IMG/VR virus record: IMGVR_UViG_3300034061_000175
Span: 1 to 30,740 of that record
DNA from: a virus
Strand: one strand, 5' to 3'
DNA: 30,740 nt
The notes beneath the pieces are model-generated. The model saw nothing but the letters and a program-made list of their open reading frames with translations, did not search any database and was not told where the DNA came from. The translations under genes were made by a program, and so were the position numbers. How positions within the stretch are numbered: position 1 is the stretch's first letter; each line of letters begins with the position of its first letter. Below, piece by piece: positions 1 through 30,740 of this stretch.

Positions 1-171
1 GTTTAATCTTTGATGGGACGAATGAGTTAACAGCTACAACCGCATTATAAGACACTACATTTGCACTCGGTAGAATCTCAAGTTTTAAAGTCGTAAGGTC
101 AACTTGTGGATTTACTTGAACGTTTGTACCTCCACCCGGTGCGCCTCCACTTTGCCACCTTTTAACACCAG
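1..171. repeat. Terminal redundancy, left copy (circular-assembly overlap)
   Basis: Identical to 30570-30740 except at position 128 (A here, G at 30697). The first 127 bases match exactly. The large tail gene continues in frame from position 1 into 30569, so this is the overlap of a circular or terminally redundant genome and not an internal repeat. The mismatch is a silent glycine codon change (GGT against GGC on the minus strand). Confidence 0.95.
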
Positions 172-1348
172 GATTAAATATAAAAAGACCTACTTCAATT
201 TCTATTGTGTCAGTAGGTGATAAGTTTTGAGTAGTAGGAATATTCACCACTTGCGAAACAGTACCTAACGTAGTGACTCCATTCGCTAAAGACGCTGCTG
301 TATAATCTACTCCTTGAATATATACGTATTGTCCTATTTGTGTAGTTCCGTTTTTTATTAGCCTAAATACTAACTTGTAATTTTGTTCCGCTAAACTCCA
401 CGTTTGATTCGGCTCTAAGTTCAAATAATATGCAGTTGCACCGCTTGTGTTATCTAAGTTGATGTCAGCAGTATATTCTATTTTGAAATTATAGTAAGTG
501 TTTTGTGTAGTGTCGGTATAAAATGGAGCGGAATATTCGCCCGTAATAGGGTCAAATAAATTTTGCCCGTCTAAGGTTTCCGTCCAAGAATCTACTATTT
601 CGTAAAATGTTTCATTCTCGCCAATAGATTGAACATACGAAGTAGTCCACGTGTTATTAGCTTGTACTTTGTAAGGGTCTACATTCGTGTTTTCTACGTC
701 CCCATTATAAGGAATTAATAGCTTGTCAAACTTAGCGTCTTGTAGTCCACTCCACGTATAAGAGAAACCAGCATTTGAGAATATCCTATCGAAATATGTC
801 TTAGCGTAAATAGCCGGTTTAAATTCGTTTAGCCTATATGTGCTGTCATCTGAATAAGGTAAGATGTATTTATAGCCGTCAGCTACCGAATTACTAAAAG
901 AACTAACTACAAACGAACTATCTAACGTATGGTTTAAATCTGAGAAGTCTAAGTCGGTTAATTCATTGTTAGCTATCTGAGTGAAGAACTCTACCTTAGA
1001 ATCTTTTATTAACAATTCGTAGTTAACTTCGTCTTCATAAGCATTCGTGTTTTGCTTCTTTAGTACACCCGTTAATTGTATCAACGCATCTTCTAATACA
1101 GGAACTCCATTTTGAATGACTTGACACTTAGTAATAGTGTTTATGTTAAATGTCCCCGACTGAATATTTACATCGTAGTAATGTCCTAATAACTCGTGAT
1201 TGTTCTTAGTACCGGGAGCAATAATAGTCTTTGAGAATGTTCCCGTTCTTTTGGATATGTCGCGAATATCTCCTATGCTAAAATTCAAAGGGAACTTAAC
1301 ATCTTCTCTAATGTCAAGCGTTCCGTTTTCTAATACGATTTTAACCAT
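1..1348 (-). CDS. Large tail structural protein, N-terminal part (gene continues at 30569)
   Basis: The ATG at 1348 begins MVKIVLENGTLDIRED and the frame stays open to position 1, then continues without shift into the frame ending at 29146. Joined over the 30,569-bp circle it encodes about 923 residues. The start overlaps the stop of the upstream tail gene by 8 nt (ATGGTTAA). I see no enzyme motif. The protein looks beta-rich, with a glycine-rich stretch (GGAPGGGT) about 400 residues in. Its place directly beyond the tape measure gene and its size suggest a baseplate, tail-tip or minor tail protein. The function is inferred from position; the reading frame is certain. Confidence 0.85.
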   Translation of the reverse strand, partial: MVKIVLENGTLDIREDVKFPLNFSIGDIRDISKRTGTFSKTIIAPGTKNNHELLGHYYDVNIQSGTFNINTITKCQVIQNGVPVLEDALIQLTGVLKKQNTNAYEDEVNYELLIKDSKVEFFTQIANNELTDLDFSDLNHTLDSSFVVSSFSNSVADGYKYILPYSDDSTYRLNEFKPAIYAKTYFDRIFSNAGFSYTWSGLQDAKFDKLLIPYNGDVENTNVDPYKVQANNTWTTSYVQSIGENETFYEIVDSWTETLDGQNLFDPITGEYSAPFYTDTTQNTYYNFKIEYTADINLDNTSGATAYYLNLEPNQTWSLAEQNYKLVFRLIKNGTTQIGQYVYIQGVDYTAASLANGVTTLGTVSQVVNIPTTQNLSPTDTIEIEVGLFIFNPGVKRWQSGGAPGGGTNVQVNPQVDLTTLKLEILPSANVVSYNAVVAVNSFVPSKIK

Positions 1349-2828
1349 TGATTATGTCGTTATTTGATAACCTTACTGAAATGCTTTGTTTAATTAAGTT
1401 CTTATTTCGTTGCTTAAATACTTCGAAGTTGTTTGTTAACACGTTGCAACTTAAATACTCGGTAGATTCAGGTATACGTATAATACAACCAGTTTCGTCG
1501 TATCTATTTAGTAAGTCTTCCGTGATTCGGTAAGTTACGTTCTTAACCCACGTTTGAGGTGATGTTAGTAACTCTTGAAAGTAAATACCTTCGTTCTCGG
1601 TCATCCAATTTGTATTCAAGTCGTAGTCCTTAGTGACTTGCGTGTTGTAGTTAACAAAGCCTTGTTCATAAGTTTTATAAGACCATTCACCACCGCTTAC
1701 AAATCCTGTTACATCCTTGTTATAAGTTTCGCGTGTGATGTTTCCGCGTTCATAGTTTTTAAGTTGAAAGGCAAAGCTACTAAGGCTACCCATTCTATCC
1801 AAAAATAAAATATGCGTTTCAGATATTAAGATTCGTCTATCGATATAAATTCTATACTTCGCGCTACGTTGCGTTATAACTAATGAATCCGCGTAGTAAA
1901 CGTCGTAATATTCAGTATCACCTTTTATTAGTCCCGCAGTTCCTGAAACCAAAGTCAACGTTCCGAAGTTGTTACAACCTACTGCTACTCCTTTGATGTA
2001 TTCGCTTCCGCTTATAGACTTGTAGAAAACATCTCCGTTGCTATTCTCGAAATATACCCTTTCGTTTACTTTTACTCCATTATCTCTTAGGTTTAACCAA
2101 AGGTCTTGACCTAATGTACAATGAAAACTTAAAGGTTGGTTTGTCAGGAATAAAGAGTTTACGTTATCGAGAATATAATCCGTGTTATCGTAAAAAGGAA
2201 AGTCTACCCATTTAACCGCCCCATTGAAAACATATTTATCTATAGTCGTAGTTATGTCCCTTGTAATAGTCTTTCGATTATCCGCATACAAAACGTCTCC
2301 GTTTATAGTTGCGTCAGTTACATCTGACCAAAGCGCGTCAACTACTAAATATCCTACACCTTGACCGATAACAGTATGCAAACCTTCTAAGGTTGGATTA
2401 GCTACTCCTCCGTCAGTTTGATAGATAACAACTTGGTCACCTACTACAAAAGTGTTCGATACGTTTATTCTTACGTTTCCTGAACTATTCGTTAAAGAAG
2501 ACGTGTAAGAAGTTTTTGTTAAATACTCTTCACCAAACTTAACGTCGTATTTGTAGTAGCAGTTATCCGCGTCGTAGAACGTAGTAATAGACGGATTAAA
2601 GTTATAGGTAACTTGACTGCTTAAAAGTTTCGATAGGTCTTGTTCTCCGTATCCGCTCGTGTCGGGAAGGATTCTATACTCAGCTATTTTGTTAGCCGTT
2701 CCGCTTTCGTATATGTCGAAGATATACCTGAATCCTTGATTGTTTACGTTAGTACTATCTATTATGAATTTACACTCGTTATAAGCTGGAGTGAAGTCTT
2801 GAGGTTCTGCTATTATTGTTATTGCCAT
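1341..2828 (-). CDS. Putative minor tail / tail-tip structural protein, 495 aa
   Basis: A 495-residue protein beginning MAITIIAEPQDFTPAYNECK, rich in Tyr, Asn, Thr and Val as expected for a beta-structured virion protein, with no signal peptide or membrane segment. It lies between the large terminase subunit and the 923-residue tail protein and overlaps the latter by 8 nt. The element TAATATAGT sits one base before its ATG. From position it is probably part of the tail tip or baseplate, perhaps involved in host contact. I do not recognise a specific family motif, so the role is inference. Confidence 0.7.
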   Translation of the reverse strand: MAITIIAEPQDFTPAYNECKFIIDSTNVNNQGFRYIFDIYESGTANKIAEYRILPDTSGYGEQDLSKLLSSQVTYNFNPSITTFYDADNCYYKYDVKFGEEYLTKTSYTSSLTNSSGNVRINVSNTFVVGDQVVIYQTDGGVANPTLEGLHTVIGQGVGYLVVDALWSDVTDATINGDVLYADNRKTITRDITTTIDKYVFNGAVKWVDFPFYDNTDYILDNVNSLFLTNQPLSFHCTLGQDLWLNLRDNGVKVNERVYFENSNGDVFYKSISGSEYIKGVAVGCNNFGTLTLVSGTAGLIKGDTEYYDVYYADSLVITQRSAKYRIYIDRRILISETHILFLDRMGSLSSFAFQLKNYERGNITRETYNKDVTGFVSGGEWSYKTYEQGFVNYNTQVTKDYDLNTNWMTENEGIYFQELLTSPQTWVKNVTYRITEDLLNRYDETGCIIRIPESTEYLSCNVLTNNFEVFKQRNKNLIKQSISVRLSNNDIING

Positions 2829-2829
2829 A

Positions 2830-2838
2830 ACTATATTA
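2830..2838 (-). promoter_or_regulatory. TAATATAGT element before the 495-aa tail gene
   Basis: Reads TTTTAATATAGTTATG on the minus strand, one base from the start codon. It is one of six closely similar elements set 1-5 nt before start codons in this genome. It has no complementarity to a classical anti-Shine-Dalgarno sequence. It is more likely a translation-initiation element than a promoter, but this is untested. Confidence 0.45.
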
Positions 2839-2859
2839 AAAGCGTTTTTATTCGTGTTT

Positions 2860-4011
2860 TTAGAAGGCTATGTAGCTATCGTCCGTGTAGTAGTTTTCTT
2901 TTATGTACGTAGTCGCATAACGTACCGCGTCCATAGCATCGTCGTATAACTTGATTGGTTCGTCGGTTATGTTATCGCCTATCTTTTTCCACTTGTAATT
3001 CTCGTACTCTTTTTTTATGCGTTGGTCTTCTTCACAAAATACACCGAAAGACTTGACGTTATCAATACCTTTCTTTACGACTTTGTTAGCGTTTAATACG
3101 TTGAATCCTGAGTTGTTCATTTCTTGTATTATTTCGGGTCTTGAGTAGTCGGCTAATATCTCAACGTTTTCTTCTACGTTTAGAATCTTCATTTTCTCGA
3201 TTAGGTTCGAAGTTGTTAGATAAGACTCGTAAATAACCGGTTCAATAAAGATGTCGTTATCTCTCCAATAGACACGCATTAACGCGGTAGGGTGATTATA
3301 TCCAAAGTCTAAGCCATAGACATAAGAAGTAAATTTCGCGGGTCTATGTTTAATGAAAGTCCAATTAGAATAGATGTTAGATTTAGAGATGGCTTTTTCT
3401 CCTAAAGCGTAAATTTGATATAACGCTTCGTCAGTACGTTTTAAGTCTTCTATTTGACGTTTGATAGTTTCAGGTAAAAAAGGGTTATCCTTGTAAGTAG
3501 ATTTGATTAGGATTGATTCGTCTTTTGGTAACTCATATAACCAGCTCGAACTATCCGAAGGGTTATAGTCGAAGATTAGCTTAGTCTCGGTTCTCATATT
3601 TAACTGAGTGAAGTCGTCGTAGAATAGTTCGTTAGCTTCGTTACACCACGCTATATCTCTTTTACGTCCTCTAATCTTTTGTTCGTCGTCTACGGAGAAG
3701 AACTCTACAATACTTCCGTTAGGAAACCTATAGATGTTTTCAGACATATTATGATTCGTCTTTTCGTAGATGTCTAAGTCTTTTAATATTTCTAAGAAGT
3801 CACGCATAACAGTTGCACGTAATGCCGGGAACGTCTTACGAATGATACTTACTACCTTGTTAGGATTTTGTAAGCAGTAGACGATAACCATTTGACAAAG
3901 TGAATACGTTTTACTTGAACGCGAACCACCTTCATTAATAACGAAGCGCACCCCTTTTTCTTGTAGTGCGCTCCAGTTCTTTTTAAATATGATTGTACTA
4001 TTAATTTCCAT
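2860..4011 (-). CDS. terL: Terminase large subunit
   Basis: A 383-residue packaging ATPase-nuclease. The Walker A motif is GGSRSSKT at residues 28-35, and a Walker B-like segment RDIAWCNEA lies at about 118-126, followed by FDYNPSD near 147-153. The C-terminal nuclease domain shows the expected acidic residues: D235 in GLDFGYNH, D288 in ILADYSRPE and D357-D361 in YDDAMDAVRY. The length is normal for the PBSX-like Terminase_3 type. The protein cuts genomic DNA and drives it through the portal into the prohead. It overlaps a 52-residue gene by 11 nt and lies just downstream of the small subunit. Confidence 0.95.
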   Translation of the reverse strand: MEINSTIIFKKNWSALQEKGVRFVINEGGSRSSKTYSLCQMVIVYCLQNPNKVVSIIRKTFPALRATVMRDFLEILKDLDIYEKTNHNMSENIYRFPNGSIVEFFSVDDEQKIRGRKRDIAWCNEANELFYDDFTQLNMRTETKLIFDYNPSDSSSWLYELPKDESILIKSTYKDNPFLPETIKRQIEDLKRTDEALYQIYALGEKAISKSNIYSNWTFIKHRPAKFTSYVYGLDFGYNHPTALMRVYWRDNDIFIEPVIYESYLTTSNLIEKMKILNVEENVEILADYSRPEIIQEMNNSGFNVLNANKVVKKGIDNVKSFGVFCEEDQRIKKEYENYKWKKIGDNITDEPIKLYDDAMDAVRYATTYIKENYYTDDSYIAF

Positions 4012-4159
4012 TTGCTACGTTAAAAGCGTGTATAAGCATTTGTAATTGTCTTACGTCCATAATTACGCGTGTTCGGTTTATAGTGACGCGCTCACCTTTC
4101 TTCTTTAGAATGAACGCTTCTACTACTTGACACATTTGGTCAACTTCCTTTATTGTCAT
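4001..4159 (-). CDS. Hypothetical protein between the terminase subunits, 52 aa
   Basis: A short frame from ATG 4159 to TAA at 4001, starting MTIKEVDQMCQVVEAFILKK. It overlaps the small terminase gene by 20 nt and the large terminase gene by 11 nt (ATGGAAATTAA), the same tight packing as its neighbours, which is the main support for its being real. Without it there would be a rare 128-bp gap. It looks helical and basic, with no motif I recognise. Its place suggests a packaging accessory, but that is a guess. Confidence 0.6.
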   Translation of the reverse strand: MTIKEVDQMCQVVEAFILKKKGERVTINRTRVIMDVRQLQMLIHAFNVANGN

Positions 4160-4574
4160 TTGTGATTATGTTTATCTTAATCTCGCTTATGTCTTTGCCG
4201 TTTGTCGTTACGTCTGAATTTTCTTTTAGTCCGTTTAATCGTGCGACTATGTTATTGTTATACTGCCCTACTATCGCTCCTTCGATTTGGTCGTTTCGTA
4301 TTTCCTCCTTAATGCGCGTAACGATGGTTACATACTCAGAAAACGCATTCTCTAAATTATACCAATATCGGTTTATATCTTGTTTGTTTTTATTGCAGTA
4401 GGTTTTAAAGCCGTCTATTGTAAGGGGTGGTATGTGGTCTTCGTATACTACTCCTTTTACTGTTGCTTTTGGTATTCGTCTTATTCTACTTTTGCAGTCT
4501 TTAGAATACTCTTCAAATAGGTTATATAGTTCTTCGGGACTATTTATGTTTCTGGGTTTTCCTACTTTAGCCAT
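4140..4574 (-). CDS. terS: Terminase small subunit
   Basis: A 144-residue protein beginning MAKVGKPRNINSPEELYNLF. The middle (PPLTIDGFKTYCN, residues about 50-62) and the C-terminal RLNGLKENSDVTTNGKDI segment resemble small terminase (gp3/DNA-packaging) proteins, which bind the packaging start and hand DNA to the large subunit. It lies directly upstream of the large subunit, with a 52-residue gene between them. It begins inside the last bases of the upstream 63-residue gene (8-nt overlap). Confidence 0.82.
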   Translation of the reverse strand: MAKVGKPRNINSPEELYNLFEEYSKDCKSRIRRIPKATVKGVVYEDHIPPLTIDGFKTYCNKNKQDINRYWYNLENAFSEYVTIVTRIKEEIRNDQIEGAIVGQYNNNIVARLNGLKENSDVTTNGKDISEIKINIITNDNKGS

Positions 4575-4758
4575 TTTTTACGTGTTTAAAGAATTCGTCT
4601 TCGTTTATTTCTTCTATGCAGAAGAGGTTAGGTTGGTCACTTAGATATAATAGGTAGTGGTGTCCGTCTTTTTGTAGCTTGTCGCATACATATTGACAAT
4701 AGTTCTGAACGTCTACTCCGGTGTCTATAATAAAGAACCTTAAATCTTCGTTTCTCAT
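4567..4758 (-). CDS. Hypothetical protein, 63 aa
   Basis: Starts at ATG 4758, which overlaps the stop of the upstream basic protein by 3 nt, and ends 8 nt inside the small terminase gene. The sequence (MRNEDLRFFIIDTGVDVQNY, later LFCIEEINEDEFFKHV) is acidic at the C-terminus and probably a small mixed alpha/beta fold. No motif is recognised. Coupled overlaps on both sides support a real gene. Confidence 0.6.
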   Translation of the reverse strand: MRNEDLRFFIIDTGVDVQNYCQYVCDKLQKDGHHYLLYLSDQPNLFCIEEINEDEFFKHVKNG

Positions 4759-4883
4759 CCTTGACCTCTATTTAGTTTTATGTATCTTTTGCTTGTTTTT
4801 AACTTTGAACTTTTAGAGTGTTGCTTAGGTCTTTTCTTTCGTGTTTTCCTAAGGTGTGCCGTTACGTTAGTCTGCTTTTTCAT
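4755..4883 (-). CDS. Very basic small protein, 42 aa
   Basis: ATG 4883 to TGA 4755, starting MKKQTNVTAHLRKTRKKRPK and ending KRYIKLNRGQG. About a third of the residues are Lys or Arg. It overlaps the upstream gene by 17 nt and shares bases with the start of the downstream one. Short basic proteins of this style (KRP..HSK.SKLK.SK.Y..LNRGQG) are, to my recollection, common just upstream of terminase genes in Bacteroidota phages. Nucleic-acid binding is plausible but unproven. Confidence 0.65.
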   Translation of the reverse strand: MKKQTNVTAHLRKTRKKRPKQHSKSSKLKTSKRYIKLNRGQG

Positions 4884-5061
4884 TGTCTTCTTTTTTAGCA
4901 TCTAAGAACTTACTCATTGATGTCATTCTATCGGTAGTCCAAACGGAATTACATACGGCGTATCGTTGACTTGCATCCGGAAAGACATTTACCGACTCAG
5001 GGTCAGCCATACATCTTTCCATAAACTCTTTACGTGATTCGTCACTTTTGGGTCTTGGCAT
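4867..5061 (-). CDS. Small conserved phage protein with RCMADPE...FPD..QR.AVC motif, 64 aa
   Basis: The segment ERCMADPESVNVFPDASQRY followed by AVCNSVW matches a short motif (RCM..., FPD, QR.AVC...W) that recurs in many tailed phages, often at the end of head proteases or as a free small protein. Two conserved cysteines and a tryptophan stand out. The biochemical role is not established. It overlaps the 83-residue gene upstream by 20 nt and lies in the packaging cluster. Confidence 0.7.
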   Translation of the reverse strand: MPRPKSDESRKEFMERCMADPESVNVFPDASQRYAVCNSVWTTDRMTSMSKFLDAKKEDNEKAD

Positions 5062-5293
5062 TTCTTTTTCGTCTTTTTATAGGTTTAACTTCTTCTGCTG
5101 GTTCTTCTATAACCTCTTGTTCTACGCCAACATATTTTATCGTAGCATCTTCGAAAAGATAACCAAGTCCAATAGAAACGTAATAAGAATATTTCTTAGG
5201 GTCAATAGTAGCTACTATTATTTTGCGGTTTCCTAAGATTCCGTCTTTTTGTACGATAGTTTTGTCGATGTACTCTAATTTAATCCTCTTCAT
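5042..5293 (-). CDS. Hypothetical protein with basic tail, 83 aa
   Basis: Starts at ATG 5293, 14 nt inside the upstream membrane-protein gene, and overlaps the next gene by 20 nt. The N-terminal 60 residues look folded (IIVATIDPKKYSYYVSIGLG). An acidic run (EEPAEEVK) and a basic tail (KRRKRNAKTQK) follow. No family is recognised; nucleic-acid contact by the tail is possible. Confidence 0.6.
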   Translation of the reverse strand: MKRIKLEYIDKTIVQKDGILGNRKIIVATIDPKKYSYYVSIGLGYLFEDATIKYVGVEQEVIEEPAEEVKPIKRRKRNAKTQK

Positions 5294-5450
5294 ATTTCTC
5301 TAATTCTAATGCTAATTTAAACAAACACCACAACACTATAAATAATCCTCCAAAAACACGGAATAACTCCAAATAATTAAGCATTAAAGCAAATCCTCCA
5401 AATACAGCAGTAAAAAAAGAAAGTGTTGCAAGTAAATTAGCGTGTGTCAT
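5280..5450 (-). CDS. Small two-helix membrane protein, 56 aa
   Basis: ATG 5450 to TAA 5280, starting MTHANLLATLSFFTAVFGGF. Two hydrophobic segments (about residues 6-24 and 27-48) are separated by a short turn, and the tail is charged (LEKYEED). The start lies inside the end of the sigma-like gene, and the CAATATAGT variant of the recurring start-proximal element sits one base before the ATG. Both support a real, translationally coupled gene. The function is unknown; a holin-like or membrane-remodelling role cannot be told from sequence. Confidence 0.6.
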   Translation of the reverse strand: MTHANLLATLSFFTAVFGGFALMLNYLELFRVFGGLFIVLWCLFKLALELEKYEED

Positions 5451-5970
5451 AACTATATTGAATTTGTTTTATGCCTTGTTTTATATCTTTGATTAAAAAA
5501 TGCGCTGCGGTCATTGATATATTGAAGTATTGACTTAGTTCCTTCTGAGTAGTTAAGCCTTTGTCGTAATATGCTTCGAAGATAATTTGTTTAATTCTAT
5601 CGTTAATTCCGTTCCTATACATTTCTATGATAGACTTTTTACGGATATACTGCTCTTCTAATTGAATTTTCCATTCTAAATCCGTGTTTTCGCAGTCTTG
5701 TTGTTTACCTTCTTCGATTGCCGTTACCCTATCGTCGTTATTACTTTGACTTGTAGACCATAAAACCTGACATTTAATAGTATTTAGAAGATATGATTTA
5801 ACCTTTTCCTCACAAGTTGTATCGTCGTTTATGCTTATAACGTGTAAATAAGAATTGTTTATAACAGTATCTGCGTCTATTCGACTATTCATTCTTACAA
5901 GGAAATAGTTTGTGTACCTTCTTACCTCGTCGTAATTACTTTGTATATACTTGTCAAGAACGGCTTTCAT
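5437..5970 (-). CDS. Sigma-factor-like transcription regulator, 177 aa
   Basis: The layout resembles a small ECF-type sigma factor. An N-terminal helical region (residues about 5-75, with YTNYFLVRMNSRIDADTVIN and VKSYLLNTIKCQVLW) is like sigma region 2. A variable acidic linker follows, then a C-terminal helix-turn-helix (residues about 125-170, QKELSQYFNISMTAAHFLI) like region 4. Its position just upstream of the packaging and virion genes suits a regulator of late transcription. It could also be a sigma-like DNA-binding protein without polymerase activity. Similarity is judged by pattern only; there is no invariant catalytic motif to check. Confidence 0.6.
   Translation of the reverse strand: MKAVLDKYIQSNYDEVRRYTNYFLVRMNSRIDADTVINNSYLHVISINDDTTCEEKVKSYLLNTIKCQVLWSTSQSNNDDRVTAIEEGKQQDCENTDLEWKIQLEEQYIRKKSIIEMYRNGINDRIKQIIFEAYYDKGLTTQKELSQYFNISMTAAHFLIKDIKQGIKQIQYSYDTR
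5452..5460 (-). promoter_or_regulatory. CAATATAGT element before the small membrane gene
   Basis: A one-base variant of the TAATATAGT element, one base before ATG 5450. Here it lies inside the 3' coding end of the sigma-like gene. Confidence 0.35.
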
Positions 5971-6157
5971 ACCAAGTTCTGAAATCGGTATACCATACTC
6001 TACGTCTTACCGATTGACAAAAACACTCCTTGTCTTTTATTCCGGTTATTCTTTCTTTAAGGTTACGTAGTTTAATAAGATTCGTCTTTGCGTATCTTTT
6101 TGACTCATCGAGTGCGTGAATCTCGTTTATTAATGCCGTGTCAGCGTTTGTAAACAT
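5954..6157 (-). CDS. Hypothetical protein with C-terminal CFC...RR motif, 67 aa
   Basis: I prefer the ATG at 6157 (MFTNADTALINEIHALDESK) to the upstream start at 6253, because the longer form would overlap the membrane-protein gene by 124 nt. The C-terminus KDKECFCQSVRRRVWYTDF ends in an aromatic, basic segment that I recall from small Bacteroidota phage proteins of unknown role. A helical N-terminus is likely. It overlaps the sigma-like gene start by 17 nt. Confidence 0.6.
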   Translation of the reverse strand: MFTNADTALINEIHALDESKRYAKTNLIKLRNLKERITGIKDKECFCQSVRRRVWYTDFRTWYESRS

Positions 6158-6384
6158 TCCGATATGATATAAGCTGTTAATGATACGATACAAGCGTAGA
6201 ATAGATTTTGTGTAGCTATTAGCGTAGTCCAAAACGATACACATTTCCAACATCCAAATGCACTATGCAAATACATCGTTAAAGGTGTAATGGGTAAACG
6301 CTCAAAAGACTTGTCAATAAGAACTTGAATAGGCTCAAATGCCGTAAACCACCAACTTAATGCTAATAAACTAATCAATTCCAC
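6130..6384 (-). CDS. Small membrane protein with CWKCVSFW motif, 84 aa (GTG start)
   Basis: The GTG start at 6384 gives MELISLLALSWWFTAFEPIQ. Hydrophobic segments lie at about residues 3-17 and 48-75, and the motif GCWKCVSFWTT joins them. A paired-cysteine CxxCxSFW motif is typical of small DUF1360-like inner-membrane proteins, which have no clear biochemical role. It is the first gene after a terminator and a possible promoter, so it may open the packaging transcript. No upstream ATG is available in frame. Confidence 0.6.
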   Translation of the reverse strand: MELISLLALSWWFTAFEPIQVLIDKSFERLPITPLTMYLHSAFGCWKCVSFWTTLIATQNLFYACIVSLTAYIISECLQTLTRH

Positions 6385-6388
6385 GACG

Positions 6389-6416
6389 TAAATATAATCA
6401 TATTTTTTAAATACAA
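6389..6416 (-). promoter_or_regulatory. Possible Bacteroidota-type promoter for the packaging cluster
   Basis: On the minus strand, TTG (6416-6414), 17 nt, then TATATTTA (6396-6389). This is one base off the TAnnTTTG consensus. The TTG comes from the end of the preceding terminator T-tract. The GTG start is only 4 nt downstream, so a transcript would be nearly leaderless. Confidence 0.35.
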
Positions 6417-6441
6417 AAAAAACCCACTATAAAAGTGGGCT
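6415..6441 (-). terminator. Intrinsic terminator after the early/recombination operon
   Basis: On the minus strand, GCCCAC, a TTTTATA loop and GTGGGT, then eight T residues. The stem overlaps the last codons of the small HTH-like gene. There is no T-run on the plus side, so it acts in one direction. Confidence 0.85.
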
Positions 6442-6651
6442 TCGTCCTTCTTGGTAATATTGCCGACATACATACTTGTCTATCTTTTGTAAGGTGGATA
6501 AACTTACGTCTTTTCCTTCTAAGAATTTGTCTAAGTTGTACTGGTGGAACTTTTCACCTTTTAACTTTATTTCTTGTACTATTTGGTTTCGTGTTTTTCT
6601 ACGCAGTAACTCCTGAAGTAACCTCCGTAGAGTGTAATCATCGATGTACAT
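6427..6651 (-). CDS. Small helix-turn-helix-like regulator, 74 aa
   Basis: Starts MYIDDYTLRRLLQELLRRKT. The segment RNQIVQEIKLKGEKFHQYNL, then FLEGKDVSLSTLQKIDKYV, has the pattern of an XRE/Cro-type fold, in which F(L).GK.VSLSTL.K.DKY is typical of its second half. It is the last gene before a strong terminator. It may be a phage transcription regulator; the operator is unknown. Assignment is by pattern and the helix-turn-helix itself is imperfect. Confidence 0.55.
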   Translation of the reverse strand: MYIDDYTLRRLLQELLRRKTRNQIVQEIKLKGEKFHQYNLDKFLEGKDVSLSTLQKIDKYVCRQYYQEGRSPLL

Positions 6652-6653
6652 AA

Positions 6654-6905
6654 CTAAAAGGGTAAATCATTCTTAGGTGTTACTTGTTCGGGTTTAATCC
6701 ATTTACCTTGTGGTTGTTCTTCCGTCTTTTTATAAGGCTCTGAAATCTTTACCGAAAAGTAAGTAGTTCCTTTTGCGCTTTGCTTAACCCATAACGCTAT
6801 CTCTTTGTCTTGACCATCTACGTTAATAGTACCTTTGTAGTCAGGGTGCGTGTCCGCTTTTTTCTCATTTTTGAAGATTGCTCCTCCGTTTACTTTTGTT
6901 TCCAT
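6654..6905 (-). CDS. Small protein with SSB-like C-terminal tip, 83 aa
   Basis: Compact beta-looking core (GTINVDGQDKEIALWVKQS, then GTTYFSVKISEPYK), followed by a flexible linker and the end PKNDLPF. Acidic-Leu-Pro-Phe at the very C-terminus resembles the tip by which bacterial SSB recruits replication and repair proteins. It lies downstream of Erf and YqaJ, so a role in single-strand DNA handling is reasonable. The core is similar in feel to DUF736-type proteins. It is not proven to bind DNA. Confidence 0.6.
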   Translation of the reverse strand: METKVNGGAIFKNEKKADTHPDYKGTINVDGQDKEIALWVKQSAKGTTYFSVKISEPYKKTEEQPQGKWIKPEQVTPKNDLPF

Positions 6906-6908
6906 TTT

Positions 6909-7097
6909 TTATTTATTTATTTGTTTTACTTTTTCAATATACAAAACCGCATCCATAAGTTCTTCCTGTAGGTGTTTAAGCCATTCTAATGGACTTAATT
7001 CGTTTTCTTGTAGCGTAGTTCCATATTTCTCTATTCCGCGCTCTGAACGCGCTCTAAATTCGTTTATTACTTTTTCTACTATTTCGTCTTTTTCCAT
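6909..7097 (-). CDS. MazG-like small protein, 62 aa
   Basis: The segment RSERGIEKYGTTLQENELSP followed by LEWLKHLQEELMDAVLYIEK has the E(E)L.DA..Y pattern of MazG/dUTPase-like nucleotide pyrophosphohydrolases in their shortest phage form. Such proteins hydrolyse nucleoside triphosphates, but at 62 residues this one must act as an oligomer or be only partly active. The start ATG lies at the end of a 23-bp repeat that also marks the end of the gene on the far side of the tRNA-like insert. Confidence 0.6.
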   Translation of the reverse strand: MEKDEIVEKVINEFRARSERGIEKYGTTLQENELSPLEWLKHLQEELMDAVLYIEKVKQINK

Positions 7098-7117
7098 CTT
7101 ATTCTGATTTAAAGGTT
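7095..7117. repeat. 23-bp direct repeat, copy 1 (flanks tRNA-like gene)
   Basis: Identical over 23 bp to 7278-7300, with bases differing on both sides. It contains the ATG of the MazG-like gene and, in the minus direction, the sequence for TFKSE and stop that ends the neighbouring gene. Confidence 0.95.
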
Positions 7118-7128
7118 AATAAAAAAAA

Positions 7129-7273
7129 TAGTCAGGACAGGATTCGAACCTGTATGCGCCCTCGTATCGGAACCTTTTAATTGTTTTTTGAGTGCGCTAT
7201 CCGCAATCGAAATGTTTACGCCCTTACGGGTCTACTCATTCCTACTCAGCGTCTACCATTCCGCCACCTGACT
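7129..7273 (-). tRNA. Non-canonical tRNA-like gene, 145 nt, anticodon not assigned
   Basis: The 5' AGTCAGG pairs perfectly with 3' CCTGACT (7-bp acceptor, then A; CCA not encoded). The D arm GCG-GAATGGTAGA-CGC is of tRNA-Leu type, and the T arm ACAGG-TTCGAAT-CCTGT is perfect. Between the D arm and T stem there are 95 nt, where a class II tRNA has under 40. The insert holds a CCC-GTAA-GGG hairpin and a longer stem GCGCACTC/GAGGGCGC with one mismatch. TGAGT and ACTCA could form an anticodon stem around an intron-like 50 nt. I cannot name an anticodon. Eight T residues follow the 3' end. It may be intron-bearing, a fused tRNA, or a tRNA mimic. Confidence 0.7.
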
Positions 7274-7277
7274 ATTT

Positions 7278-7300
7278 CATCTTATTCTGATTTAAAGGTT
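7278..7300. repeat. 23-bp direct repeat, copy 2 (flanks tRNA-like gene)
   Basis: Matches 7095-7117 exactly. It contains the stop codon and last codons of the 63-residue gene 7282-7473 and, just beyond, an orphan copy of the next gene's ATG. Confidence 0.95.
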
Positions 7301-7473
7301 TCGTTAAATTCTTTGATTGACTTACCTATTCTGCCAATACGATATGCTTCTGTAACTCTTTCATTCTCCATTTCTTTGGCTTGTTTAAACCATTCTTGTA
7401 TTTTATCATAACTACATAAGTCAGGATAATTTAACCAAGTATCTTGCAACCATTCTACTGCTGTCTGTTTCAT
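7282..7473 (-). CDS. Hypothetical small protein (TAVEWL family), 63 aa
   Basis: Begins MKQTAVEWLQDTWLNYPDLC and contains WFKQAKEMENERVTEAYRIG. The same pattern (M K x T A V E W L ... A K E M E ... E A) occurs in the 77-residue protein at 14532-14765, so the two are paralogues. This type is common in Bacteroidota phages with no known role. It couples to the YqaJ gene by an ATGA overlap. Confidence 0.7.
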   Translation of the reverse strand: MKQTAVEWLQDTWLNYPDLCSYDKIQEWFKQAKEMENERVTEAYRIGRIGKSIKEFNETFKSE

Positions 7474-8141
7474 ATCGTATTAAATAAGTTGTTATAATAC
7501 TCACGCGCTAACTCTATCTTTTCTTGGATTTGCCATATTACTGTTTCGTCACGTTCTACCTTGAATACTTTGATTCGTCTTTCGTTAGGAATGTTATCGA
7601 AGTTATGCTTCTTTTGTACGAAATCACGGATGTCTAAGTCTTCGTCTATCTTGTGTTGTTTCCAGTGTTCACGTCTTACTTCGTCTTCTACGATGTCAAA
7701 AGGTGTATTCATTAAGCAGTAACACAATAACGATTCAGTCTTTCCCGTTAACCACATATAACCTTGTAATTGATAATAGTAGTCTTTGTTAGGTATTTCA
7801 GTTTCTAAGAATGGGAACGTTGTAGCATCCCAAGAAGATTTTACGTCTAAAAGTATTTCGTTCGTGTTTACGTCAGGCACACCGCTTATAAAGTCATTCT
7901 CGAAGCGTTCTTCATTCTTGTAAATGAATCCTAAGTTTAAGACATCGTTGACAAAACTAATAGCTTCGTCTTCTACTTGGTTGCCTTTGTCGGTATAACG
8001 TGACCAAAACTCTTTTTTAATTCCGTACTTATGTTCTAATACTAATTCTTGAATATAAGTCTTAGCTGTTTGCGATAGGCTATCCCCTTTGGTTCGGGGG
8101 GTAGCCATTAACTTACCTATTTGTGAACAACGTATTTTCAT
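7470..8141 (-). CDS. YqaJ-type / lambda-like exonuclease, 223 aa
   Basis: A PD-(D/E)XK nuclease by motif: an early Glu region (GNQVEDEAISFV, about residues 53-64), then FISGVPDV and LLDVKSSWD (about 84-107), giving the D...DxK core, and a later YYYQLQGYMWLTG helix typical of YqaJ recombinases. Such enzymes digest one strand of duplex DNA ends, leaving substrate for the annealing protein encoded directly upstream (ATGA overlap). Together they form a two-protein recombination system. The length is normal. Confidence 0.85.
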   Translation of the reverse strand: MKIRCSQIGKLMATPRTKGDSLSQTAKTYIQELVLEHKYGIKKEFWSRYTDKGNQVEDEAISFVNDVLNLGFIYKNEERFENDFISGVPDVNTNEILLDVKSSWDATTFPFLETEIPNKDYYYQLQGYMWLTGKTESLLCYCLMNTPFDIVEDEVRREHWKQHKIDEDLDIRDFVQKKHNFDNIPNERRIKVFKVERDETVIWQIQEKIELAREYYNNLFNTI

Positions 8142-8674
8142 AACTCAGTGATTTGTTTAAGTTGTGACGCATCTAAATCAAACTTCTCTATCAACTGCTC
8201 TATTTGATATTCTCCGTTCTTAATTGCTTCGATAGCTTTGTTAAAACGAGTTGAATCAATCTTTGATTTCTTTTGTTTAGGTTGTTCGTCTTTTACTTGT
8301 TCGCCACTTGCATCCGTGTCTTTGTCGGTCACTAAACATAACATACTGCTGATGGCATAACGACGAAAATAAGTACAACCCGAACCGAAAGACTGATAGT
8401 CATTCATTCCTTTTAACGCTACTTGTGGTATTTCTACCATTGAATCAATACATTCACCGCTTTCTGCGTGGAATACTGTTGTGCATAGGTAAGTAGTACC
8501 TTCTTTAGTGTTTAAGGTTTGTGTGAATCCTAATCCGTGTTTTTGTAGTAATGGATTAATCACTTCAAAGATTTTAGGCAAGTCAGCGTAAGAATAGCCG
8601 TAGCCTTGTGTCGCCTTGTGAATTACAGGCACTTCTTGTTGGAACAAAGCCAACGATTTAAATAAATTTTTCAT
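8138..8674 (-). CDS. erf: Erf-family single-strand annealing protein, 178 aa
   Basis: The ERF core is clear: YGYSYADLPKIFEVINPLL, GLGFTQTL, TTVFHAESGE, then GSGCTYFRRYAISSMLCLVT and the DTDA ending. Erf proteins form rings on single-stranded DNA and anneal complementary strands. A charged linker (EQVKDEQPKQKKSK) leads to a small C-terminal helical domain. It is the first gene after a well-formed promoter and is coupled to the exonuclease. Confidence 0.9.
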   Translation of the reverse strand: MKNLFKSLALFQQEVPVIHKATQGYGYSYADLPKIFEVINPLLQKHGLGFTQTLNTKEGTTYLCTTVFHAESGECIDSMVEIPQVALKGMNDYQSFGSGCTYFRRYAISSMLCLVTDKDTDASGEQVKDEQPKQKKSKIDSTRFNKAIEAIKNGEYQIEQLIEKFDLDASQLKQITEL

Positions 8675-8697
8675 AGGTGTTAAATTAAAATTATAAG

Positions 8698-8726
8698 CAA
8701 ATATAAGTATTATTTTTATATCGCAA
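8698..8726 (-). promoter_or_regulatory. Bacteroidota-type promoter for the erf operon
   Basis: Minus strand: TTG (8726-8724), 18 nt, TATATTTG (8705-8698) followed by C. This is a full match to TTG / TAnnTTTG. The erf ATG follows 23 nt downstream. It lies in the only sizeable gap between the nuclease-like gene and erf. Confidence 0.8.
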
Positions 8727-8733
8727 TCTATTT

Positions 8734-9078
8734 TTAGAAAAAATCATTCAATGGAAATAAAATTCCTTTACTTGTGTTTGCGTCACCGCCATATACATCA
8801 CGAGTAGATTTAAGATATTTACGGCAAAGCCTTCTTAATTCGTCTTTTTCTACCATTACAAAGTGCTTTTCACTTAACCAATAGCAATAGTAGTCTGCTT
8901 CGCTTGTAGCTATTCCTGAAGGCTTATTTCGGCTTTCGTATTCTACGAATATGTTACCACTTTCTAAACACTTGAAGTCGCGTTTTACTTCAATCTTTTT
9001 ACCAAGTAATTCATATAATGCAGTTTCGTAGGATAACCCTATTTCTAAATCGTATTTAAAGTCGCTATTGTGTTTCAT
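8734..9078 (-). CDS. Putative PD-(D/E)XK-like small nuclease, 114 aa
   Basis: The segment KKIEVKRDFKCLESGNIFVE followed by YESRNKPSGIATSEADYYCY has the spacing of a small nuclease-like fold (E.K, then hydrophobic-E, then G...T.ADYY), with the length of Holliday-junction-resolvase-like phage proteins. It overlaps ninG by 14 nt and ends the replication operon just before the erf promoter. The fold is inferred by eye; a catalytic triad is not certain. Confidence 0.5.
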   Translation of the reverse strand: MKHNSDFKYDLEIGLSYETALYELLGKKIEVKRDFKCLESGNIFVEYESRNKPSGIATSEADYYCYWLSEKHFVMVEKDELRRLCRKYLKSTRDVYGGDANTSKGILFPLNDFF

Positions 9079-9586
9079 ATTCTTTTATCTTTTTTTTGTA
9101 TGTTTCTATTATTTCTTTTAGTTCTTCTTTTGTGAACTTTCGTGTTTTCTTAGCTTCAGCTTCTAATAACTGAAATTCACCTTCGCCTATCTTTTTTAAT
9201 AGGTTTTCACGATAATTAATTAAATTGCCCGAAAGGAACGTGTTACAATGTTCGCATTGAAGATGTACGTTGTTTTCGTCAAACCTTACGTTATAGTGAT
9301 TGTTAGCGTTCCAAAAATGACCAGCATTTTCTTTCTTTGGCGTTTTTTGGCAGCTTATACATACGTTGCCTTTGTCCCTTAGTCTTATGTATTTATTAAA
9401 AGTTATTTGTGCTAATTTAATGTAGTCTTGTAGTGTCATTAAATCGGTTTTCATTTTAGCTTTCGTCTTTTTCCACGCTTTTGATTTAGCTTCTTCTACG
9501 AAAACACGAACGCACTCATCTTTAAAGCAGTACTTTTGTAAGAACTTTACTGGTTCAAAGGTTTCTTTGCAGTGCTTACACTTCAT
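9065..9586 (-). CDS. ninG: NinG (Rap)-like recombination endonuclease, 173 aa
   Basis: Shows the NinG pattern: an N-terminal zinc-binding set (CKHC at residues 3-6, then C20 and C25), then YIRLRDKGNVCISCQK, GHFWNANNHYNVRF and LQCEHCNTF, with a basic helical tail. NinG/Rap of lambda is a structure-specific endonuclease that cuts recombination intermediates. The gene lies downstream of the helicase with tight overlaps, fitting a replication-recombination role. Confidence 0.85.
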   Translation of the reverse strand: MKCKHCKETFEPVKFLQKYCFKDECVRVFVEEAKSKAWKKTKAKMKTDLMTLQDYIKLAQITFNKYIRLRDKGNVCISCQKTPKKENAGHFWNANNHYNVRFDENNVHLQCEHCNTFLSGNLINYRENLLKKIGEGEFQLLEAEAKKTRKFTKEELKEIIETYKKKIKEYETQ

Positions 9587-9876
9587 AACGTAACGTCTTT
9601 AAATTGTATTTCTTTTCTTAACATTTCTATTTCGTGTTTTAAGTCAAGGTTTATAAGTTCTAACCTAAATAAACTTTTGTTAGCTATTCGGTATTCGTTT
9701 TCTAATTGTAAAAAAACACGATGTATTTCTTTAACGTCTTTTAAACTTTGTGACATAGAATCTATTAAGTCAGTTCTATTAGGATGGTTTTGTTTTATTT
9801 CGTCTAATGATAGGCTAATCTTAGCGTGTAATGCTCCTATCTGAACGCTTGTTTTTAGTAGTATTAAATCTTCCAT
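9583..9876 (-). CDS. Coiled-coil hypothetical protein, 97 aa
   Basis: Almost wholly helical, with heptad-like spacing in the second half (LQLENEYRIANKSLFRLELI, LDLKHEIEMLRKEIQF). No catalytic motif. It sits between the helicase and ninG and overlaps the latter by ATGA. It may be a structural or loader partner, but no family is recognised. Confidence 0.6.
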   Translation of the reverse strand: MEDLILLKTSVQIGALHAKISLSLDEIKQNHPNRTDLIDSMSQSLKDVKEIHRVFLQLENEYRIANKSLFRLELINLDLKHEIEMLRKEIQFKDVTL

Positions 9877-9879
9877 AGT

Positions 9880-10881
9880 TTAAAAAGGTGTATCTTCTGC
9901 TAATCTACGTAACTTTTCAGAAGTGGTTAATATTTCGTTTGTTTCTATTCGTGTTTGTGTAGGCTGTTTTTTAATTTGTGGTTCGTGTTTTTGCTCATTT
10001 GCAAATTGCTTTACAAAAGTATAACCTTCTTTTTCTTCTAAATAGTAGTTTAAGGTTTCTTTATCAAACTTTATAAGCATTTTACCTATCTCTCCATTCG
10101 AACGGGGTTTAATTTTGTTGAAATAAATTTGTGCTTCATTGTATTCGGGGTTTTCCCTGTGTACTGTTATCATACATTTGCCCGAGTTAAACCATTCAGA
10201 ACCACCTTTTAAATCAAATGGAGTAGGTGGGTTTCTTTTGCCGTTTTCCTTCTCGGTTAATTTAGGGTGAATGATTGTGTGTAGATGCAAGTTGTTTTCT
10301 TCAGCTATAAAGTTGCGTAATGGTAAAACATATTCCAAATATTGAGCATATCCGCCATATTTTTCGTAGTCGTGGCTTAGGTCTTTCCAGCTATCTATTG
10401 AAGCAGTGTGTAATTCTTCGTCTTTTTTTAGCTTTATTGCCCATTCCCAAAATTCTTTAGGTGTTATTTTACCCTTTGTTTCTTTTCGAGTTATTATGTT
10501 GAAGTGACGTAAAACCCATTCCATAGCCATAGTTATTTCTAAATCAGTAATTACATTTCTTGCGTTAGGGTCAAAACTTTTACCCGTCTTTTTTTGTATT
10601 AAATCTGCAACTATTTCAGTTGTGTTACCTACGTCAGGAAAATAAACCAAGTGTTTCCATCCGTAAAATTTAGAAGTATTTACTAAACACTCCATTAAGA
10701 ATTGAGTTTTACCACTTTGCGGGTAACCTGTCCAATCAGTACAATTACCCAAACTCATTGAATAGTATTTATGTAGTTCGTCAAAACCTAAATACTTTCC
10801 TTTTACGTGATAGTTGTCGCGATGTTTGTATAAGGTTTCTACTACGTCACCTTGTTCTGCTATTTTAAATCCTTGTATCAT
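9880..10881 (-). CDS. DnaB-like replicative helicase ATPase, 333 aa
   Basis: RecA-fold ATPase with Walker A GYPQSGKT at about residues 52-59. Further along come HLHTIIHPKLTE and GGSEWFNSGKCMITVHR, which resemble the C-terminal domain of DnaB/Twinkle helicases (SF4). The N-terminal DnaB domain is missing. I set the start at ATG 10881, which overlaps the upstream stop as ATGA; the GTG at 10887 is less likely. The C-terminus ends AEDTPF, an SSB-like acidic-Pro-Phe tip. It lies next to the initiator, so it is probably the replication helicase. Confidence 0.75.
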   Translation of the reverse strand: MIQGFKIAEQGDVVETLYKHRDNYHVKGKYLGFDELHKYYSMSLGNCTDWTGYPQSGKTQFLMECLVNTSKFYGWKHLVYFPDVGNTTEIVADLIQKKTGKSFDPNARNVITDLEITMAMEWVLRHFNIITRKETKGKITPKEFWEWAIKLKKDEELHTASIDSWKDLSHDYEKYGGYAQYLEYVLPLRNFIAEENNLHLHTIIHPKLTEKENGKRNPPTPFDLKGGSEWFNSGKCMITVHRENPEYNEAQIYFNKIKPRSNGEIGKMLIKFDKETLNYYLEEKEGYTFVKQFANEQKHEPQIKKQPTQTRIETNEILTTSEKLRRLAEDTPF

Positions 10882-11528
10882 TGCCACGAAAATTTATTAG
10901 GTTGTTCACTAAAATCAGTAGGTTTAGGATTAAACTTGTCATCGTTTCGTTTCCATTGTGCTAATCTACGAGAATAACTCCAAGTTCTTTGTAATTCAAA
11001 TTTAAGTTTAGGGTTTTTATCCAAAGTTGCTTCAGTCCAATACGAATAAAAATCGTTAAGCATTTCTTTATTATAAATATCCAAATAGTCTTTTAGAGAA
11101 TCAGCAAATTTTAATTTGCGTTGTTCTATTGTTTCTTGTTTATTTGTTTCTTGTTTATTTATACTAACAGTGCTTTGACTGTGCTTTGTACTGTGCTTTT
11201 GCAGTGCTTTGTCTAGTGCTTTGGTAGATGCTTTGGTATTTTTTACAATAGCAATTATGTTAGAAGAGTATTGATTTTTACTAATTTCTACCATTTCTAC
11301 GAATCCAAATTCTACTAATTCATTTAATCCTGCCGAGTAAGTTCTCCAATTTTTTACTCCTATTGCTTCCATAACCATTTGAGAAGGAAGTCCGAATTTA
11401 TCTTTCCATCCTAAACGATTGCAGTGTTCAATAGCAAAAAAATAAATTGCATAATGAATAGGCTTTACTTTGTCAGGATTATCAAACGCCCAGTTGCAGA
11501 AATTTCTACTTAAATCATAACTATTCAT
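10878..11528 (-). CDS. Replication initiator-like protein carrying iterons, 216 aa
   Basis: The N-terminal half (CNWAFDNPDKVKPIHYAIYF, then GLPSQMVMEAIGVKNWRTYS and LNELVEFGFVEMVEI) has the winged-helix pattern of DnaD/O-type replication proteins. A low-complexity middle (KASTKALDKALQKHSTKHSQ) and a basic C-terminal part follow. The low-complexity stretch is encoded by DNA repeats whose spacing is not a multiple of three, so the repeats seem selected as DNA, as in the lambda O gene where the origin lies within the initiator. I prefer ATG 11528 (8-nt overlap with the upstream stop) to the TTG at 11537. The helicase gene follows immediately. Confidence 0.7.
   Translation of the reverse strand: MNSYDLSRNFCNWAFDNPDKVKPIHYAIYFFAIEHCNRLGWKDKFGLPSQMVMEAIGVKNWRTYSAGLNELVEFGFVEMVEISKNQYSSNIIAIVKNTKASTKALDKALQKHSTKHSQSTVSINKQETNKQETIEQRKLKFADSLKDYLDIYNKEMLNDFYSYWTEATLDKNPKLKFELQRTWSYSRRLAQWKRNDDKFNPKPTDFSEQPNKFSWQ
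11130..11234. other. Predicted replication origin: six iterons plus AT-rich tandem repeat
   Basis: Six copies of GTGCTTT(G), the last with A for G, start at 11170, 11181, 11193, 11204, 11216 and 11228 on the plus strand, so spacing is 11-12 bp, about one helical turn. Directly beside them is a perfect 15-bp AT-rich tandem repeat (GTTTCTTGTTTATTT at 11131-11145 and 11146-11160), suited to strand opening. All of this lies inside the initiator-like gene. The layout matches lambda-type origins, but no experiment supports it here. Confidence 0.65.
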
Positions 11529-11715
11529 TTGGCTCAAGATTATAATAAAACTTTAAAATAAAAGGAAGTAATTTTTCAATATCATTGTTTGAAATTGTAA
11601 CCGCCGCTCTATTTTCTCCTTCTACACATTCAAAACATAAATACTCACCAATGCTTACAAACATAACATCATTTAAAACATTTGCACATTGAAACTCTAA
11701 ATAATCTTTACGCAT
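11521..11715 (-). CDS. Hypothetical protein, 64 aa
   Basis: Begins MRKDYLEFQCANVLNDVMFV and includes GEYLCFECVEGENRAAVTIS, a small likely alpha/beta protein with three cysteines. It is the first gene after the structured RNA and its terminator, and its stop overlaps the initiator start by 8 nt. Its expression would depend on reading through that terminator or on a promoter I cannot see. No family is recognised. Confidence 0.6.
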   Translation of the reverse strand: MRKDYLEFQCANVLNDVMFVSIGEYLCFECVEGENRAAVTISNNDIEKLLPFILKFYYNLEPNE

Positions 11716-11735
11716 AACTTAATTTTTTAGTACAT

Positions 11736-11788
11736 AAAAAAACCCCTTAAACTCCCGTGCATCCTACCTCACGTTCATTTAAAGGGTT
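11736..11788 (-). terminator. Terminator hairpin at the end of the structured RNA
   Basis: An 11-bp stem (AACCCTTTAAA with TTTAAGGGGTT, one U-G pair) followed by seven T residues on the minus strand. The 26-nt loop carries an inner hairpin CGTG/CACG. The next ATG is about 20 nt downstream, so it can act as an attenuator for the replication genes. Confidence 0.75.
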
Positions 11789-11831
11789 AAATAATTCCTT
11801 TCGAGTTTATAATGTAGGATGAACTCGTCTG
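11736..11831 (-). ncRNA. Structured RNA with two complementary hairpin loops, leader or sRNA
   Basis: Minus strand, in order. Hairpin A (11827-11802) has stem CGAGTT/AACTCG and a 14-nt loop beginning CATCCTAC (11821-11814). A short AT linker follows. Hairpin B is the terminator stem, with an inner hairpin whose 10-nt loop contains GTAGGATG (11767-11760). The two loops are perfectly complementary over 8 nt, as for a kissing or pseudoknot interaction. A TATATTTG box lies just upstream and a T-run ends it. No reading frame of note fits the region. It may be a small RNA or a regulated leader of the replication operon. Structure read by eye, not folded by program. Confidence 0.65.
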
Positions 11832-11839
11832 CAAATATA
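11832..11839 (-). promoter_or_regulatory. Promoter -7 box (TATATTTG) for the structured RNA
   Basis: TTATATTTGC on the minus strand, the same 10 bases as at the two strong promoters 8698 and 15066. No TTG is found 17-20 nt upstream (TTT at best), so it may be weak or need an activator. The transcript would start right before hairpin A. Confidence 0.55.
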
Positions 11840-11846
11840 ACGTTAT

Positions 11847-12281
11847 TTACTTATATAAAGTTGCCTCCTCAAATAAATATTCTTCGTTTAACAATTTGCG
11901 TTTTATATCCTGTAGTTCAGTAGTGTTTTTACATTCTAAAATATCGGTCATTAACTGCGTACCGTTGTATTTCTTTCCGTCTTTTTCTATCAAATCAACG
12001 TGAATTTTCTTTGGTTCGTAGAATATTTCACGATAATCTTTTACGTTATGTTCATACATTTCGTCTTTGTATCTATTATAGTCGTAGTGTTTCTTTATTC
12101 CGTTGATTATAGTAGCGTGTGTCTTATCGAATAATTGTCCTATTTCTACTAATGACATTCCGTCTTTGTGTAGCATCGCATATAAATAGCTTCGCTTGTC
12201 TAAAAACCTTCTATAACGCGCCTTAGTTACTAACCCATCACGCTGTATTATTTCTTTTATTTTATCAATCCTGTCTTGCAT
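11847..12281 (-). CDS. DnaA domain IV-like protein, 144 aa
   Basis: Residues about 25-70 (YRRFLDKRSYLYAMLHKDG, MSLVEIGQLFDKTHATIINGI) match the helix-turn-helix of DnaA domain IV, in which the signature reads (S)L.EIG..F....H.T....I. The ATPase domain is absent, so it would bind DNA but not act as a full initiator. The C-terminal half is charged and variable. Position just upstream of the structured RNA and replication genes suggests a role in origin recognition or its control; an alternative is a transcription regulator. Confidence 0.65.
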   Translation of the reverse strand: MQDRIDKIKEIIQRDGLVTKARYRRFLDKRSYLYAMLHKDGMSLVEIGQLFDKTHATIINGIKKHYDYNRYKDEMYEHNVKDYREIFYEPKKIHVDLIEKDGKKYNGTQLMTDILECKNTTELQDIKRKLLNEEYLFEEATLYK

Positions 12282-12313
12282 ACATTATAAGTATTATTAT
12301 TTCAAAAATTAAG

Positions 12314-12529
12314 TTAAAAATTGTCTTCATTGTCCAACTTCTTTATTAGTTTCTTCATTGCTTCGTATTCCGTGTAGTGTAAACTGAAAATGGTTTTATC
12401 TGAAATAGATATATCCCAACCTTCGCCATTACTCCACTTGCATACTTCAATGTAATCTATCGATTCATTATGATAAATGTCATCTAACATAACCATCGCG
12501 CTTTTTCTTTTGTTAAATTGTGCTTTCAT
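12314..12529 (-). CDS. Hypothetical protein, 71 aa
   Basis: Begins MKAQFNKRKSAMVMLDDIYH and continues with a beta-like centre (GWDISISDKTIFSLHYTEYE) and a helical acidic end (LIKKLDNEDNF). Separated from the methyltransferase gene by 47 AT-rich bases and from the DnaA-like gene by 32. No family is recognised. Confidence 0.6.
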   Translation of the reverse strand: MKAQFNKRKSAMVMLDDIYHNESIDYIEVCKWSNGEGWDISISDKTIFSLHYTEYEAMKKLIKKLDNEDNF

Positions 12530-12576
12530 TGAATATTATATTATACTGTTGTGCTTAAATTATACGTTATTGCATA

Positions 12577-13386
12577 TTATATTTCGCTAAATAAATTTTT
12601 ACTTTCTTTTCCTATTTCTGTTTTTGCATATCCAAACTCTTGAATGTCTTTTTTGCGTTGAATTGTTTTATTTATCCATTCAGTTGCATTTTTATGAAAA
12701 TCTTTTTTAATTTCAAATCCGTATGCTTTTCTATTTAATTCAATAGCCGCTACTAAAGTTGAACCACTACCTGCGCATGGGTCTATTACAATATCTCCTT
12801 CATCTGTAAAAATTTCAATTAGCTTTTTTATAAGTTTAACAGGCTTTTGTGTTGGGTGTAGCTTCTCTATGTTTTCGTCACGTTCCCAGTCAATACAGTT
12901 AAAAATCATTTTGCCGTTATTATTAAATTTTGGAAGTTTCTCACGATAAAACAAAAGTCCATATTCACAATTTCCGACTATTTTCATATTTGCTTTTAAT
13001 ACCTGCGCTGAAAAGTTTTTTCTAAATACAAGGTTGATATAGTTATTCAATCCATAACGCTTTGCAAGTTCAATTAAATACATTTGTTGGTCAAATGCAC
13101 AAAATACAATCATTGCTGGCGCTTGTCCTCTTTCTTTTGGTTCTTTCTTTAATAATTTACTACAAAAATGCATAAATTCAGCAGGTCTGAAATTTTCATC
13201 GGTATCGAAAAAAGATTTACCTGCTAATTCGCTTTCTCCATTTGCGTTATCTCCGTCTTTATACCAAGCTGGATTACTTGCATAAGCATTGTTTCCTAAA
13301 TTATAAGGAATATCCGCAATAATTAATTGTGCTTTCTGAATATTATATGTTTTAAAATTCTGAAAATGGTCATTAAATAAAATCAT
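12577..13386 (-). CDS. DNA methyltransferase (N6-adenine/N4-cytosine type), 269 aa
   Basis: The catalytic motif ADIPYNLG (residues 24-31; DIPY in place of DPPY) comes before the AdoMet-binding motif DPCAGSGST at 202-210, and HPTQKP lies at 177-182. The order is that of the beta class (N6_N4_Mtase). It transfers a methyl group from AdoMet to an exocyclic amino group in DNA. No restriction endonuclease is nearby, so it is an orphan enzyme, perhaps protecting phage DNA from host restriction. The target cannot be read from the sequence. Three 10-bp repeats lie just upstream. Confidence 0.88.
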   Translation of the reverse strand: MILFNDHFQNFKTYNIQKAQLIIADIPYNLGNNAYASNPAWYKDGDNANGESELAGKSFFDTDENFRPAEFMHFCSKLLKKEPKERGQAPAMIVFCAFDQQMYLIELAKRYGLNNYINLVFRKNFSAQVLKANMKIVGNCEYGLLFYREKLPKFNNNGKMIFNCIDWERDENIEKLHPTQKPVKLIKKLIEIFTDEGDIVIDPCAGSGSTLVAAIELNRKAYGFEIKKDFHKNATEWINKTIQRKKDIQEFGYAKTEIGKESKNLFSEI

Positions 13387-13396
13387 ATTTCTTTTT

Positions 13397-13426
13397 TTTT
13401 ATTAGTTATTATTAGTTGTTATTAGT
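13397..13426. repeat. Three 10-bp tandem repeats upstream of the methyltransferase
   Basis: TTTTATTAGT, TATTATTAGT and TGTTATTAGT on the plus strand (ACTAATAA on the minus), in phase every 10 bp, 10-40 nt before the methyltransferase ATG. They overlap the last codons and stop of the small gene 13402-13563. They may be an operator or a simple-sequence tract. Confidence 0.7.
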
Positions 13427-13563
13427 TCTACTTTGTGAATAATCTTTTCCCAAACGTCAGCTTTTCGTTTAGCGTCTTCAGGTGAATTAGCTTGTATAAT
13501 CTTATAGGATAGTTCCTTCTTACATCCGAAAGTAAACCATATCCAAACCTTATACTTATTCAT
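13402..13563 (-). CDS. Hypothetical protein, 53 aa
   Basis: ATG 13563 to TAA 13402, starting MNKYKVWIWFTFGCKKELSY. It overlaps the upstream stop by 8 nt (ATGAATAA) and fills what would be a 170-bp gap. The segment IIQANSPEDAKRKADVW (residues 22-38) resembles small ligand-responsive or DNA-associated phage proteins with an AxSPEDAxxKA pattern, but no function is assigned. The C-terminus (TTNNN) is encoded by the 10-bp repeats. Confidence 0.6.
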   Translation of the reverse strand: MNKYKVWIWFTFGCKKELSYKIIQANSPEDAKRKADVWEKIIHKVELITTNNN

Positions 13564-13846
13564 AACCTTGTAATGGGACTTTTAAACCATAAGATAAGTC
13601 GAACCAACCCCACGCCTTTAATAGATGTGGTTTAGAGTATCGTAAGTGTTCTTTAGCTTCTTTTAACCACCACTCTTTAAACTCTACATACTTTTCGTAG
13701 GTTATTTCGTTAGTGTACCAATTTTCTTGTTTTTCGTACAAGTCTAAAGGTAGACCAGCAAGTTCTAACTGCTTTTTAATAGCAGCTAAAACAAACGCGT
13801 CATTTGTTGGATATTTTCTTTTTCTCATATCTAAAAATTTTTTCAT
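13556..13846 (-). CDS. Hypothetical protein, 96 aa
   Basis: Starts MKKFLDMRKRKYPTNDAFVL and contains EWWLKEAKEHLRYSKPHLLK followed by AWGWFDLSYGL. Rich in tryptophan and tyrosine in the second half. To my recollection this type recurs in Bacteroidota phages without a known role. The start at 13846 overlaps the upstream gene by 47 nt; the internal ATG at 13828 would cut this to 29 nt and is possible. The bases before 13846 read AAACACGA then ATG. Confidence 0.6.
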   Translation of the reverse strand: MKKFLDMRKRKYPTNDAFVLAAIKKQLELAGLPLDLYEKQENWYTNEITYEKYVEFKEWWLKEAKEHLRYSKPHLLKAWGWFDLSYGLKVPLQGYE

Positions 13847-13958
13847 TCGTGTTTATGTTAATCGTATATTCCTTAGCCTTACACACTGCTAAGTACAATT
13901 CAAAATTGAAGTTTCCGTTTCTTTTCCAGTATTCAATTTGTTTAAGTAGTGTCATCAT
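13800..13958 (-). CDS. Hypothetical protein, 52 aa
   Basis: I set the start at ATG 13958 (MMTLLKQIEYWKRNGNFNFE), which overlaps the upstream TGA as ATGA. Longer in-frame starts would overlap the previous gene much further. Small and basic, ending RYEKKKISNK. No family is recognised; support comes from the coupled overlap. Confidence 0.5.
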   Translation of the reverse strand: MMTLLKQIEYWKRNGNFNFELYLAVCKAKEYTININTNEKIFRYEKKKISNK

Positions 13959-14227
13959 AACTTTTCTATTTCGTGTTTTACTTTGTTCCAATAATTCCAT
14001 TTTAATATCATTTCACTATCTAATTGGTCTTGTATACTTGTTAAATTTTCTTCAAAATCTTTATAAGTAATATAACCTGTAATTATATGCGAAACTTTTA
14101 TTTTATTAAATTGTTTTAATATTTCTTCAACTGCAATTAATGCGAATTCTTTAGAATAGTCAAATTCTTGGTCGCCAACATTATAATATTTATCAACTAA
14201 TTCTTTTGCTTTTTCTTGTGGTGTCAT
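13955..14227 (-). CDS. Hypothetical protein, 90 aa
   Basis: Start chosen at ATG 14227 (MTPQEKAKELVDKYYNVGDQ), which makes an ATGA overlap with the gene upstream; the TTG at 14233 is unlikely. The segment ALIAVEEILKQF and the KAKELVDKYY start are typical of small phage proteins in the same family style as the TAVEWL proteins nearby. The role is unknown. Confidence 0.65.
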   Translation of the reverse strand: MTPQEKAKELVDKYYNVGDQEFDYSKEFALIAVEEILKQFNKIKVSHIITGYITYKDFEENLTSIQDQLDSEMILKWNYWNKVKHEIEKL

Positions 14228-14535
14228 ATCCAATAGTTTAAATAGTCGTTATCATAATCTTCTAAAAACACGGATGGATTCGTCTTTTGGTAATTAACCA
14301 ACTCTTCTTCTAAATAGTCTAACATAGCTTCCGATAACACGAATTTAGTAATAGGTTCTACGTCACTCCAACACTCAGACTGAATAATACTACCTAATTC
14401 TATTTCGTTACTATACGCATCTAATCCGTAATTAGCTACTATGTAAAAAGTCAAACCTTCGTCTTCCCAATTAAAAGTAACTACTCTTTCTTGACTTACA
14501 AAGCTATGTTCTATATAAAAATTCTCTAAGTTCAT
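14224..14535 (-). CDS. Hypothetical acidic protein, 103 aa
   Basis: Begins MNLENFYIEHSFVSQERVVT and ends EDYDNDYLNYWI. Acidic throughout and likely mixed alpha/beta. It overlaps neighbours by ATGA on both sides, in the early operon. Acidic small early proteins in phages often act as inhibitors or DNA mimics, but nothing in this sequence proves it. Confidence 0.6.
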   Translation of the reverse strand: MNLENFYIEHSFVSQERVVTFNWEDEGLTFYIVANYGLDAYSNEIELGSIIQSECWSDVEPITKFVLSEAMLDYLEEELVNYQKTNPSVFLEDYDNDYLNYWI

Positions 14536-14765
14536 TTTCTTATTTTTACTCCGTTAAACTTCTCATTATAATAATCTTCACCTGTATAAGTGTATTCGTA
14601 ATTAGTTACGCCACTTGAATTTCGTTTCTTGTTTCCGTGCGCTTCAATTATTTGGTTCTTTTCCATTTCTTTAGCAATATCAAATAATTTGTAGTTCTCT
14701 CCTTTGATAGAAACTTCATTCTCTGTTATAAGTTGATGTATTAACCATTCTACTGCTGTTTTCAT
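14532..14765 (-). CDS. Hypothetical small protein (TAVEWL family), 77 aa
   Basis: Begins MKTAVEWLIHQLITENEVSI with FDIAKEMEKNQIIEAHGNKK, clearly related to the 63-residue protein at 7282-7473. Here the tail is longer and rich in Tyr and Asn (YEYTYTGEDYYNEKFNGVKI). The role is unknown. It follows two tiny genes that open the early operon. Confidence 0.65.
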   Translation of the reverse strand: MKTAVEWLIHQLITENEVSIKGENYKLFDIAKEMEKNQIIEAHGNKKRNSSGVTNYEYTYTGEDYYNEKFNGVKIRK

Positions 14766-14786
14766 TTTCTTTGATTTAAGACGTTA

Positions 14787-14906
14787 TTAATTAAGTAGGT
14801 ATATGATTACGCCAAACACTACAATAAAAGCCGTTAAAGGGGTTAAAAAGTGGCTTAAAAACGATTTATGCTCACTTGTTCTCGGTAAAAAGTTTTCTAA
14901 TCTCAT
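14787..14906 (-). CDS. Single-span membrane peptide, 39 aa
   Basis: ATG 14906 to TAA 14787: MRLENFLPRTSEHKSFLSHF, then one hydrophobic segment of about 19 residues (LTPLTAFIVVFGVIIYLL). The start overlaps the stop of the 45-residue gene upstream by ATGA. The coupling and the clean transmembrane helix support it. Early phage membrane peptides may block superinfection, which is speculation here. Confidence 0.55.
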   Translation of the reverse strand: MRLENFLPRTSEHKSFLSHFLTPLTAFIVVFGVIIYLLN

Positions 14907-15040
14907 TTCTTTACAAGTTTTAATAGTTGTTCAATAGACCAATCGAGTAACGCTTCAGGCTTTTCCATTGGTTGCAACGCTTGACCTACAGCAGTTTGTT
15001 GGTAGGCTAAGTCTTTTCTTCGTGTTTTCGTTGTTTTCAT
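14903..15040 (-). CDS. Small basic protein opening the early operon, 45 aa
   Basis: ATG 15040 to TGA 14903: MKTTKTRRKDLAYQQTAVGQ, later MEKPEALLDWSIEQLLKLVKK. Basic N-terminus and a helical C-terminus. It is the first frame after a full-consensus promoter, which lies 25 nt upstream. No family is recognised. Confidence 0.55.
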   Translation of the reverse strand: MKTTKTRRKDLAYQQTAVGQALQPMEKPEALLDWSIEQLLKLVKK

Positions 15041-15065
15041 AATGTTTTTATCAATTAGTTATATG

Positions 15066-15094
15066 CAAATATAATACTTATTTACAAACTACAA
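15066..15094 (-). promoter_or_regulatory. Bacteroidota-type promoter for the early operon
   Basis: Minus strand: TTG (15094-15092), 18 nt, TATATTTG (15073-15066), then C. The same spacing and extended -7 box as the erf promoter. It is placed just after the late-operon terminator and before the first small gene. Confidence 0.8.
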
Positions 15095-15136
15095 ACATTT
15101 TTAGTAAAATATTTTAAATTATTTTTTCTTAGACAT

Positions 15137-15162
15137 AAAAAAAGGCGATATTTCTACCGCCT
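15137..15162 (-). terminator. Terminator at the end of the late operon
   Basis: Minus strand: GGCGGTA, GAAA loop, TATCGCC (one wobble), then seven T residues. It follows the phosphoesterase gene and separates late from early transcription. With the early promoter and two tiny genes it accounts for the 429-bp stretch 14766-15194. Confidence 0.85.
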
Positions 15163-15194
15163 AATTCTAATTAACACATTATGAAAGTGTAAAT

Positions 15195-16073
15195 CTACAA
15201 AGGAAATTTCATACTATCAATATTTCTTATAGCACTATAGGTATTTTCTCCTTTTAAACGTGCGTATTCAATGGTTAATATTCTACCGCCTACAGGTTTC
15301 ATAGGTGCGCCACGTTCTACGTGCCATCCATACGCGCCGTTAGCGTACTCTTCTTTGTACGTTCCTGTAATCATTGAATGTATTTGTTTATGATTAAAGT
15401 AATAGCCTTTAGAAGGATGAAAGTTTATATTATCACGGACATCGTTACGCGCTGAATTTTCGTGTATATGCCCCATAGTAAACACATCGTAACCTTCGTA
15501 GGATTCCATAGCACGAGTTAAATTCAAAGCACCCTTTGTAACTAATCCACCGCCACCACTCCCGTGAAAATACTTTATTTTTGTAGCTGAGCTTGTGTTT
15601 GTACGAATTACTTGGTTTACTATAAACCAACCGCCATAACCACCTGTCATTACATTACTACCAGCTTTATAGTTTAACAAAGTAACAAACCTTTGTAATA
15701 TATCCGTTTCGTGTCTTTTTATTATAGCTGTTTCGTGGTTGCCATAACCGATTACTGTCATTAAGTTAGCATACGGAAGGAAGAAGTCTACAGCAGTTTC
15801 TACTATACTATCAAAATACCTTGCGTTATTGTGTTCGGGTCTTATGTCGTTCTTTACTTTACGGAAGTCGTAAGCACCTTGCATTAAACAAAAAGTATCG
15901 CCGTTAAACATTATAGGAATTTCATTCTTTAAGCAATAGTCTAAATCGTGTTTTAGTAAGTTCCAATCGCATTTTGGGTTGTCCCAATGTATATCCGAAA
16001 ACATACCCATACGAAAAGACGAACCATCTACACGTAACTCGTGTATGTTATTAGCGTGTTTTATTAAATTCAT
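15195..16073 (-). CDS. Calcineurin-like metallophosphoesterase, 292 aa
   Basis: Metal-binding motifs in the expected order: D27-x-H29 in FSDIHWD, GD at 58-59, GNHE at 111-114, H170 in YFHGSG and GHIH at 201-204. Enzymes of this fold hydrolyse phosphate esters, including DNA ends (SbcD/Mre11 type), nucleotides or proteins. The substrate is not shown. It is the last gene of the late operon and overlaps the spanin-like gene by ATGA, which is an unusual place for a replication nuclease. Confidence 0.85.
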   Translation of the reverse strand: MNLIKHANNIHELRVDGSSFRMGMFSDIHWDNPKCDWNLLKHDLDYCLKNEIPIMFNGDTFCLMQGAYDFRKVKNDIRPEHNNARYFDSIVETAVDFFLPYANLMTVIGYGNHETAIIKRHETDILQRFVTLLNYKAGSNVMTGGYGGWFIVNQVIRTNTSSATKIKYFHGSGGGGLVTKGALNLTRAMESYEGYDVFTMGHIHENSARNDVRDNINFHPSKGYYFNHKQIHSMITGTYKEEYANGAYGWHVERGAPMKPVGGRILTIEYARLKGENTYSAIRNIDSMKFPL

Positions 16074-16489
16074 AGGTTTATTTTTTTGTCTACTCTTTGA
16101 AGTAAATAATACAACGCAAACCCTATAAAAATTCCTATAAATAGAAAGTTAAGATTTGGCCTTATGTTAGACTTAGCTTCGGCTTTTGCTTCAGCTTGTT
16201 TTGTTTTTTCTTTAATACGAATAGTGTCACGCTGAAAGCGTAGTTCTTGTTTTATTTTCCACTTAGTTTTAGGAACGTATACCTTGTTGTATTTAATGAT
16301 AGTATCTTTTGACGTTATTATCTTTTCCCACATTATTGTATCGTTAACGATGTAAGGAATCGAATCTATAGTAGTAATTCTAATCGTGTCCCCTGTTTCT
16401 TCACATTTGTAGCCTTTTTTAATTGCTTTGTTTAGGTGATATTCCGCACTACAGGAATACAAAAACACGAATAAAATTACAAACCTCAT
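16070..16489 (-). CDS. Unimolecular spanin-like lysis lipoprotein, 139 aa
   Basis: An N-terminal signal with a lipobox (FVFLYSC, cysteine at residue 13) is followed by a long charged periplasmic part with several Asp-Thr-Ile repeats (DTIRI, DTIMW, DTIIKY), and a C-terminal membrane helix at about 114-130 (NFLFIGIFIGFALYYLL). A lipid anchor at one end and an inner-membrane helix at the other is the plan of u-spanins, which join the outer and inner membranes in the last step of lysis. It directly follows the amidase and holin genes. Strong by architecture and context, though sequence families of spanins are too varied to check by eye. Confidence 0.75.
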   Translation of the reverse strand: MRFVILFVFLYSCSAEYHLNKAIKKGYKCEETGDTIRITTIDSIPYIVNDTIMWEKIITSKDTIIKYNKVYVPKTKWKIKQELRFQRDTIRIKEKTKQAEAKAEAKSNIRPNLNFLFIGIFIGFALYYLLQRVDKKINL

Positions 16490-17127
16490 AAGCCTTTTAA
16501 CATTTTAATTAATCGCGGACAAGGATAAACGTCAGACTTATCAACTCTTACTGAATTATGTGTAAATAATCCGTTCTCTCCTTTTAATGCTCTTTTATTT
16601 AACGACCAAATGTCTTCGTTGTATTTTAAATTGATATCGTAAGTCTTACCTAAGTAAACTAACAATTCTCTTAAACTTTCTATTTGCTTGTCGCTATACT
16701 TATGCCATCTTTTATGGTTCTTAAATGTCTTTTCTAAAAACGTAACCTCTGAAGGGTCTACTATTCCGTTAACATAGTTATAGTATTTTCCGTCTTTTTC
16801 TACCAAGCAAGCCCAGTTAGTTAACTCTATACCTACCGAATACTTATCTAAGTTTTTATAGGGCAATCCTTGACCTTTAAACACGCTATCTTTTACACCT
16901 AAGTGCCACGCCCAATCTCTTGAACTAAAGGCTTGTGCTATCGTACCTTCGTATCCTATCACAAATGCAGTAGCAACACGTTCTTTGTTAGCTTCCCAAC
17001 CTTTAATTGTGTTTACCGCGTTCTTATTACCCGCCGTGTGGTGTAGATAGATTTGTTTTTTGTCCGTGTTTTCGCTAATAAACTGCGATTCAGGTAATCT
17101 TTGTTGAACTATTTTAGTAGTATCCAT
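16486..17127 (-). CDS. N-acetylmuramoyl-L-alanine amidase (endolysin), 213 aa
   Basis: Amidase_2 (PGRP-like) fold: IYLHHTAG at residues 26-33 gives the first zinc histidine; WAWHLGVK, VGIELTN and THNSVRVDKSDVYP carry the remaining core and second metal-binding region. It cuts the bond between muramic acid and the stem peptide of the cell wall. There is no signal peptide, so it needs the holin encoded just upstream. The length is normal, without an added wall-binding domain. Confidence 0.9.
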   Translation of the reverse strand: MDTTKIVQQRLPESQFISENTDKKQIYLHHTAGNKNAVNTIKGWEANKERVATAFVIGYEGTIAQAFSSRDWAWHLGVKDSVFKGQGLPYKNLDKYSVGIELTNWACLVEKDGKYYNYVNGIVDPSEVTFLEKTFKNHKRWHKYSDKQIESLRELLVYLGKTYDINLKYNEDIWSLNKRALKGENGLFTHNSVRVDKSDVYPCPRLIKMLKGL

Positions 17128-17555
17128 TATTCTTTTATTTTGTCAGCTTCTTCTTTGGCTCTTAATACGAATGATTTAAGCGATTTAAGGATGTTTCTTC
17201 CTGTAACCGACTGATAGGATTCATTGATAGAAACAACTTCCGTAAACACGCAGAATAACGCTACAGCTTTCGTTAAGATTAAGTCTATAGCTATGAAGTG
17301 TGCTACTAAATCCGCAGCTATGTATTTTTCCACGAAAAACACGAACACAATAGCTAAAGAATAAAGAAACGTTTTACTTATTGTATGCGATAATTTACGT
17401 GACCTAAACGAAGCATATCCGTTTTTCTTTACGCTTCTCCAAATACCAAATCCCGTGTCTAAAAGTATCGCTAAAATAGCTACATAAATAAGCGGTTTAA
17501 TAGGCGATATCACCGCAAGAAAAGACGAACAAATTAAAAATAACTTAGTCTTCAT
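17127..17555 (-). CDS. Phage holin (Phage_holin_4-like), 142 aa
   Basis: Hydrophobic segments at about residues 3-32 (LICSSFLAVISPIKPLIYVA, AILAILLDTGFG), 65-80 and 85-108, with the LDTGFGIWRSVKKNG turn seen in toxin-secretion/phage lysis holins. A charged tail follows (RAKEEADKIKE). It forms membrane lesions at lysis time to let the amidase reach the wall. One base overlaps the amidase gene; it overlaps the connector gene upstream by ATGA. Confidence 0.85.
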   Translation of the reverse strand: MKTKLFLICSSFLAVISPIKPLIYVAILAILLDTGFGIWRSVKKNGYASFRSRKLSHTISKTFLYSLAIVFVFFVEKYIAADLVAHFIAIDLILTKAVALFCVFTEVVSINESYQSVTGRNILKSLKSFVLRAKEEADKIKE

Positions 17556-18076
17556 ATTATCAAAATCCCTATGTTATATCCGTTTTGATTATCGTCTTTT
17601 AATGGCTTCATATCTGAGTCAGTATTTAAAGGGTCTACGAACTCCGGAAATATATCGTGATTAGCTTTAACTTGTTCTTTTAACCATTCTCTCAAACGTC
17701 TTTCGTAGAATGCAGCCTTCTCTTCGTAGTGTTCCATACCGAAAGCTACTTCACTTCTACTAACACTCGTAGAATAATCTCCGTTTTGTTGCTGCAAACC
17801 TTTATTTTTAAGCTGGTAAGACAAACCAAACACGGCATCTACTGCGCTATACCACGCGATACAAGGCTGTATCTTCGCTACTAATAACTCTTCGTCAGGG
17901 TTAAGCGTTTGAGCATTGTACTGTGCTAATAAATAGTTGTAAAAGTAAGTCCCTAAAATAGGTTGTATTCTTAAATCACTCTGCGTCTTTACATAAGGAG
18001 TTACGTCAGTAACATCTACGTTTGCAGTTATAGGAGTGTTCGTCTTTAAATAGGTCTCAGTTATGAAGTAAATCAT
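17552..18076 (-). CDS. Head-tail connector-like protein, 174 aa
   Basis: Starts MIYFITETYLKTNTPITANV. The segment DLRIQPILGTYFYNYLLAQY and the C-terminal YEEKAAFYERRLREWL resemble the mostly helical connector (gp6-like, DUF6712-type) proteins of Bacteroidota phages, which bind under the portal. It directly follows the portal gene, overlapping by one base. Assignment is from pattern and position. Confidence 0.65.
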   Translation of the reverse strand: MIYFITETYLKTNTPITANVDVTDVTPYVKTQSDLRIQPILGTYFYNYLLAQYNAQTLNPDEELLVAKIQPCIAWYSAVDAVFGLSYQLKNKGLQQQNGDYSTSVSRSEVAFGMEHYEEKAAFYERRLREWLKEQVKANHDIFPEFVDPLNTDSDMKPLKDDNQNGYNIGILII

Positions 18077-19239
18077 TATTCTTTAATTTTAGTTTCTTCT
18101 TCGATTATATCTCCTACTATTTGATAGTTATTTAATTCAAATTCTACATTAAGACGAGAAATAAATAATAGTTCGTTAAATATCTCTTCTACTTCATTTC
18201 TTAACGGCATAATAGTGTTCTTTTCGAATATAGTGTAAGATTGCTTAATATCAGTACCCGAACCTAATTTACCGCTAACACGAATACCCATTAATATAGG
18301 GTCTATTGTGTGCGCTTGACATATCTTTTCGTCTATCCTTCCGTCGGTTTGTATAAATAATTGGTCGTTATTGTTTGTAGAAATAGTTTCTATTTTAGGA
18401 AGGTTCTCAGCACTATTAGCAAAAAACGCAACAGCTTTCCCGGCATTTGCTGCGCCCTTCATTCTATCTATAGTTTCTTTTATGATTTGCTTTTCTTCTT
18501 CGCTTTGTGGCTTCTTAGGAAACATCATAGCAAAAGACGGAAAAATAGAGTTTTGAATATTTGATTTATGTAGGTAACTCATTTCTCCATCTAAGAAAAT
18601 CCAATTTGTACAACTTGAATAAGTAGGTAAAGAATAATAATCTTGTCCTAAAGAATGATATTCATATACAAATAATTGTATCTTATCATTACAAGAAGGC
18701 GAATAAGGCTTTATAGGTTCTACGTCAATACGAGAAGCCCAATCTTCACAAATATAGTAACAACTCTTTTCTCTATTTACTCTTACTTTGTCAGGAAAAA
18801 TATTTTCTATTTTCTTTACTTCTCCCTTGTCACCAAAATACAACTTAAAGTAAACTCTATTATGTACAATTAATTGCTTTGTTATGGAAGGAACTAACTT
18901 ATTTAACTTTGCCTTCTTTTCGAAAGTATAAACATTTAACTTTTCTTCGTTTGTTAGCTTGTCAGTTTTCAAGACATAGCCTCCACCCGTAGCAGCATTG
19001 GTTTTAAAATCTACTATTGCTCCGTGAAGTGGACTTGTAAAGTAGAGTTGCGTCAATAGCTGTGGGTAAAGGTTATCGTGACCAAAAGGGATGTACCCCG
19101 AAATTTGATATCTTCCGTTTACATAAGGCAAAGCTAAGTTTGCACCGCCTACCTTACCAAAAGGTGTGCTAAATGATTGATAACCCTCTACTACTTCGGG
19201 TTTACTTTCTTCTTTTTTAAATATATTATACCACGCCAT
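18076..19239 (-). CDS. Portal protein, 387 aa
   Basis: N-terminal MAWYNIFKK, then YPQLLTQLYFTSPLHGAIVD (a helix typical of portals), a central beta region with the IENIFPDKVRVN strand, and a C-terminal part IRVSGKLGSGTDIKQSYTIF followed by NEVEEIFNEL, as in PBSX/HK97-type portals. It forms the dodecameric DNA gate in the capsid vertex. The length is at the shorter end of the usual 380-500. It lies downstream of the capsid genes in transcription order, the reverse of the common order. Confidence 0.85.
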   Translation of the reverse strand: MAWYNIFKKEESKPEVVEGYQSFSTPFGKVGGANLALPYVNGRYQISGYIPFGHDNLYPQLLTQLYFTSPLHGAIVDFKTNAATGGGYVLKTDKLTNEEKLNVYTFEKKAKLNKLVPSITKQLIVHNRVYFKLYFGDKGEVKKIENIFPDKVRVNREKSCYYICEDWASRIDVEPIKPYSPSCNDKIQLFVYEYHSLGQDYYSLPTYSSCTNWIFLDGEMSYLHKSNIQNSIFPSFAMMFPKKPQSEEEKQIIKETIDRMKGAANAGKAVAFFANSAENLPKIETISTNNNDQLFIQTDGRIDEKICQAHTIDPILMGIRVSGKLGSGTDIKQSYTIFEKNTIMPLRNEVEEIFNELLFISRLNVEFELNNYQIVGDIIEEETKIKE

Positions 19240-19590
19240 TTAGTCGTATATTGAATTAGTTACTACTCCCGCTACTATTAATCTTCCTTCTTCTATTAAA
19301 TTGTAATCGTTTACATTCGTGTTTTCGCCCACTATTATAGCTTCGTCACTTTCATAAACACTATAAGTATATTGCCCTTTTACAAAGTCTACGTCTACAC
19401 CTTCCTCCAAAGTAAATAAGTTGTATCTATCCGGATAAGGCGAAGTGTCAATTCCCGCCCATAAGATAGGCTCAGTAGCTGTGTTAAATTCATTCTCAAA
19501 CACGAATAAATAAAAGGGACTACTATACGTAGTTACTTCAGTTAAAGTCAACACAAATGTGTTTATTTGCCCTTTTTCTAAGTAAATCAT
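19240..19590 (-). CDS. Putative virion structural protein, 116 aa
   Basis: Beta-rich, starting MIYLEKGQINTFVLTLTEVT, with YLFVFENEFNT, DRYNLFTLEEG, GQYTYSVYE and EEGRLIVAG, a pattern I recall from small proteins next to head or tail genes in Bacteroidota phages. It lies between the tube-like protein and the portal. TAATATAGT sits 3 nt before its ATG, after a terminator. The exact place in the virion is unknown. Confidence 0.6.
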   Translation of the reverse strand: MIYLEKGQINTFVLTLTEVTTYSSPFYLFVFENEFNTATEPILWAGIDTSPYPDRYNLFTLEEGVDVDFVKGQYTYSVYESDEAIIVGENTNVNDYNLIEEGRLIVAGVVTNSIYD

Positions 19591-19593
19591 ATA

Positions 19594-19602
19594 ACTATAT
19601 TA
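19594..19602 (-). promoter_or_regulatory. TAATATAGT element before the 116-aa virion gene
   Basis: Minus strand TATAATATAGTTATATG. It lies 3 nt from the start codon. This gap also holds a terminator and the palindrome TTTGTTT-A-AAACAAA at 19619-19633. Confidence 0.4.
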
Positions 19603-19630
19603 TAAGTATAATCTTGTATTTGTTTAAAAC

Positions 19631-19657
19631 AAAAAAGCCACCCCTAAAAGAGTGGCT
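19631..19657 (-). terminator. Terminator after the tube-like gene
   Basis: Minus strand: AGCCACTC, TTTTA, GGGGTGGCT and six T residues. The stem has a short mismatch. It separates the tube-like gene from the portal group, so the latter needs readthrough or a new promoter. Confidence 0.8.
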
Positions 19658-19677
19658 AATTATGGAGAGAAAACAGA

Positions 19678-20199
19678 TTACAATAACCCCGCGATAATTG
19701 TAGGGTCAACCTCGTAAGCTAAAAACTCATTCTCAGCAGTAAGCGTCAAAGAATACTTTGAACCATCCGCACGAGTAGTACCCGAACCTTCACCTACCGC
19801 AGTAACTTGCATATAAGGGAAGTACCAAAACTTTCCGTTTGCATCGCCTACGATAACAGCTAAGTATTGTTGACCAGCACCCATCACTTTAATAGCTTTT
19901 GACTTCTCTTGGTCTCTTCTATGCAACATTAAGTTGATAGTTTGAGTAACGTAAGAAGAACCATTGATTAAGTCGATGTTTGCTTCTTCAGTATAAGAAC
20001 CTACGTTTCTTCTAAATTCGATAGGAACGAATACATCTAAAGGGTCAGTTAAAGTGATACTATCTACAATCCAATTAGTCCCTGTTTCGTCAGTTGTAAT
20101 GGATGCGATATTATCTTGTTGGTTTACGTACAACGTATAAATTCCTCCGGAATTATTGTCGCACGATTTTGTAATGGTTTGTAATGTAGCACAAGACAT
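19678..20199 (-). CDS. Putative major tail tube protein, 173 aa
   Basis: Starts MSCATLQTITKSCDNNSGGI. Beta-rich with DSITLTDPLDVFVPIEFRR, a stretch of HRRDQEKSKAIKVMGAGQQY and the ending SLTLTAENEFLAYEVDPT, a plan that fits a tail-tube or decoration protein. It has its own terminators on both sides, as very abundant virion proteins often do. Position next to the capsid supports a structural role, but tube against head decoration is not settled. Confidence 0.6.
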   Translation of the reverse strand: MSCATLQTITKSCDNNSGGIYTLYVNQQDNIASITTDETGTNWIVDSITLTDPLDVFVPIEFRRNVGSYTEEANIDLINGSSYVTQTINLMLHRRDQEKSKAIKVMGAGQQYLAVIVGDANGKFWYFPYMQVTAVGEGSGTTRADGSKYSLTLTAENEFLAYEVDPTIIAGLL

Positions 20200-20222
20200 A
20201 AATATATATTTTAAAAAGTTTC

Positions 20223-20253
20223 AAAAAAAAGGGTGGCGATTAGTCACCACCCC
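20223..20253 (-). terminator. Terminator after the major capsid gene
   Basis: Minus strand: GGGTGGTGA, CTAA loop, TCGCCACCC (nine pairs, one wobble) then eight T residues. It is the strongest hairpin in the window. The tube-like gene's ATG follows 23 nt after it, preceded by TATATTTATG, so a weak promoter could use the T-tract TTG. Confidence 0.9.
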
Positions 20254-20274
20254 TTACCTATGAAATAATGTTTA

Positions 20275-21204
20275 TTAATCGAAACAAACGTTATAAACTA
20301 CGATTTCAGATGGATTTGTATGGTAAAAACCTACTTTCAAGTTCGCTCTTGTACGGATGTACGGCTCAGCAACTGTGTCAGAAAGGTTAACAGCTTTCAA
20401 TGCTTTAGCATCACCTTCAGCATCAAATGCGTAGATAAGGTTGTTTTTCAAAGTCAACACGATAGTGTTATCCGGCATACCTTCAGCAACTACCATTTGA
20501 ATACCTAAGAAAGTCAATCCTAAAGGAAGAGTTACATAAGTTTGAGTGTTTCCTGAAGCAGCAGCCAATTCGTAAGCTTGAGCAACGTTAGCAGAAACAT
20601 AAAATCTTAAATCTCCTTTTTTAAATTTGATTGTAGATGGAGCAGCAGCCCAAACAGCCTCAAGAGTAGCAAGTACGTTAGAAGAAGTAACTGCTCCGTC
20701 ATATTGACCTACTACGTCAGCGTCAGCACAAAGCTTTTTCAAGTGACCATCACACAAAGAAAGAATAGCACTTTCAGACTCAGTGTCACCTTGCCATCTC
20801 AATAACTCAACGTCTTCGCCAATTTGCTTAGACATAGTGTCCCAATAGTAAGACATAAAAGAAGCTACTGTGAAATCTCCATTAGAACCTTTAGCCATTT
20901 GCAAAGCTAAGAAAGATTGCTCAAGGTCAAACTGACAAATTTGCGCCATAGCTGACAAAGGACATACGTCGATGTCGATAGCGTTCAATGTATCAGTCGG
21001 AGCAGAGAAACTACAAGTAGATGCTTGTAAGATGTTTCCGAAAGTTACGTTAGCTAATTTAGTTGCTGACTTGATACCCGGAAGTGTACGGAAGTTGTCC
21101 GCAGTAGTATCAGTTAAATAAGCGCGAGAGTAAAACTCTTCAGGGTTAGCACACAAAAGTGCGTTTGTTTCAACGTCTAAGTCGAATTTTAATTTACGAT
21201 TCAT
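20275..21204 (-). CDS. Major capsid protein (HK97 fold), 309 aa
   Basis: Starts MNRKLKFDLDVETNALLCAN. The order of parts fits an HK97-type capsid protein: an N-arm, an E-loop region, a spine helix (SFMSYYWDTMSKQIGEDVEL) and the ending KVGFYHTNPSEIVVYNV. Its codon use looks more GC-rich at third positions than its neighbours', as for a highly expressed gene. It follows the protease-scaffold gene and is closed by a strong terminator. It forms the icosahedral shell. Confidence 0.85.
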   Translation of the reverse strand: MNRKLKFDLDVETNALLCANPEEFYSRAYLTDTTADNFRTLPGIKSATKLANVTFGNILQASTCSFSAPTDTLNAIDIDVCPLSAMAQICQFDLEQSFLALQMAKGSNGDFTVASFMSYYWDTMSKQIGEDVELLRWQGDTESESAILSLCDGHLKKLCADADVVGQYDGAVTSSNVLATLEAVWAAAPSTIKFKKGDLRFYVSANVAQAYELAAASGNTQTYVTLPLGLTFLGIQMVVAEGMPDNTIVLTLKNNLIYAFDAEGDAKALKAVNLSDTVAEPYIRTRANLKVGFYHTNPSEIVVYNVCFD

Positions 21205-21206
21205 TT

Positions 21207-22196
21207 TTATTGGTTTTTAAAGGTATTACGAAATGCTTTGAATTTATCGAATGCAGACATTTTAACTTCTTCGATAACTTCTTCTTCTTCTTCTTTTTCC
21301 ATTATGCGCTCTTCAACTTGATTTTTCAAGTCAGCGATAATAGCAAGTAAAGAATCAACTTGTTCTGCAATTAATGGTTTAACGACAGCTAAGATAGCTT
21401 CAGCGTCAGTTGCAGGGTCAACAGCCATAGCCTCTTCTACTACTTCTTCAGTAGGCTCTTCGGTTGTTTCTTCTTTTACTTCTTCTTCTACTACGTCTTC
21501 AGCCATAGCAACCTCTTCTTTGACTTCTTCCTCAACTTGAGTTTCAGCCATTTCTTGTTCTTTAACCTCGATAACTTCTCCACCTTCTATAGTGTAGAAT
21601 TTACCTTCGATTAAATGTTCTCCGTCTGGTAACTTCATTGTATTTAATTTAATTTGATTACTTAGTTTCAGACCTAAAAACCCCTCGATAGAAAAACCTA
21701 TTTGTTCGTCTTTTACTAATTTCTCGTAGTAATCAACGTCAGTAACTTGAGCGGTCAACATCAAAGTACCTTTTGGTACTTCTATTCCGTAGCTTGTATA
21801 AGCCTTATCTTCTTTCGGTTTTTCAACTATCCAAGATTCAAGAATGTAAGCGGGAACAGTTCTTTCAGTTTCGTGTTCTAAGTTAAATAAGTTTCTATTG
21901 TTTAAGTCACGCATAAACTTCGTGTATATTTGCTCTATTACCTCTTCGGTAAATTGAACATAATACTCACCGCTTTCGTCGTCGCGTCTATAAATCTCCA
22001 TAGGAATCATAGCGGGTGCAACGATTCGGTATTTAGTAGCGTCAGCAAAAAAGAAAGATTGTGCTTGATTAAAAGCCATTCCTTTAACTTTTATAGCCGG
22101 TGTTGAAGTGAATGCGATTTGCTCGATTCCTAAATCTTCTCCATCGGAATATTCAGGGTCGATTGTGATTTTATAGATAGGTAAATCTTTACTCAT
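21207..22196 (-). CDS. Prohead protease fused to scaffold (XkdF-like), 329 aa
   Basis: The N-terminal half is like XkdF-type serine proteases (Peptidase_S78_2): H108 in NLEHET and S169 in GFSIEGFLG are the likely catalytic pair. Residues about 215-320 are highly acidic (runs of EEE and EEVKEE) with a coiled-coil candidate near 280-300, as in internal scaffolds, ending in KFKAFRNTFKNQ, a basic tail that may bind capsid subunits. It shapes the prohead and is then cleaved out. The start has the recurring TAATATAGT element 5 nt upstream. Confidence 0.8.
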   Translation of the reverse strand: MSKDLPIYKITIDPEYSDGEDLGIEQIAFTSTPAIKVKGMAFNQAQSFFFADATKYRIVAPAMIPMEIYRRDDESGEYYVQFTEEVIEQIYTKFMRDLNNRNLFNLEHETERTVPAYILESWIVEKPKEDKAYTSYGIEVPKGTLMLTAQVTDVDYYEKLVKDEQIGFSIEGFLGLKLSNQIKLNTMKLPDGEHLIEGKFYTIEGGEVIEVKEQEMAETQVEEEVKEEVAMAEDVVEEEVKEETTEEPTEEVVEEAMAVDPATDAEAILAVVKPLIAEQVDSLLAIIADLKNQVEERIMEKEEEEEVIEEVKMSAFDKFKAFRNTFKNQ

Positions 22197-22197
22197 T

Positions 22198-22228
22198 TTG
22201 TACTATATTAAAAAGAGTATTATATTTG
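22198..22228 (+). promoter_or_regulatory. Bacteroidota-type promoter for the plus-strand gene pair
   Basis: TTG at 22198-22200, 20 nt, TATATTTG at 22221-22228. This is a full consensus match pointing rightward. The first good ATG is 22240, 11 nt beyond. The only other in-frame start (TTG at 22198) lies in the promoter itself and is therefore rejected. Confidence 0.8.
22202..22210 (-). promoter_or_regulatory. TAATATAGT element before the protease-scaffold gene
   Basis: Minus strand TTTAATATAGTACAAAATG, 5 nt from the start codon. It lies inside the spacer of the divergent plus-strand promoter, so the 43-bp gap serves both directions. Confidence 0.4.
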
Positions 22229-22239
22229 TTAAAAAAATT

Positions 22240-22785
22240 ATGATAGAAATTTTAGGTAAGCAGATTCCGAATCAGTTAAACGAGTTAACTATTCAACAAT
22301 TTGAAGACATTACGGAGATACATAACGATTCGTCTTTAGATATAATCGAAAAGCACATCAAAGTATTTGAACTTTTAGGAGTAAGTGAAGACGAAATGGT
22401 GGAAGCCGACATCGACTTTGAAACATTCAAGAAGTTTGTACAGGAATTTAACCAAAAGACGGACGCAAGTATAGTAAAAGAAGTAGAAATAGACGGATAT
22501 ACATACAAAGCCTACGAAGAAGAGTTTAAGCTATCGGTAAAAGATATGAAAGTCATCGAGAAAATAATTAACTCTAAACACAAAGGTTATTTAAGTGAAC
22601 TCGTTGCCGTGTTATTTAAAAGAACTGACTTATCGAAAGTCGAACACTACGACAAAGCGCATATCAAACACAAAGCAAAGTTATTTAGAGAACAAAAAGC
22701 TGAGTTAGCAGTTCCTTATTTAGTGCATATAGGACAAAAATTCTCTAAACAAATAGAAAATGCTACTGCCGAAGTCGTGGAATGA
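22240..22785 (+). CDS. Putative tail assembly chaperone A, 181 aa
   Basis: Starts MIEILGKQIPNQLNELTIQQ and is wholly soluble and acidic-basic mixed. It stands between the head genes and the tape measure gene, where tail assembly chaperones are encoded in siphophages, but on the opposite strand from all neighbours. Its gene overlaps the next by 26 nt in another frame. The three parts LNELTIQQFEDI, YKAYEEEFKLSVKDMKVIE and LSELVAVLFKRT recur in changed form in the next protein, so the two are probably paralogues. The chaperone role is inferred from position. Confidence 0.6.
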   Translation: MIEILGKQIPNQLNELTIQQFEDITEIHNDSSLDIIEKHIKVFELLGVSEDEMVEADIDFETFKKFVQEFNQKTDASIVKEVEIDGYTYKAYEEEFKLSVKDMKVIEKIINSKHKGYLSELVAVLFKRTDLSKVEHYDKAHIKHKAKLFREQKAELAVPYLVHIGQKFSKQIENATAEVVE

Positions 22786-23497
22786 TATAGACGTTCTCCA
22801 GTTTAAAGAACTTCGTACACTAAAAGACATACCCGAACTATTTTCACGAGAAATAGAAGCCTTAGCTACGCTTACTGACTTAGCATCTGAAGACTTAGAA
22901 GACTACGACGTTGACGAAATTCAAGAATTTATGAACCAAGTCAAGTGGATAAACTCAGAACCACCGAAGAAGTATAAATCGGAAGTTGCTAAGATGCATT
23001 TTAAGGACTTTAACAAGCTAACTTTAGGGGAGTTTATAGACATAGAGTATTTCTTTAGTCAAGATTATATTGCTAACATTTCAGAGATAGCATCTATATG
23101 TTACAAAAAGACGAAGAAGAACGAATGGAAAGAAACCATTTACGAGCCTTATACTTATTCGCCTTTTGATAGGGCGTATCTATTCGACGAAATACCAATA
23201 CCACATATTTACGGAATCATTCCTGAATACTTGTCTTTTAGAGATAACTTTATGAAGACATACGCTAACCTATTCGAACCGGACTTCGAAGGAGAAGAAA
23301 CCGAAGAAGATATAAAAGACCTTACACCCGAAGAAAAGAAAGAAATACAAGAAGAACAAAAGATTAAGAAGTGGTCGTGGGAAAGATTACTTTATTCTAT
23401 ATGCAACGAAGACCTGACTAAGATAAGTCAAGCCTCCGATTTGTCGTTAATCTTTGTGTTTAATATGTTGTCTATGAAAAAGGAACTTAACCTTTAA
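22760..23497 (+). CDS. Putative tail assembly chaperone B, 245 aa
   Basis: Starts MLLPKSWNDIDVLQFKELRT. Matches to chaperone A are seen in order: DIDVLQFKEL with ELTIQQFEDI; AKMHFKDFNKLTLGEFIDIE with EEFKLSVKDMKVIE; ISEIASICYKKT with LSELVAVLFKRT. Residues 171-195 are acidic and helical (EEIQEE type). It ends facing the minus-strand gene 23487-23933, overlapping it by 11 nt. It may be the long form of the chaperone pair, made as its own protein and not by frameshift. Confidence 0.6.
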   Translation: MLLPKSWNDIDVLQFKELRTLKDIPELFSREIEALATLTDLASEDLEDYDVDEIQEFMNQVKWINSEPPKKYKSEVAKMHFKDFNKLTLGEFIDIEYFFSQDYIANISEIASICYKKTKKNEWKETIYEPYTYSPFDRAYLFDEIPIPHIYGIIPEYLSFRDNFMKTYANLFEPDFEGEETEEDIKDLTPEEKKEIQEEQKIKKWSWERLLYSICNEDLTKISQASDLSLIFVFNMLSMKKELNL

Positions 23498-23933
23498 AAG
23501 ATAACGCTCCTAAGAACTCCCCACCGATAGGATTAAACGAGTAGATTATACTTCGCTTTTCTCCTAAGATAGTAGCTACTTGTAGCAAAGGATAACGTTG
23601 CGTCATCCACTCGGTGTATTGGTCGAATATCTCAGCACTTACACCGCTACTATTCATTAAGTCGGTTAACTTAGCGCAGAAATCATAAGACGCTATTACT
23701 CCGCCATTCCATAAGTTCGCTCCGTTGTTTAAGAATCCAAAGTAATACATCGCGTTAATCTGAATATTCAACTCTCCTAAAGCGGGTATTTCTGCGTTTA
23801 TACGAACTGACTCGTACAAAGCACCCGTGTCAATAGCATCGTATTCACGAATCAAAGATTGTAGTAATTTTTGAATCTTTACACGCGTCTTATACTTGAC
23901 GTAGAATATTCCGTTATTTGCGTACCTTGCCAT
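23487..23933 (-). CDS. HK97 gp10-like head-tail joining protein, 148 aa
   Basis: Starts MARYANNGIFYVKYKTRVKI. The pattern DTGALYESVRINAEI, then MYYFGFLNNGANLWNG, is that of gp10-like tail-completion or head-tail joining proteins (D-T-G-L/A in front, then Y....F-L-N-N-G). It overlaps the plus-strand chaperone B at its 3' end and the next upstream gene by one base. Confidence 0.65.
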   Translation of the reverse strand: MARYANNGIFYVKYKTRVKIQKLLQSLIREYDAIDTGALYESVRINAEIPALGELNIQINAMYYFGFLNNGANLWNGGVIASYDFCAKLTDLMNSSGVSAEIFDQYTEWMTQRYPLLQVATILGEKRSIIYSFNPIGGEFLGALSFKG

Positions 23934-24184
23934 TATTCAAAAGGTGGTGGTGTTGGTTTAGGTTCATAAGGAATTAAGTCAAGGTCTTTAACCCACATAA
24001 AGTCAGGATTAACACATTGCTCCATTTCTTCTACTGAGATTACCCAATTATCTTGAGCATCTTGAATAGGATTGAAATAAGAGTCAGGTGCATACCATTG
24101 ACCTACTAATTCGTCTTTCTGTACCTCTGTCAATAGTCCGACATAGGTCAACTTTTGTTCTGTTGTTAAATCTGTTAGTTTCAT
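23933..24184 (-). CDS. Small tail-associated protein, 83 aa
   Basis: Starts MKLTDLTTEQKLTYVGLLTE and ends KPTPPPFE. Contains WYAPDSYFNPIQDAQDNWVI. It overlaps the HNH gene by ATGA and the gp10-like gene by one base. To my recollection this type occurs among tail genes of Bacteroidota phages; the function is not known. If the HNH gene is a later insertion, this gene once followed the fibre-like gene 24944-25759. Confidence 0.6.
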   Translation of the reverse strand: MKLTDLTTEQKLTYVGLLTEVQKDELVGQWYAPDSYFNPIQDAQDNWVISVEEMEQCVNPDFMWVKDLDLIPYEPKPTPPPFE

Positions 24185-24912
24185 ATATTTCTAAAGTTAC
24201 TCAAAATATCTTTAAATGTTTCATGAGAATAAGCTCCCTTTGCTTTGTTAGTCCATACGCAAACAAAATGAACATTACCTTCTATATATCCTAACTCATT
24301 ATCAATTCTATCTAAAGAAATTAAATAAGGACTTGAAGTCATTTCTCTTTTTTCATTATATGTTTTAGGACAAAGCATATCCATATTAGTATAGGCACAT
24401 TTGTAATTTTGACTTTCTAATAATTCTTGCAAATACTCTATTGAAACTTCAAATGGATATGTTCTTGATTTTGCATTTGCCTTCCATCTTCCATATAAAG
24501 CGTTATGAATATCTTTAGTTCCTCCTTTATTACAATTTCTTGGTTTTCTAACTCCTGTTGCCCATGCTTTTTTACTACCAGAGCCTTTACCAACTAATCT
24601 TTCTATCTTATTTCTATCTAATAAAAATCTTACTTTTTCGGCAGAAATTTTATATTTTTTTATTAAATCAGTTTGACTTAAACCATTAAGATAATCATTA
24701 CATAAATCATCCTCATAAGAAAATCTATTTTGTTTTATAGCAGAGTAAAGTTCTGTCTTACCCAAGACAGCAATACCATGCATTTTCATAGTTCTTCTAA
24801 CCCTGTCAGTTGTAGCATTCAAGTCTTTTGCAATTTCATGCGTTGTTTTTTTACCATAGTTTGATTTTATATAATCAACATCTAATGGCTTTATATTATT
24901 CCATCTTCCCAT
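24181..24912 (-). CDS. HNH homing endonuclease with two HTH repeats, 243 aa
   Basis: The start is taken at ATG 24912 (MGRWNNIKPLDVDYIKSNYG), right after a consensus promoter; the ATG at 24939 would lie in the promoter. Two helix-turn-helix-like repeats (TTHEIAKDLNATTDRVRRTM and SQTDLIKKYKISAEKVRFLL) precede a C-terminal HNH domain with CAYTNMDML, ISLDRIDNELGYIEGNVHF and VCVWTNKAKG. Such enzymes nick or cut DNA and spread their own gene. It looks more AT-rich than the surrounding tail genes and fits cleanly between two of them. Confidence 0.88.
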   Translation of the reverse strand: MGRWNNIKPLDVDYIKSNYGKKTTHEIAKDLNATTDRVRRTMKMHGIAVLGKTELYSAIKQNRFSYEDDLCNDYLNGLSQTDLIKKYKISAEKVRFLLDRNKIERLVGKGSGSKKAWATGVRKPRNCNKGGTKDIHNALYGRWKANAKSRTYPFEVSIEYLQELLESQNYKCAYTNMDMLCPKTYNEKREMTSSPYLISLDRIDNELGYIEGNVHFVCVWTNKAKGAYSHETFKDILSNFRNI

Positions 24913-24916
24913 AATA

Positions 24917-24947
24917 CAAATATACAACAATAAAATCATATTATCAA
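24917..24947 (-). promoter_or_regulatory. Bacteroidota-type promoter for the HNH gene
   Basis: Minus strand: TTG (24947-24945), 20 nt, TATATTTG (24924-24917). Spacing and -7 box equal those of the plus-strand promoter at 22198. The TTG overlaps the stop of the fibre-like gene upstream. ATG 24912 is 4 nt after the box, so the mRNA may be leaderless. Confidence 0.8.
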
Positions 24948-25759
24948 GGGATTTGGCGATTTAAAGTAGTTTGAAATGCTTGTACTGCTGTGTTTAAATT
25001 GCTTAATTCAGTATTGCTTAAACCATCTCCTATACTTGCAAATGCTACTTCTTTATTATCGTATGCTGTGCTAATTGCTGAACATATCCTAAATGTGTTT
25101 GTATTTAATCCACTTGAATTGGTATTAAAGTCTGTTTTCGTTCCTCTAATAACAACTGAGTGTTGAGTTGCTGAAATTCTATTTACTATAAAATATCCTC
25201 TTGAATCACTATTTGCTGTTGGTACTTGACCGAATGTGTTTACTCCTGAATAACAATTATTATCAAACCAACGCGTAAATATTTTACATTCTCCTGATGC
25301 ATTAGCATTTCCATTTGCTACTATATAACCACCGCTTTGATTATTAGTTCGTGAATATGCAGAAAAATGTGTTGAATTTTGTGCTAAAACTCCATTAGAT
25401 GCAAGTTTGGTATCAGCAAAACCATTAGTTCCGTTAAATGTAGCACCTGTTGAAGAATGCGTAACGCCTCCACTGAATACAAGTCTAAACGCTGCATCTA
25501 AGTCGCGTGGGTCTTTTAAGTTAAATTTATGAGTAGTAGCTGTACCACCAACGAACGGATAAACCGCTTTCATCTTACTCCATATAGAATACCCTTTCAA
25601 GTCAACTACTAATTGATTAATAGCACTTTGTTGTGTAGGGTCTGTTATTGCAGCCGCTGTTATGAATGCTTGTGCATCGGGGTCAACTCCTCCTCCTGAT
25701 GCAGTCCTCGCTAATATTCCGTGTGTTGCTAAAAACATACTATTTCCGTATCCATACAT
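24944..25759 (-). CDS. Tail fibre / LamG-like receptor-binding protein, 271 aa
   Basis: The N-terminal stretch DPDAQAFITAAAITDPTQQS and LVVDLKGYSIWSKMKAVYPF followed by VGGTATTHKFNLKDPRD is, to my recollection, a common module in tail-associated proteins of Bacteroidota phages. The remainder is glycine- and asparagine-rich and beta-like (concanavalin/LamG style), the sort of domain that contacts surface sugars or proteins. It probably has a place at the tail tip or on a fibre. It lies immediately upstream of the HNH gene. Confidence 0.7.
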   Translation of the reverse strand: MYGYGNSMFLATHGILARTASGGGVDPDAQAFITAAAITDPTQQSAINQLVVDLKGYSIWSKMKAVYPFVGGTATTHKFNLKDPRDLDAAFRLVFSGGVTHSSTGATFNGTNGFADTKLASNGVLAQNSTHFSAYSRTNNQSGGYIVANGNANASGECKIFTRWFDNNCYSGVNTFGQVPTANSDSRGYFIVNRISATQHSVVIRGTKTDFNTNSSGLNTNTFRICSAISTAYDNKEVAFASIGDGLSNTELSNLNTAVQAFQTTLNRQIP

Positions 25760-25761
25760 AA

Positions 25762-26034
25762 TTAAGCCAATACAAGTGCTACACTACCTGAAGTTAAATC
25801 TACACCGCTAAACTTTTGGTCTGCTGTAGGTGTTAAGATAGCACCCGCTTTTACCGCTGTAGCCGGTGTTCCTATGTAGCTTGTTTTAACGTCTACACCC
25901 GCGATTTTAACCGCATTGAAAACAGTATCCTCAAGTACTACGATAGCGTCTATACTACCCGTGTACTCAGTTGTGTTGTTTAGTATGAATGTTCCGTTAT
26001 TCGCTACTAATTCGCCCATTAAATTTGTTGCCAT
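25762..26034 (-). CDS. Small structural protein, 90 aa
   Basis: Starts MATNLMGELVANNGTFILNN. Alanine-, valine- and threonine-rich, beta-like, with AIVVLEDTVFNAV and TPTADQKFSGVDLTSGSVAL. No charge clusters and no membrane segment. It may be a fibre-tip trimer element or decoration protein. The ATG is directly preceded by AAAAGACGA, a copy of the genome's recurring octamer. Confidence 0.6.
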   Translation of the reverse strand: MATNLMGELVANNGTFILNNTTEYTGSIDAIVVLEDTVFNAVKIAGVDVKTSYIGTPATAVKAGAILTPTADQKFSGVDLTSGSVALVLA

Positions 26035-26044
26035 TCGTCTTTTA

Positions 26045-26785
26045 TTAAGTTGTTATATCTCCCGCTAAATACCATTCATTTGTCCCTCTTTTTATCAAGG
26101 TACACATTGAATACTGAGCAGCCGTTTTAGTTTTACCACCGCTTGAACGTATCGTTACGCCTACAGCTGGTGTTATTGTTGTTTGTCCCGTACCTAATTG
26201 ACTTACTAAAATTTGAGTTCCTAAAGGAAAAGGTACACTCGCGTTTGTAGGTATAGTCAACGTGTTAGCACTTGAAACCTCCATTTCTATTAATTCGTAG
26301 GCATCGCCTAAAACCAACGTGTAAGATGTCGCTTTTTTATCGAAAACAATTTCTTGTAAAGCTACAACCCCTGAAATGTCAGGAAACGCATAAACTCTAT
26401 CCGCTGTGTTTAAAGACGTTTTTAGCGTAGTGTAATAATCATTATCGTTCTTGTATTTGATATCTCCGTTAACGTCAGCAAATAAAGCCGTAGATTGCCC
26501 CGTAGCAGTAGCGTCAGCGTTTTGGTGTTTAAGGTGCAAGTGTCCCGCTCCGTTAGTTCCTTCAATGTAAATAGATTCAGCACTAAGTTTGTTAGCGTCT
26601 AAGTCTACGTCTTGAGTTGCACCCGTGTAAGGAACATAAATACCACTACCTCCGTTTATAATTTCTTGTCCCGTAATAGAATAAGTGTCGTATCCACTAC
26701 CCGTATTTACACTAACTTCGAATAAATCAGTAGAAGATAAGTCAGCACCTTTAGGGTCAAGTTGTGAAATCTTTGCTCTTGCCAT
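26045..26785 (-). CDS. Tail fibre-like protein, 246 aa
   Basis: Starts MARAKISQLDPKGADLSSTD. Contains YVPYTGATQDVDLDANKLSA and ESIYIEGTNGAGHLHLKHQN, the PYTGAT..DVDL repeat seen in fibre proteins of Bacteroidota phages, and a C-terminal beta domain (VALQEIVFDKKATSYTLVLG to the end). It is likely to be a trimeric fibre or tail spike. TAATATAGT lies 2 nt before the ATG. Confidence 0.7.
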   Translation of the reverse strand: MARAKISQLDPKGADLSSTDLFEVSVNTGSGYDTYSITGQEIINGGSGIYVPYTGATQDVDLDANKLSAESIYIEGTNGAGHLHLKHQNADATATGQSTALFADVNGDIKYKNDNDYYTTLKTSLNTADRVYAFPDISGVVALQEIVFDKKATSYTLVLGDAYELIEMEVSSANTLTIPTNASVPFPLGTQILVSQLGTGQTTITPAVGVTIRSSGGKTKTAAQYSMCTLIKRGTNEWYLAGDITT

Positions 26786-26787
26786 TA

Positions 26788-26796
26788 ACTATATTA
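26788..26796 (-). promoter_or_regulatory. TAATATAGT element before the fibre-like gene
   Basis: Minus strand AAATAATATAGTTAATG, 2 nt from the start. AAAACACGAA lies just upstream, as it also does at the 2830-2838 copy. Confidence 0.4.
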
Positions 26797-26814
26797 TTTT
26801 AAATTCGTGTTTTG

Positions 26815-27258
26815 TTACTCACCTTCTAACGGAACTTGACAATCAGTCCAATTTGAAACGTCTACATCTAAAGTCATTAACCATCCCGCAGCATAATCTA
26901 ACAAGTCGTTGTTTAAAGGAGTGAATATAGGGTCTGCAACGATATCGAAATCATAGTCATTCGAAAACCTAAAATAATTCACTAAGTCTACTAAGATTTG
27001 ATTGCAATCCGAAAGTATTACGTTAATATTTGCTCGGTCTTTTTGTATAATATCAAAGCAATAAATTTCTAAACTAAAGATATTCGTGTTTTCGGTTGGT
27101 GTACTACCGACAGGAACAACATAGATAATCGGATATTTTTCGTCTTTCGTTGCAAAATTAAACAACTGCTCCTTGAAGTCACTACCTACTTTTTTAACTT
27201 GTAGGTGTGTATTGTAAAATGCTTCTATCTTATTTATTAAGGCTTGATAACTTGTCAT
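26815..27258 (-). CDS. Tail completion / terminator-like protein, 147 aa
   Basis: Starts MTSYQALINKIEAFYNTHLQ. The segment KYPIIYVVPVGSTPTENTNI and the ending LLDYAAGWLMTLDVDVSNWT, then DCQVPL, fit the tail-completion proteins found next to tape measure genes in Bacteroidota phages. It overlaps the tape measure stop by ATGA. Position and fold style are the basis. Confidence 0.6.
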   Translation of the reverse strand: MTSYQALINKIEAFYNTHLQVKKVGSDFKEQLFNFATKDEKYPIIYVVPVGSTPTENTNIFSLEIYCFDIIQKDRANINVILSDCNQILVDLVNYFRFSNDYDFDIVADPIFTPLNNDLLDYAAGWLMTLDVDVSNWTDCQVPLEGE

Positions 27259-29132
27259 AACTCAGCGTTCTTTTTTATTTTATCGATTTTCGTTTGTGTA
27301 CTCGTAACATCGGTTTCACTTACCACCGCTTGTACTGTTATATTTTGGTTAGATTCTACGCTTGTAGGAGAACCAACTTGATTAAGTTGATTACCTTGAC
27401 CGAATAGATTTACAGCGGGTGTAGCTTGTGCCGTAGCTGTTGCCGTTGGAACAGAACCACCACCACCCGAAGGGATAGAACCACCTCCACCACCTATAAA
27501 CTTAGAAATAGTTGACGCAGCGATAGAAGCTATAGAAGTAGCTGCGCGTATTTTAGCAGCAGCTGAAGCACTTGAGGCTAATGCAGCACCACCATCAGGA
27601 AGAAGTTTCCAAGTAGGATTAGACCAATACCCGGATATTTCTCGTTGTGTGTTTACTATTATCTCACCAATAGCTAATGCTTTATCAACTAAAAACAATG
27701 CGTTTGCTATTTTCTTATTTTCTCCAGCTAATTCCGTTAATCCTGAAATCAAACCTCTCGCAAATCCTAACCTCGCATCGAATAAACCTTTTTCAGATTC
27801 TATTAACGCGTCGTTATATTCTTTTAGCTTTTCAGTTTTTTCTTTTTGAGATTGTATCTCTGATAAAAACCCGGCTTTTTCTCTTTTTCTTCTGTCTTCC
27901 GTGATTACATTTAACGCATCTGCTAATTCAGTAGCTTGTTTTAATTGTTCGTCTTTTGCTTTCTTTTGAATTTTAGCGTCTTCTTCGGCTTGAATATCCT
28001 CGTATAATTTAATTATTTTTTTTCTTTCTTCAGCTTTTAATTTCTCGTTTGTCTTTGTGTCGTTTATTAAACGTTGATACTTAACTTGATTTTCTTGTAG
28101 TTCTCTTTCGGTAGCGTCTTTTATAAGGCTTAATTCTAAGTCTCTAATTAAACGTGCTGCATCTATACGCGCTCTTTGATATTCTTTATACTTTTCTGCT
28201 CCTTCTTTTATTATGTTATTTAAATTAGTTTGAGCTTCAATTATTTTAGTGTCATATTCTACTATTGCAGATTCAGAGGATTTAAACCACGTTTTAGCTC
28301 CTTTAGTTATATTATCTAATCTTTCCTTACTCATTTTAGCTTCGTCTAATTGCTGTTGTGCCATTATACGTTTTAACTCTTGAGCTGAATTACCTTGTGA
28401 TTCTAATAATGCAATCTCTGCTTTTTGCCTATTTTCAATAGCTACTTCTAATTGTTTTTGACGTTCAAACTCTAACATCATATCGTCCATTTTTTCTTGC
28501 CTTAATTTAGCAAGTTTTTCTTGACGTGCCTCTTCATTTTTAGCAGCTTCTTCACCAGCGTGGTCAGTTAATCCTAACCAATCGGTCATATCTTTAAAGG
28601 CTTGAATAGCTGCATTTACAGGAATCATTAATATTTCAAACGCTTTCTTTAAAATGCCTATTTTATTTAAAAATAAAACTATACCCGCAACGATAGCCGT
28701 AATAACAGTAACAAGTAAAAAGATAGGGTTAGTTAATAACATAACTCCAAACCTTACAAACGTTTGTCCTAACGTTGTAACAGTACTTATCAATCCTTTA
28801 AATGCACCTGAAATATCCTTACCACTAATTCCCGCCATAGCAGTTTGAAATACCTTAGCCTTTTGAGCAGCACCTTCGAAATCTAAAGACATTAAGTCTT
28901 GTTTAATCATTCCGAAAGCATTTGACGCAGCTTCAAATCTTGAACCACTGTTAAAGATTGCTACTTGTTCGTTTGCGTCTTTTAATTGGTCTGCTAATTC
29001 ACCCGCTCTTTGTGCGAGTTTGGTCATTTGTTCAGGGTCAGTCGCGTTTGCTATTTGACCTTTTAAATCACGCAACTCTTTTTTGATTGCGCCTATACCC
29101 GTTATTTTTAAAGGAATTTCTACTTGATTCAT
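27255..29132 (-). CDS. Tape measure protein, 625 aa
   Basis: Long, mainly helical protein. An N-terminal coiled region (MNQVEIPLKITGIGAIKKEL), hydrophobic helices at about 120-165 (LLTNPIFLLVTVITAIVAGI, VLFLNKIGIL), a long charged coiled coil (about 200-430) rich in KAEIALLES and QLEVAI-like stretches, and a Gly/Ser/Ala-rich C-terminus with a FIGGGGGSIPSGGGG run. It sets tail length: at the usual 0.15 nm per residue, a tail of about 95 nm. The hydrophobic part probably inserts in the host membrane at infection. Confidence 0.9.
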   Translation of the reverse strand: MNQVEIPLKITGIGAIKKELRDLKGQIANATDPEQMTKLAQRAGELADQLKDANEQVAIFNSGSRFEAASNAFGMIKQDLMSLDFEGAAQKAKVFQTAMAGISGKDISGAFKGLISTVTTLGQTFVRFGVMLLTNPIFLLVTVITAIVAGIVLFLNKIGILKKAFEILMIPVNAAIQAFKDMTDWLGLTDHAGEEAAKNEEARQEKLAKLRQEKMDDMMLEFERQKQLEVAIENRQKAEIALLESQGNSAQELKRIMAQQQLDEAKMSKERLDNITKGAKTWFKSSESAIVEYDTKIIEAQTNLNNIIKEGAEKYKEYQRARIDAARLIRDLELSLIKDATERELQENQVKYQRLINDTKTNEKLKAEERKKIIKLYEDIQAEEDAKIQKKAKDEQLKQATELADALNVITEDRRKREKAGFLSEIQSQKEKTEKLKEYNDALIESEKGLFDARLGFARGLISGLTELAGENKKIANALFLVDKALAIGEIIVNTQREISGYWSNPTWKLLPDGGAALASSASAAAKIRAATSIASIAASTISKFIGGGGGSIPSGGGGSVPTATATAQATPAVNLFGQGNQLNQVGSPTSVESNQNITVQAVVSETDVTSTQTKIDKIKKNAEL

Positions 29133-29134
29133 AA

Positions 29135-29143
29135 ACTATATTA
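29135..29143 (-). promoter_or_regulatory. TAATATAGT element before the tape measure gene
   Basis: Minus strand AATTTAATATAGTTTATG, 2 nt from the start, filling most of the 13-nt gap after the 923-residue tail gene. The short gap makes a promoter unlikely. Confidence 0.45.
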
Positions 29144-29145
29144 AA

Positions 29146-30740
29146 TTAAGGGTAGACACGTATTTCTAAAGTATTGTAATCTAATAAACCATCGGTTAAC
29201 GTATTCGTGAAATCAAGTGTCCGTATTTCGATAGTGTTTGCAGAAGTCCAAAAGATTCTTAAATAAGTGTCTACTTGACTATTTGAAACCATTAAGTAAA
29301 CTTTTCCCTGAGTAGGAAAAGCACCCGTTAACGTAGCTTCATATCTACCTATGGCAGCACGAGTGAAAACTAAATCGCCTAAATCATTTTCAAGTATGTT
29401 TAACGTAGGGTCGTTAGTTCCTGTTTGACTAATTAAAGCTATGTACTTTGAATAGATAGGTAAAGCTGTTGTTACGCTTTGCCCGTTGATAGTTTCTATT
29501 TGTAGGTTTTTTGTTATTATTCCGTCTTCCGATAAGGCTTGTCCGTTACCCTCTATTACGGCTTTTACGTTTTGGTTTATTACGTTACCTCTTCCTTTTA
29601 CATCTGCGTTTCCTAAGATTACGTTACTTTGTTGTGTTCGTGTTCTTACAACGCTTTCACTACTTACCGCAACTATCGTGTCTTGAAATGGCGTTCCGTT
29701 ACCGGTCTGAAATGGCACTAACTCTATTTCACTATCAACGCTTATTAATTCGACTTTTGTTAACGATGTACTATTTGCGTCGTAGTCAATAACCTTGTTA
29801 ATATTCCACCAAGAATTATCTATTCTTATTTTGTCGTTTAGCCTTAATGATTGAATATCCAACTCATTCAAATCAAAGTAAGCTGTAAGCATTTTACCGA
29901 CGTTGATTTGATTTATCGTTCTTCTCCAGTATAAGTTATATAGATTGTTATTTGTTAGCGTAGAAGGCTCGTAATAGTAATAGTCACACGTTCCGAAGTT
30001 GATGTCGTAAGTCGGTAATAATGGGTTATCGAAATGCCCGACAGCCGGATAAGTAGTTATGCCTGTAGTGCCTATATTTAAAGAAGGCGTGTTCGGAAAC
30101 TCGATATCAAATATATCGTAAGGTAAACAATTAAACACCCCTCCATCTAATAAAACACGAATGTTAATCTTCGGTGCTGCTCCCGCAATATTCGGGACAT
30201 ACGCATCGAAAATAGTTCTTACTATGGGTGTAGGACTAAACACCAACTCTTTAACGTCGGTATCTCTTACATACTCATTATCGAAGGTGTATTCTATTTG
30301 TCCGTATATCTCGTTTGTAATATCCGTAAATATCGTGTTAGGACTATCCTTATCAGCTTTGTAAGTAAGTCGTAATTTCTTAGAAGTAACTTCAGGTAAA
30401 AATTGTAGGTTTTGTTCTCGGTCTTTTGCTAACTTATTAGTCCAATCTTTGTTAGCTCCATTATCATAGTAATTATCTCTATGTTCTAAGATTAGATTAT
30501 TAGGTTGGTCTTCGTCTATTTCTACGTATAAGTTGTACATCTGAAAGATAGACTTAACGAAATCGCTTTGTTTAATCTTTGATGGGACGAATGAGTTAAC
30601 AGCTACAACCGCATTATAAGACACTACATTTGCACTCGGTAGAATCTCAAGTTTTAAAGTCGTAAGGTCAACTTGTGGATTTACTTGAACGTTTGTGCCT
30701 CCACCCGGTGCGCCTCCACTTTGCCACCTTTTAACACCAG
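29146..30740 (-). CDS. Large tail structural protein, C-terminal part (continues from position 1)
   Basis: Continuation of the gene that begins at 1348; the part 30570-30740 is the duplicated overlap. The frame ends at 29146 (IRVYP, stop). A GTG at 30624 would start a 492-residue protein but only because the sequence was opened here; upstream codons (...EILPSANV) are open in the repeated segment and join the 1-1348 frame. The last third has a VVRTRTQQSNVILGNADVKG segment, like intramolecular-chaperone or fibre-attachment regions. It is probably a tail-tip protein. Confidence 0.85.
   Translation of the reverse strand, partial: GVKRWQSGGAPGGGTNVQVNPQVDLTTLKLEILPSANVVSYNAVVAVNSFVPSKIKQSDFVKSIFQMYNLYVEIDEDQPNNLILEHRDNYYDNGANKDWTNKLAKDREQNLQFLPEVTSKKLRLTYKADKDSPNTIFTDITNEIYGQIEYTFDNEYVRDTDVKELVFSPTPIVRTIFDAYVPNIAGAAPKINIRVLLDGGVFNCLPYDIFDIEFPNTPSLNIGTTGITTYPAVGHFDNPLLPTYDINFGTCDYYYYEPSTLTNNNLYNLYWRRTINQINVGKMLTAYFDLNELDIQSLRLNDKIRIDNSWWNINKVIDYDANSTSLTKVELISVDSEIELVPFQTGNGTPFQDTIVAVSSESVVRTRTQQSNVILGNADVKGRGNVINQNVKAVIEGNGQALSEDGIITKNLQIETINGQSVTTALPIYSKYIALISQTGTNDPTLNILENDLGDLVFTRAAIGRYEATLTGAFPTQGKVYLMVSNSQVDTYLRIFWTSANTIEIRTLDFTNTLTDGLLDYNTLEIRVYP
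30570..30740. repeat. Terminal redundancy, right copy
   Basis: Second copy of 1-171, with G at 30697 for A at 128. See the left copy. Confidence 0.95.

Follow-up and report, generated by a model that had tools for sequence, protein, structure and literature searches.

Leader and genomic context

What kind of RNA precedes the replication genes of a tailed phage, and what might its two mutually complementary hairpin loops do there? The question arises from one locus in the window, the whole 30,740-nt (30.7-kb) stretch of DNA analysed here, an IMG/VR record. The genes of this phage include those for terminase, portal, tape measure, an Erf-type annealing protein, an exonuclease, NinG and an amidase, and in named collections its relatives are phages of Flavobacterium and Polaribacter. 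On the minus strand, the element at 11839-11736 comprises a TATATTTG box, a 5' hairpin (hairpin A) and a terminator hairpin (hairpin B). The element and its neighbouring genes are laid out as follows:

11847-12281, minus strand: gene just upstream, 144 aa, DnaA-C-like helix-turn-helix (Pfam PF08299, below its cut-off)
11832-11839, minus strand: TATATTTG, -7 box of a Flavobacterium sigma-A promoter (class I alignment: constant apart from single-letter variants)
11822-11827, minus strand: hairpin A, 5' arm CGAGTT (sequence; the stem, helix 1, covaries)
11814-11821, minus strand: kissing strand A, CATCCTAC, within loop A (complements 11760-11767; covariation)
11808-11813, minus strand: loop A tail ATTATA, kept as A..ATA (alignment)
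11802-11807, minus strand: hairpin A, 3' arm AACTCG (sequence; stem covariation)
11788-11801, minus strand: single-stranded linker AAAGGAATTATTTA, 14 nt, kept as AAAGRARTTATT (alignment)
11777-11787, minus strand: terminator outer stem, 5' arm of an 11-bp stem (folding, sequence, covariation; helix 3)
11774-11776, minus strand: GAA side of the conserved GAA/GGA internal loop (alignment)
11770-11773, minus strand: inner stem, 5' arm CGTG (covariation; helix 4)
11760-11767, minus strand: kissing strand B, GTAGGATG, in the terminator apical loop (unique 8-mer; covariation)
11756-11759, minus strand: inner stem, 3' arm CACG (covariation; helix 4)
11753-11755, minus strand: GGA side of the GAA/GGA internal loop (alignment)
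11742-11752, minus strand: terminator outer stem, 3' arm (folding, covariation; helix 3)
11736-11742, minus strand: intrinsic-terminator T-run, seven T (sequence; conserved in the family)
11521-11715, minus strand: first gene behind the leader, a 64-aa ORF, function unassigned (ATG at 11715, 20 nt after the T-run, a spacing conserved in the family)
10878-11537, minus strand: second gene, replication-initiator-like protein, 219 aa (phrog_19415; weak phrog_18020 'replication initiation O-like')
9880-10887, minus strand: third gene, helicase-like protein, 335 aa (phrog_5482, related to DnaB-type primase/helicases)

The loop of hairpin A has 14 nt (CATCCTACATTATA) and the apical loop of the terminator 10 nt (AGGTAGGATG); between them, CATCCTAC (11821-11814) perfectly complements GTAGGATG (11767-11760), and neither 8-mer has a second copy elsewhere in the 30.7-kb window. 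The transcript is predicted to start at about 11827, the first base of hairpin A, because the Flavobacterium -7 box, TAnnTTTG, sits at -12 to -5, as located in F. psychrophilum (PMC9723704). The nested (non-kissing) part of the RNA folds as described (z = -2.2), and a hairpin directly followed by a U-run is the hallmark of an intrinsic terminator, termination itself being predicted from the sequence. Further exact TATATTTG boxes occur on the minus (coding) strand at 8698-8705, 15066-15073, 18749-18756, 24917-24924 and 30108-30115; two of these, at 8698 and 15066, are situated within or close to intergenic gaps and might serve as additional phage promoters.

An earlier note on this DNA had described two hairpins with a perfect 8-nt loop complement, and these are present on the minus strand where it placed them. 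Its view that such a match is unlikely by chance agrees with a simple count, which gives about 3e-4 for loops of 14 and 10 nt (21 placements / 65536), and the box (11839-11832) and T-run (11742-11736) do flank the hairpins. The note also placed the first gene of the replication operon about 20 nt further on; the distance is right, but that gene is the 64-aa ORF and the replication genes come second and third.

Conservation and covariation of the kissing helix

Relatives' loci were collected by way of the helicase and the upstream 144-aa protein, and by way of a primary-sequence pattern that is silent on loop pairing. Class I elements have the order TATATTTG, about 4 nt, hairpin A of 5-6 bp, a linker with AAAGRARTTATT, the terminator hairpin and the T-run. 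Loop A holds eight kissing bases (consensus S-N-Y-Y-Y-N-A-C) followed by A..ATA, and the terminator has an outer stem of 10-12 bp, the GAA/GGA internal loop, a 4-bp inner stem and a loop made of A-R plus the eight kissing bases. The leader RNA is about 90 nt long, and many viruses of Flavobacterium-type bacteria start their DNA-replication genes with it; 32 different kissing sequences were found among 104 distinct elements.

In the loci found through the 144-aa protein, both loops had changed together: the pair is CATCCTAC/GTAGGATG in the window, GGTCTCAC/GTGAGACC in locus L082 and CATCTCAC/GTGAGATG in L086. The upstream protein itself is 99% identical in L082-L085 despite their differing leaders, and, judged from these sequences, a recombination boundary lies between the 144-aa gene and the leader in the relatives. 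Among the matches listed for the pattern were 93 distinct sequences, of which 84 are real elements, every one with 7-8 nt of loop complementarity; the rest are L150 and eight chance matches elsewhere. L150 (2995-3062, minus strand) retains an intact hairpin A but lacks loop B together with the terminator hairpin's 5' half, and this leader is possibly a natural always-on form. The same pattern search in bacterial and archaeal genomes gave no real element among the matches listed (at least 119 stretches).

Kissing pairs were counted on the 69 distinct hits of R1, a kiss-free covariance model, run over the pattern loci. The kissing helix was paired in 99.1% of 536 cells (eight columns); R1 had been trained on complementarity-selected elements, so that this value may lean slightly, and only slightly because loop positions vary and carry little weight in the model. 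Both sides had changed in 170 cells, spread over six of the eight columns, counts that represent non-independent events because many of these phages are related. Slid by 1-3 columns, the helix was paired in only 26-40%, and its covariation score was 0.70 against 0.21 when shuffled and at most 0.11 when slid. The two invariant columns are the A-U and C-G pairs adjoining the loop A tail. Stem A, the inner stem and the outer stem all covary too; G-U pairs are frequent in the outer stem alone and absent from the kissing helix of the 69 distinct elements. L055-L057 have one G-U within the kiss, a plausible evolutionary intermediate, and the 102-nt elements of L141 and L094 differ in nothing but two compensated kissing pairs. 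The earlier note had asked whether related phages that keep the flanks also compensate in both loops; they do. Sequence comparison bears out, as features of the family, the promoter box, the two hairpins with their kissing helix, the terminator and the constant distance to the start codon. Although a change in a kissing pair takes two mutations, such pairs diverge no more slowly than the remainder of the RNA; a test for diversifying selection on the kiss gave a suggestive signal at intermediate distances only.

Variant leaders in named phages

Class II elements occupy the same position and are smaller; their loops have 6-7 nt, all or nearly all of them paired, and the internal loop is of the AGUA/GAA type, by inspection a bulged-G motif. 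They were found in L010, L011, L018, L026, L085 and L166, with a similar element in L062; a class II pattern scan returned unrelated GC-rich matches and one real, already-known element. Named phages carry versions of their own. FL-1 (KY421186.2, 18920-19026) has the kiss CGTCTCAC/GTGAGACG, FCL-2 (KM873719.2, 37475-37587) CATCCAC/GTGGATG, and Danklef_1 GGTGGAA/TTCCACC; FCOV-S1 has a 7-bp kiss, and FCOV-F1 and V186 have GTAGAGAG/CTCTCTAC, where loop A holds the purine strand and the T-tract is poor. Across class II and the F. columnare, FL-1 and Polaribacter phage versions, the contact is thus kept with different sequences and sizes. The F. columnare phages FCOV-F1, FCOV-S1 and V186 (L353, L354, L355) show a mirrored layout, in which the purine-rich kissing strand lies in a long hairpin A and the pyrimidine-rich strand in hairpin B, before the imperfect T-tract CTTAACTTTTT.

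Four loci (L109, L133, L127 and L166) contain one leader of class I and one of class II, separated by 1.8-2.4 kb and differing in loop code. The two leaders stand in series, as though every early module were equipped with an addressed terminator. With a generic structure scan, candidates turned up in 165 phage-side loci, compared with three low-complexity matches in 1.74 Mb of control DNA.

Genes downstream of the leader

An ATG-started frame follows the T-run within 60 nt in 121 of the 122 class I elements with enough sequence, and at 16-21 nt in 98 of them; it is this narrow spacing that counts, because random places have an ATG frame within 62 nt in 39% of cases. One connected cluster, containing the replication-initiator-like family, accounts for 102 downstream proteins. 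Elsewhere the downstream genes encode primase-helicase proteins, a primosomal-like protein, a helicase, DNA methyltransferases, a PAPS-reductase-like protein and a TET-associated glycosyltransferase, and the small ORFs immediately after the leader come from many families. At L167:2106-2957 and L109:2073-3287 the leader is followed by a TET-associated glycosyltransferase (DNA base modification) and a PAPS-reductase-like protein.

The fixed place ahead of unrelated genes argues for a leader acting in cis, and the gap of 16-21 nt leaves no room for a second promoter, so that read-through would be needed. Promoter box, terminator and constant start-codon distance together strongly favour a cis leader or attenuator. 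Sequestration of the start codon is unlikely: the region from -20 to +20 around translation starts is kept unstructured in F. johnsoniae (PMC6847099), and the end of the hairpin, some 27 nt ahead of the ATG, falls outside this region, which argues that read-through mRNAs are translated. The kissing-loop attenuator proposed in the earlier note is therefore upheld by the relatives as regards the kiss and partly supported as regards attenuation, for which the anatomy speaks. Its proposed target, the replication genes, is correct for most phages and too narrow for some, in which a methyltransferase, PAPS-reductase-like or glycosyltransferase operon follows.

Comparison with known RNAs

The closest parallel in design is the guanidine-IV (GGAM-1/mepA) riboswitch, which has two linker-joined hairpins with kissing loops, the second being an intrinsic terminator, before non-homologous genes (PMC7736828, PMC11611296). 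There the kiss is thought to stretch the linker and so block the outer terminator pairs (PMC7736828), and, during transcription, the kiss becomes weaker as the second stem grows longer (PMC11611296). The phage leader shares the kissing hairpins and the terminator in second place, but not the pocket nucleotides: the loop bases of guanidine-IV are nearly invariant and bind guanidine, whereas six of the eight kissing pairs vary in the phage leader and no ligand pocket is conserved. The genes differ as well, guanidine-IV standing upstream of guanidine exporters and related genes and the phage leader upstream of replication, methyltransferase and other phage genes.

Premature termination in a replication-operon leader, governed by RNA loop pairing, is a feature shared with the P4 CI RNA and the pT181 repC attenuator. 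In those systems a separate or processed antisense RNA acts in trans, whereas the phage leader has both complementary loops in one RNA. Between 10173 and 13079 the plus strand has no antisense promoter of the TAnnTTTG type, the only type searched for, and this speaks against a pT181-type antisense attenuator. ColE1 RNA I/RNA II with Rop is similar in its loops of 6-8 nt that are largely or wholly paired, in a shape that is kept while types differ in sequence, and in controlling replication; that contact is intermolecular, belongs to a plasmid, and neither partner is a terminator. The HK022 put RNA is likewise a two-hairpin phage leader affecting termination in early operons. It acts on RNA polymerase at later terminators, whereas in the phage leader the terminator belongs to the element.

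Rfam 15 gave no match in the window at the gathering score and, at E 10 for the region, only a chance snoRNA match on the other strand and outside the element. No tRNA lies in the window. A host or prophage RNA was rejected, since the three weak matches of the model in 299 genomes (a Flavobacterium-centred genus sample) proved to be ordinary hairpins on inspection. So was a leader peptide: some copies do have ATGAANNNNARG plus a stop, but this is not conserved and comes as a side effect of the GAA/GGA motif.

The literature searched, with few subscription papers and no preprints, held no prior description of the leader. The principle of a kissing-loop-gated terminator is already known; a sequence-variable version without a known ligand, heading phage replication modules, appears to be new. 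Gene control in Bacteroidota phages is little known, and the leader is a common, strongly conserved and Rfam-absent candidate RNA switch that heads replication modules both of environmental phages and of isolates infecting Flavobacterium columnare. With about 30 natural loop codes and no known ligand, the family offers a test bed for competition between kiss and terminator during transcription, and early-gene control in FCL-2 and FL-1 becomes testable with reporter point mutants.

Proposed mechanism and alternative explanations

The best explanation of the element, with a chance slightly better than even, is a cis-acting 5' leader in which a kissing-loop-gated intrinsic terminator heads the phage DNA-replication operon. 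We infer the regulation, its direction and its signal as follows. The transcript would begin at hairpin A; once the small inner part of hairpin B is made, its loop would pair with loop A over 8 bp; and the holding or breaking of this kiss as the outer terminator stem zips would set the share of polymerases that stop at the T-run rather than read into the replication genes. Such competition is plausible, since the predicted energies of the kiss (about -11 kcal/mol) and of the terminator hairpin (about -18 kcal/mol, about -2 of it from the inner part) are of similar order. By analogy with the guanidine-IV proposal, the kiss would strain the 14-nt linker, oppose completion of the terminator and favour read-through. 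This direction, rather than termination, is the most likely one, although the lean towards it is modest because both stems could leave the kissing helix at the same end, so that kiss and terminator could coexist. Candidate signals are the terminated leader itself, a protein reading the kissing shape, or the conditions of transcription; the leader family has no conserved ligand pocket or other obvious signal. Besides the geometry that would let a kiss and a complete terminator coexist, points against a gated terminator are the FCOV-type versions with a poor T-tract and the elements that also lie behind same-strand upstream genes, where some transcripts may enter from upstream.

The variability of the kiss could also mean that the leader recognises its own kind in trans. 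The terminated leader of about 90 nt would accumulate, pair through its loops with nascent leaders of the same type and raise their termination, a dose sensor or immunity RNA like the P4 CI RNA, with the variable loop pair serving as the specificity code. The 32 kissing sequences among 104 distinct elements, the different codes of two leaders in one phage and the fast divergence of kissing pairs despite its two-mutation cost are all in keeping with this. However, intramolecular loop pairing should compete with pairing in trans, the kissing 8-mers have no second partner in the window, and ordinary compensatory drift could yield equal diversity, and we regard trans recognition as unlikely. Equally unlikely is the self/non-self code it implies, whereby terminated leaders act only on leaders of the same code, so that a module senses its own dose and excludes superinfecting phages of that code; if true, this would be an immunity and copy-control system made of RNA only, with key and lock on one RNA. 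Preservation of shape with variable sequence would be expected, too, if a phage or host protein recognised the kissing helix irrespective of sequence, as Rop does with the ColE1 RNAs, and served as an antiterminator or stabiliser. The conserved unpaired linker, the loop A tail and the GAA/GGA or AGUA/GAA internal loops could be read in this way; however, there is no candidate protein, the small ORFs right behind the leader belonging to many families, and the idea is given a similarly small chance.

Two further readings are slightly less probable still. A compact, self-contained unit with a promoter box and a T-run might be a stand-alone small RNA that acts elsewhere, other promoters serving the downstream genes; against this stand the fixed spacing of 16-21 nt to the start codons of unrelated genes, which leaves no room for another promoter, and the kissing bases, which have no exact second match in the window. 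Alternatively, the kiss might support termination, forming a firm and compact border at which read-through from the upstream module is stopped, with little regulation involved. The outer stem is conserved, as is the kiss, and the two could coexist; the element also heads successive modules within the same phage, but a plain strong hairpin would suffice for this purpose and the cost of a variable 8-bp kiss would go unexplained. A gated terminator acting in cis is thus preferred here.

Other leaders in the same group of phages

Another TATATTTG leader occurs in the Riemerella phages vB_RanS_CRP5 and PJA1 (L356:1529-1720 and L357:1543-1730). Within its terminator hairpin is a segment that complements about 15 nt of the leader's 5' end, GTTAATCCAAGTGC. 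The start-codon region, ATGTTAATCCAAG, repeats this 5' sequence, so that the same segment could pair with either. The genes behind the leader in L356 include an antirepressor. A different, short leader follows TA.ATTTG at L015:2802-2883 and L019:1056-1149, upstream in the same phages, and consists of a hairpin of the GCATT...AATGC type and a plain TTCG-loop terminator. In phage FL-1, the early operon behind the leader contains a tRNA-like sequence with a long insert (L088:3000-3172; gtgtggcggaactggtagacgc ... ggttcgaacccctccactcca).
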